A DNA stretch of 64,000 nucleotides from Candidatus Sulfotelmatobacter sp. (lineage in GTDB: Bacteria > Acidobacteriota > Terriglobia > Terriglobales > Acidobacteriaceae). The notes beneath the pieces are model-generated. The model saw only the letters and a program-made list of their open reading frames with translations. It was not told where the DNA came from and did no database searches. Location: assembly GCA_025462865.1 (NCBI GenBank), contig JAOAPI010000056.1, positions 1 to 64,000 of the forward strand, given 5' to 3'. The translations under genes and the position numbers were made by a program. Shown here piece by piece: positions 1 through 64,000 of this stretch (positions within the stretch are counted from its first letter, which is position 1; each line of letters begins with the position of its first letter).

Positions 1-415
1 GATCGGTGCCCACGATTGTCGCCTTATACTTCTTGCGATTGTGCATGGTCACTTCGACCTGGCGCGCTTCGGCGACGACGTGATAGTTGGTGAGGATGTG
101 ACCTTCCTTGTCGATCACGAAGCCGGAGCCTTGGCCTTCCTGCGGAACCATTCCGTAGAAGAAGTCAAAAGACATGGCGCGCGATGTGACGTTCACCACC
201 GAAGGAATGTTCCGGCGATAGACGCCGATGTTGTTCTGCTCTTCGCCGTCGAGTCCTTCGCCGCCGGAAGCTTCCGTGATCTCGACTTGCGCGGGATGGC
301 TGAACCAGTTCGCCGGATCGGAACCGGCATGTCTGCCATTCGAACGCCAGGTGGTGAAGTAGAAGAATGCGCCAGCCAACAACAGCGCCAAGACTGCAGG
401 ACGTAGAAATTTCAT
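1..415 (-). CDS. Trypsin-like (HtrA/Deg family) serine protease, N-terminal part, runs off the left edge
   Basis: Reverse complement from ATG at 415 reads MKFLRPAVLALLLAGAFFYFTTW...NNIGVYRRNIPSVVNVTSRAMSFDFFYGMVPQEGQGSGFVIDKEGHILTNYHVVAEARQVEVTMHNRKKYKATIVGTD. The GSGFVIDxxGHILTNYHVV motif is typical of S1C proteases. Missing from the ORF track because it has no stop in the window. Confidence 0.9.
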   Translation of the reverse strand, partial: MKFLRPAVLALLLAGAFFYFTTWRSNGRHAGSDPANWFSHPAQVEITEASGGEGLDGEEQNNIGVYRRNIPSVVNVTSRAMSFDFFYGMVPQEGQGSGFVIDKEGHILTNYHVVAEARQVEVTMHNRKKYKATIVGTD

Positions 416-982
416 AAGTGCAAACCTTCAGGGCCGCCAAGCTGAACCGCGAAGAAGGCCCACATTGGATTCTACGTTGGATTTTAAACAATGTTCCCTC
501 GCAAGGCACGTAGTGGCACTTGGACTGTGGATTTCTGCAGGGAATATTTCTGTTGGCGCAGCCATTGGAGTGCGTGGGTGAGTTGGGTTTCGCCCTTTGA
601 GGATACTTCCAAGGAGTGCCCCCTCCCCCACGGTCCCTTGGAATCATCGCTTTAGCAGGAAATTCCTCCCAGATCCGAATGTCTAAAGAACTTAGATATC
701 AAAATATCTGAAACCAACGACTTAGAGACCTACGCTTGGTCGGAGGCGAGCATCACGGCGTCGATCATCATCGCCGATTCGAATTGCGGAGGCAAGGTTA
801 GATGTCACATGAAAACCGGGAATCGCGAATTGCCCTGTAGGCAGAGCCATCTGCCGACCCAATGTCTATTGCCTAGAGCCGGGGTCCCCCGAAACTGGCA
901 CTTTCAGGCTACAACCTCTGTCTACTACCATACATAGTTCACTGTATTCCATCGGACAAACGTTGTATAAGAAACTGCCTTA

Positions 983-1192
983 TTGGGGCGGAGGGGATCT
1001 TTGTACAACGTCGCTGTGGTACGCCAGCTATGCGCGGACATTATCGCGGAGAAAGACTCCGTTAAGGTCGAACAACTCATTACCCTTTTGCAAGCGGTGG
1101 TTAGAGAAGATCAGGAAGAAATCCGCATGAGAATGGCCTTTCTGGCGAAGAAATACTCAGACATATTGGAACAATCCCCAGCCGCAGATTGA
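983..1192 (+). CDS. Small hypothetical protein (69 aa)
   Basis: ORF MGRRGSLYNVAVVRQLCADIIAEKDSVKVEQLITLLQAVVREDQEEIRMRMAFLAKKYSDILEQSPAAD; plausible helical composition, no recognised family. Confidence 0.4.
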   Translation: MGRRGSLYNVAVVRQLCADIIAEKDSVKVEQLITLLQAVVREDQEEIRMRMAFLAKKYSDILEQSPAAD

Positions 1193-1268
1193 CGGATACT
1201 CATTCCCCTGGGAATCGTCGCATTGACAGGAAATTCCTCCTGGATCTCGCAAGGGCCTGTGGAGGTCG

Positions 1269-1889
1269 TTATGAGCAACATCCGTCCGCTTCGCCCTGCA
1301 GAGCCTCCCAGCCTTCCCGCACAATGAATGGAACCAGGCAAAGCGCTGCAACGGGATCGGCCCACGCCACGTGCCAGATAGCATTGACCGCCAATCCCAT
1401 CAAGGCGATCACCGAAAGATACCCACAGAGCGCCGACTCAGCCGCATCTGCCCTTAGAGCTGCACTGCCCGTCATCGTTGAGAGCCGCCGTTTCTCTTTC
1501 GCAAGCCACGGCATGAAGACTGCGGCCACGATCAACACTGCAATCCCCAGATAGCTTTGCCTGGGTTCTGCGTGACCAAGCAGTGACACGGCGGACTCGA
1601 CAACCACACACGCGGCCAACGCAAGAAGCAAGAACCCTGCGATGCGAGCCGCGCGCGACTCCGCCTGATCGTGACCTGCGGGAACCTGAAACCGTCGTCG
1701 CACCGCTAACGCCGAGATAAGTTCAATCGCGCTGTCACCGCCAAAGGCAAGAAGCGCGGGACTGCGGGCCATCCAGGCCGCTCCCAATGCCACAGCAGCT
1801 TCGAAGCTCATCCAGATAACTGTCAGGTTCTGGATCCTAATAACCCGCTGCAAGACTTCCGGTGCGATAGTCTTCTTCTCTACAGACAT
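1269..1889 (-). CDS. Cation diffusion facilitator-like cation transporter
   Basis: Multi-TM protein with CDF-like FGGDSAIELISALAVRRRF and LRADAAESALCGYLSVIALMGL motifs. Confidence 0.7.
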   Translation of the reverse strand: MSVEKKTIAPEVLQRVIRIQNLTVIWMSFEAAVALGAAWMARSPALLAFGGDSAIELISALAVRRRFQVPAGHDQAESRAARIAGFLLLALAACVVVESAVSLLGHAEPRQSYLGIAVLIVAAVFMPWLAKEKRRLSTMTGSAALRADAAESALCGYLSVIALMGLAVNAIWHVAWADPVAALCLVPFIVREGWEALQGEADGCCS

Positions 1890-1912
1890 AAGCGATTGAG
1901 CAGTCGCGCGGC

Positions 1913-2443
1913 CTAGAGAAGCGGCTTTACCTGCGACTCGATAGTATCAGTGTATTCAAACCCAATGACCTTCTCGCGAAGCACGCCTTGGCGGTCGTAG
2001 AGCAGCGTGGTGGGCAAGCCTTCGATGCCGCCAAACTTCTGTTTCAGGTCATCGGTGGCGACCGCCAGGGGACAGCGGACTCCCATTCTTTTCGCAAATA
2101 GCACCGGGTCTTCGATATCCCTCATGGTGTCGAATTTGAATCCGATTACCGCAAGGCCGCGAGAACCGTGGCGGTCGAGCAGTTTCTGATAGCCGGGCAT
2201 CTCTTTCTTGCAGGGCTGGCACCAGGTCGCCCAAAAATCGATGAGCACGACTTTGCCGCGAAGGTCGGCCGAGGAAATCTCGCGCCCTTGCAAATCTTTC
2301 ACGGAGAAATGTGGCAACCGTGAACCAATCTCACCTGCAGCGATAGAATCTGGTTTGGGCCGAGGCTGGCTCGCCGGATGTTGACTACATCCGACGAGGC
2401 TGGCCGCAGCGAGGCCCAGAAGTAACAAACGTATTCTCAGCAT
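1913..2443 (-). CDS. TlpA-family thioredoxin-like lipoprotein
   Basis: Lipobox-like LVGCS; DLRGKVVLIDFWATWCQPCKKEMPGYQKLLD thioredoxin CxxC motif. Confidence 0.88.
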   Translation of the reverse strand: MLRIRLLLLGLAAASLVGCSQHPASQPRPKPDSIAAGEIGSRLPHFSVKDLQGREISSADLRGKVVLIDFWATWCQPCKKEMPGYQKLLDRHGSRGLAVIGFKFDTMRDIEDPVLFAKRMGVRCPLAVATDDLKQKFGGIEGLPTTLLYDRQGVLREKVIGFEYTDTIESQVKPLL

Positions 2444-3043
2444 CTATTCCTTCTTCTCATCTTTGTTCTGCACTTCTCTGTTCTGCACCTCTTTGTTCTG
2501 CACTTCCAGAATCACTAGTTTCAGTGGCGTCGAAAGGTCAGCCTTCTTCTTTTTTCCCGCAGGCTTTTTATACAACTGACCACGAACTGTGACCACCGTT
2601 GGCGTACCCGCAAGCGGTTCCAGCTCTTTCGACAATTCATTCGGCGCGAGCGCGAATGACCGATTCGGTTCGACCTGTAAGGCGAGGTTGCCCGAAGCGT
2701 CCTTCACGATTTTTCCGCGCGCGTTCATATCCATTTCCGCCGCGGTCACACCGCTGTCGTATGTCGCCTTCAGAAGCTGGACAGGATCAATTTGTCCATC
2801 CTCCTTGGGAGTGACATCAACTTTTCCATCGATCAAACTAACTTCTACGTTTTGAACGCCAGCCTGGCGTCCCAGGTGCTGTTTCACACCGTATGCTCAA
2901 AAATTTCAAGTCATGCCTTCGACGCGCATTTCAATGTGTTTGATTTGCGCTTCAGCCATGGGCACAACCACCATGGAACCGAGCAGCAGCAGGAACGCGA
3001 CTGTCTTCCTGTTCATCCCTCTGCGATTCATCGTTGTATTCAT
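2444..3043 (-). CDS. Secreted heavy-metal-associated (HMA) domain protein, predicted selenoprotein with UxxU in place of CxxC
   Basis: Read with TGA as Sec: MNTTMNRRGMNRKTVAFLLLLGSMVVVPMAEAQIKHIEMRVEGMT-U-NF-U-AYGVKQHLGRQAGVQNVEVSLIDGKVDVTPKEDGQIDPVQLLKATYDSGVTAAEM... The ORF track only gives the part after the second TGA, from GTG 2887. TGA codons at 2908-2906 and 2899-2897. SD-like AAAGGAGGAG lies upstream of ATG 3043; ATG 3016 is an alternative start. Confidence 0.75.
2459..2508 (-). repeat. Short tandem repeat encoding EVQNKEVQNREVQNK
   Basis: About 15-18 bp units (tttgttctgcacttc / tctgttctgcacctc / tttgttctgcacttc) in the C-terminal coding part of the HMA gene. Confidence 0.7.
2860..2881 (-). 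promoter_or_regulatory. Candidate bacterial SECIS hairpin
   Basis: mRNA CAG-CA-CCUGG-GACG-CCAGG-CUG: 5-bp apical stem, GACG loop, 2-nt bulge, 3-bp lower stem. The loop begins about 26 nt after the second UGA and about 35 nt after the first, and its first base is G. Confidence 0.55.
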
Positions 3044-3055
3044 TCTCCTCCTTTC

Positions 3056-4003
3056 TCAAAAGTGCAGCCTGAATTGCTGTGTAATTCCGAAACTGATATG
3101 GCGGCGGATTGGCATGAATGAAGCTCCGCTGGAATGGGCAACGTCCCAGTCCGTTGCCAGCCACAGGTGCATTCCGGGACGCACGCCAACGTACGTCGTG
3201 ATTCCCGCTAGCAGAACGTCACCGCCGCTCCCGTTCTGAGTGACTCGCGCAATGCGGTCATCTTGAGAACGCAGCCAGGTTAGTGTGGGGCCGATGAACC
3301 ATTCGCGAGTCACGTTCTTTGATTCATAAGGCCGGTACGAGAGCCAGAAGCGCAATTCGAAATCATCGCCAAGCCGGGTTTGCTGCGTCCCTTGGGAACG
3401 TAGAAGGGAATGGAATTCCTCATCGGCGACCAGGCGTCGTAGGTTGAAAAGTCCGGTGTAAGTCCAATTCGCGGCCAGAAACAGATCGGTCGAACCGGAA
3501 CCTGGCTGCAGACTTGCGGGCAGCCGAGCGCCAGTTTCATCGTTCAGATTTGTGCGCCCGGTTGGAATCTTCGGACCGAGCGTGAACGATGCCTGCGTAG
3601 TTCCTCGGGGTGAATCCCGTCTGTAGAAACGATACTTCACGAGCACCATCGTGTCGCCCAGGCCTGTTCCAGCCGCCGTTGGTATCCCCGGCGTCTCGAA
3701 GTGATTTGTGATGACCGGAACGAGCACAGTGAGATCGAAATCGTGGCGGAAGCCCCACGTGAAGTTGAAATCGCCTTCGTGCGAAAACGTTGGCCGGGCA
3801 GTGGCAGGAATGCCTCTCGACGTTCCCGGCATTGTGCCGCGAGTGGTGAAGATGGAGTTATAGGAAATGAGACCTCCACCCGGAAATAATGGCGGAGCCG
3901 TTTCAGGAGCTGGCCCTTGCGCCTTGGCAGCCGAAGAACAGAACAACAGGACAAACATCAGCCAGGCGCAGCCGCCGTACTTAGTAGCCTTTCGAAATCT
4001 CAC
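3056..4003 (-). CDS. Outer-membrane beta-barrel-like hypothetical protein
   Basis: Signal peptide (FVLLFCSSAAKAQ) followed by alternating aromatic strands and a C-terminal ...GITQQFRLHF, typical of outer-membrane proteins. Same strand and 12 bp from the HMA gene. Confidence 0.65.
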   Translation of the reverse strand: MRFRKATKYGGCAWLMFVLLFCSSAAKAQGPAPETAPPLFPGGGLISYNSIFTTRGTMPGTSRGIPATARPTFSHEGDFNFTWGFRHDFDLTVLVPVITNHFETPGIPTAAGTGLGDTMVLVKYRFYRRDSPRGTTQASFTLGPKIPTGRTNLNDETGARLPASLQPGSGSTDLFLAANWTYTGLFNLRRLVADEEFHSLLRSQGTQQTRLGDDFELRFWLSYRPYESKNVTREWFIGPTLTWLRSQDDRIARVTQNGSGGDVLLAGITTYVGVRPGMHLWLATDWDVAHSSGASFMPIRRHISFGITQQFRLHF

Positions 4004-4079
4004 AAGTTTTCTCCTCCAGCAAAGACAAACACTTCAGGCACACGAATATCGTGAAGCCGGGAACCGACTGGAGGTCAGA

Positions 4080-4433
4080 TCAGATGCGAAGAGGCTGCGA
4101 AGCCCAGGACTGAAAGCCAGGAGGGGCGTGACATTGCGCCGGGAGGCTTCGGGCCGGAAATTCCAGGCCGAAGCGGTGGCCTGACTCTGGAGCAACTGCA
4201 AACATGACCGCAGCTACTGACGTGCTATGCCCCGAGGAGGGCTGCACAAAAGGGCCGTGAGTTGAGGGCATGGTCTTGCAGCAATCCTGACCGTGGTGGC
4301 CATGCGATGAGCAATGCATTGAATTGCAGCACTGCATCGCTTCCTGCTGCGTCGTGGTAGCACTGCAGTCGAATGCATACGCCGCGAGACCGACTGCAAG
4401 TACGGTCCGCAAAATTGAGCCAGCCAAACGCAT
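4080..4433 (-). CDS. Small secreted Cys/His-rich protein, possible metal binding
   Basis: MRLAGSILRTVLAVGLAAYAFDCSATTTQQEAMQCCNSMHCSSHGHHGQDCCKTMPSTHG...: signal-like N-terminus and a Cys/His/Met cluster. First gene of the metal operon. Confidence 0.5.
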   Translation of the reverse strand: MRLAGSILRTVLAVGLAAYAFDCSATTTQQEAMQCCNSMHCSSHGHHGQDCCKTMPSTHGPFVQPSSGHSTSVAAVMFAVAPESGHRFGLEFPARSLPAQCHAPPGFQSWASQPLRI

Positions 4434-4660
4434 TACTAACTAGCGTAGACGCTCGCGTAGGGCAGGGTCAAGGCTGCCAATCGATTCGCGATTTTCGAAG
4501 TCGGTCCCACGAACTTTGACTCTGCGCGCGCGTAGCCCGGAGTCATTTGTGCGCTTTACGCGGCGCTGAAGCGCCGCTCTTTCACGTTATCCCCATCGTC
4601 GGTATTCCGGCGTCAGCGCTGCGCCGACCTCAGATCGACGTTTCATATCTACGCTTCAGC

Positions 4661-5485
4661 TCAGGGCTTGGTCGTGGTTTGATTCGCATAATGACGAACG
4701 AATCCCGCTCCGAGCTCGACAAGCTTTTCTGCCAATGCAGCGCCGGTTTCGGGCGAGCAAAGGCGCGGATCACCGGCGGCGACTCCATTTGGAGCTAGTT
4801 CCGCAATCTCGAGTGGCACTGATATATTGACGCCTTCGAAGCCCACGGTTGCCAGACCCGTGATGGGCAGGCCCATTACGTTGGGAAGTTTACTGGGGCC
4901 GGGGATTAAATCCTCGCGAACTCGTTCGGGAAAGAAGTGCATGGCGAGGCTGGTCAGCACATCGGCTCCATGTCCTGACATCTTCTTAGCCTTTTCCTCG
5001 CCGACAACATCCACCAACAGACTTTGCGCTACCCGCCAAAGGTAAATGTTCGGAATCAGGCAACCGTTGGAACGGTAGATCTCTGACGTCACTTCCTGAA
5101 TGCATTGCACGTTTCCGTCGTGGCCGTTCAGGATGATCAGATGGGAAAGATTATGCCGCAGGAGGCAGCCGATGACGTCCATCAATACCGCACGCAGAGT
5201 AGTTTGGGAAATCGCAAGGCCTCCGGGGGTGCTGCCGAAATAGTTCGCGCCCCCGAATGGAATTACCGGAGCAACCAAAGTTTCCACGCCTGAGGCACAA
5301 GCACTTTCGGCAATTTGAGTCGCAACCTGTTCTGCTAAGAGATAGTCGCCCATGGGCGCATGAGGGCCTTGATCCTCGTGGCTGCCCAGCGGAAGCAGAA
5401 TTACTGGATTTTTGCTCAGGATTTCACGCACCTCAACGGCGGTCAGTTCGCCGAGACGAACTTTTCTGGAAACTTTGTGTGTCAT
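4661..5485 (-). CDS. Creatininase family protein
   Basis: VILLPLGSHEDQGPHAPMGDY..., LIILNGHDGNVQ..., SGHGADVLTS motifs. Confidence 0.85.
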   Translation of the reverse strand: MTHKVSRKVRLGELTAVEVREILSKNPVILLPLGSHEDQGPHAPMGDYLLAEQVATQIAESACASGVETLVAPVIPFGGANYFGSTPGGLAISQTTLRAVLMDVIGCLLRHNLSHLIILNGHDGNVQCIQEVTSEIYRSNGCLIPNIYLWRVAQSLLVDVVGEEKAKKMSGHGADVLTSLAMHFFPERVREDLIPGPSKLPNVMGLPITGLATVGFEGVNISVPLEIAELAPNGVAAGDPRLCSPETGAALAEKLVELGAGFVRHYANQTTTKP

Positions 5486-5649
5486 AGGTTCTTGAAAATA
5501 TACAGGATGACGTCACACCGTCGTGAGCCGCTCGGGCGAGTTAGCTGCCATTCTCTAATTCCCTGTGGGCGGTGACTTCCTTGGGGGTTGGCGTACTTTC
5601 GGGCGAACGACACTCGCAGAAAATAGGCCTACCCACGTGACCAATCACT

Positions 5650-5681
5650 GACAAATGTCGGAGGATTTTTCGACATTTGTC
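5650..5681. repeat. 11-bp inverted repeat GACAAATGTCG-N10-CGACATTTGTC
   Basis: Perfect arms 5650-5660 and 5671-5681, upstream of the CDS at 5859. Confidence 0.7.
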
Positions 5682-5858
5682 GACACCCATCCCGCCTCAC
5701 CTTCTATTTTTCATTAGAGTCAGCAACTTACGAGACGTGTCTTTAGAGCACTGCTTGGTCGGTTAATTGCCTTTACCTATTTGGTTTTCGTGATTGAGGT
5801 TGAAGATTTCTGTCGTCCATTCGTCAATCATATTTTCATTCATAGGAGAACGCGCGGA

Positions 5859-6884
5859 ATGAAGTGGCGTGGATCTATTTTTTTGTTTTCAGTTCTGCTG
5901 TGCCTTTGTGGATCGACGATTTCTCAGGCGCAAGAGCAGCCGGCTGCGTTGCCTGACGCGCCCAAGCCGCAGCCGGGCATTATTGTCGGAACCGTAGTCG
6001 ACGTTAACGATGACGCAGTTCCAGGGGCCGCCGTCGTCCTTGAAGGTTCTGGTCTAAAGAGTCCTCGCACAGTCGTTTCGAATAGCAACGGATTCTTTGA
6101 ATTCAGCGATCTCGATCCTGAAACCTATCACGTCAATATCAACGCCCAGGGATTTGCCAGCTGGACTTCACCCGATGTCACGCTGCAGCCGGGTCAGTAC
6201 ATCATTCTGACGGTCAGCAAGCTCCGCATCGCGCAGGCGGTGACTACGGTGACGGTGGGTTATTCCGCCGAGGAAATCGCCACCGAGCAGGTGAAGATCG
6301 AGGAGCACCAGCGCATTTTCGGCCTCGTCCCAAATTTCTATGTGTCCTATGAGGCAAATGCCGCACCGCTCACGACGAAGCTGAAGTTCCAGCTCGCATC
6401 CAAGGTTGCATTCGATCCTGTCACCTTCATGGGAGTAGCTATTGTGGCCGCCGCCGGACAGGCAGGCGACCACCCCAACTATCCTCAGGGTTGGAAGGGT
6501 TACGGGGAGCGCTATGGCGCTGCTTATGCGAACGGCTTTACCGACATCATGATCGGTGGCGCCATTCTGCCATCGCTTCTGCACCAGGACCCGCGCTATT
6601 TCTACCAGGGTAAGGGAACAAATAAGTCTCGTGCTCTGCACGCACTCGCCAGCCCGTTCGTCTGCAGGGGAGACAACGGGAGGCCGCAGCCGAACTATTC
6701 CACAATCGGAGGCGATCTGGCCTCCGCTGCGATCTCGAACGCCTACTATCCGGAGTCAAATCGCGGCGTCGGGCTGTTCTTGGGGAATTTCCTGATCGGA
6801 ACCGGACAGCGGGCGGCGTCTAACTTGATGCAGGAATTCGTCCTGCGCAGGCTAACGCCAAAAGCCGCCAAGTATGAAAAGTAA
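5859..6884 (+). CDS. Secreted carboxypeptidase-regulatory-like domain protein with LPDAP motif
   Basis: ATG at 5859 after aggagaa; signal peptide; QPAALPDAPKPQPGIIVGTVVDVNDDAVPGAAVVLEGSG...SNSNGFFEFSDLDPETYHVNINAQGFASW. Confidence 0.8.
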   Translation: MKWRGSIFLFSVLLCLCGSTISQAQEQPAALPDAPKPQPGIIVGTVVDVNDDAVPGAAVVLEGSGLKSPRTVVSNSNGFFEFSDLDPETYHVNINAQGFASWTSPDVTLQPGQYIILTVSKLRIAQAVTTVTVGYSAEEIATEQVKIEEHQRIFGLVPNFYVSYEANAAPLTTKLKFQLASKVAFDPVTFMGVAIVAAAGQAGDHPNYPQGWKGYGERYGAAYANGFTDIMIGGAILPSLLHQDPRYFYQGKGTNKSRALHALASPFVCRGDNGRPQPNYSTIGGDLASAAISNAYYPESNRGVGLFLGNFLIGTGQRAASNLMQEFVLRRLTPKAAKYEK

Positions 6885-7078
6885 AAAATCCATAGGTCGA
6901 CCAGTGTTCCGTTAAAGGTCCCCGCAAACCCCAGATTAGCCGGAGCGACTCGGCTCTCGTACTTTTCCCCTAAACAAAATTAGCGTTCGTTGACATCTCT
7001 GTGACAACTGCAAGTCGCTAACGCCTCATATTCCCCGGGTGATTTGGTTTCTGCAAATTCAATCGCTTGGGGGCGAAG

Positions 7079-8236
7079 ATGAAGACGATTTGCATCCTGA
7101 TAGCTTTCTGTCTAATTATGGGCGTGGCCGCGCCAACTGTTCACGCGCAGAGTTCCGCGGATTTGGCGGCTCCTGCGTCATTTTTCACGGTCGTACCGAC
7201 GCCGAGTGGACATCCCAAACCGTTCCAGAATGATTTGCATTCTGTCTCCGCGTCGTCGAAGTCGGACATCTGGGCAGTGGGCCAGACGGCGATTCATTTT
7301 GACGGCAGCCAGTGGACTGCTTTTTCCGTCCCCGGCATTAAGGGCGACAATACCAGCCGGCTGGGCGGCGTGATGGACTTCGCTCCCAACAATGTCTGGA
7401 CGGTGGGGATCGTCGGCATCGGCCTTGGCGCCACGAATCAGGTCATCGAACATTTTGATGGCACCAAGTGGAGTCTTTCTCCGGGACCGAAATTTCAGCC
7501 CAGCGACCAGCCCTCGCTGGAATCGGTGACGGCGCTTTCGCCCAACGACATGTGGGCCGCAGGCTTCATTTTGACGGACAACGCCCAGTCCTTGTTCCCT
7601 CTGTTCGAACATTACGATGGAACTTCGTGGACGGCATTTGAAACAGCCTTCGGCAACGGCACAATTTTTGGCGTCTCCGCCGATGCGACCAATGATGTGT
7701 GGGCGGTGGGAAGCGTGGCCGAGTCCTCAACTTTTATCGAGCATTACGATGGCAGCACGTGGAGCGTGGTGCCCAGTCCGAACGCGGGCTCTGGATGGAA
7801 CATACTGTTCGGAGTGGCGGCGCTGGCTCCGAACGATGTGTGGGCCGCGGGCTACTTTACCGAGCAGCCGAATTCTACGCGACCGACAAAAACGCTCATC
7901 GAGCACTGGGATGGAACGAGTTGGAAAATTGTGCCGAGCCCGAACGTCGGGCCCAAGAGCGTGTATCAGTCGAACCAGTTGTGGGGAATCACCGCTTCGG
8001 CTGGCAATGTCTGGGCATTTGGATCATTCTTTGCCGCCGATGGCTCTGGGCAGCAGTCAACCCTGGTGCTGCACTGGAACGGAACGGCTTGGGTCCTGGT
8101 CCCCAGCCCTGATCCGAGAAACAGCAGCTTCCGCAGCGACATATTGTTCGGCGGAACGGTCATTCCCACCGGCGATCTTTGGATTGTCGGCAACGAGTTT
8201 GGGAGGACGCTCGCCATCAACGCAACTGGCCACTAG
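7079..8236 (+). CDS. Secreted beta-propeller-like repeat protein
   Basis: Signal peptide MKTICILIAFCLIMGVAAPTVHA; repeated (E/F)HYDG(T/S)(S/T)W...VPSPN and NDVWAVG/NDMWAAG units. Confidence 0.75.
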   Translation: MKTICILIAFCLIMGVAAPTVHAQSSADLAAPASFFTVVPTPSGHPKPFQNDLHSVSASSKSDIWAVGQTAIHFDGSQWTAFSVPGIKGDNTSRLGGVMDFAPNNVWTVGIVGIGLGATNQVIEHFDGTKWSLSPGPKFQPSDQPSLESVTALSPNDMWAAGFILTDNAQSLFPLFEHYDGTSWTAFETAFGNGTIFGVSADATNDVWAVGSVAESSTFIEHYDGSTWSVVPSPNAGSGWNILFGVAALAPNDVWAAGYFTEQPNSTRPTKTLIEHWDGTSWKIVPSPNVGPKSVYQSNQLWGITASAGNVWAFGSFFAADGSGQQSTLVLHWNGTAWVLVPSPDPRNSSFRSDILFGGTVIPTGDLWIVGNEFGRTLAINATGH

Positions 8237-8290
8237 AAACGAAGCCGCGGGCAGGGCTGTTTCAGTGACAGCGCTTTGCGCTTAACTGGC

Positions 8291-8920
8291 TTACCTGGAA
8301 GGCCGCAGCTTTCCCCACACCTGCTGAACTTGCTCTCGCGTGTGATCGAGGGAGCCGGAGTTGTCGATCACGTAATCCGCGGCTTTGATCTTTTCTGCTT
8401 CGGGAAGTTGCGCGGCCATGCGGCGGGCGACTTCTTTGCGGGCAGCGTCGAGGTCTAACTTGTGACGCGCAGCGAAGCGGGCGATGCGTTGCTCGTCGCC
8501 GCACGTTACCACGATCAACCGGTCGAAACTTTTTGTTGCATGCGCTTCGAGAATGAGCGCGGCTTCGACAATGGCGATCGCCTGGGAATCTTGCCGCCCC
8601 ACTTCTTCCATCCAGTCCTCCTGACGTCGGATGACAAAAGGGTGCACGATGCGGTTCAGTTCTTCAATGCGGGAAGCAGAGGTGGATGGCGCTTTGCCGA
8701 AGGCCGCTTCGGCGAGTTTCGCGCGGTTCACGGTGCCGTCGGAGTTGAGAATCTCGCGCCCAAAATGCGCGACCACTTCGTAATAGACGCTTTGCCCTGG
8801 CTGCATCAGTTCGTGGGAAATACTGTCCGCCTGGATGAGATGCGCGCCAAGCTCAACAAACATTTCGCCGACAACCGTTTTGCCTGATGCAATGCCGCCG
8901 GTGAGTCCCACTTTCAGCAT
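8291..8920 (-). CDS. coaE: Dephospho-CoA kinase
   Basis: MLKVGLTGGIASGKTVVGEMFVELGAHLIQADSISHEL P-loop and typical CoaE architecture. Confidence 0.95.
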   Translation of the reverse strand: MLKVGLTGGIASGKTVVGEMFVELGAHLIQADSISHELMQPGQSVYYEVVAHFGREILNSDGTVNRAKLAEAAFGKAPSTSASRIEELNRIVHPFVIRRQEDWMEEVGRQDSQAIAIVEAALILEAHATKSFDRLIVVTCGDEQRIARFAARHKLDLDAARKEVARRMAAQLPEAEKIKAADYVIDNSGSLDHTREQVQQVWGKLRPSR

Positions 8921-9073
8921 AGATTCAGTGGCTAGTGTTCAGTGGCCAGTGGCTAGTAATAAGCGCCTCTTCATTGCAAGATCTGGTCGCTCTTAAGTTC
9001 CGGTCTGTGTCGGGCCGAGACTCATGACCGCCGAGCGGACCGCTGATTACCGGCTATTGGTTTCTGCCCCTGA

Positions 9074-10054
9074 TCACTCTCTGCCGGCTACTGTTCCCAC
9101 TGGCCGCTGATCACTGGCCACTGCCCGCTGCCCTCTCCGCATCTTCGCGGCTTTCACGGTGTTGTACATCAACATCGCGATAGTGAGAGGACCGACTCCG
9201 CCAGGGACGGGCGTGAGTGCTCCTGCCACCTCGGCGACTTCAGGATGCACGTCGCCAACCAGCGTGGAGCCTTTGGCGCGGAAAGCTTCTTCGCGCTTTG
9301 CGTTTTGATACAACCTGCCGCCGAACAGCCGTTGGAATACCGCGGGATCAGTGACTTTGTTCATGCCGACATCGATCACAGTCGCGCCGGGCTTCACGAA
9401 ATCGCTCGTGATCATCCCGGCGCGCCCGATTGCGGCGATAAGAAGGTCGGCACGGCGGCAGACTTCGGGCAGGTCGCGAGTTTTTGAATGGCACACCGTG
9501 ACCGTGGCGTTGGCGTTGAGCAGTAGCATGGCAACCGGCTTGCCGACAATATCGCTGCGCCCAACGATGATGGCCTCCTGCCCTCCGATCGGAATCTGGT
9601 AGCGTTTTAGGATCTCAATCACTCCGGCAGGAGTACACGGGACCAGGCCGGGACGCTGGGTAGAAAGGAAGCCAACGTTGACCGGATGGAAGCCGTCGAC
9701 ATCCTTGGCGGGATCGACTGCCATCAATATTTTTTTGGAATCCACTTGAGCGGGCAGCGGCAATTGCACCAGGATGCCATCAATCTCGTCGCGCCGATTG
9801 AGGTCTTCGACCAAAGCCAGAAGTTCCGCAGTGGTCGCGGTTTCGGGCGGAGTATGCTGCTCGCTGTACAGGCCAACTTCATTGCTGGCTTTGACTTTGC
9901 CGCGCACATAGACTTCCGACGCCGGATTATGGCCTACAAGAACGACGGCCAGGCCGGGGCGCACTCCGGCCGCCGTCATGGTCTTTACTTCCGCGGCTAC
10001 TTCGCTGCGGATTTCGATCGCGATCTTTGTGCCATCTAGAATTTTGGCGGGCAT
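9074..10054 (-). CDS. folD: Bifunctional methylenetetrahydrofolate dehydrogenase/methenyltetrahydrofolate cyclohydrolase
   Basis: DGILVQLPLPAQVDSKKILMAVDPAKDVDGFHPVNVG, PCTPAGVIEILKRY, VGRSDIVGKPVAMLLL, PVPGGVGPLTIAMLMYNTVKAA. Confidence 0.96.
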   Translation of the reverse strand: MPAKILDGTKIAIEIRSEVAAEVKTMTAAGVRPGLAVVLVGHNPASEVYVRGKVKASNEVGLYSEQHTPPETATTAELLALVEDLNRRDEIDGILVQLPLPAQVDSKKILMAVDPAKDVDGFHPVNVGFLSTQRPGLVPCTPAGVIEILKRYQIPIGGQEAIIVGRSDIVGKPVAMLLLNANATVTVCHSKTRDLPEVCRRADLLIAAIGRAGMITSDFVKPGATVIDVGMNKVTDPAVFQRLFGGRLYQNAKREEAFRAKGSTLVGDVHPEVAEVAGALTPVPGGVGPLTIAMLMYNTVKAAKMRRGQRAVASDQRPVGTVAGRE

Positions 10055-10176
10055 TTGGATTCAGGTCTTTGGCTTAAAAGCTCGGCTAGAAAAATCTTAC
10101 ACCGCCGAGTCCTCCGGGGAAATTATTCACTATCCAGAAACGGAATAGTTTATTCGTACAATGCCTCTGTCGTACA

Positions 10177-10353
10177 ATGCCTCCTATGATCGCTAAAGAT
10201 TTGCTTGAGATTCTTGTCTGCCCCGCCTGCAAACAGGCGCTCGAATATCGGCAGAATCCCGAGAGCCTGAAGTGCACTCAGTGCCATCGGGTCTATGCGG
10301 TGAAAGACGACATTCCCATCATGCTGGTGGATGAGGCAACGCTCGAAGCCTGA
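10177..10353 (+). CDS. Trm112 family zinc-ribbon protein
   Basis: Below the ORF-track size cut-off. (MPP)MIAKDLLEILVCPACKQALEYRQNPESLKCTQCHRVYAVKDDIPIMLVDEATLEA; start at 10177 or 10186. Confidence 0.85.
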   Translation: MPPMIAKDLLEILVCPACKQALEYRQNPESLKCTQCHRVYAVKDDIPIMLVDEATLEA

Positions 10354-10518
10354 ACCCGTCTTCCCTAAGTCGTCTTCCCTAGTCCTTTTCCATAAGTCGA
10401 TACCCAGTATCGATCTCCTTCTTCTCTCTCCTGCAGCTTCTTTTTGTAAGCGCTGGGTCCATTTACAAACCTTGACATTGCACAGCATGTTCTCTCGCTG
10501 AGACAGGTCGGATCCCTT

Positions 10519-10559
10519 AGTGTCCCAAAGCGACACTCCGTGTCATCTTTTGGGACACT
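10519..10559. repeat. Nested palindrome: AGTGTCCCAAA-GC-GACAC-TCC-GTGTC-ATCT-TTTGGGACACT
   Basis: Outer 11-bp arms 10519-10529/10549-10559 and inner 5-bp arms 10532-10536/10540-10544, read directly. Confidence 0.7.
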
Positions 10560-10768
10560 GAAGTCCCCGGGATGTCACGAGAAGGGGTGCGTGACGCAGG
10601 TTGGCTTACCCAGGTTGCCTGCAACTTACGATATCCACAGGGGTTTATGCATAGAGACGCGTTCCATTTTCACACAGGAAACGGGAAGGCGGGAGCGGCA
10701 ATTGAATTGCATGCAACTTGTAGTGCTGCCGATGAGTCTAATAGGCACAGAGAAGGTCGGAGTCGGAG

Positions 10769-11053
10769 GTGATGACGGCCATGTTTGAAAACGCAATGTC
10801 AATGAATGATACGGTGCACAACGATAAAGATAGATTCACGGCGACCGAGCTTGCGGCCCTACGCAGCGACTTGCTACAGGGCGGCATGATCGATTCTTAC
10901 GAGGCCGCCGAACTGCTGCAGGTTTTCCTCATGGGCCGGGGCTACGGGGTTTCGCCCAAAGCTGCCTTGGATGCAGCCGGTCGTGTTGAGATGGCGGGCT
11001 GCGCCTTGCCAGTCCTACAACATGAATTGGAGAATCTCGCGCTGGTGATGTAA
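10769..11053 (+). CDS. Hypothetical protein (94 aa)
   Basis: Coherent ORF ...FTATELAALRSDLLQGGMIDSYEAAELLQVFLMGRGYGVSPKAALDAAGRVEMAGCALPVLQHELENLALVM, followed by a hairpin terminator. Confidence 0.5.
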   Translation: MMTAMFENAMSMNDTVHNDKDRFTATELAALRSDLLQGGMIDSYEAAELLQVFLMGRGYGVSPKAALDAAGRVEMAGCALPVLQHELENLALVM

Positions 11054-11176
11054 TAGGATCCCGCAGGCCGGTGAACCTGCGGCGATGGAGTAAGGATTGG
11101 GTGACACAAGAAGCTAGATTTTGACATTCTGGTCCGTTCGTCGAAACAAGATTGAACGCACCAGTTCCACGCGAAG

Positions 11177-11205
11177 AAAGCCGGGCCAACCAGCCCGGCT
11201 TTGTG
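11177..11205 (+). terminator. Rho-independent-like hairpin AAAGCCGGGC-CAACCA-GCCCGGCTTT
   Basis: Perfect 10-bp stem, short T run; downstream of the CDS at 10769. Confidence 0.6.
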
Positions 11206-11501
11206 GCGTTTGGAGCCTGAATTTTTGGAAAAGGTCCCGCCGCTGAAACTGCTCCGGTGCTTCTGTTTCGTTGATGCGCCCATGATGCAGATTGCGCACC
11301 CACTAAGGGGCTTGACGCCAAAACCCACCTCTAAAAATATTCGAAGAAAACGCGGATTTCGGGTTGAAAACGGCTTTTTGAGGGTATACTGTTTTTACTG
11401 TAGTTGCCGGATTTACTCCCAGTAGTGCTCGGTTGTGATACCCGATGTGCGTCTGCCGGTAGCTGTGCTATGCGTTCAAATCCGCGCTGATTTGGAACGC
11501 C

Positions 11502-11510
11502 TGTGGATAA
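11502..11510 (-). promoter_or_regulatory. Isolated perfect DnaA-box sequence (TGTGGATAA = rc of TTATCCACA)
   Basis: Exact consensus match directly after a hairpin (GCGTTCAAATC..GATTTGGAACGC, 11472-11500). Confidence 0.3.
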
Positions 11511-11640
11511 GGGATGCTTGAAGGTCTCAGCATCCTTCTCTGGCCATTGGTTTCTGTCGGCCCCGTCACACGCTCGGCAGAACCAGCTTAAGGATCTCCC
11601 ACCGAGTTTCCTTTTGAACCCCCATTCGAGAGGTAGTTAC

Positions 11641-12807
11641 ATGTTGAAGCGAACCGTTCTGGTTCAGAGTGCGACCCTGGCTGGCCTTCTATGCGGCAGT
11701 CTTTTGTTCAATGGATGTTCAGGGGGCTCCGCTCCCGGTGCGACTCCCGCGGCGAGCGGCTCTCCAACGAGCACTTCGGGCAGCAGTAGTACCAGTCCGA
11801 CGGGCAATTCCACTACGGGCCTGACGATTTCCTCAACGCTTCCAGCGGCAACGGAAGCCTCCAGCTACAGCACAACCGTGAAGGTGACCGGCGGCAAGGC
11901 GCCATATGCTTTTTCGGTTGCATCTGGGGAACTCCCGCAGGGCCTGGGTCTCGGCAGCACTACCGGAACGATTTCGGGGACGCCCACCAACAACGGAAAT
12001 TTCAGTTTTACTCTATCGGTTGCGGATTCCGGCGGACTGTCACAACAGCAACCGCTCCAGTTGGCAGTTGCGAATCCTACGGTAGCGCCGGCGGCGGCGA
12101 GCAGCGGCCCATCGTTTTCGAACATACAACGTGCCGGCGGCTGGGGCCAGTTCGGGCAGAAAGGCCCGAACTATGTGGACTGCTCTCCTTCCCCGTGCAA
12201 TGGCATTTCTTTTTCCATGAAGCAGGGCGTGAGTTCTCCTTCGATGAGCGGCCAAGCCACCGAATTCAATGTTGGGGGAACTGCTCCTTTCGCTGACGGC
12301 TTGTGGAATAACCACTTGATCGGCCCCGCCTCGTCGCAAGGCATGGCTGATGACAATCAGTCAATTGTTCCCGGGCTGCACGACTTCACCTACGACGTGT
12401 ACTTCTACGGAGACAACTTCGGAGCATCGCAGGCGCTCGAGTTTGATATCAACCAGTTCTTCGGAGGCATGGGATTCATCTGGGGGCACGAGTGCCGCAT
12501 TGTGAGCGGCGGTGAATGGGACGTTTGGGACAACCAGAATGGCTACTGGAAGCACACAGGAGTTCCGTGCCATCCCAACAACAACGCCTGGAACCACCTC
12601 ATTCTCAAAGTGCAGCGGACGTCGGACAATCATCTGGTGTATCAATCGATCACGCTGAACGGGCAGACCAGCAACCTCAACTGGACGTTCGGGCACGGCT
12701 CCGCGCCCGGGTGGTATGGCGTCACAATCAACTATCAGATGGACGGGAACCAGAAGCAGGATTCATACAACGTTTATCTGGATAACTTGACGTTCTCGTA
12801 TCAGTGA
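11641..12807 (+). CDS. Lipoprotein with putative Ig-like domain
   Basis: Lipobox LLFNGCSGG; PYAFSVASGELPQGLGLGSTTGTISGTPTNNGNFSFTLSVADSGG (He_PIG-like motif). Confidence 0.8.
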   Translation: MLKRTVLVQSATLAGLLCGSLLFNGCSGGSAPGATPAASGSPTSTSGSSSTSPTGNSTTGLTISSTLPAATEASSYSTTVKVTGGKAPYAFSVASGELPQGLGLGSTTGTISGTPTNNGNFSFTLSVADSGGLSQQQPLQLAVANPTVAPAAASSGPSFSNIQRAGGWGQFGQKGPNYVDCSPSPCNGISFSMKQGVSSPSMSGQATEFNVGGTAPFADGLWNNHLIGPASSQGMADDNQSIVPGLHDFTYDVYFYGDNFGASQALEFDINQFFGGMGFIWGHECRIVSGGEWDVWDNQNGYWKHTGVPCHPNNNAWNHLILKVQRTSDNHLVYQSITLNGQTSNLNWTFGHGSAPGWYGVTINYQMDGNQKQDSYNVYLDNLTFSYQ

Positions 12808-12942
12808 GAAGAGGAAGGGGCAGTGTTTCGTAAAGGCTGCCTTGGGAACGCCCGGTTTGCCTGAGTCGGTCGCCTGGAGTGGGACGGCAATAAATTATTG
12901 GATGGCTGGTCGTATCGGGCGCTAACCGACACTGGAGCCCCT

Positions 12943-15597
12943 TCATGGCCTTAGGTGGCTCAGCAGCACGATGTCTGCTTCGCCCTTGCCAACTGCCGCG
13001 TAGATAAATTTTCCGTCCGACGACCACGAGACTCGCCGCGCAATGAACGTAGCTTGATGACCGAAATCGGTTACCGGTTTCAGACTGCCGTTGTCAGTTG
13101 CCACCGTCCACATGTTCGTTGTCGGTCCGTCCAGCAGCAGCACCGCGAGAAACTTTCCATCCGGAGAGAGCACCGGTTGCATGAGCAGGGATGACGTCAG
13201 ACGCGAGCCCGGAAGCCGGGTCAATACTTTGTTTGGACCGTTATCAGGCTTGGCCGCGTGGATTTCCATATCCGAAAAACCGTTCACGCCGGCCAGAGTT
13301 ACCACGTAGTAGAGCGTTCCGTCTGTCGCGATCGCCGGTCCGCGTCCATTCGGCTGGACTGTCCGGAGGTCGGTCCCATCCGGACGAACCTTATCGATGC
13401 GGAAACCTTTCGCCGTCGGGGGTGATACGTACAGCCACTTTCCATCGGGCGACCAGCAGGCCCATCCCCCGCCATCCGAGACTTTGTGTGCGTTGTTGCC
13501 GTCGACGTTCACTACCCACTGGTCCACATTCCATGCCGAGCTGCCACGATTGACATACGCAATGTGCTGCCCGTCAGGCGACCATACCGGAACTCCCAAA
13601 GCCACGCGGGGATCTTGCTCGAACGTGAGCTGCCGGATTTTCCCTGTTGATGGCTGCAAGATCCAAAGATTTCCGTGGCCCCCACTATCACTGAGATAGA
13701 CAATCTCGCCATCACCCGGCGCAACCGAAGGTGTTTGTGCAGCTCCAGTCTGGTGCGTAACCTGGACGCCGCGCCGCACATTGTCCTGCGGCGATCCGTC
13801 CACGGGATACTTCCAGATGTCGATCTGCACCCGAACACGGCTGGCGACCACATTGCCCTCGCGATCCACGTCCGGCGATATGTAAGATGTTTCCCCAAAG
13901 GTGAGCTGCTGCGGCGTTTTGTCTTTCAAGTGGGCTAGCCACAGGTTCATGGTTCGCATATACAGCACGGTATCGCCGCGCGAAGAGCTGAAAATCACGC
14001 CCGAGCTGTCCGGTAGCCAGGAAAAACCTGACTCCGGATTTCCGTCCTGAGTGATGCGATGCGGCTCGCCGCCGCTGATCGGCACGTAAAAGATGTCATA
14101 GTCAAATGTTCGACCACTCTGGTACCCGAGCATATTGTCGTCGGGAGACCAGCGTAAGTTGGAATAAATATAATCTCCAGGAAGTCGTGTGATTACGTGA
14201 GCATTCGACCCATCCCCATTTGCGATTGTTAATTCAACTTGTCCTTGATTCGCCAGCAAGTACGCGATTTGTTTGCCACGATGGCTCAGATCGGCGGGAA
14301 TGAGGCTACTGACAATCGGGCGGGCGGTGCCTCCCAGCGCAGGGATCTCCCAAACCTGCCCTAGTCCATTGGCTTCCCGAGATGGCGAGAAATAAGTCAG
14401 GGAACTGGAATCGACTGACCAACGTGGAGACTGATGGTCGGCATCATCATGCGTGACTTGCAGCGGCGCTCCCGCGGAGAGGAGCCGTATCCAGACTTGC
14501 CGCCGGCCACCAAGGTCGGAGGTGAAGGCCACCGATTTGCCGTCCGGCGAAAGCGCTGGAAATTCCTCTGTACCCACAAAGTCGGTCAGTCTTTTCAATT
14601 CAACCGGCAAACGACTCTGCTTGCGTACTGTAATTCGAGCTGCGAAAAATCCCAACGCCGTTGCCAGCACAACCGCAACCGCGACCGCTAGCGGCCACAA
14701 CTTTCGGGCTGCTCTGCTCACCGGTATAGGAGCTTCAGGAGTGCTCTCATCACGCGAAGCGATTCCCAGGTTGAATGCCAAGTCGCGAGCTGACTGAAAT
14801 CTGTCGCACGGATCTTTTTCAAGGCAACGGTGGACGATCAGTCCCAACACCGGCGCCAGATTGCGAACACTGGTAGACAGATCCGCAGGCTCCTCTTTGA
14901 GGATCGCGCTCATGGTGTCGGCAACCGTTGCTCCCCGGAAGGCACGTTTTCCAGAAATCATTTCGTAGCAAGTCGCGCCCAAGGAGAAAATGTCGGAGCG
15001 AGCATCCGCGGTGAGCCCGCGCACCTGCTCGGGGGACATGTATCCCACTGTGCCGAGCACCATGCCGCTCTCAGAGGACTTGAAGCCGTCGACTGTGCTT
15101 CCATCCGGATCCGGCCGGGTCAACTTGGCCAATCCGAAGTCGAGTATTTTCACTAGTCCGTCGCGATTGACGAACAGGTTTTCCGGCTTGAGATCGCGAT
15201 GGACGATACCGCGATCATGCGCCGCCGCCAAACCGCGGGCTATTTGCAAGGCATAATCCACGGTTTTCCGCACCGCAATTGAGCCTTGCAGTAGCCGCTC
15301 GCGCAAAGTTTGCCCCTGCAAGAGCTCGGTAATAAGGTAAGGAACTCCCGCCTCCGTGGTTCCGAACCGGTAAACAATGAGAATATTAGGATGGTTCAAC
15401 GCAGCCGCAGCTCTCGCCTCTTGTTCGAAGCGGCGCAATCTTTCAGAGTCGGAGACAAGTTCTTCCGGTAGCACTTTGACCGCTACGTCCCGACCCAGGC
15501 TGTGGTCACGAGCCCGATACACTTCGCCCATGCCTCCAGCCCCGAGAGGACCAAGAACTTCGCAGTCCCCGAAACGTGTTCCGACTGCTACTGGCAT
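12943..15597 (-). CDS. Serine/threonine protein kinase with C-terminal TolB/WD40-like propeller
   Basis: GPLGAGGMGEVYRARDHSLGRDVAVKVLP, HRDLKPENLFVNRDGLVKILDFGLAKL, then SPDGKSVAFTSD / WSPDGQHIAYVN repeats. Confidence 0.95.
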   Translation of the reverse strand: MPVAVGTRFGDCEVLGPLGAGGMGEVYRARDHSLGRDVAVKVLPEELVSDSERLRRFEQEARAAAALNHPNILIVYRFGTTEAGVPYLITELLQGQTLRERLLQGSIAVRKTVDYALQIARGLAAAHDRGIVHRDLKPENLFVNRDGLVKILDFGLAKLTRPDPDGSTVDGFKSSESGMVLGTVGYMSPEQVRGLTADARSDIFSLGATCYEMISGKRAFRGATVADTMSAILKEEPADLSTSVRNLAPVLGLIVHRCLEKDPCDRFQSARDLAFNLGIASRDESTPEAPIPVSRAARKLWPLAVAVAVVLATALGFFAARITVRKQSRLPVELKRLTDFVGTEEFPALSPDGKSVAFTSDLGGRRQVWIRLLSAGAPLQVTHDDADHQSPRWSVDSSSLTYFSPSREANGLGQVWEIPALGGTARPIVSSLIPADLSHRGKQIAYLLANQGQVELTIANGDGSNAHVITRLPGDYIYSNLRWSPDDNMLGYQSGRTFDYDIFYVPISGGEPHRITQDGNPESGFSWLPDSSGVIFSSSRGDTVLYMRTMNLWLAHLKDKTPQQLTFGETSYISPDVDREGNVVASRVRVQIDIWKYPVDGSPQDNVRRGVQVTHQTGAAQTPSVAPGDGEIVYLSDSGGHGNLWILQPSTGKIRQLTFEQDPRVALGVPVWSPDGQHIAYVNRGSSAWNVDQWVVNVDGNNAHKVSDGGGWACWSPDGKWLYVSPPTAKGFRIDKVRPDGTDLRTVQPNGRGPAIATDGTLYYVVTLAGVNGFSDMEIHAAKPDNGPNKVLTRLPGSRLTSSLLMQPVLSPDGKFLAVLLLDGPTTNMWTVATDNGSLKPVTDFGHQATFIARRVSWSSDGKFIYAAVGKGEADIVLLSHLRP

Positions 15598-15751
15598 AAG
15601 TACTGCCGATTATAGAACCCGGAACTGAGAACCATGAAAAGCACAAAAAGAAGTTTTGGGAGGGAAATAAACTTAAGAAGCTGGAGGCCTCGACGGTCAC
15701 ACTCTATCCCAGCATGCTTAAGTTAGCGCTGGTGAGCCGAGTCGCCGCTTC

Positions 15752-17323
15752 TCACTTTTTCTTCGCAGCTGCGGCGGCTCTTGCGGCGCGTTCCTGCAAG
15801 GCTAAGGTCACTACTTGCAGCATGTCGTCCTGCGGGGCGGGCTTACCGGTCCAGATTTCGAACTGGCGGGCGGCCTGGTGGACGAACATTTCAATTCCGG
15901 GAATGATTTGCGCGCCGCGCTCTTTGGCCAGTTGCAGCAGGCGCGTTTCGGGTGGATCGTAAATCATATCGAAGACGTAGCGCGCGTTGATTTCCTTTTC
16001 CTGCAGCGGCGTCTCCCGCGTGTTGCCCATTCCTACCGGCGTGGCGTTGATGATCACATCGAAGGCATACTTCTTAAGGTCAGCTCGTTTTATCGCGCGC
16101 GCATGGGCCCGCCGGGCAAGCTTCTGCGCCGGTGCGAGGCTGCGGTTGAGAATGTAAACCTCGGCTCCGCGTTCTTTGAGGCCGAAGACTGCGGCACGGG
16201 CTGCGCCTCCAGCGCCAAGCACCAGGATCTTTGCATCCTGCAAAGTGCTCAGGCGGCGCTCGAGAGGGCGGACAACTCCGGAAGTATCCGTGTTGAAGCC
16301 ATACAGTTTGCCGTCCTGGGCGCGGACCACGGTGTTGCACGCGCCGATCTTTGTGGTGTGCGAGTCGGTATTGTCGAGGTGCGGAAGGATAGCTTCCTTA
16401 TACGGCATCGTGATGCTGAGACCGTGGATGGGAATCTCGCGCACGCAGTTGAGCAGGTCCTTAAGCGTTTTGGCATGCAGTGCCAGGTAGACGGCATTAA
16501 CGTTCTCGCGGCGGAATGCCGCGTTCATGATCGCGGGAGAGAGCGAGTGGGCTACGGGATCTCCGGCAACTCCATAGACGCGGGTGGCGGCATCGACGGA
16601 TTCGATACGATAGACGCTGCGCAACTCCTGCGCGGTGACCTGGCCCGGGGCGGTTTCCTCGCCAGGTCCGGTTGAGGCGAAGGTGAAGGCGCTGCCTGCG
16701 CGTACTCCGAGTACTCGGCTGATGATGCCCTGTTCACCCATGCACAGGCCGACCAGGGGCTGTTTGTCGGCTTCGCGTCCCAGAAACTCGATCATGGAAA
16801 CGTTATCGGAAAGAGTGACGGCAGTGCTGACGATCTTGTAGAAGTCGGCAGGGAAGGCGCGCATCTTTTCCAGAGTTTCATCGAGCTTTTTCGTGCCCCG
16901 AAAGTCATGAAAAGAAAGAATAAGCGCCGAACGGGTACGCAGCTTCTGCAACTGCGCCGGCTTGCATTTGACTGCGGATTGGAGTTCGACGTCGACCAGT
17001 TGGCAGCCTGCGGCTGAGGCTTTGGCCAGGATATCGAGCTGAGAAGCGATGGAACCCCGAAACTTGCCTCCACTGGCGGCGCGGCGGCAGGTGGCGATGA
17101 CGGTTGTTCCAGGGTGAGTTTCGAAGAACTGTTTGATCTTTGGGATCGCCAGCCCGGACTTTGAAATGTGGTCCAACCTGAACTCCAGGAAGGGGTTGTC
17201 GCGAATTAGAGAGTCCGCTTTGCTGATTAGTTCGGAGGGGTCAGTCGCGGTAATCGCAACACATACCCTCGGAAGACGCAGGGGGAGTAAGCGAGGCGTA
17301 TAGCTGGTGGCGGCAGAAATCAT
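15752..17323 (-). CDS. aroDE: Bifunctional type I 3-dehydroquinate dehydratase/shikimate dehydrogenase
   Basis: N-terminal EFRLDH...SFHDF DHQase I signature; C-terminal YGVAGDPVAHSLSPAIMNAAF and LGAGGAARAAVFGL of shikimate dehydrogenase. Confidence 0.93.
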   Translation of the reverse strand: MISAATSYTPRLLPLRLPRVCVAITATDPSELISKADSLIRDNPFLEFRLDHISKSGLAIPKIKQFFETHPGTTVIATCRRAASGGKFRGSIASQLDILAKASAAGCQLVDVELQSAVKCKPAQLQKLRTRSALILSFHDFRGTKKLDETLEKMRAFPADFYKIVSTAVTLSDNVSMIEFLGREADKQPLVGLCMGEQGIISRVLGVRAGSAFTFASTGPGEETAPGQVTAQELRSVYRIESVDAATRVYGVAGDPVAHSLSPAIMNAAFRRENVNAVYLALHAKTLKDLLNCVREIPIHGLSITMPYKEAILPHLDNTDSHTTKIGACNTVVRAQDGKLYGFNTDTSGVVRPLERRLSTLQDAKILVLGAGGAARAAVFGLKERGAEVYILNRSLAPAQKLARRAHARAIKRADLKKYAFDVIINATPVGMGNTRETPLQEKEINARYVFDMIYDPPETRLLQLAKERGAQIIPGIEMFVHQAARQFEIWTGKPAPQDDMLQVVTLALQERAARAAAAAKKK

Positions 17324-17527
17324 CGATAGGTTCGGCGCGAATCTTACAGGGGGTTAATTGCAGATGCAACAGGGATTCGTAAATTGCCCGAAAAACCCTA
17401 TTTCCCAGAGCCTCTGACACCCTCGTAACCTTGACCCCCTCTTACCCCCTTGTTACCGTCGCAATTGAAGCCTGCTTCCATGGCGTATTGCTGGAGAGGA
17501 GGCGTGGTGTCTCTTCTCGGAGGTAAC

Positions 17528-18493
17528 ATGAAGAAAATAGGATTGTTATTGTTATTGGCAGCGACCGTAGCCGGGGCCCAATCAACCGGAGATGGGAGTG
17601 CGGCTTCCTCAAACACCCCGGAGGGCACAGCTTCCTCGTCCGTTGGCTTTCCCATTCAGCGCGTGCTGACGCCCACCTACGCGGACGTATACTGCGCTGG
17701 TTTCATTAGCCGGCAGACCCTGCCCGACGCTAACTTCGTCGCTGGCGGGTTGCAGACGCCGCAAGCCACGAAGTTCGTAAATGGCGATGTTGTCTACCTA
17801 AGAGGGTCAGGCTACAACCTGGGGGCGCAATACGAGATTGTGCGCGCCCTGCGGGATATTAATGAGTACGAGATGTTTCCGGGGCAGCGGAAGATGCTCA
17901 AGGCTACGGGACAACCCTACGAGGAAGTCGGCCGTGTGCGCGTAATCGATATCCGCAGCAAGTCAGCGGTTGCGTTGGTCGAATACTCTTGTGATCCGAT
18001 TAATCCTGGGGACACGGCGATTCCCTTCGCCGAGAAACAGATGCTGTCCTTTCACGCACCGCTTCGGTTCGACCGGTTCATGCCAACTGGTAGCAAGGTT
18101 TCTGGACGGATTGTCATGGCCAAGGATTTCGACTCGTACCTGGGAACCGGGCACAAAGTTTACCTCAATTTGGGATCGAACCAGGGCGTGAAGGTGGGCG
18201 ATTATTTCCGCGCGGTACGAAGCTATGAAGCCGACCTGAACGATCCCGTAGATTCGCTTTCTTTCAAAGCTGCGGTCAGTGAAGACACGCAGAAGAAGGA
18301 ACCGTCAGTGGATCCGCACATGTTCACGAAGTCCAACGGCCCGGTGATTCACGTCCGGGATCTGCCACGCCGCGCGGTCGGAGAACTCATTGTCATCGGG
18401 ACCACTCCTACCACGTCAACTGGGATGATCGTATTTGCCATGGAGGATGTGCACGCCGGCGATGGCGTGGAATTGGATGATCAGGCACAGTAA
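17528..18493 (+). CDS. Secreted hypothetical protein
   Basis: ATG 17528 with SD-like ggaggtaac; signal peptide MKKIGLLLLLAATVAGAQ. Confidence 0.7.
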   Translation: MKKIGLLLLLAATVAGAQSTGDGSAASSNTPEGTASSSVGFPIQRVLTPTYADVYCAGFISRQTLPDANFVAGGLQTPQATKFVNGDVVYLRGSGYNLGAQYEIVRALRDINEYEMFPGQRKMLKATGQPYEEVGRVRVIDIRSKSAVALVEYSCDPINPGDTAIPFAEKQMLSFHAPLRFDRFMPTGSKVSGRIVMAKDFDSYLGTGHKVYLNLGSNQGVKVGDYFRAVRSYEADLNDPVDSLSFKAAVSEDTQKKEPSVDPHMFTKSNGPVIHVRDLPRRAVGELIVIGTTPTTSTGMIVFAMEDVHAGDGVELDDQAQ

Positions 18494-18753
18494 AGGCAGT
18501 GGTCAGTGATTAGTGGTTAGTGGCCAGCAAGACACGGCTGCTAAGTTTCGCAAGTGCATAGACAATAGACAGGGAAGCTGGGGACGGGAAACCGTCCCCA
18601 ATTTGTTGGGGCAATGTTCGGTGGTCAGTGATTGGCGGTTACGCCTCCAGATGTGTCAGGGATATTGCGCCGAGAGATTCCAGTCAGCCGCAGCAGTTAG
18701 CGTCCGGGTGCAAGTTCTGATCACTAATCACTGGTCACTGGCCACTGCTCCTC
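18493..18753. repeat. Convergent intergenic segment flanked by degenerate AGTGNNN heptamer tracts in inverted orientation
   Basis: Left ggcagtggtcagtgattagtggttagtggcca; right (rc) cagtggccagtgaccagtgattagtgatca; middle hairpin ggggacgggaaaccgtcccc. Confidence 0.7.
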
Positions 18754-19407
18754 ACTCTCGTCGCCGAAAACTTCTGCGGTAAAGGCTTCAACAGTCGCGC
18801 CTTTCTGCCAGGCGTCGAGCGGCAATCCGGCTTTGCGGCAGGTTTGTTCCAGAAATGTTGTACGGTCCCAGTCGTGCTCCACCGGCACTTGTGGAAGCAG
18901 CAGGCCACGGCGACCCTGCCAGGTGATGAGAAGTCCGTGACGCCCAACCTCAATCTCCTCGACCTTGATCGGTTGCGGAGGCGAAAGAATACTTAGCTCA
19001 ATCTGGAGTTGATGACCCTCTTCCCGAGTGACCGGAGGGAAGCGGTTGTCGTCGAAAGCGGCGGCCCGCGCCGTTTCGGCTACGGCCCGATACACGGGAG
19101 ACTTGGGCAAGACGTACCCGACGCAGCCGCGCAATTCTCCGCGCAAATAGAGAGAAGTGAACGCTCCGCGTGGGTCCGCAAAATGAGAAGTGGGGATATC
19201 CAGAGAAATTTCGCGGTTCTCGAGCGCCGCAGAAATGGAATCGTGCGCCAGCCGAAGCAACAGTCGGCGTTCCTCGGGTGAAAATTCTTGAACGGATATT
19301 TTCTGGCCGGAAGATGCACAGGCCACCGGTTTGTCGCCTTCAGCTCCGCGAAGTTCTGAGGAAACTTCTTTTGACGACGAATTATGTTGTAGGCGCCACA
19401 TCGGCAT
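18724..19407 (-). CDS. AMMECR1-domain protein (AmmeMemoRadiSam system protein A)
   Basis: GAFTSLYLRGELRGCVGYVLPKSPVYRAVAETARAAAFDDNRFPPVTREE; LLLPQVPVEHDWDRTTFLEQTCRKAGLP. Confidence 0.92.
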   Translation of the reverse strand: MPMWRLQHNSSSKEVSSELRGAEGDKPVACASSGQKISVQEFSPEERRLLLRLAHDSISAALENREISLDIPTSHFADPRGAFTSLYLRGELRGCVGYVLPKSPVYRAVAETARAAAFDDNRFPPVTREEGHQLQIELSILSPPQPIKVEEIEVGRHGLLITWQGRRGLLLPQVPVEHDWDRTTFLEQTCRKAGLPLDAWQKGATVEAFTAEVFGDESEEQWPVTSD

Positions 19408-20062
19408 CTGCCGCCCGCGAAGCGGACTGCGGCTTTTGGCGGCGGCTTAGGACGAAAGCGCGGCGGCGGCGCTTGGAAACGCGCCGGTCAATCTTCGACC
19501 AGAACGCGGCAAAGTAATCGATGGCCGAGATCAGCGAAACGCAGACTACAAACCAGATTGCGGTGTAGGCGATCCAGTGCACGGGAAAGATAAAGTGTCC
19601 ATAAATCGGCCACTCTTTCCATCGATGGTCGAGAATTACCGCGACCACGGAAACAATCTGTACCACCATCTTGAACTTGCCGAGCTCGCTGGCTTCAATC
19701 GTGAAGCCGCCCGAAGCAGCGATAGAGCGCAAACCGCTTACTAGAAATTCACGGCCGATAACAATTACTGCGATCCATGCGGGCACGAGGCTGGGATTGA
19801 ACTGCACCAGAGTAACGAAGGCGGCGGCGATCAGAAGTTTGTCGGCCATGGGATCGAGCAGAATGCCCATGGTCGTAATCTGGCCACGCTTGCGCGCCAG
19901 GTAACCATCAATCCCGTCCGTCATGGAGGCAGCGATGAAAATTATTGAGGCGAGTAATTCTTTAGCACCGTGCTCGCTGCTGAAGTGATTGGTAGACAGA
20001 ATCCAGATCAGCAGAGGAATGCTGCAGATGCGGATCAGCGTGATGGAATTCGGCAGGTTCAC
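19382..20062 (-). CDS. pgsA: CDP-diacylglycerol--glycerol-3-phosphate 3-phosphatidyltransferase
   Basis: MNLPNSITLIRICSIPLLIWIL; MTDGIDGYLARKRGQITTMGILLDPMADKLLIAAAFV CDP-alcohol phosphotransferase signature. Confidence 0.93.
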   Translation of the reverse strand: MNLPNSITLIRICSIPLLIWILSTNHFSSEHGAKELLASIIFIAASMTDGIDGYLARKRGQITTMGILLDPMADKLLIAAAFVTLVQFNPSLVPAWIAVIVIGREFLVSGLRSIAASGGFTIEASELGKFKMVVQIVSVVAVILDHRWKEWPIYGHFIFPVHWIAYTAIWFVVCVSLISAIDYFAAFWSKIDRRVSKRRRRAFVLSRRQKPQSASRAADADVAPTT

Positions 20063-20193
20063 CGCGGCTCAGCAAGGTTCCGGAAGGCGACCGGAAGATA
20101 ATCTGATTATCCTCCACGAGGAGAGGGAACGCAATCATGTGCAGTTCCGGCGAGAGATGCAGCCGTGCCTTCTCAAAAATTTTACAAGAATGC

Positions 20194-21006
20194 TTATAAA
20201 ACACCTTCCAGACGCCACTTAGTGCGCGTGTAAGCGATCCGGAAGCCTTTACGCTCGGCATTTCGTTGGGAGTTGCTGGCTGCCTCGGCAACCATCATTG
20301 CCAGGTCGCAACCGTGATCCCGGGCGTAGCGCAAGCGTTCGGCCAGGAGCGCGGCCTGCAGGCCTCGACGGCGCAGCTCCGGGACCGTAGCCGCGCCCCC
20401 GAATAGAGCTACTCCTTCATGCATGGAGAGCACTCCCGCTGCGCCGGGTTGACCATCAACTTCAGCCAGGAAGCACACACTGTTTTCCCGAGCGGAGGAG
20501 ATGTCGCCGAATTGCAGCAGAAAATCCTTAAGCTCGGGATGATCGTGCGACCAACCCCTCATGCTTATATTGTTCCAGAGCTGCGCCTCTTCCGGCGCGA
20601 CAACGCATACGTTGGTGTTGTCGGCACGCTCCGAAGCGTTAGTTTCAACACCGCGGTAGAGAACGTTGCTGATCTCGACCGGTCTGTAGCCACGGGCGCA
20701 AAGCAAACTCAAGGCAGGGATGCCCACCAGCGGACTCACTTCATGCAGCACCGACGCCCCGCGATCGAGAAAGAAGCGTTCAATCGTGTCGAGCGTGGAC
20801 GCGGTCAATTCCTCGAAGAGGCCGAGTCCAAAACTTTGGGTGGTTGGAGAGTCGATCCCATCGAAGACGGCGTACGCGCCTGCGCACTCAATCCATTCCG
20901 AGCCGCTGTTGGGAAATACCCGGCGCCGTGCTTCGGCGAACTGAAGGCACGCATGGCCTTCGGCACGCTCTAAGCGGCGTGAGAGCGAGACATCGGAAAA
21001 CAACAT
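20194..21006 (-). CDS. GNAT-family N-acetyltransferase
   Basis: GVALFGGAATVPELRRRGLQAALLAERLRYARDHGCDLAMMVAEAASNSQRNAERKGFRIAYTRTKW. Confidence 0.85.
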   Translation of the reverse strand: MLFSDVSLSRRLERAEGHACLQFAEARRRVFPNSGSEWIECAGAYAVFDGIDSPTTQSFGLGLFEELTASTLDTIERFFLDRGASVLHEVSPLVGIPALSLLCARGYRPVEISNVLYRGVETNASERADNTNVCVVAPEEAQLWNNISMRGWSHDHPELKDFLLQFGDISSARENSVCFLAEVDGQPGAAGVLSMHEGVALFGGAATVPELRRRGLQAALLAERLRYARDHGCDLAMMVAEAASNSQRNAERKGFRIAYTRTKWRLEGVL

Positions 21007-21021
21007 TTCAGTGGAGCTCCA

Positions 21022-21396
21022 CTACTTCGGCTGGGCCGGGGTCATGGCGGTGGGCTTCGGCTGGGCCGGGGTCATGGCGGTGGGCTTCGGCTGCTTAGCG
21101 ATGACCTGGTCCTTAATCTTCTCGTAGGTAGATTGGGGAATAATCTTCTTGTGAACGAGATCTAGTTTTGTGCGATACGGGCGTCCGTCGATAATTTTCT
21201 GCGCGTAAACGTCTCCGATGCCGGGCAAGGCCTTGAGCTGGTCTTTGGTGGCAGTGTTGAGATCGAGTTTGTCGGCGGCGGAGGCTTGAGGCGCGGCCGC
21301 TGCAAAAGATTGGATGGGAATAGCCGCCTGCAGGAAGGAGAATGCGAGCAGTAGAGAGAGAATGCGTAACATCAACTTTCTGTATTTAGAATTCAT
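21022..21396 (-). CDS. ComEA-like helix-hairpin-helix protein
   Basis: [43 protein letters not shown]; signal-like N-terminus. Confidence 0.85.
21025..21093. repeat. 30-bp tandem repeat (about 2.3 copies) encoding [10 protein letters not shown]
   Basis: cttcggctgggccggggtcatggcggtggg at 21025-21054 and 21055-21084, then a partial copy. Confidence 0.9.
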
Positions 21397-21408
21397 AAGT
21401 CGTCCTGA

Positions 21409-22686
21409 CTAGGCATAAATTCCGCGCTGGCGAATTGTGTAGGCAACGCGGTCAATGGCCAGCATGTAAGCAGCGATACGGTTGTTGACCTTATGAGTCT
21501 CGGCGTAGCGGACCACATCGCCGAAGGATGAGATCATGATTTCTTCCAACTGCTCGTTGACCACCGATTCTTTCCAGAAATAGCCCTGGCGGTCCTGCAC
21601 CCACTCGAAGTACGAAGTCGTCACGCCACCGGCGTTGGCCAGAATGTCAGGGATAACGAATACTCCTTTGTCTGTCAGAACATCATCGGCAGCTGACGTA
21701 GTGGGGCCGTTTGCGCCCTCAGCCAGAATGCGGCACTTTACGCGATCGACGTTGCGCGAGGTGATGACGTTCTCGGTCGCCGCAGGGATGAGGATTTCGC
21801 ACTCTGTCGTAAGCAGTTCGGCTGGGTCATACTTCTCCGCGTCGGGGAAGCCATGCACCGTTCCGTTTTTCTGGCGGAATTCGACCAGCTTGTTCAGGTC
21901 GATTCCATTCTTGTTATAAAGGCCGCCACCCACTTCGGCGATTCCCACAACTTTGTATCCGCCCTGATACATGAGTTGGGCGGCGTTCGAGCCCACATTG
22001 CCGAAGCCTTGCACGATGACGCGACTGCTTTCGCGCGACAGGCCAAGCTTCTTGATGGCCTCGTCGCAGACCACCATCACGCCGCGGCCAGTCGCTTCCC
22101 GGCGTCCTCGGGAGCCACCGATGTTGATTGGTTTCCCAGTGACGCACGCCGTCACGGTCTGGCGCATGTGCATGGAGTAGGTGTCCATCATCCACGCCAT
22201 GATCTGTTCGTTGGTGTTAACGTCCGGAGCAGGCACGTCTTTTTCGGGACCGATGAATTCGATCAGTTCCGAGGTGTAGCGCCGCGTCATGCGCTCGATT
22301 TCGCCCATCGACATCTTATGCGGATCGCAGATCACGCCGCCCTTGGCGCCGCCGAAAGGAATGTTGACTACGGCGCACTTCCAGGTCATCCAACTGGCTA
22401 GCGCACGAACTTCATCGAGAGTGACATCAGGTGCATAGCGGATGCCGCCCTTGCCCGGACCCCGCGCAATCGAGTGCTGAACGCGAAATCCGGTGAAGAC
22501 CTCCAGATGGCCGTCATCCATCTGGACCGGGATGTACACAGTAAGTTCACGGTTGGGATATCGCAGAACGCGCCACAGGCCGTCATCGAGATTGAGCTTC
22601 TGCGCAGCCAGGTCAAATCGCGCCCGCTGCGATTCCCATGGATTGCTTTCTTTATCGACCTGCGGCGGCGTGGTCATGGTAGTCAT
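21409..22686 (-). CDS. gdhA: Glu/Leu/Phe/Val dehydrogenase (glutamate dehydrogenase)
   Basis: [81 protein letters not shown]. Confidence 0.92.
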
Positions 22687-22826
22687 AGATGTGATCTCCG
22701 GGATGATTGCGGTTCAAGATGTTGGCCGACACCGGAACGAATTCCCGGAGTGAATGGGCAAACGTTTCGAGTATATGAGGCGGGATGGCAGCGAAGCAAG
22801 GCGGAGGGCCGCGATGGAATCCCATA

Positions 22827-22952
22827 ATGAAACAGTTGGAGCAACTCCATGAAATATTAAGCCGGCAATCGCAGCTGGGAGAGGAATTGCTATCCAAGGG
22901 CGCAGACTTTGCCCATACAGATGTTCCGCGCGGGGCATCAGGGACGGCCTGA
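22827..22952 (+). CDS. Possible very small protein (41 aa)
   Basis: MKQLEQLHEILSRQSQLGEELLSKGADFAHTDVPRGASGTA; in the gap between gdhA-like and the MBL gene; coding unproven. Confidence 0.25.
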   Translation: MKQLEQLHEILSRQSQLGEELLSKGADFAHTDVPRGASGTA

Positions 22953-23786
22953 TTGGGTCCGGGCGTTCAAGCTGATCTCCATTCCCTCAGCGGCCGCCCG
23001 CACTTTGGGGTAGTAGTTGCGCGCTTCGTGCACTACTTTGTCGATCACTGCGTCAGTATGCTCGGGATCGTGATGAAACAGCACGAGCTCTTTTGCTCCA
23101 CTCTCCATTACTACATTGACGGCTTCTCGCCAGTGGCTGTGTCCCCAGCCACGCCGGCGTGCTTCATATTCCTCGGGAAGATACTGCGCGTCGTAAATGA
23201 GTACGTCCGCTCCTTCGGCCAGCTTGCGCACGGCTTTGTCGAAGGCGGCGTCACCGGGTTCGTTGTCAGTGGCGTAGACGAGAATTCCATCTTTGGTTTC
23301 GAGGCGGAAGCCCATGCATCCCTGAGGATGGTTGAGCCATGCGGTTTGCAGTTGGACGCCGTCTTCGATCGTGATGCGGCCACTCTCGATGTCATAGAAG
23401 TCACGGCGAGCTTTCATCTGGCCGATCTCCACGGGAAAATATGGCGCGGCCATCTGATCGGACAGAACCTGTTTGAGACTGCGCGTTCTGGTGGAACACT
23501 GGAAGAGGAAGCGGTTTTCCGCATTCTCATACAGAGGACGGAAAAACGGCATGCCCTGAATGTGGTCCCAATGAAAGTGTGAAACAAAAACGTGAGCGGA
23601 GAACGGCTTCTCGCCAAACTCGCTTTGGAGTTGCTGGCCGAGTACGCGGAATCCGGTACCGCAATCGAAAATGTAAATGCGGTCGCCGAGGCGAACTTCG
23701 ACACAGGAGGTATTACCTCCATAGCGCATGTTTTCGGGTTGTGGGGTTGGCGTGGAGCCGCGCACGCCCCAGAACTTAATCCGCAT
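22938..23786 (-). CDS. MBL-fold metallo-hydrolase
   Basis: MRIKFWGVRGSTPTPQPENMRYGGNTSCVEVR...HVFVSHFHWDHIQGMPFF; ORF may extend to 23831. Confidence 0.9.
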   Translation of the reverse strand: MRIKFWGVRGSTPTPQPENMRYGGNTSCVEVRLGDRIYIFDCGTGFRVLGQQLQSEFGEKPFSAHVFVSHFHWDHIQGMPFFRPLYENAENRFLFQCSTRTRSLKQVLSDQMAAPYFPVEIGQMKARRDFYDIESGRITIEDGVQLQTAWLNHPQGCMGFRLETKDGILVYATDNEPGDAAFDKAVRKLAEGADVLIYDAQYLPEEYEARRRGWGHSHWREAVNVVMESGAKELVLFHHDPEHTDAVIDKVVHEARNYYPKVRAAAEGMEISLNARTQSGRP

Positions 23787-23940
23787 AGGCTTGCTACTGT
23801 ATCTGGGCCTGATTCCTTGGGATGATCCCATCTATCTTCGGACGATGGGGAGCATTCGTCAATTGCCGGAGTGGTTCGCGGATTACTATTTCGGAGACTG
23901 TCGAAGCTTAGGACTAATAATTTACTGACTTTGATTTTGC

Positions 23941-25500
23941 ATGGCCTCGACATTGCCCTACGATGACTCCCCTATAATGAACCGCGAGGCGGTGGTGTTG
24001 GCCAGCCTTTTTCAAATGATTAATCCCGAATTCAAAGAATTCTCGCGCCTGGCGCGGTCGGCGACGTTGGTGCCGGTGGTGAAATCGGTGAGCGCCGATT
24101 TGCTGACCCCGGTCTCCGCTTTCCTGGCCATCGCGGAAAAAGAGCCGCACGCGTTTCTGCTGGAATCAGCCGAGCGGGGAGAGCAGATCGGGCGCTATAC
24201 GTTCCTGGGAGTGCGTCCTTACATGCGGCTGCGGGCCCGGGGCTCTGCGATCGAGATTGAACGCGGACGACGCACGGAACGCCACGAAGGCAGTGTATTC
24301 GAGTTTGTGAAGCTTCTGCTGAGCGAGCACCAGCCGGCCACTATTCCCGGTTTGCCGCCATTCACCGCTGGAGCCGTTGGCTATTTTTCCTACGACGTAG
24401 TGCGCCAACTGGAAAAAATCGGTACAAGCGCAAAGGATGACTTATCGCTGCCCGATTGCGAACTGATGTTTTTCGACAGGCTGCTCGCCTTTGATCATTT
24501 GCGCCATCAGATTCACATCATGGCTGCGGCGGATGTTTCCCGGGAGAGTCCTCGAAACGCTTATGACCGGGCAGTGCGCGATATTTCGGCGCTGGAAAGA
24601 AAACTTGCCGCAGGATTAAGCCCGGCAATGTGGCGTAAGCCTAAGAAAGCGAAGCTCGGAAAGCTAAAGATCCACGCGGGAACTGCGCGCGCGAAGTTTC
24701 TGCGCAGCGCCGAGCGTTGCAAGGAATACATTGCCGCGGGCGATATTTTCCAGGTCGTGCTATCGCAGCGGCTCGACTTCATTCCTGGAATCGAACCCTT
24801 CGATCTTTACCGTGCTCTGCGGCAGGTGAATCCTTCCCCGTATCTGTACTTTTTGCGGATGGGAGAAACACAAATCCTCGGATCTTCGCCGGAGATGCTA
24901 GTGCGCGTTACTGGGCGCAAGCTGGAATATCGCCCGATCGCAGGCACGCATCCGCGGGGCCGCGACGAGGCTGAAGATTTGCGCTTAGAGCAGCAAATGC
25001 GCAACGACGAAAAAGAACGCGCCGAACACGTCATGCTGGTCGACCTGGGCCGCAACGATCTGGGACGTGTGAGCGAGTATGGCTCAGTCAAGGTGAAAGA
25101 TCTGATGTATGTAGAACGTTACTCCCACGTGATGCACCTGGTGTCGGCGCTGGAAGGAACGCTGCGCAAAGATCTCGGAGCGCTCGACGCCTTCGCTGCA
25201 TGTTTTCCCGCAGGCACGTTAAGCGGCGCACCCAAAGTACGCGCAATGCAAATCATCGAAGAACTGGAACCGGTGCGGCGCGGCATCTACGGGGGATCGG
25301 TGTTCTATGCCGACTTTGCCGGGAACCTGGATTCGTGCATCGGCATTCGCACCATGCTCATGCAAGGCAAACATGCGTATTTGCAGGCAGGAGCAGGTAT
25401 CGTGGCGGATTCCGATCCCGCGCGAGAATTCGAGGAATCGATGAACAAGGCGCAGGCGCTTCTGCGAGCGGTGCAGATGGCAAGAGGCAGTGGTCAGTGA
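23941..25500 (+). CDS. trpE: Anthranilate synthase component I
   Basis: VVLSQRLDFIPGIEPFDLYRALRQVNPSPYLYFLRMG; SSPEMLVRVTGRKLEYRPIAGTHPRG; chorismate-binding C-terminus. Confidence 0.95.
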   Translation: MASTLPYDDSPIMNREAVVLASLFQMINPEFKEFSRLARSATLVPVVKSVSADLLTPVSAFLAIAEKEPHAFLLESAERGEQIGRYTFLGVRPYMRLRARGSAIEIERGRRTERHEGSVFEFVKLLLSEHQPATIPGLPPFTAGAVGYFSYDVVRQLEKIGTSAKDDLSLPDCELMFFDRLLAFDHLRHQIHIMAAADVSRESPRNAYDRAVRDISALERKLAAGLSPAMWRKPKKAKLGKLKIHAGTARAKFLRSAERCKEYIAAGDIFQVVLSQRLDFIPGIEPFDLYRALRQVNPSPYLYFLRMGETQILGSSPEMLVRVTGRKLEYRPIAGTHPRGRDEAEDLRLEQQMRNDEKERAEHVMLVDLGRNDLGRVSEYGSVKVKDLMYVERYSHVMHLVSALEGTLRKDLGALDAFAACFPAGTLSGAPKVRAMQIIEELEPVRRGIYGGSVFYADFAGNLDSCIGIRTMLMQGKHAYLQAGAGIVADSDPAREFEESMNKAQALLRAVQMARGSGQ

Positions 25501-25525
25501 CTAGTGGCTAGTGGCCAGTTATGAC
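25486..25525. repeat. Heptamer (AGTGNNN) tract, left arm
   Basis: ggcagtggtcagtgactagtggctagtggccagttatgac; covers the end of trpE and its stop codon. Confidence 0.75.
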
Positions 25526-25908
25526 TATCTGCGGGTTGGCAGAGAAGTTAGAAGTCCGTTGAGAATGCGGCCAACTTCGGCGGCGGCGCCAAGAAGATTT
25601 TCACTCGCGTTATGCTCCAGATATCCTAGATCCCGTGCCAGAAGAATCTGGGTCTCCACTTCCATCAAAGAACCGCGTGCGTTCCCGAGGAATTGCTTAA
25701 ACTCCCCCGTAGAAAGTCTAGCTTGTCCCTCCGCGATATTACTTGGGATAGACACGGCGGCTCGTCGCAATTGGGACGTCAGTCCGTAGGTCTCCGTTTT
25801 GGGGAACGCTTGCGTACAACGGTAGACGTCTAGAACTAGCGCCATCGATTTTTTCCAAACGATCAGGTCGCGATAGGACTGGACGATCGGCCTCACTGAG
25901 CATTGCAT
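25525..25908 (-). CDS. Four-helix-bundle (S23/IVP-type) protein
   Basis: SYRDLIVWKKSMALVLDVYRCTQAFPKTETYGLTSQLRRAAVSIPSNIAEGQARLSTGEFKQFLGNARGSLMEVETQILLARDLGYL. Confidence 0.92.
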   Translation of the reverse strand: MQCSVRPIVQSYRDLIVWKKSMALVLDVYRCTQAFPKTETYGLTSQLRRAAVSIPSNIAEGQARLSTGEFKQFLGNARGSLMEVETQILLARDLGYLEHNASENLLGAAAEVGRILNGLLTSLPTRR

Positions 25909-26054
25909 CGACTTACCATGCGCTTAGGCAGGCTGTCGCGATGTGATGGTGATCACAACCTTCTGTGGATTTCCCAAAATAGCGTCGGCCGCGGGTCGGA
26001 ACGAAACACTCGCCTTTGCGAATTACCGCCTTCCTGGATTTTTAAGGAAGGGAA

Positions 26055-26094
26055 GCTATGACTGGCCACTGATCACTGACCACTAGTCACTGCC
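26055..26094. repeat. Heptamer (AGTGNNN) tract, right arm, inverted relative to 25486-25525
   Basis: rc ggcagtgactagtggtcagtgatcagtggccagtcatagc; 28/40 identical to the left arm by hand alignment. Confidence 0.75.
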
Positions 26095-26660
26095 AAGAAA
26101 TTCTGCACCAGCTTCTTCCCCGCATCCGTCAGCACGCTCTCGGGATGGAATTGCACTCCTTCGACAGCCAACGTTCTGTGGCGCAATCCCATGATGGTGC
26201 GACTTCCATCTTTCTCTGTGGTCCAGGCACTCACTTCAAGCTCGGCTGGCAGGTCTTTTTCTTCGACGATGAGCGAGTGGTAGCGAGTGGCCATCATCGG
26301 AGTTGGAAGACCACTAAAGATGCTCTTGTTATCGTGCGTCACTGCGCTCGTCTTGCCGTGCATCAAGTGGGGAGCCCGAACCACTCGACCGCCAAAAGCC
26401 GCTCCGATGGCCTGATGTCCGAGGCAAACCCCGAGAATGGGCACTTTGCCGGCGAAATGCCGGATCAAGTCAATGCTGATGCCAGCGTCTTGCGGCGTGC
26501 ATGGTCCGGGAGAGATTACGATGCGCTCCGGTTGCATATCTTCGAGTTCAGCAATCGTGATCTGATCGTTGCGGCGAACCTCGACCGTCGCTCCAAGTTC
26601 TCCGAAATACTGAACAAGGTTGTAGGTAAAAGAATCGTAATTGTCGAGAATGAAGACCAT
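26073..26660 (-). CDS. trpG: Anthranilate synthase component II (glutamine amidotransferase)
   Basis: [65 protein letters not shown]. Confidence 0.95.
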
Positions 26661-26837
26661 TTGCGGCCGGGCCCTACTCTTAGCTTACACCGGCGAACAG
26701 GCGCTTTTTGATATAGCGAGTCGCGGCTCCCCGCCGGAATGGGCCATTCCCCGGCCCAACGGTGGTATTGACGCGAAATGCCTTCAAAGTCATGCTTGAG
26801 CATAGTTCAACCTCACATCATTAGCTTGGAGTAACGT

Positions 26838-27167
26838 ATGGCAGAAGCCCAGCGAGAGAAGAGGACTGCGCGGCGCTTCGCGCTTCGGATTCCGGTCGCC
26901 GTCAGTCGCGGAGAGTCTTCGAATCACAGCGAATCCGCTCAAATCCGCGACGTCAGCGCGCGTGGCATTTGTTTTTATCTCGACTCGCCCATCGAGCAGG
27001 GGTCGCCCATCGGTTTCACGCTGACCTTGCCACCTGAAATCACACTTACTGAAAGCATCCGCGTGCAGTGCAAAGGCCGAGTAGTGCGGGTGGAGAATGG
27101 TACCGCGGATGCGAAATTGGCAGTGGCCGCGGTGATTGAAGAGTACGAATTTCTTCCTGAGAGCTGA
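26838..27167 (+). CDS. PilZ-domain protein
   Basis: REKRTARRFALRIPVAVSR...RDVSARGICFYLDSPIEQGSPIGFTLTLP. Confidence 0.85.
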   Translation: MAEAQREKRTARRFALRIPVAVSRGESSNHSESAQIRDVSARGICFYLDSPIEQGSPIGFTLTLPPEITLTESIRVQCKGRVVRVENGTADAKLAVAAVIEEYEFLPES

Positions 27168-27238
27168 CGGGATAGAGTCCCTCGCAATTTATCGGCTCCT
27201 CAACGTTTCTTTCCCTTCCCTACAAGTGATAAGGTTCC

Positions 27239-28684
27239 TTGCAGAGGGTGCACTTTTCTCAGGGGATTCCTTTGCGGCGTTGGCGCGTCCAATTTAGTTT
27301 TGTGGTGCCGCTGGCGGCGCTGCTAGTCACGGCGGCCCTTTCGCAGAACGCGAGCACGCCTGATAAGGCCGTCGCCAAGGCCGAAGCAGCGGTGGTGACC
27401 AGTGTGCGCGTGGTGCACGAGCGAGGAATTCCCGCGCTCGAAGTTGTTTCTACCCATCCTGTAATTCCAACGATCCAGCCGCTCGATTCTCCTCCGCGCC
27501 TGGTCATCGATCTATCCAATGCTCGCGTTGGCCTGCTGCAGAAACGCATTGCGGTTTTGCAGGAAAATATCCTGACCATCAGAAACGAGCAATATCAGAA
27601 AAACCCTCCGGTAATGAGAATTGTTTTGGATCTTCTTGTTCCCTATGCCTATACATGGGACGCCGCTGGAAACCGGCTGATGGTCCGGTTGAAGCCGCCG
27701 GGAGATCCGGATGCCGGAAAGAATACGCCATTTCGACCGCCGCAAGTGCTGTCGACGACACCGTCCCCGACGCCAGCGTTTGTGCCCGTCACCAGCGGCG
27801 TGGGAGAAGTGATCTTGGCGGGAAGCCGGTTCGCGGCAGGCTCGTCCCTTACCGCTGGGAGCGAAACTGCAACGTTACGTTTGGCGCGGGGAGGCGAGGT
27901 TCGCGTTTGTCCTGGAACCACGCTTTCAGTGACGCCCTCAAAAAATACGAAAGACCTGATGCTGGGCATGAGCACCGGCGCGCTTGAAACACATTACTCC
28001 CTGGCTGCTTCAGCAGACACCGTGCTGACGCCGGACTTCCGAATTGTTTTTGCCGGCCCGGGAGAATTCCATTACGCCGTCAGTTCAGACTCCCACGGCA
28101 ATACTTGTGTACGTGGACTTAACGGAAACACTTCGCCAGCTACCGTCTCGGAGCTAATTGGGGATAGGGCATATCAGGTTCAGGCGACTGAGCAGGCGGT
28201 ATTTCACACGGGTCGCATTGATCGAGTGGATTCACAGGTTCCGCTCGAATGTGGCTGTCCGACGCCTGTTCCCGCGCTGCGCGCAAGTACCGCGCCGGCG
28301 CAAGTTATCCCGGACTTGGCCGCAAAACTAACCCTGTCACAAAAAGACGCAGGATCGCAAAAGCCGGAAGGCGATTCACGGAAGGGCGATGCGACGCAGA
28401 CGCTTTCCAATGGCCCTGAGACTCGACCGCTGCCTGCCTCACAGCCTGACGATATTCACGTAACCGTCGATGCGCCCTTTGTTTTCCACGGTAAGAATCA
28501 CACTGCCCCGGCGAATGCTCCTACAGAAGAGGCGGCGACGCCGCCGGTGATGGAATCATCCGCCAGACCGGCCCCGCCGGACATACAAGTGCAAGCGCCT
28601 CCAGAGACCACTCTGGAAGCGAAGGCTGAACACAATGGTCTGGGCCGACGAATCAAGAAATTTTTCGCCGCAATTTTCCGCTAA
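27239..28684 (+). CDS. AMIN-domain / FecR-like secreted protein
   Basis: VISTHP-type AMIN segment (PRLVIDLSNARVGLLQKRIAVLQENILTIRNEQYQKNPPVMRIVLDLLVPYAYTWDAAGNRLMVRLKP). Confidence 0.75.
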   Translation: MQRVHFSQGIPLRRWRVQFSFVVPLAALLVTAALSQNASTPDKAVAKAEAAVVTSVRVVHERGIPALEVVSTHPVIPTIQPLDSPPRLVIDLSNARVGLLQKRIAVLQENILTIRNEQYQKNPPVMRIVLDLLVPYAYTWDAAGNRLMVRLKPPGDPDAGKNTPFRPPQVLSTTPSPTPAFVPVTSGVGEVILAGSRFAAGSSLTAGSETATLRLARGGEVRVCPGTTLSVTPSKNTKDLMLGMSTGALETHYSLAASADTVLTPDFRIVFAGPGEFHYAVSSDSHGNTCVRGLNGNTSPATVSELIGDRAYQVQATEQAVFHTGRIDRVDSQVPLECGCPTPVPALRASTAPAQVIPDLAAKLTLSQKDAGSQKPEGDSRKGDATQTLSNGPETRPLPASQPDDIHVTVDAPFVFHGKNHTAPANAPTEEAATPPVMESSARPAPPDIQVQAPPETTLEAKAEHNGLGRRIKKFFAAIFR

Positions 28685-28718
28685 TAACTCTTGCTGGAAA
28701 ATGGCCAGTGGGCATCCT

Positions 28719-29060
28719 TCAGCTGCGATTGATCACCCGTCGTAGTGGTTCCACTCTCTCACGCAGATCGTCTGCCAGACTGGCGCCGCGCTCGGCTGCG
28801 TCGCGGGCACGCTCCTTCACGTCGCGGACGCGGTCTTTGGCTTCCTCTGTCCAATCTTCCAGGGTTTCCCTCGCATCGTTGTAGCCGCGTTTCAAGTCAC
28901 GACGGAACTGCTTGCCAGTCTTCGGAGCCAACGCGAGCGCCACCAGAGCCCCCGCCCCGAGTCCAATCAAAAGAAATGTAATGGCGGTTCCTATGCTGTT
29001 GCCTTCGGAAGATTCATAACGTCCAGTACTCATGATTTGACCTCGTTTCATGGAGTGCAA
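28719..29060 (-). CDS. YtxH-domain protein
   Basis: GTAITFLLIGLGAGALVALALAPKTGKQFRRDLKRGYNDARETLEDWTEEAKDRVRDVKERARDAAERG. Confidence 0.85.
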   Translation of the reverse strand: MHSMKRGQIMSTGRYESSEGNSIGTAITFLLIGLGAGALVALALAPKTGKQFRRDLKRGYNDARETLEDWTEEAKDRVRDVKERARDAAERGASLADDLRERVEPLRRVINRS

Positions 29061-29315
29061 AATTTTGCCGGCAAGGTTTCCGCGCGGCTTGTTATCTAAG
29101 CTACAACAATTCTAGCCCTGCCTAACTGGGCGGGACAGCCTGCTTATCGCCAACGAATGTGGTCCCTTTACGATGAGCGCCGGTTTGGGAAGGTTTCCTT
29201 TCCTGAAGCCTGAGTGTAAAATAAGTTTTTAGTCCCTTGCGGCGGAAAATGTGGCCTGCCCCGCCTTCCGCCGGTTCAGCAAACCGCGCTTATTCGAAGG
29301 AGATTTTTCCAAGCA

Positions 29316-29876
29316 ATGTCGATCCCTGCCACCCAAATGCGTCCTGGCATGATCATCAAGCACAACAATGATCTGCACTCCGTGTTCAGCGTGGAACACC
29401 GGACTCCCGGCAACCTGCGAGCCTTCATCCAGGCGAAGCTGCGGAATCTCCGTACTGGCGCCATGTTCGAACACCGTTTCCGCTCGCCCGATCCGATCGA
29501 CAAGATCACCGTGGACGAGGTCGACATGCAGTTCCTCTACGCCGACGGCGACAGCTACTACTTCATGGATACATCGAATTACGAACAGACCCATCTGACG
29601 AGGGAGGTCCTGGGCGACGCGGTCGATTACCTGATCGCCAACCTCGAGATCAAGGTGGAATTCTTCGACGGAAAGGCCGTGGGCATCGAGTTGCCGCAGA
29701 CAGTCGAACTCACCGTGGTAGAGACGGAGCCGGGCTTGAAGAGTGCGACCGCATCGAGCGTGACAAAAGCTGCAAAGACTGAGACTGGGCTGGTCGTCCA
29801 GGTTCCGCCTTTCATCAACGAAGGCGAGAAGATTAAGGTGGATACGGCCGAGGGCGTGTATTTGTCGCGGGCGTAG
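29316..29876 (+). CDS. efp: Elongation factor P
   Basis: MSIPATQMRPGMIIKHNNDLHSVFSVEHRTPGNLRAFIQAKLRNLRTGAMFEHRFRS...; typical EF-P. Confidence 0.95.
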   Translation: MSIPATQMRPGMIIKHNNDLHSVFSVEHRTPGNLRAFIQAKLRNLRTGAMFEHRFRSPDPIDKITVDEVDMQFLYADGDSYYFMDTSNYEQTHLTREVLGDAVDYLIANLEIKVEFFDGKAVGIELPQTVELTVVETEPGLKSATASSVTKAAKTETGLVVQVPPFINEGEKIKVDTAEGVYLSRA

Positions 29877-29897
29877 AAATTTTTTGGCAGTTTTCTG

Positions 29898-29926
29898 GAG
29901 ACGCAGCTTGCTGCGTCTCATGTTTT
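29898..29926 (+). terminator. Hairpin terminator GAGACGCAG-CTTG-CTGCGTCTC
   Basis: Perfect 9-bp stem, tetraloop and a following T run, 20 bp after efp. Confidence 0.7.
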
Positions 29927-29933
29927 TAGTAGG

Positions 29934-30284
29934 ATGGTGAGCGCGTTCGCACCGCCAGCTGTTGCAAGCGGCATCTCTACAAGAATGACTTCCACTGAAA
30001 AAGGCATAGACGCCCGCCGCTTTGTGGTTCGCGGGCGCGTGCAGGGCGTCGGCTTCCGCTGGTTCGTGGAGCGGGAGGCTCATATTCTCGGCATCAGCGG
30101 CTGGGTACGCAACAATCACGACGGCAGCGTGGAAGTCCTTGCTCAAGGCACTCGCGATCAACTTTCCGGATTGCGCGGGCGATTGCGCGAGGGACCACGC
30201 GCAGCCCGGGTGGATGCGGTCGAAGAATCCGAAGCTCAACCCAAAGAAGGGCTTAGTTCATTTCGCATTGAAGGAGCATGGTAG
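29934..30284 (+). CDS. Acylphosphatase
   Basis: [45 protein letters not shown]. Confidence 0.93.
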
Positions 30285-30285
30285 A

Positions 30286-30831
30286 TTGCCCTCGCACGCA
30301 CCTCTGGACTCGAACCAACTGAAGAAGCTCATCCGTGAAGTACCGGACTTCCCCAAGAAGGGCATCCTCTTTTACGACATCACCACGCTATTGAAAGACA
30401 AAGTTGGTTTTGCCACGCTCGTTGACCGGCTTTCCGAGCACTATGTCGATCAGAAGATTGATCTTGTCTTAGGCATGGAGGCTCGTGGCTTCATCTTCGC
30501 TCCCGCTCTTGCTTACCGTTTAAATGCCGGATTTGTTCCTGTGCGTAAGGTTGGCAAGCTTCCGGCCGAAACCGTGAAGTTCGATTACGCCCTTGAATAC
30601 GGCACCAACTCGCTCGAGATGCACAGGGATGCGATCCAGAAGGGTCAGCGCGTCCTTATCGTGGACGATCTGCTCGCAACCGGAGGCACAGCCGAGGCTA
30701 CGGCCAATCTGGCAACGTTACTCGGCGCAGATATCGCGGGGCTCGGCTTTGTTGTGGAATTAGATTTCCTGAACGGACGGAATAAGCTCAAGGGTTACGA
30801 CGTAATGTCGCTGCTGCACTACGACAAATAG
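30286..30831 (+). CDS. apt: Adenine phosphoribosyltransferase
   Basis: [62 protein letters not shown]. Likely TTG start at 30286 after aaggag. Confidence 0.93.
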
Positions 30832-30847
30832 CCGTGTAGCTGGAACG

Positions 30848-31117
30848 TTACTTCAACAGGCGCATCACCGTCATACCGATACCCAGCCAGATTCCCGCGC
30901 TCACGACAAATGACAGCCCTAGTCCTACTAACTTGTTCCAGCTAGGGGGTTCGTCTGCAATGTTAGTCAGAATGTCGGAGTCGTAGACCAGCCACGACCG
31001 CAGGAATTGTACGTCCTTCGAATCCGCGGACACCGATCCCCAACTACCTTGGATCGACAATTGCCAGTTGGTTTCTCCAGTGCCGGACAGGGGGAAGAGC
31101 CGTGACTTGTAGCTCAT
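30848..31117 (-). CDS. Small membrane-anchored hypothetical protein
   Basis: MSYKSRLFPLSGTGETNWQLSIQGSWGSV... with C-terminal TM LVGLGLSFVVSAGIWLGIGMTVMRLLK. Confidence 0.5.
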   Translation of the reverse strand: MSYKSRLFPLSGTGETNWQLSIQGSWGSVSADSKDVQFLRSWLVYDSDILTNIADEPPSWNKLVGLGLSFVVSAGIWLGIGMTVMRLLK

Positions 31118-31319
31118 GATATCCGCACCTCGCGTCAATGATTAAGCTGCAAAAGGCTAAAACTTCACTAATGCAATCTCGTGAGAGTAGACGTTTCGGT
31201 CTTCGAGGAGGTTGCTTAACGCGCCCCCTCGTACACTAACAATCATCCGTTTCTACAGTGAATCTTGCCTGATTCCGCGTATGCCTATCATCCCAGCCCT
31301 GTTGCCGATAAGTTTCCAC

Positions 31320-31583
31320 CTATCGTCCCAGCTCTTCCAGTAACAACTTCGAGTCCGGGGCGAGATAGCTCTTACGCCGGAACCAGTCTTCCATCGCTTC
31401 GCACAGCTGGTCCAAAGGGACATTCGTACCGATCTCCATTCGGCCATCGGACACAGGTACTGTATCGTCAAACACGCTGGCATTGGTGAAGTTTCGCATA
31501 GAAAAACTATCCAGCCACTTCAGCGGGCAGGGAAGGCGCTTGCCCTGATCTTCGTATTCAACGCGGATCTTTCGCGCAAACAT
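31320..31583 (-). CDS. Hypothetical protein
   Basis: MFARKIRVEYEDQGKRLPCPLKWLDSFSMRNFTNASVFDDTVPVSDGRMEIGTNVPLDQLCEAMEDWFRRKSYLAPDSKLLLEELGR; ORF may extend to 31634. Confidence 0.5.
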   Translation of the reverse strand: MFARKIRVEYEDQGKRLPCPLKWLDSFSMRNFTNASVFDDTVPVSDGRMEIGTNVPLDQLCEAMEDWFRRKSYLAPDSKLLLEELGR

Positions 31584-31688
31584 GGTCTGATTTAAACACA
31601 GGGCAAGGTGCAGGGCGGCGTTTCCGGAATACATAAGAGGGGTGTCTTGGACTGATCTTCTTCAGCAGGATGCTGAAAAGCTCGGTTG

Positions 31689-32156
31689 CTAGTCCGAGAA
31701 GGGGGTAGGAGTCCCAGTTTTCTGGCGACCGCTATCAAAATCGCGCCGAAGGTGCCAGCGGACATTCTGAATTTGCGGTGAGCTCGAAAGAATTTCATGG
31801 ATAGCGCCTGCTGCATCCGGTTGGACATCCCGCTGGCGACCTCCCAGCACAGATGCAACGAAGCCTCGGCTCCGTTCCAGCCAACCTATCCACAGGTATT
31901 CAGTGTCATCGTCTCCGGCTCGATGCCCGATTACAAAACAGTGTTCGACGCCAGATTCGACAAATGTGAAGTACCAGCCGAAGTCTTCTTGGCCAGGCAC
32001 TTCCGATGCTTGATACCCCTTACTACGCAACTGCTCTGCCAACCACTTCGCCAAGTCATCCCCGAAGCAACTGGGATTAACGAAATATTCTCTCGGCTCG
32101 GACATGTTAAAGGTTGAGCTCTTGAACGTGACCACCGTTTTTACCGTCGTCTCCAT
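31689..32156 (-). CDS. Conserved-looking hypothetical protein
   Basis: FVNPSCFGDDLAKWLAEQLRSKGYQASEVPGQEDFGWYFTFVESGVEHCFVIGHRAGDDDTEYLWIGWLERSRGF; globular composition. Confidence 0.55.
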   Translation of the reverse strand: METTVKTVVTFKSSTFNMSEPREYFVNPSCFGDDLAKWLAEQLRSKGYQASEVPGQEDFGWYFTFVESGVEHCFVIGHRAGDDDTEYLWIGWLERSRGFVASVLGGRQRDVQPDAAGAIHEILSSSPQIQNVRWHLRRDFDSGRQKTGTPTPFSD

Positions 32157-32260
32157 GGCGAATAGGATTCTATTTCGGGAACATTATCCATTTCCAGGAA
32201 TCATTCTCATTACCACAGCAAAAGCTGGTAAGAAGTAGCCATCTCGGAGACGACTAGCAG

Positions 32261-32363
32261 CTGTTGGAAGTTTTCGGTTATATGCGCCCCGAACAGCATA
32301 TTCCTCAAGACCATCCTCTTCGTCTGTTGCGTGCCATGACGACGAGGCGTTGCGCGACTTGAA
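32261..32363 (+). pseudogene. Remnant of a transposase N-terminus
   Basis: + frame reads QLLEVFGYMRPEQHIPQDHPLRLLRAMTTRRCAT*, with a TAG upstream and TGA downstream. The PEQ(R/H)(V/I)PxDHPLR pattern is typical of IS4/IS5-type transposase starts. Confidence 0.45.
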
Positions 32364-32382
32364 ACCTCGATTCAACAAGCGG

Positions 32383-34263
32383 TTAGGCGGGAATCGCGGC
32401 GGGCTTCTGCCCTTGCTCGCGACGCAGCCGCCCTACGACCAGCCGGATCTCGTCATAGGTCACTTCCGGCGGCAGAATATCCTTCAAGGGCTTGAGGCGC
32501 TCGAATCCTACACGCCCGCACGCTGCGCCAATCACCGCCTGCTTATCCTGGCTGACCCACTGGTTTTGAAATTCAACCTGCCCGGTCTCCAGTAGATTTG
32601 CGACGGCGCTTACGATGGTTGAAACTTGCCGGCCTCGAAGCTGCGCAATCTCTTCCAGCGTCTTGCCTTCGCCGAGCAAGCGAAGGGTTTCATCCGCTGG
32701 CTTGGACTTCCGCTCAGCGGAACCGGCAGCGCGATTCCCGTGGCGAAATTTCTCCAGCGCATCCAGAATCGGCTGTCCATAGATTTCAGCCTTGCGCTCG
32801 CCGATTCCAGGGATTTCAAGAAGTTCGGCGTAAAACTTGGGTTGGCGTCGGCAAATTTCTTCGAGCGAAGAATCGTGGAGGACAATGTACGCAGGAACGT
32901 TCTTCTCTTTGGCCATGGCGCGACGCCACCCCTGCAGATATTCGCGCAGTTCTTCGGCCTCCGCTCCGGCAGCTGCGGCAGGCTGGGCTGGCAGACGCTT
33001 TCTGCCAGACCCCTTTCCCGCAAACACCGGAGAAGGCTTCACCATCCACTCCGCGGCGCTTCCGCAAACATCGCAAGCGTCGCACTTCTCCCACTTAGGA
33101 GCTTCTCCGAAGTGTGCGCAGATCTGACGATGGCGGCAGCGTCTCGACTCCACGAACTCACGGATGATCCGATAGCGCTCCCACGCCCGCTCGCGCTCCG
33201 CGCTATCTGTGATCTGGTTGGCGAAGAAGCCCAGCAGTCCGGCATCTCGCTTTTGCCAGAGCAAAACGCAATCCGCGCTCTCGCCATCGCGCCCCGCGCG
33301 TCCCGCCTCCTGGTAGTACTGCTCAATCGACTTGGGCAATGACAAGTGAATCACCGCCCGCACAGCGGCCTTGTTGATGCCTAAACCAAAAGCAATGGTG
33401 CCGACCAGCACGCGCACTTCGTCCGACATCCAGCGCTCCTGATTGCGGCGCCGTTCTGCCGATCCCATCTTGCCGTGATACCCCACTGCGGCAATGTCGC
33501 GATCTTCAAGAAAATCAACGGTCTCCTCGACGCGGGTGATCGTCGGAGAGTAAACAATTACATTGCTTCCCGAGTAGCTCTGCAGAGCCTTGACCAGCAA
33601 TTCCATCTGCTCGATTGCCTGGCACTCTCGCACCAGGTAGCGCAGGTTGGGTCGATAAAAGCTGGCAATATACTTGTCGGGATTGCGAAGTTGCAGTTGC
33701 GCCAGAATGTCATGCCGCACGTGGCGGGTGGCGCTCGCAGTAAACGCAGCAATAGGACGATCGGGAAACTTCGAGCGCAATTTGCTCAACTGCCGGTATT
33801 CGGGACGGAATTCATGTCCCCATTCGGAGATGCAATGCGCCTCATCGATCGCGAAAAATGCGATGGGCACTTGCTGCAGCCATCCCATGGTGTCGCCACG
33901 CGCCACGCGTTCCGGCGATACATAGAGCAGTCGGTAAGCGCCCGCGCGCGCCTGGGTCATCACTTTCGTCTGCTCCGCTTCGCTGAGCGTGCTGTTCAGG
34001 ACTGCCGCCGGAATTCCCATCTGCGCCAATTGCGTGGCTTGATCCTGCATCAGCGCGATCAGGGGGGAAATCACCACCGCCGTCCCCTCCGAAGCGACGG
34101 CCGGCAACTGGTAGCAGAGGGACTTGCCCCCGCCTGTCGGCATGACCACGCACGTATCATGGCCGGCAAGGAGGCTGCGCACGATTCGCTCCTGCAGCGG
34201 ACGGAACATGCTGTAACCCCAGTACCGCTTCAGCGGCGTCAGCAGATCCATTTCCGCACTCAT
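32383..34263 (-). CDS. recQ: RecQ-family ATP-dependent DNA helicase
   Basis: VVMPTGGGKSLCYQLPA; FAIDEAHCISEWGHEFRPEYRQL; YYQEAGRAGRDGE; C-terminal zinc-binding and HRDC regions. Confidence 0.95.
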   Translation of the reverse strand: MSAEMDLLTPLKRYWGYSMFRPLQERIVRSLLAGHDTCVVMPTGGGKSLCYQLPAVASEGTAVVISPLIALMQDQATQLAQMGIPAAVLNSTLSEAEQTKVMTQARAGAYRLLYVSPERVARGDTMGWLQQVPIAFFAIDEAHCISEWGHEFRPEYRQLSKLRSKFPDRPIAAFTASATRHVRHDILAQLQLRNPDKYIASFYRPNLRYLVRECQAIEQMELLVKALQSYSGSNVIVYSPTITRVEETVDFLEDRDIAAVGYHGKMGSAERRRNQERWMSDEVRVLVGTIAFGLGINKAAVRAVIHLSLPKSIEQYYQEAGRAGRDGESADCVLLWQKRDAGLLGFFANQITDSAERERAWERYRIIREFVESRRCRHRQICAHFGEAPKWEKCDACDVCGSAAEWMVKPSPVFAGKGSGRKRLPAQPAAAAGAEAEELREYLQGWRRAMAKEKNVPAYIVLHDSSLEEICRRQPKFYAELLEIPGIGERKAEIYGQPILDALEKFRHGNRAAGSAERKSKPADETLRLLGEGKTLEEIAQLRGRQVSTIVSAVANLLETGQVEFQNQWVSQDKQAVIGAACGRVGFERLKPLKDILPPEVTYDEIRLVVGRLRREQGQKPAAIPA

Positions 34264-34382
34264 GAGTTAAGAGTATAGGCTGAGGCGAACATCTGGAGAA
34301 AGCCCATTGCATAAATTTTGCTGAGACTTTCCAAACCGGAACTCGGGCGCGGGCTGCACCCTGTCTTCTCGGAATAAGTCTT

Positions 34383-35384
34383 TTACACCGCGCCATACTT
34401 TACTTGCGGGTATCTCTTCGCAAACACCACCCACACCGCCGCAATCACTAGAAAGCACAACACGCTGCCCTCCGGCCCGACTATTCCTCCCGTAAGCCAC
34501 CGCGGCCCGTGAAACGAAGACTTCAGCAGATGTCCGGGGAAAATCGTCCCGCTATCTGGGACGGAGTAAAAAAAAGTCTCACCCCAGTCCCATGCCATGT
34601 GAAATCCCACCGCAAACCACAGGGTTCCGGTTCGCCGCAGGGTCAGGCAGAAGAAGAAACCAATCGCCGCCGCCGCCAGCAAACCGCGCCATTGCTCGCC
34701 TGGATTCTGCAGATGAATCAGCCCAAACATGCAGGACAAAACCAAAGCCGACGGCCAGAAACCAATTGCACGCGTCAAAGTGAACTGGGAATATCCACGC
34801 AGCAGAAATTCTTCGAAGAGTCCTACCAGCACAAAGTACAGCGCCCAGAATGCAGCAAACTTCACAATGCGGAAGCCGTGTATCGCCAGGTGCCCCAAAT
34901 CAAACACTCGCAGCCCATACATCACAGCCAGCAAGAGCGTGATGCTGGCAAATCCCCACAATGCACCCACCCAAAACAATTTCCCGAACGCTCTTCGCCC
35001 TGGTAATCCGTACGCGCCCCACGGCCGGTGCTCCACTCTCGCCAGAACCACCGCCGGCAGAACGGCTGCGAGCATGACTCCAAACTCCTCCGACATCATC
35101 GACCAAAGGCCGTTCCCTCCCAGCTCCAGCGCACCGAACCAGCGGGTCGCAACAAACTGGAGCGGATAAAAAAGCAGCAGATAGAATGCGAGACCCCATC
35201 CCGCCCTCAATCCATCCGGACCGAAAAACACCATGCGGACATACGACGGCTGCACTCCTGCCGAAAAATCCGGTGCCGGCTCTGTCACCGGTGAGTATTC
35301 TTTCGGCCCGGTCGATGTATCCATCCCATCGTTCATTTGCATTTGCAGAAGTTTCCCCAAACTGCCTGCGTCATGGTAAAACAC
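34383..35384 (-). CDS. CPBP-family intramembrane metalloprotease
   Basis: LVGLFEEFLLRGYSQFTLTRAIGFWPSALVLSCMFGLIHLQNPGE; multi-TM. Confidence 0.88.
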   Translation of the reverse strand: MFYHDAGSLGKLLQMQMNDGMDTSTGPKEYSPVTEPAPDFSAGVQPSYVRMVFFGPDGLRAGWGLAFYLLLFYPLQFVATRWFGALELGGNGLWSMMSEEFGVMLAAVLPAVVLARVEHRPWGAYGLPGRRAFGKLFWVGALWGFASITLLLAVMYGLRVFDLGHLAIHGFRIVKFAAFWALYFVLVGLFEEFLLRGYSQFTLTRAIGFWPSALVLSCMFGLIHLQNPGEQWRGLLAAAAIGFFFCLTLRRTGTLWFAVGFHMAWDWGETFFYSVPDSGTIFPGHLLKSSFHGPRWLTGGIVGPEGSVLCFLVIAAVWVVFAKRYPQVKYGAV

Positions 35385-35397
35385 TTCGGCTCACCCT

Positions 35398-36645
35398 ATG
35401 TCCCGATTTTTCACGCGCGAACGGTTCGGCCGTCCGCAATTTCTCGCCGGTGTATTGCTCCTGATCTTCTTAGCACAGGCCGCCTGGCTCGTCCGATGCG
35501 AGTTGCACAATTCCGATCCGAAGGTAGCCGGTCCCGGCGCCACGGAGCAAGTACGCATTGCCTCAGGTTGGCGGCAATTTCACGGCGGAAGCATTGCCGG
35601 CGCTCCTTACCCAGATCCCCCCGGAGCGCTGCCCTCCGAGATATCGCAAGACAACGACGGCTTCGATACCGAGCACTCTCCATTACTTTCGCTGGTGACG
35701 GCCGCGCCTCTGCTCGCATGGCCCCATCGACTTCTCGATTCCGAATCGTCCTCTTACTGGCGCTGGCTTCCGCGCATTCCATTTCTCGCTTGCGGAGTCT
35801 TCCTCGGCGCATCCTTGTGGTACGTCGCGCGCCGTCTCTGTGGGAACGCCGGTGGCTTCCTGGCTCTCACCCTCTATTGCTTTTCCCCGTCGATGATTCA
35901 GGCCAGCGCCGTCTGGCACACCGAACCCGAAATCCTCGCCGCCTGGGGAGCCTTTGGCGCCGTCTTCACCGCCATGGCGGTCGCTCATACGCTCTATGCG
36001 CCGCGCGAAGTTGTCCTTTGGAACTGGCGCCGCATTGTCTTGCTTGGGGTTTCACTGGCGATTGCCGTGGGTTCTCAATTCTCCTTGATTATCCTCGTAC
36101 CTATTGCCCTGGCCTTCCTGCTCTATCTGGCGCCCATCCGCCGTGGCGCGGCCCTCACCATCTGGTTGGCGGCCTCTTTGGTGGCGATCCTATTATCATT
36201 CGCTACCTACTTCTTTCATCCCCACGCATGGTCAGAAGCGATGCACCACGCTTCCTTTTGGGGAGCCACATGGCGCGGTTTCACCGTGCCTGGCGTATAC
36301 CGCGAAGTCGGATTGCAAGTCCTCCGGTCCTGTCCAGCTTTCGCTGTTCTCCTGCCGGTTGCAATCGCAACCTACATTCTCTGGCCCCGCACCCGCTACT
36401 TTGGCAACAGCTCTCCGGGAATCGTTGCCCTGATCTTCATCGGGATGGCAATGGCGCATCCTCATGTAGCTGGCGCAGGATTTCTGCTTGCTTCTCTGCC
36501 TTTCCTTTTGATCTTTGTCTCTGGTGTGCTCGCCGATCTGATGGAAACTCCCCTACGTCTTCTGATTACGGCCTGCGTCTGGGGGTTGGTGGGAGCCTAC
36601 ATGCTGTGGAGCGTTCTAGCGCTAGCCCAAGTCCCTCGCGGATGA
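35398..36645 (+). CDS. Multi-TM membrane protein, glycosyltransferase-39-like
   Basis: About 10 hydrophobic segments, N-terminal PYPDPPGALPSEISQDNDGFDTEHSPLLSLV loop; family assignment tentative. Confidence 0.6.
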   Translation: MSRFFTRERFGRPQFLAGVLLLIFLAQAAWLVRCELHNSDPKVAGPGATEQVRIASGWRQFHGGSIAGAPYPDPPGALPSEISQDNDGFDTEHSPLLSLVTAAPLLAWPHRLLDSESSSYWRWLPRIPFLACGVFLGASLWYVARRLCGNAGGFLALTLYCFSPSMIQASAVWHTEPEILAAWGAFGAVFTAMAVAHTLYAPREVVLWNWRRIVLLGVSLAIAVGSQFSLIILVPIALAFLLYLAPIRRGAALTIWLAASLVAILLSFATYFFHPHAWSEAMHHASFWGATWRGFTVPGVYREVGLQVLRSCPAFAVLLPVAIATYILWPRTRYFGNSSPGIVALIFIGMAMAHPHVAGAGFLLASLPFLLIFVSGVLADLMETPLRLLITACVWGLVGAYMLWSVLALAQVPRG

Positions 36646-36747
36646 TTCACATACGGCGACACCGGAGTTCGGCTGACAATTCTCTACAATTCTGCCGCAT
36701 CCCCCGTGTCCTACTTCGATCTAAAACTGTAGAAATCGAGGTGCGCC

Positions 36748-38373
36748 ATGAGTTTTACGTTGGAGTATCATAGAGCTGTGCAGCGCTCGATTCCGGCTTC
36801 GCTGGCGCTTTTCGGGATGCTCTTGCTCCCGCTTGTTCTTCTTTCTTCCAGTTCCGCACAGATCAATGGCACACCTCCCTCCGTGACTTCTACGGGGTTC
36901 GGTGGTCGCGCGATTAACGGAACGCCGCCCAGCGTCACGTCACTCGGGCGTAACGGATTCGCGCCGCCCAATGCCGGAGTCAATTTTCACACTCAAGTTT
37001 CGCACGGCGGCGGTATGCAGCAGCATCATCACCACCACAGCGTAAATGGCAACGCCTATTACCCGTATGTTTACGCTGTGCCCGTTCCCTACTCAGTCGA
37101 TGTCAACGAGGGCGATCAGGGAGACGATGATGATGAGTCCAATTATCAGGGAGGCCCGACGGTCTTTGACCGTCGCGGTTCCGGACGTGACTCCTACATT
37201 CCACCGTCTTACCCGGGACCAGCGCACGCTCGCGCGGCTGCACCGAGCGATCCTGTGGCAACGGACCCTCCCGAGTCTGCTCCCACTCCTGAACCACCGC
37301 AGCCCTCCACCGTCCTGGTTTTCAAAGACGGTCATCAAGTGGAAGTTGGCAACTACGCCATTGTCAGTCAAACGCTTTTTGATTTGAGCCCCGGCCATCC
37401 GCGAAAGATCGCTCTGGCGGATCTGGATCTTTCCGCAACTCAAAAGCAGAACGACGACCGTGGCGTCCACTTCCAATTGCCGCCGTCCTCGCAGGCGAAT
37501 AAAATGCGCTCGGCAATGCACTTCGTCTGGTTCTGGCAAAATAAGGGCAGAAGATCAGCCTTCGCAGGTAACTTGCCTCGCCCGGTACTAGCTCTAGCCC
37601 TGATCGCAACTCTGGTGCCCTGCGCCGTAGCGCAGAGAAGTTTGCCGGTTAGCTCTCCGGGGAGACCAACGCCCCCGCACTTCAACTCGGCGGCTAGAAA
37701 TTTTGCTACCTCGCGGAGTTTGCGTTCATCGTCCAGACTCCACCGGCCATCTCCTTCTAATTCACTACTTCTCCCCTTCTTCGACGATTCCTTTAGTCCC
37801 GATGACCTTTCGCCAACTGGAGACCCTGCCTCTCAGCCTCCCGCATTTCTGTTGCAAGCCGCACGCGCTATTTCTGGCCCTGAAGTTTTTGCGGGACAAC
37901 CTGACACCAATCACGCCCCTTCGTCTTCGCAACCTCTGATGATCGAACTCCAGGGCGACCGCTACGTCCGCATTAGCCCTGCCGCGATCGATGGCGAAGC
38001 TCTGCCGCTCCCTCTCGCATCCGCGAACATTCATGCCAACAATACTCAATCGTCGAAATCGGCGCGGACTCACGCCACAAAAGCACCGATGCCGAACCCC
38101 GCGCCCGGGCCTCTGATCGCGGCCGCGTCTCCAGTACGCGACCTGCCTGCAGCGATTCTCGTTTTTAGCGACGGACACAGCGAAGAAGTCCACGACTACA
38201 CGATTGCCGACGGATTTCTCTATGCCCGCGGCGATTTTTACACCGACGGATTCTGGAACAAGAAAATTAATCTCTCCACTCTCGACCTGAAGCAAACGAT
38301 GCAAGCTAACTCCACGCGCAACGTAAAGTTCATTCTTCCCTCTTCTCCCAACGAAGTAATCATTCGCCCGTAG
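36748..38373 (+). CDS. Secreted hypothetical protein, apparent fusion of two tandem paralogues
   Basis: STVLVFKDGHQVEVGNYAIV...VHFQLPPSS repeated as AAILVFSDGHSEEVHDYTIA...VKFILPSS. Internal Met 37504 followed by a second signal-peptide-like segment ALALIATLVPCAVAQ. Confidence 0.7.
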   Translation: MSFTLEYHRAVQRSIPASLALFGMLLLPLVLLSSSSAQINGTPPSVTSTGFGGRAINGTPPSVTSLGRNGFAPPNAGVNFHTQVSHGGGMQQHHHHHSVNGNAYYPYVYAVPVPYSVDVNEGDQGDDDDESNYQGGPTVFDRRGSGRDSYIPPSYPGPAHARAAAPSDPVATDPPESAPTPEPPQPSTVLVFKDGHQVEVGNYAIVSQTLFDLSPGHPRKIALADLDLSATQKQNDDRGVHFQLPPSSQANKMRSAMHFVWFWQNKGRRSAFAGNLPRPVLALALIATLVPCAVAQRSLPVSSPGRPTPPHFNSAARNFATSRSLRSSSRLHRPSPSNSLLLPFFDDSFSPDDLSPTGDPASQPPAFLLQAARAISGPEVFAGQPDTNHAPSSSQPLMIELQGDRYVRISPAAIDGEALPLPLASANIHANNTQSSKSARTHATKAPMPNPAPGPLIAAASPVRDLPAAILVFSDGHSEEVHDYTIADGFLYARGDFYTDGFWNKKINLSTLDLKQTMQANSTRNVKFILPSSPNEVIIRP

Positions 38374-38628
38374 GCGCTCCAAAACGAAGACTCATATGAG
38401 GCCGCGCCCTTCAGCAGTTGGTGGTAAAACTCCCAGGCCGAACCCCTTTAACACCCTCATCTACAGCCCTCGCCGTGGTACAATATTAGCTAATCGAATA
38501 AGACTAACCGCTTGTAGATGCAATCGTTTAGCACTACTTTCAGGACGATCAAGGCGGGCAGGCAACAGGCCCCCTTCGGCGTCCTAAATATTTAGAAACA
38601 AGACAGAATCTAGCGGCTCACGACAACC

Positions 38629-41322
38629 ATGCCTGACGATCAAAATCCCGAACTTCCCCTGACTCCGCCGCCTCCCGGCGACGGCAGTCCCGGCGCCCTG
38701 CACATTCAGCCCGTCAACATTGAAGACGAGATGAAGAAGTCGTATCTCGACTACTCCATGTCGGTCATCATCGGCCGCGCTCTGCCCGACGTCCGCGACG
38801 GACTCAAGCCCGTGCATCGCCGCATTCTCTACACCATGCAACAGATGGGCCTGCAGCCGAATCGCGCCACGCGTAAGTGCGCCAGAATCGTCGGCGACGT
38901 CATGGGCAAGTACCATCCTCATGGCAATCTTGCTGTGTACGATGCCCTCGTCCGCCTCGCGCAAACCTGGAGTCTGCGCTATCCGCTAATTTTTGGTCAG
39001 GGAAATTTCGGCTCGGTTGACGGCGACCCTCCCGCGGCCGATCGCTATACCGAAGCCAAGCTCGCGCAAGTCGCAACCGCACTGCTGGAAGACCTCGACA
39101 AAGAGACTGTCGACTTCCGCCCGAACTACGATGGCAGCGAAGTCGAGCCCGACGTTCTTCCCGCGCGCATTCCTAATCTTCTTATTAACGGTTCCGACGG
39201 CATCGCCGTTGGGATGGCGACAAAAATTCCGCCGCACAACTTAACCGAAATCGTTGACGCCACCATTACCTTGGTCAACAATCCCAACGCTCAGCTTGCG
39301 GAGATTTTGAAATTCGTTCAAGGCCCGGACTTTCCCACCGCCGGCATTATCCACGGGCGTGCCGGAGTTTTCGAGGCGTATCGTACGGGCCGTGGCCGCT
39401 TCATGATGCGCGCCAAAGCCGCCATCGAGAACGCGACCAAAGATCGCCAGGCCATCATCGTCACCGAAATTCCGTATCAGGTGAATAAATCCGTCCTCAT
39501 CAAGCGCATTGCCCAGCTCGTCAACGACAAGGACATTGAAGATATTTCTGACGTTCGCGACGAAAGTGATCGCGACGGCATGCGCATCGTGATCGAACTC
39601 AAACGGGGCGCCGAGCCCCAGATCGTTCTGAACCAGCTCTACAAACACACCTCGATGCAGGAAGGTTTTTCGATGATCCTGCTGGCGGTGGTCAATGGAC
39701 AGCCCCGCGAAATGGGACTGATTCCGGCCATCAAGCACTTCATCAACCATCGTGTCGAAGTCGTGCGCCGCCGCACCGCGTTTCTTTTACAGAAAGCAAA
39801 AGACCGCGAGCATATTCTCGAGGGATACCTCACAGCGCTGGATCATCTCGACAACGTAATTACCATCATCCGCGCCAGCTCGAACCGCGCCGACGCCCAC
39901 GAAAATTTGGTTGCGTATTTCGGCGGCAAAAAAATCGATATCAACACAACCGGCCGCGCTCCCAAGGTAAATGCTGAAAAGCCGTTCACCATTCGTCAGG
40001 CCGAAGCCATTCTCGAACTGCAACTGCACCGCCTCACTAAGCTTTCAATCGACGAAATTTCGAACGAGTTGAAAGAAGTCCGCGAGAGAATCGAGGACTA
40101 CGAATCGATCCTCGCCTCGGAGAAAAAACTTCGCGCCGTCATCATCAAGGAACTCGAAGAAGTCAAAGAACTCTACGGGGACGAACGCCGCACGCGGATC
40201 GAAGACGAAGCCGCCGAAATCGTTCTCGAAGATCTCATCGCCGACGAGCAGGTCGCCGTCACCTTCAGCCACTCGGGTTACATGAAGCGCACGCCGATTT
40301 CCACCTACCGCATGCAGCGCCGCGGTGGGACGGGCCGCACCGGCATGAAGACTCGCGATGAGGATTTCGTGGAGCATCTCTTCATCGCTTCCACTCACGC
40401 TTACATCCTGATCTTCACCAACAAAGGCCGCGTCTATTGGCTGAAGGTGTACGAGATTCCCGACGTGAGCGCCGCCGGCAGAGGCAAGCACATCGGCAAC
40501 CTGATCGGCCTGCAACCCGGCGAAACCGTCCGCACCATGCTCGCGGTGCGCAATCTCGAAGAAGAAAGCAAATACATTTTCTTCGCCACGCGCAACGGCC
40601 TGGTAAAGAAGTCTGAGCTGCGTGAGTTCATGCACGTACGCTCCAACGGCATCAACGCCATCAGCATTGAAGAAGGAGACGAACTGGTCGCCGCCCGCAT
40701 CACTAACGGCAATCAGATCGTTTTCATTGCTTCGCACGAAGGCATGGCCGTGCGCTTTGACGAAAATCACGTTCGTCCCATGGGCCGCGCCGCTTACGGC
40801 GTCAACGGCATTAACCTTGAAGAAGGCGATCACGTCGTCGGCATGACGGTAACTCCCAAGCCCGGCGCAGCTCCCGTGGGCGTGCCTGTCCCCGGTGAAG
40901 ATCCGGTGGATAAAGCCGTTGCGGTCGCCACAGCTCCCGGCACATCCGCAACTCCCGAAGCGGTGGATCTAACGCAGAAGGGCAACCTGATTCTTTCCGT
41001 AACCGAAAATGGATACGGCAAGCGCACTCCCGCCGACGAATACCGCCTCACAAATCGCGCCGGCAAGGGCGTCATCAACGTCAAGACAACGGAGCGCGTA
41101 GGCAAAGTTGTCGCCATCGCCCTTGTCGACGAAAACTCTCAAGTCATGCTGATCAGCCAGTACGGCAAAATCATTCGCATGGATTCGAAAACCATTCGAG
41201 AGTCCGGCCGCAACGCGCAAGGAGTGCGCCTGCTACACATGGAGCCCGGCGACCGCGTGGCCGCAGCTGTTGTGCTGGCGCCAGAAGAAGAGCCGCCCAC
41301 CAACGGCGGTCTGCTGCAGTAG
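38629..41322 (+). CDS. gyrA: DNA gyrase subunit A
   Basis: [42 protein letters not shown]-terminal beta-pinwheel repeats. Confidence 0.97.
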
Positions 41323-41339
41323 ATTTCGGTTTGAGTAGA

Positions 41340-41362
41340 GCGGGCGCCCTCGCCCGCTTCTT
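41340..41362 (+). terminator. Hairpin after gyrA (GCGGGC-GCCCTC-GCCCGC)
   Basis: agcgggcgccctcgcccgcttc, 18 bp past the stop codon. Confidence 0.5.
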
Positions 41363-41525
41363 GGCAGCATGTCTTGGTACGGGATCGGGCTTCAGCCCCT
41401 GAGGGACGTTTCTATCGATGAAGCCCAGGGAGTGCTAGTCGATTCAGAATCCAATACCACTGGAAGCTTGCGACCTCGGAGTTTACCCAAGACATTTCTG
41501 GTTAACTATCCTCTCTAGCGCAAGC

Positions 41526-42392
41526 CTACCTCACTCCCTGCTTCCTATTAATTTCCTTGGAAAATTCCGTAACGAAATTCAGCAGCGTTCCCCAACCCAA
41601 CTGTCCCAACATCGCTCTTCCGCCCTCAGCAGCCGCATTGGGGGAACCCGCCTTCCAGGTCGCCAAGATGACTCCTCCGCCAAATGCTCCTCCATACAGC
41701 GCCCACTGCGGACGCAAACGCTCCTCACTGCGATCGTATGTCATCAGATTCCGGATGACCGCATGCCTTGTTCGCGGCCACAGCCCATCGCATTTGCATT
41801 TGTCGTATCGAACTTCGTATCCCAGTTTCGCGTTCCCCAGCGCCGCTAGAGTGTTCGTCGCAATAAACTGCCCTTCCCGCGATGCAAACCGCTCCGCATA
41901 GCCTCCCCAGCCATCGTCCCATTGCCGTGGCGTCCCCGACGCCTGATCGATCCCCGCGCCAAACATTCGCTTCAAATATGCGCCCGGGGTCGTCAGCGTC
42001 TGTCGCAGATAAATCACTTCCCGCTGTTTTCTCGTCAACGTAATCAGCGGCTGATCCTTGCGGACATAAACTCCCTCAATCCACGTCGATTCCCAATTCC
42101 TCGCTCTGATCAATCCAGCCGCCGCAGCGCGCTCCGTCAGCTCAGCTGCTTGTATCGATCGTCCTTCGATCTGCTGCACCGGACCCGAACTTTCTTTCTT
42201 AGTTTCTCCCGGCGCATCCGGAAGCTCTTTCCCCTGTGTTTGCCCCTGAGCTTGGCCGGAAGTCGAGGCCGGATTCTGTTGCCCTTGACTCCCCTGCGCC
42301 CAGCCCAGTCCGTGTGCCATCGCTACTAGCAAACACGTCGTCGCAGCAACTCTACCTGGCAGTTTAAACATGTATGAACTTTCCCCTCGCAT
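41526..42392 (-). CDS. Secreted hypothetical protein with LPDAP motif
   Basis: Signal peptide, GKELPDAPGE, WGGYAERFASREGQF...; resembles the C-terminal half of the 5859-6884 product. Confidence 0.7.
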   Translation of the reverse strand: MRGESSYMFKLPGRVAATTCLLVAMAHGLGWAQGSQGQQNPASTSGQAQGQTQGKELPDAPGETKKESSGPVQQIEGRSIQAAELTERAAAAGLIRARNWESTWIEGVYVRKDQPLITLTRKQREVIYLRQTLTTPGAYLKRMFGAGIDQASGTPRQWDDGWGGYAERFASREGQFIATNTLAALGNAKLGYEVRYDKCKCDGLWPRTRHAVIRNLMTYDRSEERLRPQWALYGGAFGGGVILATWKAGSPNAAAEGGRAMLGQLGWGTLLNFVTEFSKEINRKQGVR

Positions 42393-42563
42393 CGTCCAAG
42401 AATACTCCGATCAAACCTCACAGCTTTTTTCCATCGTTTATGTTCTGGTGAAGCCTTGGCCATCTTACCGTCACAAGTGTCCGATAGTACGCTTCCTGTG
42501 CATGCACTTCCCCTGGAACCACTCTTGAATCGGGCGGAGTAATATATCCCCATCACGAATCAG

Positions 42564-43592
42564 ATGAATCGTCGTATCCTGCTCATCGCGGCATGCTTTG
42601 CACTGGTTTCCAAATCCTTCGCACAAGATCTTCACAAACAAGAGACACACGCGCAGATTCAAGAACGTGCCGACGCACTGATGGAGCACGCGCGCCAGCT
42701 CTCCGACATCCGCTCTCCGAATGCCCCCGCATTTCGTCTGAAGGCAACTTTTTCATTTGTTGGAAACGACCTCGAAACTGTCCAGGGAACCTTCACAGAA
42801 ATATGGCTTTCGAAGGGGCAATGGCGTCGCGAGATTGCGGTCGGCGCCCTATTGCACGTTGAAGTAGGTAGTCCAAACAGGATTTGGACCCTTGAGAAGA
42901 CTGAGAGCTTCCCCGAGAAGGCGAAGCAAATCGTCCGCTTGATGCAAATCTTTCCTGGCAACTCCAAGAAACTCGACTTCGAATCTATCGCTGACCGCGG
43001 CGAGTTGAGTCCCCCCATGGCCTGTGCCATCTCAAAGCCCGGAGCGCAGCACGAAAGATCTGCATTCTGTTTCGAAAAGAAGAGCGGCGCTCTGCTTGAA
43101 AGGGTCTTACCCGAATTGCGGGGCGGTAGTGTATTCGACTATTCCTGCGACTATGGCAAATTTAACAAGTTCGGCGATTTCTGGTTTCCCCGCGAGATGG
43201 CATGCTTCGAGGATAGACACAAGAAGATGGAAGCCAAAGTGGAGGATCTTTCCGTCGAGTCCACGCCCGATCCCGCGCTGTTCGCTCCACCCCCTGGGGC
43301 CGTCGAATTGGGCGCGTGTACAGAAGTTATGCGTCCCCCGGTGGCTGAACTTACTCGTATTCCCAACCCCCCGTTTGGATCCCGTGATAACGCGGCGAAG
43401 GTCACATTGTCGCTGGTCGTTGACACAAAAGGAAAACCGCAAGATGTCAGAGTGGTGGGACCAAGACGGAAAAATTACGACGAGTCAGCTCTCAGTGCCG
43501 TCCGCGGATGGCGCTTCAAGCCTGGTACGTGCAATGGAGACCCTATGCCGTTTCAAATGTATGTGGAAGTTGACTTCCGTCTCTACCGCTAA
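42564..43592 (+). CDS. Secreted protein with TonB-like C-terminal domain
   Basis: AAKVTLSLVVDTKGKPQDVRVVGPRRKNYDESALSAVRGWRFKPGTCNGDPMPFQMYVEVDFR. Confidence 0.8.
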   Translation: MNRRILLIAACFALVSKSFAQDLHKQETHAQIQERADALMEHARQLSDIRSPNAPAFRLKATFSFVGNDLETVQGTFTEIWLSKGQWRREIAVGALLHVEVGSPNRIWTLEKTESFPEKAKQIVRLMQIFPGNSKKLDFESIADRGELSPPMACAISKPGAQHERSAFCFEKKSGALLERVLPELRGGSVFDYSCDYGKFNKFGDFWFPREMACFEDRHKKMEAKVEDLSVESTPDPALFAPPPGAVELGACTEVMRPPVAELTRIPNPPFGSRDNAAKVTLSLVVDTKGKPQDVRVVGPRRKNYDESALSAVRGWRFKPGTCNGDPMPFQMYVEVDFRLYR

Positions 43593-43621
43593 TGCTCACT
43601 GCTCAGCACTTGATACCGGCA

Positions 43622-44293
43622 CTACCCTCTCTCGAACGCGTGCTTCTTCTCTACCTCATCCACCGCACTCCGCATCGAGTTCTCAAACGTTTCCGCCTGC
43701 CCCATCAACCCTGCAGTTGCTTCAGCCCAATCGCCTTCCATCCGCACCCATCCGTCTCCCGCGACCAGCCGGCCCGCAATTTCCACCAGATGCCCAGGAG
43801 TTGTTTCTAAATATTGCGCGTCCGTTGGATCGCCAACCCAGACTCGCTTCTCTCCGCCCAATTTCGTCGACCAATAAACCTTCCGCTCCAGAAACGTGGC
43901 AATCACCTCGTCGGTCGCTTTCCCAAATACCCACTTCTGCCGCTTGAAATCATAATGCCGGCTGGAAAAAGCCACTGGCTTTAGCTTCCCTGACTTCACA
44001 AATTCAATCTGCGTTCGGTCTACTTCTTTGCGCAGAGCATTGATTACCGGCGCCTCTGCATCCTTCGGTTCCAAAGAAGCCAACACCTCTTTGACCGTCG
44101 CCGACAAATTTACCGCCACGGGTGCGTGCAGCCCATCCGAATTTTCCAGCCGGATCTCTCCATGCAACACCCAAAAGTCCGCTCCCGACGTCGACCGGTG
44201 AAACGGCCACTCCAGTTCAATCGTCAACGGCAACCCCGTCGTCGTAACCCAAATCTTTTTCTGTTCCCCCGCCTGCGTCATCGCGTAACCCAC
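43622..44293 (-). CDS. Hypothetical protein
   Basis: Long coherent ORF with good amino-acid composition. Confidence 0.6.
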   Translation of the reverse strand: MGYAMTQAGEQKKIWVTTTGLPLTIELEWPFHRSTSGADFWVLHGEIRLENSDGLHAPVAVNLSATVKEVLASLEPKDAEAPVINALRKEVDRTQIEFVKSGKLKPVAFSSRHYDFKRQKWVFGKATDEVIATFLERKVYWSTKLGGEKRVWVGDPTDAQYLETTPGHLVEIAGRLVAGDGWVRMEGDWAEATAGLMGQAETFENSMRSAVDEVEKKHAFERG

Positions 44294-44436
44294 CCTTTGA
44301 TAAGACTGAAACTCATTTTGTCACACTGAGCGAAGTGAGATGGAGTCTCCACGCCCGAAGCCATAGTTCGCACGTATTACCCTGTGTTCCTCTGTGTCCC
44401 CTGTAGTAAAGACTTTGATCTGCCTCGCCAGCTCAA

Positions 44437-44958
44437 CTACTTCTTCCTCCTCACCTTAGCCCCCATCCGCAACAATTTCCTTACCGTGCCTGTCGGCAGC
44501 CGCTTCATTTGATCATGCAACTCCGTCACCGCCTCAAAAAATCCCGCCATCGCCGCCAGACGCTCCCGCGTAAACTCCGCACCTGTTTCTTGCGGATCCA
44601 ACTCCTCCAAACTCCGTCGCAGCATTTCGCGCGTCGGATCAATCTCCCTCCGCTTCCTCTGCTCAATCACCAGTCGGAACATCTCCCACACATCTTTCAT
44701 CGACTCGTAATGTTCCCGCCGATCCCCCAGTACATGCACTGCGCGCACAATGCCCCAGCCCTCGAGCTCCCGGATCGATGTGCTGACATTCGAGCGGGCG
44801 ACGCTCAATGTCTCTGCGATCTGCTCCGCTGGCAGCGCCCGCGGCGACAAATACAGCAGCGCATGGATTTGCGCGACTGTGCGGTTGATGCCCCATCGCG
44901 TGCCCATTTCGCCCCAGTGCAGGATGTATTGTTTCTGCACCACCGTGAGATTCGCCAT
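44437..44958 (-). CDS. GbsR/MarR-family transcriptional regulator
   Basis: MGTRWGINRTVAQIHALLYLSPRALPAEQIAETLSVARSNVSTSIRELEGWGIVRAVHVLGDRREHYES. Confidence 0.9.
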   Translation of the reverse strand: MANLTVVQKQYILHWGEMGTRWGINRTVAQIHALLYLSPRALPAEQIAETLSVARSNVSTSIRELEGWGIVRAVHVLGDRREHYESMKDVWEMFRLVIEQRKRREIDPTREMLRRSLEELDPQETGAEFTRERLAAMAGFFEAVTELHDQMKRLPTGTVRKLLRMGAKVRRKK

Positions 44959-45237
44959 ATCAGTACTTTCAGTTCAAACAGAATCTACAGAATGCCCAGC
45001 TCTCCCGTCAACCGCCTACGCGTCTTCCTGCTCATCCATTGCAGAAAAGTGATAACTTTTTGCGCGCGCACTTTACAAAACAATACAGAAATACTCCGCC
45101 CGTAATTCTTGAAATATTGATAGGATTGGACGCACAGAATTTGACCCGTTCCCTCCGGACTGGCTTCCCGCCCTGCTTTCAGCCCGTTTGAGCGGTTCCC
45201 CCCAGATAACCAAAAATACTCAGGAGAATCAATTCGT

Positions 45238-46515
45238 ATGAAGAAGTTCGCAGTCTGCATCCTATCCCTGGCGATTTTCACCCTCACAGCTTTTGCGGCA
45301 CAAAACAAAAATGAACTTCCCAAAAATTTCCTAACGAGCAAACACTCGATTCATGCTAACAAGGCTGGAGGAGTTCACGGCAAAGGCAACATCCCTACAC
45401 CTCACGGATTTCCCGTCGGCGTGGATACTCTGGTCAATTTTACTGATCACTTCGAATCCCAGGGAGTTTACTTTGACGGCAGCGCTCACCATACCTGGGA
45501 ATACAGCATGGTCGGCAACAAGCCAGCCCAAGGGGGAACCACCACCGTCAACGCGCCTGTAGTCCCCGTGATTATCGACATGCACAATAACGACGGATCT
45601 CCAGCTTTCGCGGTCAACCAGTTCGGCCAAACGATCCGGCTCATCTCGCTTCCCGACCCTTTCATTCAATCTTTCATGAACGGCCCGGTGTTCGGCGTAT
45701 CCAGTTACACCAGCAGCCCCGTTCCAACCCAGTTCACTGACGCGGTCCAGCGCGCAGAGTTCGGCAAGAAAGCTCGTTCTGACTGGCACACGATGCTCGC
45801 TCCCACCATAAAGACCACGCGAACCATGGTCCTGACCGCGGACAATTTCTTTTTTGCGTTCAACGACGATGGCGGCTGCTGTCTTTTCGTGTTGGCCAGC
45901 GATCCGGCATTCAGCGCTCAATTGTTCCCTTCCTCCACGCCGGATAACTCCACAGTCATCGGCGCCGCGGAAGTGGCCGGCGACATCACCACCAAAGATA
46001 TCTCCACCTTCATGTTCCCCAACACCTATCTCTACGAGAACAACGATCCCAACCAGTGCTGCGTTCTGGGTTTTCACTCTTTCGACTTCGAGGCTGGAGA
46101 CTCCTCTAACGGGAACCAACTAAGATTCTATGTCATGAACTACTCCAGTTGGATCAGCCCCGGCCTGTTCGGCGGCGGATTCCAGGACGTTACCGCTCAC
46201 AGCCACGAGATCGCCGAGACCTTTAACGATCCCTTTGTCGGTTTCGACGGAATCCACAACGTCGTTCCCTTCTGGCAGAACCCGGCTGGTCAGTGCCAGG
46301 ATCTACTCGAAGACGGCGACGTGATTGAGGATCTCAACAATCCCACGTATCCCGTCACCATTGGAGGTTTCACTTATCACCCGCAAAACGAGGCTCTGTT
46401 GCCGTGGTTCGAGTTTCAGAAAAACTCCACCGCCATCGACAATGCTTACAGCTATCCGGATGAGACTCTTCTCACTTCGCTCTCAGCTGTTCAGCCGCTA
46501 AACTGCGGTCAGTAG
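45238..46515 (+). CDS. Secreted hypothetical protein with HSHEIAETFNDP motif
   Basis: Signal peptide MKKFAVCILSLAIFTLTAFAA; DVTAHSHEIAETFNDPFVGFDG; downstream terminator. Confidence 0.8.
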   Translation: MKKFAVCILSLAIFTLTAFAAQNKNELPKNFLTSKHSIHANKAGGVHGKGNIPTPHGFPVGVDTLVNFTDHFESQGVYFDGSAHHTWEYSMVGNKPAQGGTTTVNAPVVPVIIDMHNNDGSPAFAVNQFGQTIRLISLPDPFIQSFMNGPVFGVSSYTSSPVPTQFTDAVQRAEFGKKARSDWHTMLAPTIKTTRTMVLTADNFFFAFNDDGGCCLFVLASDPAFSAQLFPSSTPDNSTVIGAAEVAGDITTKDISTFMFPNTYLYENNDPNQCCVLGFHSFDFEAGDSSNGNQLRFYVMNYSSWISPGLFGGGFQDVTAHSHEIAETFNDPFVGFDGIHNVVPFWQNPAGQCQDLLEDGDVIEDLNNPTYPVTIGGFTYHPQNEALLPWFEFQKNSTAIDNAYSYPDETLLTSLSAVQPLNCGQ

Positions 46516-46540
46516 CTAAAACCCTAAGACGGGAAACACA

Positions 46541-46571
46541 AAGGGCACCGCATGCGGTGCCCTTTTTCTTT
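46541..46571 (+). terminator. Rho-independent terminator (24-bp perfect palindrome plus T-rich tail)
   Basis: AAGGGCACCGCATGCGGTGCCCTTTTTCTTTC. Confidence 0.85.
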
Positions 46572-46686
46572 CTGCGTGGCGCGGACGCCTCACTTAGGAA
46601 TTGCCGAAACCAGTATTCACTTCACTGTTGCTGTCGCGCCGAGGTTATATCTCCGTAACCTTTCCTTGCAAGCTAGAGTCGACGGG

Positions 46687-46848
46687 TTACTTCGGCGAAG
46701 CTACGCCCTCGCCACTCTGCTTCTCACCGCTAATCTCTGACTTCTCGGAGTCCACCTTTTTCTTAGCAGGCCTCCGCGCCGCCTCAGCCCGCTTCCGCTC
46801 CTGATGCCGTCGATCGTGAAACGCCTGGTCCGACCCTTGTTTCTTCAT
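46687..46848 (-). CDS. Small basic hypothetical protein (53 aa)
   Basis: rc ATG...TAA: MKKQGSDQAFHDRRHQERKRAEAARRPAKKKVDSEKSEISGEKQSGEGVASPK; not in the ORF track (size). Confidence 0.45.
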   Translation of the reverse strand: MKKQGSDQAFHDRRHQERKRAEAARRPAKKKVDSEKSEISGEKQSGEGVASPK

Positions 46849-46975
46849 GCTCTCAGCTTGCCACATCGCCGCAAAGTTAGCCAGCAGGCGATAAATAACT
46901 CGACTTGGCTAACTCGGCCCCAAACTCGAGCAGCCCAGTTGAGCCAGATGTCCCATCATCTACAATCGAGGGTCC

Positions 46976-47755
46976 ATGGAACCCGCACTCATAGCCAAAC
47001 TGCTCCAGCCATTTCTGCGGGACGCCGGGGAACAACAACCTTTTGCGCACGACGCCCTTTACCATCATATATCGACGTACATCGATATACTCCTTCATTG
47101 GAACGCCCGCATCAACCTCACCGCCGTACGCGATCCGGAAGAAATAGTCACCCGACACTTCGGCGAATCCCTTTTTGCCGCCCGCCATCTATTTCCCGGC
47201 GCGGCCTCTGCGGAGAAGACCAGTCCCGCAGGCTCAAAGTGTCAACCGTTGATGTCCAATGCCCGCGTAGCTGACCTGGGTTCTGGCGCTGGATTCCCCG
47301 GGATTCCGATTAAACTCTGGGCTCCTCACATAGCCCTTACGCTGGTCGAATCCAACCACAAGAAGGCCACCTTCCTTCGCGAGGTCACCCGCACCCTTAC
47401 ATTGACGGACGTCGATATAACACACGCCCGTGCTGAAACTCTTCCACTCTCCAGTTTCGACGTGGTAACCCTGCGCGCTGTGGAACGTCTTGTCGACGTC
47501 CTGGCCACAGCCGTCGCGGTTCTAGTTCCCGCTGGCCGCTTGGCGCTACTGATCTCTTCTTCTCAACTCAACGCGGTACACCGGACGATTCCTTCCTTCG
47601 AGTTTGATGACCCGATTCCGGTTCCCGCGTCCGAATCACGTGTTTTACTGATCGGCAGGAAGCCCTTCAGGAACTCGGGACTAACGGATGTTCCCATGGG
47701 AACATCCGAGCAGTCGGCAGCGAAGCGTTTGCCGTCTGGACCATATGAAACCTAG
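46976..47755 (+). CDS. rsmG: 16S rRNA (guanine(527)-N7)-methyltransferase
   Basis: ILLHWNARINLTAVRDPEEIVTRHFGESL; VADLGSGAGFPGIPIKLWAPHIALTLVESNHKKATFLREV. Confidence 0.95.
   Translation: MEPALIAKLLQPFLRDAGEQQPFAHDALYHHISTYIDILLHWNARINLTAVRDPEEIVTRHFGESLFAARHLFPGAASAEKTSPAGSKCQPLMSNARVADLGSGAGFPGIPIKLWAPHIALTLVESNHKKATFLREVTRTLTLTDVDITHARAETLPLSSFDVVTLRAVERLVDVLATAVAVLVPAGRLALLISSSQLNAVHRTIPSFEFDDPIPVPASESRVLLIGRKPFRNSGLTDVPMGTSEQSAAKRLPSGPYET
47068..47089. repeat. 22-bp palindromic site, copy 1: TATATCGACGTACATCGATATA (inside rsmG)
   Basis: 8-bp perfect arms; only one mismatched pair across all 22 bp. Confidence 0.8.
47398..47419. repeat. 22-bp site, copy 2: TACATTGACGGACGTCGATATA (inside rsmG)
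   Basis: Aligned by eye to copies 1, 3, 4 and 5. Confidence 0.7.
47685..47708. promoter_or_regulatory. parS-like palindrome 1: CGGATGTTCCCATGGGAACATCCG
   Basis: Perfect 24-bp palindrome at the 3' end of the rsmG ORF. Confidence 0.75.
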
Positions 47756-47922
47756 GAACCAAGTCAGTAAGAGTGGTAAAACAATCATGTTCCACTGGTT
47801 TTATGCCAAGTTCCCGTACATAAATACTACACTTGTGGGACATTTATTCACTCCAAGCTTAACTCTTGCCTTGCCGAGTTTAGCGGCCAGGTTTCAGTTT
47901 AGCGCCGCAAGTCCGATCCCTC

Positions 47923-47938
47923 TGTTCCCGCCGGAACA
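47923..47938. promoter_or_regulatory. Imperfect parS-like site: TGTTCCCGCCGGAACA
   Basis: Near-palindrome sharing TGTTCC...GGAACA. Confidence 0.4.
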
Positions 47939-48018
47939 TTAAGCCTCCGCTATTTGCCTCCGTTCTCGGCGAGGCCCCTCCAGCGGCCGCGCGGATACGT
48001 AGCGTGCTGGCTTCTGAG

Positions 48019-48034
48019 TGTTCCCATGGGAACA
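48019..48034. promoter_or_regulatory. parS-like palindrome 2: TGTTCCCATGGGAACA
   Basis: Perfect 16-bp palindrome identical to the core of palindrome 1. Confidence 0.75.
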
Positions 48035-48091
48035 TCGTCGGCCACCTCGGCATGTCCTCTTCTCCTTGGCCGTCCAGTAATCATGGTTAAC

Positions 48092-48107
48092 TGTTCCCGT
48101 GGGAACA
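48092..48107. promoter_or_regulatory. parS-like palindrome 3: TGTTCCCGTGGGAACA
   Basis: Same arms, central dinucleotide GT instead of AT. Confidence 0.7.
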
Positions 48108-48213
48108 GCGGAACCTGTTTTGCACACAAATTCGACTTGTGCACAGCATTCGACGTTGCAATCGAAATACGAGTCGCATTATGCTGCGAACAGCTCTGGC
48201 TCCTGGACAATCT

Positions 48214-49017
48214 ATGGGACGCGTCATCGCTGTTGCCAATCAGAAGGGCGGCGTGGGCAAGACTACGACCGCCATTAACCTGGCCGCGTCCTTCGCGGCG
48301 GCCGAAGTGAACACCCTCCTCATTGACTGCGATCCGCAGTCGAATGCCTCGAGCGGGCTCGGACTCGTTAAAGATCCGGAGCGTGTTTCGACCTATCATC
48401 TGTTGCTCAGCGAGGCTTCGAGTGAACAAGCGCTTGCGACCACCGAACTTGAGCAACTCTGGATCATTCCTGCCCATAAGAATCTGATCGGGGCGAACAT
48501 AGAACTTGTCGAGGCAGAGCGGCGCGAATATCGCCTGCGGGACGCCATCGCGTCTCTGCGTGATCGCTTCACCTACATCGTTCTCGATTGCCCCCCCGCG
48601 CTCGATCTGCTCACCCTGAATGCGCTGGTGGCGGCTGATTCGGTTTTGATTCCCATGCAGGCGGAATACTTTGCGCTGGAAGGCATCAGCGAGCTGCTGG
48701 ATACCGTCGAGCGCATCCGGGTGGCGCTGAATCCAGGCTTGGAAATTGAGGGCGTGGTCCTGACCATGTTGGACGAACGCACCAATCTGGCGCAACAAGT
48801 GATGGCCGAACTCAAGAAATATTTCGGCGAAAAGCTGTGCGCCGCAAGCATCCCCCGGAACATACGGTTGGCGGAAGCGCCCAGCCACGGGAAGGCAGCA
48901 TTGGTGTACGACCCGAGGTCGAAGGGGGCGGAGAGTTATATACGCCTGGCCAAGGAATTGATGGGCAGGCATCTGGCTGCGGCGGCGAGTACTCCCGAAT
49001 CCGCGATCAGCGCCTGA
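48214..49017 (+). CDS. parA: ParA-family chromosome-partitioning ATPase
   Basis: MGRVIAVANQKGGVGKTTTAINLAASFAAAEVNTLLIDCDPQSNASSGLG. Confidence 0.96.
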   Translation: MGRVIAVANQKGGVGKTTTAINLAASFAAAEVNTLLIDCDPQSNASSGLGLVKDPERVSTYHLLLSEASSEQALATTELEQLWIIPAHKNLIGANIELVEAERREYRLRDAIASLRDRFTYIVLDCPPALDLLTLNALVAADSVLIPMQAEYFALEGISELLDTVERIRVALNPGLEIEGVVLTMLDERTNLAQQVMAELKKYFGEKLCAASIPRNIRLAEAPSHGKAALVYDPRSKGAESYIRLAKELMGRHLAAAASTPESAISA

Positions 49018-49018
49018 G

Positions 49019-49088
49019 TATATTGACGTAGATCGATCTATTGTTACATTGACATTTATCGATATATGCATCGACGTCCGTCGATATA
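49019..49088. repeat. Cluster of three 22-bp palindromic sites (copies 3-5) in the parA-parB gap
   Basis: 49019-49040 TATATTGACGTAGATCGATCTA; 49045-49066 TACATTGACATTTATCGATATA; 49067-49088 TGCATCGACGTCCGTCGATATA. The last two are directly abutting. Confidence 0.75.
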
Positions 49089-49141
49089 CGATTGCGCCGA
49101 CGTCTTCGATACGAGGCAAGAAGTTTCACCGAGGAAATCTC

Positions 49142-50194
49142 ATGACTGTAGCGGCAGAGAAAAAAGACGAGAGAGTCGAGAAGCGGCGAGCTTTGGGCCG
49201 GGGGCTTGAGTCGCTGTTGCCGGGCCCGCGAGCTGTGACGCCTGTACCTGTACCGAGTGGCACTGACGCAGAGGAAACGAAGGTCCCTCGCTTCGCTCGC
49301 GATGACAACCGTGCTCAGGACAAGAGTGTTGCGGTCGACGTGATTGCGATTCAGCCGCAGGCGACCCCAGGGAACCTGGTGGTGAGCCTGGACATTGGAG
49401 TGATCGACAAGAATCCTTATCAAACACGGTATGTCTTTGATGAGGAAGCGCTGGCCGAACTGGCGGACTCGATCAAGGAGCACGGAGTAGTACAGCCGGT
49501 GGTGGTCCGTCCGGCGCCGGAGGAAGGGCGCTACATCCTCGTCTTAGGCGAGCGGAGGTTGCGCGCCTCGAAGTTAGCGGGGAAGGATGTGATCCCGGCG
49601 CTGGTGCGGAAGGTTTCGCCGCAGCAGGCGGCGGAGATGACGGTGCTCGAGAATGTCGTGCGCGAGGATTTGAACCCTCTCGAACAGGCGGAGGCGTTCC
49701 GCGTGCTGAGCAAAGAGTTTCAGCTGACGCAGGCGCAGATTGCGGAGCGCGTTGGTGTATCGCGGGAGACGGTATCGAATTACATGCGGTTGCTACGTCT
49801 TCCCAAAAAAGTGATGGGCTACATGCTGGAGGACCGGCTTAGTTTCAGCGACGCGCGCCTGCTGCTGGCGTTGGAAAATGAGAATCTGATCGAAGAAGTC
49901 GCCGAAGAAGTGGTAACGCAGCATTTGAAGTGGGACGAAATCGAAGATCGGGTGGCGCGGCGGAACGGATCTTTGCCTCCGTTGCCGGCACAGACAGCCG
50001 AGCAGAAAAATGCCACAGGGCGAGGTGCGCGGTGGGTCGATCCGAATGTGCGGGCCGCGCAAACCGAGATGGAACGCACCCTCGGCATGCGCGTGAGAAT
50101 TAAAGATCGGAACGGCAAGGGCAGAATTGTGATCGAGTACGCCACGGTCGACGACTATGAGCGCGTCGTGGAGATGTTGCGGGCGAAAGCATAG
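49142..50194 (+). CDS. parB: ParB/Spo0J-family chromosome-partitioning protein
   Basis: RRALGRGLESLLPG; NPYQTRYVFDEEALAELADSIKEHGVVQPVVVRP; LGERRLRASKLAG; ENVVREDLNPLEQAEAF; HTH LTQAQIAERVGVSRETVSNYMRLLRLP. Confidence 0.95.
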   Translation: MTVAAEKKDERVEKRRALGRGLESLLPGPRAVTPVPVPSGTDAEETKVPRFARDDNRAQDKSVAVDVIAIQPQATPGNLVVSLDIGVIDKNPYQTRYVFDEEALAELADSIKEHGVVQPVVVRPAPEEGRYILVLGERRLRASKLAGKDVIPALVRKVSPQQAAEMTVLENVVREDLNPLEQAEAFRVLSKEFQLTQAQIAERVGVSRETVSNYMRLLRLPKKVMGYMLEDRLSFSDARLLLALENENLIEEVAEEVVTQHLKWDEIEDRVARRNGSLPPLPAQTAEQKNATGRGARWVDPNVRAAQTEMERTLGMRVRIKDRNGKGRIVIEYATVDDYERVVEMLRAKA

Positions 50195-50349
50195 TCAGGG
50201 AACTGCGTGTGAAATATGAGGGCGGCCTGCTGGCCGCCTTTTCACTTGGCTGGAAGGCGACAAATCATGGCGGTTTCGCCATACACTTTCGACACGCCGA
50301 AGCATCCCCAGAATCAGACTCGTCAACAAATCGAGATAGTAATAGTGGA

Positions 50350-50706
50350 ATGGGTTTCCGGAAATTGCGGATTCTCGCCGAAGGTGGGAGATCCTTTTTG
50401 ACTGAAGTGGGAAAGGCGTTGAGTTCCGTGGCGGCGCAGCTCATGAATGGTGAGCAAGTGCTGCTGGAAGATCAGAAGATCCGGGTGAAGCGGGTAGGAA
50501 GCGGGCGGCTGCGGATGGTTCAGTTCAAGTTGAACGGACGCTTGTTTGAGGCGATCGAGCAGAACCGCGCCAAGCCGAGCCGGTGGGGAAAGCTAGCGCT
50601 CGAGAAACATCAGGTGGTGCAGTTTCGCGACGTTGAGAGCCATAAGTATGTCGCCGTCGCGGTTGATGGGAAAGTGCAGGAGTACGGGAAGAAGTCCGAG
50701 AGCTAG
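50350..50706 (+). CDS. Hypothetical protein downstream of parB
   Basis: MGFRKLRILAEGGRSFLTEVGKALSSVAAQLMNGEQVLLEDQKIRVKRVGSGRLRMVQFKLNGRLFEAIEQN; ORF may extend to 50209. Confidence 0.55.
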   Translation: MGFRKLRILAEGGRSFLTEVGKALSSVAAQLMNGEQVLLEDQKIRVKRVGSGRLRMVQFKLNGRLFEAIEQNRAKPSRWGKLALEKHQVVQFRDVESHKYVAVAVDGKVQEYGKKSES

Positions 50707-50795
50707 GCGCATCCCTCCCCGCATTAAACCTCAAAATCCTCGCCTTCATTAAGCCAGCTGGTGCGCATAATCTCACAAGGCCTTCGCCCTGGTCG

Positions 50796-50814
50796 GACAG
50801 CCGACGCGGCTGTC
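50796..50814. terminator. Hairpin GACAGCCG-ACG-CGGCTGTC in a convergent intergenic region
   Basis: Perfect 8-bp stem; related GC-rich hairpins near 51826-51866 and 53658-53705. Confidence 0.5.
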
Positions 50815-50836
50815 TCTACGTCAGCATCGTGAAATT

Positions 50837-51190
50837 TTATTTGGCGAAGAAGTAGTCGAAGGATTTCACGGCGGTGAATTCGTCCTCTTTGATGTCGAAG
50901 ACGGTGTAAAGCTTGGTGACGTGGAGAATGTCCTGAACTTTCTTCGCAAGGCTCAGGAGTTTGAGCTCGCCTCCTGCATTGCGGACCGTGGTGAAGCTGC
51001 TCACCAGTTCGCCCACGCCGGAGGAGTCGATGTAATCGACGCGCGCAAGATTAAGGATAATTTTTTTCTTGCCGGCCGCAATGAGCTGGTGGATGGTCTC
51101 CCGAAGCCGTCCGGTTTCGTCGCCGAGCGTGATTCGGCCGTTGATGTCGACGATGGTGATGTGGCTGACTTCCCGGGTAACGATATTCAT
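50837..51190 (-). CDS. STAS-domain anti-sigma factor antagonist
   Basis: MNIVTREVSHITIVDINGRITLGDETGRLRETIHQLIAAGKKKIILNLARVDYIDSSGVGELVSSFTTVRNAGGELKLLSL. Confidence 0.93.
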   Translation of the reverse strand: MNIVTREVSHITIVDINGRITLGDETGRLRETIHQLIAAGKKKIILNLARVDYIDSSGVGELVSSFTTVRNAGGELKLLSLAKKVQDILHVTKLYTVFDIKEDEFTAVKSFDYFFAK

Positions 51191-51318
51191 GTGGGTCGGC
51201 TGATTGTATCGCGGAAGGGCGGAATGTACCACGGCTGAAATGCTTAACTGGAACAGCAGAAGGAAGGCCTCGCGAGGTACTCGTGGCGCCTGGGAGTTAA
51301 GAAGTACCACGACTTCGT

Positions 51319-51687
51319 TTAGATGGCGGCGGGAACGGGCGGATGGTCTCGAATTTCCTGGATAGGACTTGTGATGATCGGGGTGGAGTATTGAGGATGG
51401 TGAAATTCCAGGTGCATGCCGCGTCCGACGTATTGGAGTTTCAGCATGGAGCCGCCCCAGGTCGAACCGGCGATCGCGACATGAACGGGATCCGGACAAA
51501 ATTCAGGATGCCCGGAGAGGAGAGCATCGCTGCCTCCGAGCAGAACGGCCGTGTAACAGTGATGCATCGTTTGGATGTGAAGAACCGTAGAGGGCGGAAG
51601 GTCATGAAGAAAGACTCCGCCTTCAACTTCGGACTGGATAATCGCGTGGTTAACTTCGTTGGCGAGATTTGCGTGCGGGGTGAACAT
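51319..51687 (-). CDS. Hypothetical protein
   Basis: MFTPHANLANEVNHAIIQSEVEGGVFLHDLPPSTVLHIQTMHHCYTAVLLGG...; ORF may extend to 51789. Confidence 0.6.
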   Translation of the reverse strand: MFTPHANLANEVNHAIIQSEVEGGVFLHDLPPSTVLHIQTMHHCYTAVLLGGSDALLSGHPEFCPDPVHVAIAGSTWGGSMLKLQYVGRGMHLEFHHPQYSTPIITSPIQEIRDHPPVPAAI

Positions 51688-51877
51688 GACCGGACTGGGA
51701 TTAGGGTAATGGGTTTCCGGTGAGCGGGCAAGGGTTGTTTGGAAGTTCCCTAAAACGTTGGGAGTGGGGCTTCGGGGGGGGACATCCAAGACCTTTTAAC
51801 ACATAGGACACACGGGAGGTAAGGCAACTGGCCGCCGGGACTCCGGCCGGGCGGCTGTCGCTACGTCGTCGTGTCGA

Positions 51878-53533
51878 TTACTGGCGCTGGGCGGCGGTTT
51901 GGTTGGCTTCGGCGCCGATAGCGTCCCCGGAGAGGATTAACTCTACACGGCGGTTCTGCTGCCGGCCTTCAGGGGTGTCGTTGCTGGCGATAGGCTCGGT
52001 CTTGCCGTATCCGCGAGCTTCCACTGCGGTCGAGTCGATGCCTTGCTGCACAAAGTAATCGCGGACGGCTTGCGCACGGTGCTCAGAGAGTTGCTGATTG
52101 TAGTCTTCAGAGCCAACGCTATCGGTGTGACCTTCAATGGCAACATGCAGCGTGGGATAAGCCAAGACAATGCCGGAAACTTTGGCGAGGCGCTCGCGGG
52201 CTCCGGGAAGAAGTTCGAAGCTGCCGCTGCGGAATAAGACGTCGGACATATTCGCGACCAGGCCGCGGGCGGAATCGCGGGTCGCAAGGATGCTGTTGAG
52301 TTGCTGCAGAAGGCGGGCGCGAAGTTCCTGCTTATCGTATTCCGCCTGCTGCTTTTCTTTCTCGGCTTGTTGCGTTGCTTTTTCTGCCTGCTGTTTTGCG
52401 GTTTCAGCTTGCTGGCGAAGCGTGTCTGATTGGGCGGCGGCCTGTCGGGCTTTATCAGTCTCAGCGGCCAGCAGTTGTTGCTGCGCCACAGCTTCGGCAG
52501 TGGCTTTTTCCGCGGCAGCTTTCTGGCGCGCCGCTTCTTGCGCGGCCGCCTCGGCTTCCTGCTTCATTTTTAGAGCTTCGGCTTTGGCTTGTTCGGCTTC
52601 AGCGCGCGCGGCCTGGGCTTGGGCGGTGGCCTTCTCTGCGTCGGCGCGGCGCCTTGCTTCGGCGTCCGCATCGGCCCGGGCTTTGGCTTCGCGGGCGGCG
52701 GCAGCGGCCTGCGCTTCGTCCTCAGCCTTTTGTTTTACCGCCATCAGACGGGCTTCTTCGGCAGTTTCGGTGGCTTCCTTCGCGGCGGCTTCAATCGCAG
52801 CTTTGTTTTGCTTCTGGCGATAGATCTCCTCGGCATGCATCAATTGCTGGCCGGCTTTCGAAATAATGAACGAAGCGTATTTGTCAGCGGCCGCGATGCG
52901 AGCGATACGCATTGCATTGCGGGCTTCAAAAAGTTCGAGAGGAGTCTTGCTGTCGATGCCGAAAATTGCGTCCTGAATATGAGTGTTCGTGGAAGAGTAG
53001 GTGCCGCGGCTCACTAGATCGTATTTGGCCTCGATGTTTTGTGTGCCAGCGCCGTTTAGCGGAGCGCTTTCCATGACCACCATGTTGCCGGGCGCAGTCA
53101 CGGCGAAATAAGGTTCGGCGGTGACGATCATGCCAAACGTTTGCAGATCAGTGAAAGCCTTCAGGTGCGCGTTTCCGTGTTCGAGGGTGACTTCGCCGAG
53201 ATTCACTGGCCGTCCCTGCGGCGACACAGCCCAGAGGACGTAGGTCAGGTATTCGAGCCCGAACTTGGTTGCGTCTTCAAGACCTTGAAATTTCACTTCG
53301 ATCTGGAAGTTGGTCTTCTTGCCTTCGACCTTGGCTTCGCCGGTGGCGCGCTGCAGTAAGTCGGTGCCTTGGAAATCGACCTTGGTCGTCCCGCCCTGCA
53401 GGCGGTAGTGGACAGCCTGGGTGGTGCGGGTAACCGCTGTCGTGGACGCGCTAGGCGCAGACTGCGCGATCGGAGCGGTTTGTGCGGACACAGTGGCGAC
53501 ACAAAGAACAATGGCCAAAGATAGGTTTTTCAA
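51878..53533 (-). CDS. OmpA-family protein with long Ala/Glu-rich coiled-coil
   Basis: Signal peptide; AEKATAEAVAQQQ... coiled coil; C-terminal VAIEGHTDSVGSEDYNQQLSEHRAQAVRDYFVQQGID. Confidence 0.93.
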   Translation of the reverse strand: MKNLSLAIVLCVATVSAQTAPIAQSAPSASTTAVTRTTQAVHYRLQGGTTKVDFQGTDLLQRATGEAKVEGKKTNFQIEVKFQGLEDATKFGLEYLTYVLWAVSPQGRPVNLGEVTLEHGNAHLKAFTDLQTFGMIVTAEPYFAVTAPGNMVVMESAPLNGAGTQNIEAKYDLVSRGTYSSTNTHIQDAIFGIDSKTPLELFEARNAMRIARIAAADKYASFIISKAGQQLMHAEEIYRQKQNKAAIEAAAKEATETAEEARLMAVKQKAEDEAQAAAAAREAKARADADAEARRRADAEKATAQAQAARAEAEQAKAEALKMKQEAEAAAQEAARQKAAAEKATAEAVAQQQLLAAETDKARQAAAQSDTLRQQAETAKQQAEKATQQAEKEKQQAEYDKQELRARLLQQLNSILATRDSARGLVANMSDVLFRSGSFELLPGARERLAKVSGIVLAYPTLHVAIEGHTDSVGSEDYNQQLSEHRAQAVRDYFVQQGIDSTAVEARGYGKTEPIASNDTPEGRQQNRRVELILSGDAIGAEANQTAAQRQ

Positions 53534-53717
53534 TGGATTCTCAATCTGGGGGATTAGGACCGCTTAATGCTCATGGTCATTTTCACGGGGGCGGGGGACC
53601 AAAACAAGGACAGGAAAGGACTATGTGGCGATGGTACTTTGGTCACTGAGAGAGGTCAGCGGCGGCCGGGCTTCCCCCGGCCGGACAGCCGAGGCGGCTT
53701 CGCTGCGTGTTTTCTCC

Positions 53718-54809
53718 TTAGGGCACGTTAATTATGACGCCTTTGGGGCCTACGACTAGGGCCCCGCCTTGAGGGTAGGCGCTGACGGCGTTGAATTCGG
53801 AGTCGGATTTTTTCTTCGCGCTGATACGGGTGGGGTTTTTGGGCGGACGGAAATCATAAATGAACTTTGGACCGACCAGGAAGATGCGGTCTCGGGCCTC
53901 CTCGTTACTATTGCCAGGCTTACTTTTGTGATCGTACACGGCCGCCGAGTAATAAGACTGAGGGAAGATTTTGGAAAGAGTCCAGGTCTTGCCGCCATCA
54001 TCGGTGAAGGCAAGGTTGGGGCCGTCTTGCTCGGGCAGTTTGTAATCTCCACCGGCGATTACGCCTTGAGTTGCGTCGCGGAAGGCGATAGAAAAGATTC
54101 CCGCGGAATCAGTGCCGTGAGTGATCGGGGTGTCGAAGACTTCCCAGGTCTTACCCCGGTCTGGTGAGTGGAAGACACGAGCTGCTTTGCCACCGCTGGC
54201 GAACCAGATATTGGGGTTAGTTTCCTCAGGCACGCTCGGCGTGACAGGCGCTTTGAGGATGGCCAGGCACGAGTTGCTTGCAGCGAAAGCTGCTTCGCCT
54301 TCGAGGGCGGCCGGCAGCTGCGCCGGCGGTATTGCGGTCCAGGTTTGGCCGTCGTCGGTCATCAATAATTCGAATTTTGGGATGCCGGCTGTGTCGGGAA
54401 TCGGATCGCCGAGAACGATGCCGTGGGTTCGGTCCCAAAAAACCATGGAGTCAAAAAATCCCTTTCCATTCGTGTTGGTGAATTGGAGTTGCCAGTGTCG
54501 GCCGGCGTCGGCAGTGTGATAGATGCGGGAGTGGTCGCCGGGGCCGGACGACATGAGAAACGCTTCTTCGGCGGAGAATGCCACGACGCCGCGAAAGTCC
54601 AGAGTTTCGGCGCCAGGCACCTGGTCGGGAATCCAGATGCGGCCATCCGTGGTGCGGAGGTAGCTGCCGTGTGTCCCGGAAGCCCATGCGACTTTTTGCG
54701 AAACGGCACTTACCCCGCGGAGGTTTTCCGTTATGCGGGAGATGCGAGTCTGCGGGGCTGTTTGAGCTAGAGCGGTGGTGGCTGCGAGGAGGATCAACAG
54801 GGTTCGCAT
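53718..54809 (-). CDS. BNR/Ycf48-like beta-propeller secreted protein
   Basis: WASGTHGSYLRTTDGRIW, HTADAGRHWQLQF, FTDDGGKTWTLSKIFPQS repeats. Confidence 0.85.
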   Translation of the reverse strand: MRTLLILLAATTALAQTAPQTRISRITENLRGVSAVSQKVAWASGTHGSYLRTTDGRIWIPDQVPGAETLDFRGVVAFSAEEAFLMSSGPGDHSRIYHTADAGRHWQLQFTNTNGKGFFDSMVFWDRTHGIVLGDPIPDTAGIPKFELLMTDDGQTWTAIPPAQLPAALEGEAAFAASNSCLAILKAPVTPSVPEETNPNIWFASGGKAARVFHSPDRGKTWEVFDTPITHGTDSAGIFSIAFRDATQGVIAGGDYKLPEQDGPNLAFTDDGGKTWTLSKIFPQSYYSAAVYDHKSKPGNSNEEARDRIFLVGPKFIYDFRPPKNPTRISAKKKSDSEFNAVSAYPQGGALVVGPKGVIINVP

Positions 54810-55211
54810 GGGGGAATTGTCTCAGAAGTCGGGAGCGTTGGAAGCTGATAATTTTCGGGAGAACACTCAACATAAAGGCAGAAGGCCAGTCCGGAAACGG
54901 CACCCGTCGCCGGGTTCAGTTCAGAAAGTTTTTGACAAGGCATTGGTTTGCGGCTGAGACGAGGATAGAATTAGAGGCAAGATTACAGGCCCGCAACCTT
55001 GGACCTGTGCAACCATTCTCAGTTTCGCCAGTTCATAGTAAGAACGACCACGTCTTGTTATTTTTACGATCTACCGTCCCAACTGCGGGCGAAATTGATG
55101 GCAACCAGGGAAACCAAGACCCCTCACTCTGTCCAGGATGACAGAGTCTGGGTATCTGGATTACAGAAACTCAGAAACTACAGAAATGATTTCGGTGCGA
55201 GGAGTTTCCGA

Positions 55212-56669
55212 ATGCGAAGAATTGTTTTTAGGAACGCCGCAACTGTTTTAACGGTTTGTTTCTGCAGCGCGTGGAGTGCAGGGCAAACTTTAAAGCCAAG
55301 GCCAGCGGCCGGTACGGAAAGCAAGAGCGAATCACCGCGCAATTCAGAGAAGACTGCGGCAGAGAACGCCACAGCCGCGCCTGTGATGGTGCCGATGAGC
55401 GTAGCGGCGGGCACTCCAATCAAGGTCGCGCTGGATTCCGAGGTACGCGTGCGCGAGGTAGGGCAGACGATTCATGGTAAGACCACCGAGCCCGTGTACG
55501 CCTTCGACAAGCTGCTGATTCCGGTCGGAACGGTCGTGAACGGAAAAGTCTCGGCGATCGATGCAGTGCCGAAGAAGGTGCGAACGCTCGACGCCACAGA
55601 TGGAAATTTTTCTCCGCGGCGCAATGTGCATGTGCAGTTTGACGAACTGGTAATGGGCGATGGCCGGCATGTGGGGTTGCAGACCGTTGCCTCCCCAGCT
55701 CCGGATGGAGTGCTGAGCTTTGTTTCAGCGAACGAGAAAACCGAGTCAAAAAATAAAGTGGAAGATGCGGCGGCAAAAAAAGTGAGCGCCACGCGGCAGG
55801 AAATCCGGCGCCAGTGGAGCGAATTACAGAAGCAGATTCATGAGCCCGGCAAGATGCACAAGCTAAAACGAATCGCGGTGGCGCAGCTTCCGGTGCATCC
55901 GCAATACATTGAGGCGGGAACGAACTTCAACGCGGATTTGCAGCAACCGCTGGATTTTGGCACCGAAGCAGTAAAACCGGAGGCGCTCACCAATATTGGA
56001 GCGCCGCCGCCCACCGGTAGCGTAGTGCATGCGCGGCTGGTCACCCCGCTGAACTCATCGACTGCCAAGAAAGGTGATCCGGTCGAAGCGCTGATCACCG
56101 AACCACTCGTCGTGTCGGATCACCTGATCCTGCCGGAGGGCAGCATAATCAAGGGTTCGGTGTTGCAGGCGCTGCCCGCGCGGAGAATGGGACGGAACGG
56201 CCAGTTACGAATTTTGTTTCATCAGGTTGCTCCGCCGAATGGGATCGAACAAAAAGTCGAGACCAGCCTGGAAGGCGTCGCCGTGGCTAAAGGCGAGCAC
56301 TTAAAGCTGGATGCCGAAGGTGGAGCGCAGGTAACGACTCCACGCACGAGGTATTTGACGACGGGAATTGCGGTGATGCTGGCGGCATCGCAGGTGTCTC
56401 CAGATCGCGATGCCGGTCAGGGCAGTTTAAGCGTGGGAGAAGCGGGCCGCGGCGCAGCGAATGGAGCATCGGGTTTCCGCTTCGTGGGAATGATCGTCGG
56501 AATAGCGGCGCAATCACGTATGGTCTCGCTCGGGTTTGGATCCTACGGCGCGGCGATGTCGGTATATTCTCATTTTCTGGCGCGAGGGCGGGACGTGGTG
56601 TATCCGAAAGATATGGCGATGGTAATTGGGCTTGGCACGCGGGAGGCGAAGGCAGCTCCTGGCTTCTAG
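55212..56669 (+). CDS. Secreted hypothetical protein
   Basis: ATG 55212 with signal peptide RRIVFRNAATVLTVCFCSAWSAGQ; repeated GTPIKVALDSEV / GSVVHARLVTPLNS modules; ORF may extend to 54999. Confidence 0.7.
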   Translation: MRRIVFRNAATVLTVCFCSAWSAGQTLKPRPAAGTESKSESPRNSEKTAAENATAAPVMVPMSVAAGTPIKVALDSEVRVREVGQTIHGKTTEPVYAFDKLLIPVGTVVNGKVSAIDAVPKKVRTLDATDGNFSPRRNVHVQFDELVMGDGRHVGLQTVASPAPDGVLSFVSANEKTESKNKVEDAAAKKVSATRQEIRRQWSELQKQIHEPGKMHKLKRIAVAQLPVHPQYIEAGTNFNADLQQPLDFGTEAVKPEALTNIGAPPPTGSVVHARLVTPLNSSTAKKGDPVEALITEPLVVSDHLILPEGSIIKGSVLQALPARRMGRNGQLRILFHQVAPPNGIEQKVETSLEGVAVAKGEHLKLDAEGGAQVTTPRTRYLTTGIAVMLAASQVSPDRDAGQGSLSVGEAGRGAANGASGFRFVGMIVGIAAQSRMVSLGFGSYGAAMSVYSHFLARGRDVVYPKDMAMVIGLGTREAKAAPGF

Positions 56670-56724
56670 TTGGTCTACGTTGCGGCCCTTCCACGCCGCG
56701 CTTCCACCTTAAGACAAAATCAGC

Positions 56725-57222
56725 TTATTTCGCGATGAAGGGGGCGAAGCACGCCGCCTTGCCGAAGTAGATCCGGAGCGTGCATTTGTCACCGGTATGG
56801 GCGAATGCCACTTCAAGCGAATCTGACGGTTGGCTGATCTGATCGGTCTCAACGGCGGCGCGCGCGATGTCCTGTTTTTCGTCGTAGCCGGAGTGCGGAG
56901 TAACGTTCTTGTTTACCACCAGAGTCCACCGGTCTTTTGCTGGGATCGGATACACAGTGTAAGCACCAATAGGAATCGTGGCCCCGCCGAAGCTCAGCTG
57001 GGCTTCGGTGAACAGGGTCATGGGAGCGCCTCCGGGAGTCCAAGGCTTGCCGTTGGAAGCTTTGTCGGTCTTGGTGGTGACTGGGTTGTAACGAATATAG
57101 ACCTGACGGCCATCGTCGAGATTACAGCTTGCGGTTGACGATGGCTCGGATTGCTGTGCGAAACACGCGGCAGCACCCGAGGCCAGAAGAAGAACGGAGA
57201 TGACGAAGCGAGCGCGGAACAT
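56725..57222 (-). CDS. DUF2911-like secreted protein
   Basis: MFRARFVISVLLLASGAAACFAQ; VYIRYNPVTTKTDKASNGKPWTPGGAPMTLFTEAQLSFGGATIPIGAYTVYPIPAKDRWTLVVNKN. Confidence 0.8.
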   Translation of the reverse strand: MFRARFVISVLLLASGAAACFAQQSEPSSTASCNLDDGRQVYIRYNPVTTKTDKASNGKPWTPGGAPMTLFTEAQLSFGGATIPIGAYTVYPIPAKDRWTLVVNKNVTPHSGYDEKQDIARAAVETDQISQPSDSLEVAFAHTGDKCTLRIYFGKAACFAPFIAK

Positions 57223-57509
57223 GGGAGACCCCCTACTGGGGCAAAAGTGTAGCGCTGAAACGGGTGGAGGGGAAGGGGAATTTGCGTGCGCATTTTTGGG
57301 TACGGAGAATCTGAGGCCATGATGCCTGGCCTCCCCTTGGGCTTCGCCCTGGCCGGGAACGGGCGAATGCGCCCGTCCCCACACGAGCAGTAACTGAGCA
57401 TCGTTCGTCGCTGGTCTTCGGTGATGTACTCAGGGCGCGGGTCGGTTGCTACCGTGAGTGGCGAGTACTGGGGCGGGTAAACACCGGTACCGAGCGAGGA
57501 CGCACACTC

Positions 57510-57902
57510 ATGGGTAAGGCAGCGAAGCTGAAGATTCTCTATGGCGAAAGCAATGCTGAGGCGCAGGCGGTGACCGCCGCAGCTTTTGAGAATGCCGGGC
57601 ACACGGTTGAGAAGGCCTTGGGTCGAAAGGCACTGGAAGCAGCATTCAGCAAGGGAGCCTTCGACCTGGTGGTTCTGGGTCCAACGCTGAGCCGGAACGA
57701 CCGGCATCATCTGCCGTACGCGGTGAAAAAGGTTCAGTCAGCGGTCAGCGTGCTGGTGATGCACGCGGATGGAAGCCGGCATCCCTACGTGGATGCGTGC
57801 ACCGATACTGGCGCTAGCGTGGAAAATGTTTTGGCGCGGATCGAGACGATGAAGATTGCTGGTACGAAGCCGATGGCTGCGGGAGCGGCGGCGGGAAGAT
57901 AA
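57510..57902 (+). CDS. Response-regulator receiver-like protein, apparently lacking the phospho-acceptor Asp
   Basis: KLKILYGESNAEAQAVTAAAFENAGHTVEKALGRKALEAAFSKGAFDLVVLGPTLSRNDRHHLPYAVKK; receiver-like fold pattern. Confidence 0.6.
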   Translation: MGKAAKLKILYGESNAEAQAVTAAAFENAGHTVEKALGRKALEAAFSKGAFDLVVLGPTLSRNDRHHLPYAVKKVQSAVSVLVMHADGSRHPYVDACTDTGASVENVLARIETMKIAGTKPMAAGAAAGR

Positions 57903-57925
57903 ACAGTTTTCAGTTCTCCGTTTTG

Positions 57926-57955
57926 AAGAGCGGCTTTGCGGCCGCTCTTTTTTTG
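57926..57955 (+). terminator. Rho-independent terminator AAGAGCGGC-TTTGCG-GCCGCTCTTTTTTT
   Basis: Perfect 9-bp stem plus T7. Confidence 0.9.
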
Positions 57956-58241
57956 CGTGGAGGAAATGCTTGAACACAGAGAACACCGGGAGAATCTGAA
58001 TTGATATGAGTCTGGATTGTTACTGGGTGGGATAATCTTTGTTGATCGAGGCCTGACCCGGCCTGCGGACCGTTTGAATTTGATGAAAGTGGAATTGCGG
58101 GTTTGGCTATCGCGCCTATTCAATCGCGCACCAAGGTGGTAATAGTGGGCCATTGCGCCTGCTTTTGAACTATTCTCCGAGCAAGATCAGCTGTTTTCCC
58201 TAAAGCTCCAGGGCGCGAGTGGACCGAAAATGTCGAAGACG

Positions 58242-60386
58242 CTACTGCAGCCCCACCTTCATATCCAAATTATGCGCCACGAACGCCCACGTGTCGGCAG
58301 TTTCGTCGATCAGCTTGGTGATCGATTTTCCCGCGCCATGCCCCGCCTTCGTTTCTATGCGGATTAAAACTGGCGCTGGTCCGCCCTGATCGGCTTGCAT
58401 GGTGGCGGCGAATTTGAAGCTGTGGCCTGGCACTACTCGATCGTCATGATCCGACGTTGCAATCAACGTGGGCGGATATTTTGTTCCCGGCTTCAGGTTG
58501 TGCAGCGGCGAATAGGCGTAGATCGCTTTGAACTCGGCGGGATCGTCGGAGGAGCCATAGTCGGACGTCCACGCCCACCCGATGGTGAATTTGTGGAAGC
58601 GCAGCATATCCATAACACCGACTTCCGGCAGCGTGACGCCGAAGAGATCGGGACGCTGCGTGACGCAGGCACCAATCAGCAGGCCGCCGTTGCTGCGGCC
58701 GCGAACGGCCAGCTTCGGAGTTGACGTGTACTTGTTGGCGATAAGCCATTCGGCGGCGGCGATAAAGTCGTCGAAGACATTCTGCTTTCTGAGTTTCGTT
58801 CCCGCCTGGTGCCACTCTTCCCCGTACTCGCCGCCGCCGCGCAGATTGGGCTGGGCGTAGACCCCTCCCATCTCGAGCCACACTACGTTGGGCACGGAAA
58901 AAGCCGGAGTCATCGAGATATCGAATCCGCCGTAAGCGTAGAGCAAAGTTGGATTTTGTCCGTCGAGCTTGATTCCCTTTTTATAGGTCAGAAACATCGG
59001 AACCCGGGTGCCGTCTTTGCTGTTATAGAAAATCTGTTTGGTTTCGTAACGGCTCGAGTCGAAGTCTACTTTGGGCTGGCGGGAAATGGAGCTCTTGCCG
59101 GCCACGGGATCGTAGCGATAGATGGTGGTTGGAGAGATAAAGCTGGTGAACGAATAAAAGGTTTCTTTGTCTTTACGCTTGCCGGAAAAACCATCTGCGG
59201 TGCCGATTCCCGGCAAGTCGACGTTGCGCAGGAAGGCGCCGTTGAGGTCGTGCACGCGAACTTCGGTGCGAGCGTCCTTCAGGTATCCCAAAATAAATGA
59301 ATTGTTCACCACGCTGGCAAATTGCAGCTTGTCAGGGCCCTGCGCTACAAGAGTCTTCCATTGCGAGCGTTCCGGATGGCGAGTGTCAATGGCAAGCACG
59401 CGCCCGCGCGGAGCATCCTGATTGGTCTCAAACCAGAAGACGGGACCATCATTGTCGATGAACGAATATCGCGCATCGAAATCGTCGAGGAGCTTCACCA
59501 CCTGCGAATCCGGCTGAGTGAGGTCTTTGTAATACACGCGAGTATTGGGCGAAGTGCCTTGCGAGACGTGGATCACCAGATAGTGGCCATCATCGGTGAC
59601 GCCGCCGCCAAACAACATCTCCTTGTTGTCCGGGCGCTCATAGATGAGTTTGTCCTCGGATTGCGCGGTCCCCAGGCGGTGATAGCAGAGCTTCTGAAAA
59701 TAGTTGGTGTCGCGCAGGGTTGCGCCGGTGGGCTCGTCATAGCGACTGTAGTAAAAACCTTTGCCGTCTTTCGACCATGAAGCGCCGGAAAACTTTACCC
59801 ACTTGAGATCGTCAGAAAGATCTTTTCCCGTGTCGATATTGCGCACGTGCCACTCATTCCAGTCCGAGCCCGAAGTGGCAAGGCCGTACGCTATGAGCTT
59901 CCCGTCATCTGAGACAGCGGTAGCGGAGAGGGCGACGGTGCCATCGGAAGAAAGGTTATTGGGATCGAGCAATGGGCGGGGCTCGGCGTTAATAGACTCT
60001 GAGACGAGAAGAACGTTCTGATTCTGCAGTCCGTTATTGTGCTCGAAGAAGTAGCGGCCTCCTTCCTGTTCCGGGGCGCTGAAGCGCTCGTAATTCCAGA
60101 GCTTGGTCAGCCGGTCATGAATCGACTGGCGGTAGGAAATTTTCTCCAGGTAGCCGAAGGTGAGCTTGTTCTCGGCCTCCACCCAGGCGTGAGTCTCGGC
60201 GGAATCGGTATCTTCCAGGGACCGGTAGGGATCCGCCACTTTGACTCCGTGGTAGTCATCAACTTGATCGCCGCGCTTCGCTTCGGGATAGGCCAGCGCC
60301 GAGGATGATGTTTGAGCAGTAGAGAATACCGTCAGCAGGAAAAAGAAGATTGAGCACACAACTGTGACATGGCGGACAAGATGCAT
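58242..60386 (-). CDS. Prolyl oligopeptidase (S9A) family serine peptidase
   Basis: DPYRSLEDTDSAETHAWVEAENKLT; LLYAYGGFDISMTPAFS; LAVRGRSNGGLLIGACVTQRPDLFG; ORF may extend to 60458. Confidence 0.94.
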   Translation of the reverse strand: MHLVRHVTVVCSIFFFLLTVFSTAQTSSSALAYPEAKRGDQVDDYHGVKVADPYRSLEDTDSAETHAWVEAENKLTFGYLEKISYRQSIHDRLTKLWNYERFSAPEQEGGRYFFEHNNGLQNQNVLLVSESINAEPRPLLDPNNLSSDGTVALSATAVSDDGKLIAYGLATSGSDWNEWHVRNIDTGKDLSDDLKWVKFSGASWSKDGKGFYYSRYDEPTGATLRDTNYFQKLCYHRLGTAQSEDKLIYERPDNKEMLFGGGVTDDGHYLVIHVSQGTSPNTRVYYKDLTQPDSQVVKLLDDFDARYSFIDNDGPVFWFETNQDAPRGRVLAIDTRHPERSQWKTLVAQGPDKLQFASVVNNSFILGYLKDARTEVRVHDLNGAFLRNVDLPGIGTADGFSGKRKDKETFYSFTSFISPTTIYRYDPVAGKSSISRQPKVDFDSSRYETKQIFYNSKDGTRVPMFLTYKKGIKLDGQNPTLLYAYGGFDISMTPAFSVPNVVWLEMGGVYAQPNLRGGGEYGEEWHQAGTKLRKQNVFDDFIAAAEWLIANKYTSTPKLAVRGRSNGGLLIGACVTQRPDLFGVTLPEVGVMDMLRFHKFTIGWAWTSDYGSSDDPAEFKAIYAYSPLHNLKPGTKYPPTLIATSDHDDRVVPGHSFKFAATMQADQGGPAPVLIRIETKAGHGAGKSITKLIDETADTWAFVAHNLDMKVGLQ

Positions 60387-60549
60387 GGCGGCCTCTCGGA
60401 GTGAGCGATGGATCGATGGAGCGATGGAGCGATCTATTTTGCCTGTGACTGGACGCAATAATCAAGAAAGTTGACTTCGTAAATCCTCGCAAGCCCGCGG
60501 AGCACGCTACTTTTATCGAGTATGACGACGAAAAGTATTACTGCGCCTG

Positions 60550-61074
60550 CTAGGGCAGAGTTCGGCGGGCAGGTCTGCTGGTGGCGGATTTGTAGTCCGC
60601 AGGATAAAGAACGACGCAGCGGTTGAAACCCTCGCCGTCGCTTTCGGTACGCAGATCAGTCTGGTCGCGCAACGCCAGGTGGACAATGCGACGCTCGCGT
60701 GAGGACATGGGAGCGAACTGAAAAGGTGTTCCGGTCTGGCGAACCTTCTCGGCGGCAACCCCTGCCGCCATGCGCAGTTCCTGAAAGCGCATGGACCGCT
60801 GGTTCTTGCAGTCGAAAGAAATCTTCTCGTGCTCCCCCGAAGGCAGACGCACGATCTCGAGCGCGAGCAGTTCCAGCGCTCGCAACAATTCTCCGCCACG
60901 ATCAAGCAGTAGCGCGGAGTCAGGGCCCGAGAGATCAACGAAAATTTCGGGCTTCTCCCACTCGCTTTGCGGCGGAGGATCAACCACGATGCGGTACTTG
61001 AGGTGAAGACCGCCGTGTGTGACGACAGCTTGCAGAAATTCGTTGATTCGATTGGCGGCGGCAAGTTTGTCCAT
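60550..61074 (-). CDS. khpB: R3H-domain (Jag/KhpB-like) RNA-binding protein
   Basis: Position directly downstream of yidC; C-terminal MSSRERRIVHLALRD...V R3H motif. Confidence 0.8.
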   Translation of the reverse strand: MDKLAAANRINEFLQAVVTHGGLHLKYRIVVDPPPQSEWEKPEIFVDLSGPDSALLLDRGGELLRALELLALEIVRLPSGEHEKISFDCKNQRSMRFQELRMAAGVAAEKVRQTGTPFQFAPMSSRERRIVHLALRDQTDLRTESDGEGFNRCVVLYPADYKSATSRPARRTLP

Positions 61075-61225
61075 AGAAGAAAGCTCTTAGCTGTTAGCTC
61101 TTGGCTTTTAGCGTGAATCTTGAACCCTTAACCACAGAGCGTACATATCTTTTGTTGAAAGCAAATTTTATCGCAACACGCGCGGGGTCGAGCTAAGAGC
61201 TAAAGGCTAATAGCTAAAAGCCCTC

Positions 61226-63004
61226 TCACTTCTCTTTCTTCCGCGCACGCTTTTCCAGCATCTCGCGCATCTCGCGTCCCAGGCTGGTGCGATTCATGAT
61301 GGACTGCTGTGCCATCTGAATCAAATTTGTTTCCGCGTAGTAAAGATTCAATCCCGCGGCCAGGTTGAAGAAAATGAAGCCCATCATCAGCGGCATCATC
61401 CACATCATCATTCTCTGCTGGGAGGGGTCCATGCCGGCTTGCGGCGTCATGCGCTGCATGGCAACCATGCTGACGACCATTAAAATAGGCAGCACGAAAT
61501 AAGGATCGCGAGCCGAGAGATCGTGAACCCAAAGCCAGTGAGCGTGGCGAAGATCGAGCGCGTCGCGCAACATGCTGTAATAAGCGAACAGAAACGGCAT
61601 CTGGATGAGCAAGGGCAAACAGCCGCCCGCCGGATTCACGCCCTCCTTCTTATAGATGGCGCTCACTTCTTCATTCATGGCGGCCTTGCGCGGATCACGC
61701 AGGCTGTACTTCTTGTATTTCTCCTGAACTGCTTTTATCTGAGGGGCGACGCGCTGCATCTTTAGCATCGACTTCATTTGCGTAATGCGGAGCGGGAGCA
61801 GCGCAATCGCAATGATGAGAGTCTGAAGCACAATCGCCCATCCCCAGTTATGAACGATGTGGGTGTAAGTCCACTTGAGCCAGAGGAAAAGCGGGCGCGC
61901 GATAATTTCTAGCCGGCCGAAATCGACGATGCCGCGCAGATCCGGATTGTCGTTCTTGATGGTAGGAACCTGGACTGCCTCGAGAACTGCGAGCTCTTTC
62001 GGACCGACGTACATCCGTTCGGTCGTCGGGCCGTGAAGATTGCCTACCGCTGCGCCGAGCACGTCGACTTTGGTGGTCTCATTGGCGCCCGGTTTCTGCG
62101 GTACTTCCAGCGAATTGCGCAGTGTCACCAGTGTAGCGGCTCTTGGATCGTCCGGGATGAAGATCGCAGTGAAGTATTGATCTCCAGTGCCGGCCCACTC
62201 GAAAGGTCCATGAATGGTGTTACCACTGCTGACGCTCTTAACGGGCAGGCGAGAAATATAGCTTGGGAAAATCAAGGTACTGCGCTCAGTGGAAGCATCG
62301 TTGTGGTAATCGATGCGAGCGGCGGCATAAGAAGCGGGAGTGACCTCGTCGCCGAATCCCGAAGGCCAAGCGGGCGCGGCGAAAACATCACCTCCTTTGT
62401 AGACGACGGAAGTCTCCACGTTCAAGACGTAAGTGTGATCGAAGCGGAACGTCTTCCGGACCACGACCTCAGGGTCGGAATACTCAAACGTGACGCTGGC
62501 CGGGGCCGAGAGATGGCCTTCGTTCGAAGTTACGTAGAGAACCGAGTTCAGACGGTTGCGCAGGGCTTCGTCGTAGGTCCAGAGAGAAAGCGGGTAGCCG
62601 TATTTTTGGGCGGCGATCGGGTTGACCAGATCAAGCAGGCCGTTCTGCGCTTCGTTATCGAACTTTTTCAGGATCCAGGATTTGACCTGCGCGCCGCGAT
62701 TGGTGAAAGTGATGCGATAGAGATCGTTCTCGATGACGGTTTCGGTTTCGGCCGCAGCCTGCTTGGTGACGGTACTGGTCCGAACCACGGGCGGTGCGGC
62801 CGGCGCCGAGGCCACGGGAGCGGTCGAAGCGGGCGCGGCTTGCGCGGGCGCGGCCTGATTTTGCGGAGGGGCCGCAGGCGACCCCGGCAGGTATTTCTTC
62901 AGCAGCGGCTGGAAAATCAGGAGAACGACGAACGTAAGAACGAAGACAAGAAGTAGCCGTCGTTCAGCGCCGGGTTCCTGTTGAGGATTTTTAAAGTCAG
63001 GCAA
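61226..63004 (-). CDS. yidC: Membrane protein insertase YidC
   Basis: RRLLLVFVLTFVVLLIFQPLL; NWGWAIVLQTLIIAIALLPLRITQMKSMLKMQRVAPQIKAVQEKYKKYSLRDPRKAAMNEEVSAIYKKEGVNPAGGCLPLLIQMPFLFAYYSML. Confidence 0.97.
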   Translation of the reverse strand: MPDFKNPQQEPGAERRLLLVFVLTFVVLLIFQPLLKKYLPGSPAAPPQNQAAPAQAAPASTAPVASAPAAPPVVRTSTVTKQAAAETETVIENDLYRITFTNRGAQVKSWILKKFDNEAQNGLLDLVNPIAAQKYGYPLSLWTYDEALRNRLNSVLYVTSNEGHLSAPASVTFEYSDPEVVVRKTFRFDHTYVLNVETSVVYKGGDVFAAPAWPSGFGDEVTPASYAAARIDYHNDASTERSTLIFPSYISRLPVKSVSSGNTIHGPFEWAGTGDQYFTAIFIPDDPRAATLVTLRNSLEVPQKPGANETTKVDVLGAAVGNLHGPTTERMYVGPKELAVLEAVQVPTIKNDNPDLRGIVDFGRLEIIARPLFLWLKWTYTHIVHNWGWAIVLQTLIIAIALLPLRITQMKSMLKMQRVAPQIKAVQEKYKKYSLRDPRKAAMNEEVSAIYKKEGVNPAGGCLPLLIQMPFLFAYYSMLRDALDLRHAHWLWVHDLSARDPYFVLPILMVVSMVAMQRMTPQAGMDPSQQRMMMWMMPLMMGFIFFNLAAGLNLYYAETNLIQMAQQSIMNRTSLGREMREMLEKRARKKEK

Positions 63005-63019
63005 AGTTTTGTTACCGTC

Positions 63020-63301
63020 TCAAATTCTTGGCGCGCACACCGTGCCGCGCTTGTGGAAGGATTCTTTTTCCGCCGCCGCTCGAACTACCGGATCGTAACC
63101 GCTGCCCGCAAAAGGATGACAGCGCAGGATGCGGCCAATAGCCATCCATCCGCCGCGCAAAGCGCCGTAGCGCTCCACCGCCTCCATCGCATATTCGGAA
63201 CACGTGGGCACGTAGCGGCACGCCGCAGGCAACAGCGGCGAGATCGCCCACTTGTAGGTCCGCAGCAATTGCAGTGTGACGAATTTGGCGTACTGGTTCA
63301 A
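63020..63301 (-). CDS. yidD: Membrane protein insertion efficiency factor YidD
   Basis: [61 protein letters not shown]. Confidence 0.96.
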
Positions 63302-63798
63302 GATCGGCTACGGACTTCTCTCTTCCGGCTTTCTGAAATTCTTCTCGGCGCCGCTTCAGATGACGCCTTCCCTGCGATATTCTGCGCCAGCTTTTGCTCG
63401 ATTACGGCGAAGGCACGACTGACTTCGTTCAGCACAGCCGAGAAGTCGGTGGCCAGCAACGACTTCTTCGGATTGATAACGACATCGGCGGCAATCTCTC
63501 CCAGAGGAAGCGACATGCGAACCGCTTCGCGCAAGCGCCGCTTCATCCGGTTCCGCTGCACCGCACCGCCCAGAGCACGCCCCACGGTGAAGCCTACCCG
63601 CAAACCTCGCGGCACGGACCTCCCCTGAACCACAGTCGAAGACTCATCCGCACTCTGGTTCGCTTCCGCACGCGGCCAGTAGAAAACAGTCAATGATGCC
63701 GAAAAATGCCGGCGTCCCTGCTTGTAAACACGTTCGAAATCCGCATGACGGAGAAGACGTGCGGTTCGTGGAAATCGTGCTGCTTTCTTTTGCGGCAT
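63298..63798 (-). CDS. rnpA: Ribonuclease P protein component
   Basis: [59 protein letters not shown]; start M33 of the ORF. Confidence 0.94.
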
Positions 63799-63903
63799 CG
63801 CGGAATCACGCCGGGTTCTCAGCGCGGCACCAGCCATCATGCCCTCGTGCTGTGGCAAGTGGTTTGGCGTCTCGACTGTGGAAGTGACCGGCACTAAAAA
63901 ACG

Positions 63904-64000
63904 CTACTCGCGGAAGCCGGGCTTCACGGAGACCCGCTTCCGCCCTTTGGCGCGGCGGCGTGAAATCACCTTCTTGCCACCCTGGGTCTTCATGCGCGTG
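63904..64000 (-). CDS. rpmH: 50S ribosomal protein L34 (partial, N-terminus off the right edge)
   Basis: rc reads ...TRMKTQGGKKVISRRRAKGRKRVSVKPGFRE*; RRRAKGRKR is the L34 C-terminal signature. Confidence 0.93.
   Translation of the reverse strand, partial: TRMKTQGGKKVISRRRAKGRKRVSVKPGFRE

Follow-up and report, generated by a model that had tools for sequence, protein, structure and literature searches.

The interval between rsmG and parA in the window, a stretch of 64,000 nucleotides from the soil bacterium Candidatus Sulfotelmatobacter sp., was found to carry four TGTTCC-N4-GGAACA sites within 419 bp. Judged from sequence, we consider it probable, at roughly 0.87, that these four sites are the parS of this chromosome and are bound by the adjacently encoded ParB, which would have changed its reading of the central bases while keeping its reading of the arms. 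The system as a whole is almost certainly a chromosomal ParABS that departs from the canonical parS sequence.

Four parS-like sites between rsmG and parA

Site 1 (47689-47704, within the 3'-terminal part of the rsmG frame) and site 3 (48019-48034) are exact copies of TGTTCCCATGGGAACA, site 4 (48092-48107; TGTTCCCGTGGGAACA) differs from TGTTCCCATGGGAACA by one change, and site 2 (47923-47938; TGTTCCCGCCGGAACA) has intact arms around the centre CGCC; all four are listed without strand. The expected count of TGTTCCCATGGGAACA within three mismatches in 64 kb was 0.12, and when scored as TGTTCCN4GGAACA all four sites were exact, with no mismatch. A separate repeat finder grouped the same four sites as a single family. 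The central tetramers are CATG, CATG, CGTG and CGCC, as against ACGT in canonical parS, while half-site position 1 is G in all half-sites of the window and position 7 is A or G. An earlier note on this DNA had described three strong palindromes and one degenerate copy directly upstream of parA. The coordinates of the three palindromes held, and 47685-47708 is a perfect 24-bp palindrome with site 1 as its core, but the centre of the copy at 48092 is not self-complementary, and the supposedly degenerate copy at 47923-47938 has intact arms and differs in its centre alone. Likewise, the cluster does lie in the rsmG-parA interval, except that site 1 falls within the rsmG frame, and rpmH, which had been described as close, is about 16 kb off, at the end of the window.

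The upstream neighbour, which overlaps site 1, is rsmG (gidB; 46976-47755, plus strand; TIGR00138, 5.6e-37). On the same strand follow parA (48214-49017), encoding a ParA/Soj-type ATPase of 267 aa (Pfam AAA_31, 6.8e-59), and parB (49142-50194), encoding a protein of 350 aa with an LGRGL-containing N-terminus, ParB_N with GERRLRA, HTH_ParB and ParB_C; the LGRGL and GERRLRA motifs are both readable in the translation. As expected of a ParABS locus, a ParA ATPase is thus encoded beside a ParB with ParB_N, HTH_ParB and C-terminal dimerisation domains.

The cumulative GC skew reaches its minimum at 48616, inside parA and about 500 bp or less past site 4, and the nearby site cluster is therefore placed by skew at or near the replication origin. 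A DnaA-box-like TTTTGCACA (48118-48126, plus strand), one of two exact TTWTNCACA matches in 64 kb, is found 10 bp from site 4 with a near match, TTGTGCACA, at 48137, and is at most suggestive. Translations of the open reading frames located a jag-yidC-yidD-rnpA block at 60.5-63.9 kb, and DnaA- and DnaN-like frames are present at about 64.6-67.5 kb of the contig. The skew minimum lies about 16 kb from dnaA, and rsmG-parA, not dnaA, may be the place of the origin.

Genome-wide distribution of the sites

A search of the genome of 6,076,742 bases gave four matches to TGTTCCN4GGAACA, all of them at the parAB locus and none outside it, against an expectation of about 0.33 from base composition; the reversed pattern gave no match in this genome. 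A cluster at parAB near the origin, with few or no sites elsewhere, is what a ParABS system should display, and four of four sites are placed accordingly. The same search of 6.08 Mb revealed no match to canonical parS within one mismatch, and hence none near the origin; the best match, with two mismatches, was on another contig in an unrelated place, and the sites of the window themselves lack the canonical ACGT centre. The earlier note had seen no perfect copy elsewhere in the 64 kb, and had proposed a genome-wide count of the motif and a check for the absence of canonical parS. Its first observation extends to the whole genome, in which the motif forms a single locus with no random scatter, and its reading of the palindromes as parS-type sites is borne out by their position in the interval that holds canonical parS in relatives, their restriction to one locus, the absence of canonical parS and the skew minimum.

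Site centres across relatives

We scanned 20 parB loci from GTDB genomes and 80 loci from the family, the genomes of the relatives being fragmented and metagenome-assembled. Canonical TGTTCCACGTGGAACA was present in the rsmG-parA interval of 61 of the 99 related parAB loci scored, and is what other genera of the family carry there, with sites scored by fixed TGTTCC arms so that arm variants would escape. Among these canonical relatives ACGT formed the centre of 120 of 126 sites, and the central step was pyrimidine-purine in all 126. Members of the window's genus (public relatives named Ca. Sulfotelmatobacter or Acidobacteriaceae) kept the TGTTCC/GGAACA arms and had other centres. ACGT was found in none of the 52 sites of the window's subclade, where the half-site is TGTTCC[ACG][AG] and the central step is purine-pyrimidine (strand-symmetric NRYN) in 48 sites, and in none of the 40 sites of the sister subclade, where the half-site is TGTTCC-T[GT] and the centres are mostly TGCA, TTAA and TGAA. 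Centres in sister species included AACC, GACT, GGTT, GATA and TGCA; the sites of one species differed in centre, and both strand orientations were seen (GGTT and AACC at L014), which is how a double-stranded site should behave if its middle is read loosely. L070, which belongs to the genus clade, kept ACGT and also kept ParB E163, S228 and V229. On these comparisons, loss of the ACGT centre belongs to the lineage of Candidatus Sulfotelmatobacter and its near kin. In the wider phylum, 20 loci lacking an exact match to canonical parS had, for the most part, either an ACGT centre between variant arms or no site close by; those of their ParBs that could be read were of the GHAR type in alpha6 and of the SVR type in alpha8, departing from this in few cases.

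Shifts of the centre were also observed in other genera. In L092 (G484, genus g256) three of three parAB-proximal sites were ATGT or ACAT, a single change away from ACGT, and the ParB residues were ancestral; this may be an early step of centre change. In g233 (L113 and L190, G461; L185, G517) the centre had become GCGC or TCGA in several copies along parAB, and the off-type sites of L113 were confirmed by the second species, G517; ParB residue 229 was T, not V, in G461, and H202 was kept in g233. In g226 (L085 and L189, G454) centres such as GTAA, TTTC, TTGC and TTTA were found, with eleven copies in the genome. The site shifts of g226 and g233 resemble that in the window's genus and are independent of it.

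ParB changes alongside the sites

Residues are given in Caulobacter numbering, in which 163, 202, 205, 228 and 229 correspond to A198, D237, L240, K263 and W264 of the window's ParB. In a tree of 99 ParB rows the off-centre loci fell nearly all into one well-supported clade; the off-type loci outside it were L085 (g226) and L113 (g233), with L092 (g256) as a near miss. The region of the DNA-recognition helix alpha4 (G170 to L183) was almost unchanged between the groups. Position 163, which is E in the family, was A, V, Q or M in the window's genus, further contrasts were seen at 202/205 in helix alpha6, and positions 228-229, which precede and begin helix alpha8, were SV in the ancestral state, KW in the window's subclade and mostly T or N with L, V or I in the sister subclade. 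The set E163, S/T228 and V229, a rule picked after looking, was complete in all 61 ACGT loci that could be read and incomplete in 32 of the 33 loci with other centres; L092 (ATGT/ACAT) is the one exception, and in g226 (L085) the alignment at 228/229 is ambiguous. The tree holds three to five independent site changes, too few for the covariation of residues and sites to become significant in a sign test on independent pairs, with ancestry taken into account.

Two single-residue explanations were rejected. H202 could not be the sole determinant, since canonical ACGT is found in many sister genera whose residue 202 is E, M, L or Q, and V229 alone fitted all ACGT loci but missed five clade-B loci in which V229 was kept and S228 changed.

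Helices alpha4, alpha6 and alpha8 contact parS (Jalal et al. 2020, PMC7383237). An AlphaFold2 model, confident in the DNA-binding domain (block means about 90), showed the changed positions where three helices begin, at the N-terminal ends of 197-204 (position 163), 235-242 (201/202) and 264-274 (228/229). Residues 228/229 would be expected to make base contacts, and the residues at the starts of alpha3, alpha6 and alpha8 probably cause the changed centre preference.

We propose that in the ancestor of Ca. Sulfotelmatobacter and its nearest kin the reading of the central ACGT by ParB was lost or changed, while the reading of the TGTTCC arms would have been kept through the unchanged recognition helix (R173 to G1), and that the site centres then drifted, subclade by subclade, under a looser or different preference. 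In the present chromosome a ParB dimer would recognise both TGTTCC arms, its altered helix ends giving a weak or newly biased reading of the centre, and would load at the sites as a CTP clamp and spread; ParA would then move ParB, completing a standard ParABS. Binding of ParB to the four sites, clamp loading and a role in chromosome segregation are all predicted by this scheme.

Dispersed copies in sister species

Most sister species had 2 to 51 copies of TGTTCCN4GGAACA, and a few incomplete genomes had 0 or 1; the reversed control pattern gave 0 or 1 matches in sister species. Within the window's genus, G404, G403, G438, G084, G407, G406 and G397 had 18-51 copies per genome. Twenty dispersed regions from G084 and G397 (L144-L163) were examined and were nearly all intergenic. 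Copies in these two genomes were often paired, 26-27 or 71 bp apart, and in many cases AAGTTGTTGATT came about 27 bp later, within a conserved repeat of about 100 bp. Some of the intergenic copies, 27 in 10 of 45 genomes, belong to this composite repeat, site-N27-AAGTTGTTGATT, so a repeat element may have aided their spread. As many as 18 to 51 dispersed copies are unusual for parS, and the TGTTCC arms may also be part of another repeat.

In nine species the centre types of parAB-proximal and dispersed sites agreed at 0.66 against 0.19 when shuffled (p 1.5e-5, with values transcribed from lists and species that are not independent), an agreement that fits one reader for both. A further-reaching proposal is that ParB in this genus needs no defined centre and reads essentially TGTTCC half-sites, so that sites drift and in some species reach tens of intergenic positions, and ParB becomes a chromosome-wide organiser, no longer solely a marker of the origin, with species dialects; we think this rather unlikely.

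Other readings of the palindromes

The palindromes might instead be operators of another regulator, for example one of parAB, with the true parS located elsewhere or lost. The position of the sites upstream of parA would suit such a role, as would the many intergenic copies in some sister species, including those in the composite repeat. However, the relatives have canonical parS with the same arms in the same interval, the centre changes together with the DNA-binding domain of ParB, and no other parS-like site is left in the genome, and we thus consider operators very unlikely.

More doubtful still is a parS/Noc hybrid, in which ParB would have shifted to Noc-type recognition and would read C at half-site position 6. 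In Noc, Q173 serves for A1 and R201 for C6, while R173 of ParB reads G1 (Jalal et al. 2020, PMC7383237). The form CC-CATG-GG, with C at position 6 as in the Noc site NBS (ATTTCCCGGGAAAT), is seen in two of the four sites, and variants described by Jalal et al. prefer such hybrid sites (PMC7383237). The Noc-like inner arms on which the earlier note had remarked are not supported, as TGTTCC...GGAACA is the ordinary parS arm of the family with the central four bases alone changed, and the CC..GG behind the CCC...GGG likeness is not fixed, as the sister centres listed above make plain. The window sites do not match NBS, keeping the outer G1 and having A or G at position 7. Moreover, the window's ParB has R173, Y179, R184 and S201 in place of the specificity residues Q173, K179, K184 and R201 of Noc, is encoded adjacent to parA and scored 192 bits against TIGR04285 (Noc), for which the cutoff is 315, and position 6 is A, G or T in sister species that share its residues 173 and 201. 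The hybrid was rejected on residues 173/201 and the variable centre.

It is least credible that these are RNA hairpins or terminator-like inverted repeats rather than DNA-binding sites: TGTTCC-N4-GGAACA could form a short stem capped by a free loop of four bases, which would explain the variable centre, but both strand orientations occur within the L014 cluster, the NRYN preference is strand-symmetric, ACGT is fixed at the same place in canonical relatives, and the dispersed copies matched no Rfam family apart from one sub-threshold match.

Comparison with known systems

With canonical parS/ParB (Spo0J; TGTTYCACGTGRAACA) the window shares a 16-bp near-palindrome with TGTTCC/GGAACA arms, clustering by parAB near the origin and a single ParB of standard architecture. 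It differs in the centre, which is CATG, CGTG or CGCC here and any of many tetramers in sister species, and in ParB at 163, 202, 205, 228 and 229. Chromosomal parS has been described as highly conserved (PMC7022226), and each of the 17 ParB proteins that Jalal et al. examined preferred canonical parS (PMC7383237). The laboratory-made ParB-to-Noc intermediates of the same authors (Jalal et al. 2020, PMC7383237) likewise had an altered or relaxed reading of parS without loss of function. In contrast to these, the window's case is natural and genus-wide, the site positions concerned are 6 and 7, and the accompanying residues are 163, 202, 228 and 229, not 173, 179, 184 and 201. The chromosomal ParB of Pseudomonas aeruginosa binds many parS half-sites in addition to the four full parS sites (PMC10419367); there the full sites remain, whereas the full sites of the window are without the canonical centre. 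In the literature searched, which covered few subscription papers, we found no report of the motif or of an altered parS core.

A genus with a changed core would be a natural record of a centromere and its reader changing together, with living intermediates in a species that has kept ACGT and a sister genus at ATGT, and with two more genera that show shifts of their own. It points to residues 163, 202, 228 and 229, which are not named as specificity residues in PMC7383237, and would offer ready-made orthogonal ParB-parS pairs. Searches for parS with a fixed consensus would miss such centromeres.

A second palindrome flanking the cluster

A second palindrome, approximately TATYGAYG-NN-CRTCRATA (TATCGACGTACATCGATA), was observed on both sides of the parS cluster, with copies inside rsmG (47070-47087 and 47400-47417) and in the parA-parB gap (49021-49038, 49047-49064 and 49069-49086). 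It recurred at corresponding positions in the majority of loci from the genus and its sister genera, was not found in the more distant loci with GHAR-type ParB, and in the window's genome was present at this locus only; it could be an origin element. The rsmG codons under its first copy were nearly fixed (ATA 96%, TCG 96%, ATC 100% and GAT 100%), compared with an average of 62% for the majority codon over rsmG as a whole, and a DNA site thus seems to have been selected within the coding sequence.

Follow-up and report, generated by a model that had tools for sequence, protein, structure and literature searches.

ArsR/SmtB proteins are transcriptional repressors. The autorepressors among them (ArsR, CadC, SmtB, CzrA and M. 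tuberculosis Rv2034) are small winged-helix proteins of the HTH_5 type, with an inverted-repeat operator just upstream of their own gene. Rv2034 binds an 8-4-8 inverted repeat and represses itself, and a repeat with a 4-bp spacer is a known ArsR geometry (PMC3338718). In E. coli, the transcription modulators SeqA, Fis and IHF are bound at oriC (PMC8488378).

Here we describe a family of 22-bp palindromes at the rsmG-parA-parB locus of a Candidatus Sulfotelmatobacter genome, within the 64,000-nucleotide stretch of DNA that was analysed (the window). The palindromes are probably operators of a single dimeric ArsR/SmtB repressor, which would repress its own gene and act on the transcription of rsmG, parA and parB. 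Like the autorepressors above, the regulator is a small winged-helix HTH_5 protein with a predicted operator, a 4-bp-spaced inverted repeat, just upstream of its gene, and some of its copies have the CxC-type motif in common with them. It differs from them in that resistance genes are not its predicted main targets. These lie instead within rsmG and at the stop codon of parA, at the probable origin. In the window's lineage the regulator also has a reduced set of metal-site cysteines. A gene neighbourhood like that of ars operons (arsR, arsM, arsI/cadI) is found in six relatives, whereas in the window's lineage ars genes do not stand beside ArsR. With parS centromeres, the sites share the nature of palindromes in the rsmG-parA-parB region. 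In contrast to the parS of this locus (TGTTCC-N4-GGAACA, 16 bp, in the rsmG-parA gap), they are unrelated in sequence and lie outside the parS cluster. SeqA, Fis and IHF are comparable as transcription-factor-type proteins with origin sites, but the regulator belongs to another family, its predicted sites flank the parS-parA region on both sides, and a DnaA-box oriC was not detected here. In the literature searched, there was no paper tying ArsR to parB, chromosome segregation or an origin site.

A dedicated family of 22-bp sites

The site family has the consensus TAYATYGAY-N4-RTCRATRTA, a 22-bp palindrome of two 9-bp half-sites around a 4-bp spacer. Within 2 kb, the window contains five such sites, two of them in the coding sequence of rsmG and three in the 124-bp gap between the parA stop (49017) and the parB ATG (49142) (Table 1). 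The symmetric form of the motif, TAYATYGAYNNNNRTCGATATA, has 10 matches with up to three mismatches over both strands of the window, equivalent to these five sites, where shuffled sequences predict 0.08. Genome-wide counts come from pattern searches only, and in such a search of the 6.08 Mb genome the five were the only sites with at most one mismatch, all of them at rsmG-parA-parB. A scoring matrix was also built from 92 par-locus sites of relatives, and true sites score about 17-38 on this matrix. In 210 kb of shuffled sequence of the same loci a score above 10 occurred once, and in 380 kb of real background it did not occur.

Table 1. Coordinates of features at the par locus and of the regulator gene
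Feature	Position	Strand	Remarks
rsmG (gidB), 16S rRNA methyltransferase	46976..47755	+	Holds sites 1 and 2; Pfam GidB, E=6.4e-38
Predicted operator site 1, in rsmG	47068..47089	+	TATATCGACGTACATCGATATA, score 36.7; near-perfect palindrome; position and codon frame (ISTYIDI) shared by site-bearing relatives
Predicted operator site 2, in rsmG	47398..47419	+	TACATTGACGGACGTCGATATA, score 33.1; codon frame (LTLTDxxI/V) preserved in relatives
parS variant	47689..47704	+	TGTTCCCATGGGAACA
Degenerate parS	47923..47938	+	TGTTCCCGCCGGAACA
parS variant, second copy	48019..48034	+	TGTTCCCATGGGAACA
parS variant	48092..48107	+	TGTTCCCGTGGGAACA
parA	48214..49017	+	Pfam AAA_31, E=6.8e-59
Predicted operator site 3, one base past parA stop	49019..49040	+	TATATTGACGTAGATCGATCTA, score 31.5; parA-stop anchoring seen in relatives
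Predicted operator site 4, parA-parB gap	49045..49066	+	TACATTGACATTTATCGATATA, score 32.4
Predicted operator site 5, third gap copy	49067..49088	+	TGCATCGACGTCCGTCGATATA, score 25.6; mostly missing from relatives
parB	49142..50194	+	Pfam ParB_N, HTH_ParB, ParB_C
ArsR/SmtB-family regulator, 103 aa	G000:C31, about 147683-147988	+	Found by searching with a related ArsR protein

The three gap copies had been reported in a first-pass annotation of the sequence, and they lie exactly where it placed them. It overlooked the two equally strong copies in rsmG. The degenerate fourth copy that it suspected at 49091-49113 has to be given up, because the best matrix score there is below -25. Its suggestion that the locus has two separate site families is borne out, since the TGTTCCC palindromes are a local variant of parS. 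The 22-bp sites themselves are not parS, a 16-bp TGTTnCnCGTGnAACA-like palindrome, as they differ from it in both sequence and length. Lack of conservation together with equal frequency in random DNA had been named as grounds against the array; the sites turned out to be conserved in relatives and free of background.

Conservation and layout in relatives

Those relatives that have names in public records are Acidobacteriaceae and Candidatus Sulfotelmatobacter MAGs. Many of the genomes are MAGs, and the absence of a site or gene may therefore reflect assembly loss. Exact matches were present in 39 of the 249 genomes of the order sample, every one of them within the window's family. Outside the order they were present in three genomes only (G403, G449 and G502), with one site each. 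Half of the family lacks the sites, including genomes with an identical rsmG-parA-parB order.

Four strong sites are usual in site-bearing relatives, one pair in rsmG and another at the stop codon of parA; among the genomes read, the third gap copy is peculiar to the window genome. In 24 of 31 genomes, the first gap site begins between -3 and +2 relative to the parA stop, and the TAG stop codon of parA often doubles as the first three bases of this site. The two gap sites are mostly spaced by 22-24 or 16 bp. The distance from the gap sites to parB is variable, ranging from 17 to 650 nt in relatives and amounting in L047 to about 3.7 kb. The right-hand sites are found 3' of parB instead in genera g50 and g21, as well as in G001, G030, G061 and G074. 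With such anchoring to the parA stop and such variable distances to the parB start, the earlier proposal of a simple operator of the parB promoter looks weak. A promoter-like match at 49023-49050 was considered in this connection and rejected, since it depends on the 26-bp spacing of this particular genome and the count of such matches is within the shuffled range.

Several individual loci deviate from the usual layout. In L089, L153, L286, L287 and L056 (genus g28 and kin), the gap sites with 16-bp spacing overlap, share a common AATATT and form a compound element of about 38 bp. In L047 (270-4000), parA and parB are about 3.8 kb apart and both sites remained at the parA end. A GGTCCTTCGGC...GCCTCAGGATGACA-type repeat is inserted in many parA-parB gaps downstream of the sites (L039, L041, L050-L053). 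L147 (G006:C25:1-6000) has, besides the par-locus copy, a second rsmG-like frame at the contig end with a perfect 22-bp site at 311.

The parS core (47689-48107) has drifted in the close relatives L041, L042, L050 and L052-L055, where TGTTCC-N4-GGAACA is found with centres of the TGCAGG, GACCGG and CCATGG types. In other genera the parS at the same place is fixed as TGTTCCACGTGGAACA, and in L056 it is TGTTTCACGTGAAACA. TGTTCCACGTGGAACA serves as parS in Bdellovibrio (PMC10547168). Most close relatives also have a TTTTGCACA element (48117-48125) about 25 bp past the last parS and right before parA, which is a candidate for a promoter part or a DnaA-box variant. Several relatives share the C-terminal 100 aa of a 165-aa frame 3' of parB (50209-50706, plus strand), which has no Pfam match. 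A MarR-family-like HTH gene is located near rsmG (44440-44958, minus strand; Pfam MarR_2). This GbsR/MarR-like ORF was considered as a binder of the sites and discarded, as conservation near the locus was not seen in G045, G069, G028 or G032.

Relation to the replication origin

The minimum of the cumulative GC skew is at 48616, within parA, and the replication origin of the window genome is therefore likely to be at or near parA. The minimum is also within parA in the site-bearing genomes G069 and G028. In the regions sampled from G045, which has sites, and from G032, which is site-less, it is not at parA. Clusters of DnaA boxes (TTATCCACA-like) were not detected in five origin regions.

Repeated sites at the skew minimum, with no DnaA-box cluster nearby, could in principle be iterons of a replication initiator. 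This is very improbable. Iterons are several direct repeats beside an initiator gene, and the sites are palindromes, usually in a 2+2 arrangement with 1.5-2 kb in between. Moreover, the genome has dnaA, about 15.7 kb from parB (start to start), half of the family is site-less, in some cases despite the same gene order, and the sites can be assigned to an ArsR protein. The first-pass annotation had read the gap copies as an iteron-like array for a regulator or initiator. What survives of this description is a dedicated, non-parS family that fits a dimeric regulator, while the terms iteron array and initiator do not suit the 2+2 layout and the likely binder, an ArsR/SmtB repressor.

Selection on DNA within rsmG

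The sites in rsmG are found in a constant reading frame and encode ISTYIDI and LTLTDxx(I/V). Isoleucine is specified by ATA in 59 of 101 codons within the rsmG sites, a set that is itself selected by the motif, compared to 43 of 386 codons outside. At the homologous isoleucine column of rsmG, ATA is the codon of 18 of 20 ArsR-carrying genomes and of one of six genomes without ArsR; this one is G037, which has sites. The fixed frame and the rare codons mean that selection acts on the DNA. Site-less genomes mostly have the usual YLDLL-type RsmG sequence at this position. In G004 and G026 (L203 and L239), which have neither sites nor ArsR, rsmG has kept the ISTYID peptide with drifted codons, which looks like the remnant of a lost site.

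The palindromes are transcribed on the sense strand, and selection could thus be imagined to act on hairpins in the rsmG and parA mRNAs. This can hardly be the case. Pairable combinations are at chance frequency for five of six position pairs, the sixth exceeds it only slightly (0.88 versus 0.81 expected), and C-A mismatches are common. The half-sites vary independently, as is expected for a DNA palindrome and not for an RNA stem.

An ArsR/SmtB protein as the likely reader of the sites

In G022 and G025, an ArsR/SmtB gene stands downstream of exact sites away from the par locus. The ArsR protein was searched across 80 family genomes, with a line for orthology at E 1e-15 that was chosen once a gap from about 1e-21 to 1e-12 had become apparent. 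In the window genome, the search matched its counterpart at G000:C31:147704-147988. The 103-aa protein of the window genome is a member of the ArsR/SmtB family according to Pfam (HTH_5, 1.1e-12; 48 bits, cut-off 22), NCBIfam (HTH_metalloreg, 75 bits, cut-off 55) and fold. Its AlphaFold2 model has a pLDDT of 82, and the best PDB match is 6j05, an As(III)-responsive ArsR.

The best off-locus match of the window genome, CATATTGACAAGCGTCGATTTA (C31:147640-147661, score 21.2), is located at -43..-22 from the ATG of this gene. The matrix was derived from par-locus sites only, and ArsR promoters were thus outside its training set. It nevertheless scored above 10 near the start, usually at about -40, in 16 of the 25 orthologous ArsR genes for which a frame was found, while six orthologous ArsR promoters have no recognisable site. 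Upstream of paralogous ArsR genes in the site-less genomes G538, G539 and G541, scores were at most 8.1. Two other kinds of off-locus match were set aside as chance or coding coincidences, namely a NuoI-type match (YNIDYNRCIF) in several genomes and a match on C69 of G000, which is inside a long ORF.

The presence of ArsR and the presence of sites go together. Among the 62 family genomes with rsmG, parA and parB, 24 have both, 35 have neither, two have only ArsR and one has only sites (Fisher p 8e-14, a value that is too favourable, given the non-independence of relatives). After the addition of siblings, the 92 genomes comprise 41 with both, 44 with neither, four with only ArsR and three with only sites, so that 85 of 92 agree. 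The genomes that have ArsR and lack par-locus sites at the cut-off are G029, G032 (a single-contig genome of 5,650,368 bp), G023 and G173. Those with sites and no ArsR are G037 (53% complete), G540 and G541 (single remnant). Both are missing from G217, inside the window's genus, from G256, inside g28, and from the close relatives G538 and G539, beside G000 and G006, and in each case siblings have both. G050 and G220 also lack both, and G140, G166 and G207 have both. It appears that ArsR and the sites were lost in parallel within several genera. A quick tree from RsmG and ParA, built without the site columns, gives 14 changes for ArsR and 13 for the sites. For eight independent pairs across well-supported branches, four to six are concordant and none is discordant; with a median p of 0.06, this phylogeny-corrected test is weak.

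In view of the site upstream of ArsR, its recurrence in relatives and the agreement across genomes, the sites are most likely ArsR operators. FNR/CRP boxes have the form TTGAT-N4-ATCAA, and the core TTGAY-N4-RTCAA in the 22-bp frame has the same register. Another protein, for example of the CRP/FNR superfamily, might therefore read the sites, and the link to ArsR would then be secondary. This is improbable, since the par-locus motif recurs before orthologous ArsR genes in many genomes and tracks the presence of ArsR, and since no conserved HTH gene was seen beside rsmG-parA-parB in the four origin regions compared.

The As(III)-sensor CxC motif (GxCxCD) is not present in the ArsR of the window genome, which has GLCAGD with one cysteine. 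CACD is retained at the sensor helix by ArsR of G023, G025, G051, G059, G074 and others. Most copies from the window's part of the tree have CASD or CAGD, beside a slipin-like gene and other genes. Neighbours in this lineage, as judged by eye, are slipin-like, membrane protein and sensor kinase genes. In G001, G023, G025, G060, G074 and G166, the motif is found upstream of ArsR, and an ArsI/CadI-like gene, an ArsM-like gene or both follow it; the NCBIfam matches of these genes were obtained with partial sequences and are below the curated cut-offs. The ArsR copies of these six genomes have CACD at the sensor helix where it could be seen, and in G025, G060 and G074 the ars neighbours occur together with sites in rsmG. 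The window's lineage has lost both the arsenic neighbours (arsI/cadI, arsM) and the CxC motif. We infer from this distribution that the regulator may have shifted from arsenic control to the origin locus.

Possible effects at the par locus

If ArsR binds the sites, it would repress its own gene through the weaker operator copy just upstream of the start. Its strongest and nearly sole other targets would be the rsmG sites and those beside the stop of parA, which bracket the parS cluster, parA and the skew minimum, the probable replication origin. A dimer on each site within transcribed DNA would act as a roadblock or repressor of the co-directional transcription of rsmG, parA and parB. Reduced read-through into parB could thereby set the levels of ParA and ParB, and a ligand or cell state would release the dimer. 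The balance of ParA and ParB matters in Bdellovibrio (PMC10547168).

What the bound protein would do at the par locus is the least certain part of this explanation. Given ArsR binding, a roadblock or repression is quite possible, and we adopt it tentatively. It is the most ordinary reading, because all sites are in transcribed DNA of the rsmG-parA-parB strand, with no conserved promoter there, and none was found beneath the gap sites. Against it counts that in some genera the second group of sites follows parB, where it cannot affect read-through from parA to parB.

Alternatively, dimers of the same ArsR at the flanks could have an architectural role, without a direct role in transcription. 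They would mark, bridge or insulate the origin or centromere, for example by limiting the sliding of ParB or by shaping the origin. Such a role would account for sites that bracket parS and the skew minimum, for two sites inside coding sequence, for a parA-parB gap without a conserved promoter, and for anchoring to the 3' end of parA or parB and not to any start. In several genera the right-hand group is shifted past parB and still brackets the partition genes. The bracketing and the movable right-hand sites are explained about equally well by an architectural role and by a roadblock. The architectural role is nevertheless rather unlikely. ArsR/SmtB proteins are known as transcriptional repressors (Rv2034, PMC3338718), no description of bridging by ArsR/SmtB was found in the literature searched, and the sampled region of G045 has sites, yet its skew minimum is not at parA.

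A further alternative leaves the par genes unaffected. The par-locus sites could be a titration sink that ties the level of free ArsR, and hence its own expression, to the copy number of the origin. In the window genome, the par-locus sites do outscore the auto-operator (25.6-36.7 vs 21.2). We regard a sink as doubtful, since it would need no fixed placement at the parA stop or in rsmG codons, and no other regulated ArsR target is known in the window's lineage.

Implications

The auto-operator combined with co-occurrence provides a general route to naming the reader of an orphan site family. At this locus, a conserved protein-coding gene also contains a probable regulatory site, under a constraint that is strong enough to fix rare codons and to shift the protein sequence.

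With some reserve, it can be suggested that in this acidobacterial family a repressor of the arsenic-sensor type was recruited as a dedicated component of the origin and centromere, where it would shape or time replication or segregation instead of controlling resistance genes. Its operators would lie within rsmG, whose codons and amino acids are bent to fit them, and at the stop codon of parA or parB, enclosing parS and the origin. If this is true, the principal chromosomal targets of a family of metal- and arsenic-sensing repressors would be found at the replication origin and partition locus, across roughly 30 genera of a single family of Acidobacteria. A testable link from an environmental signal, perhaps redox, thiol or arsenic, to chromosome segregation would then be available.
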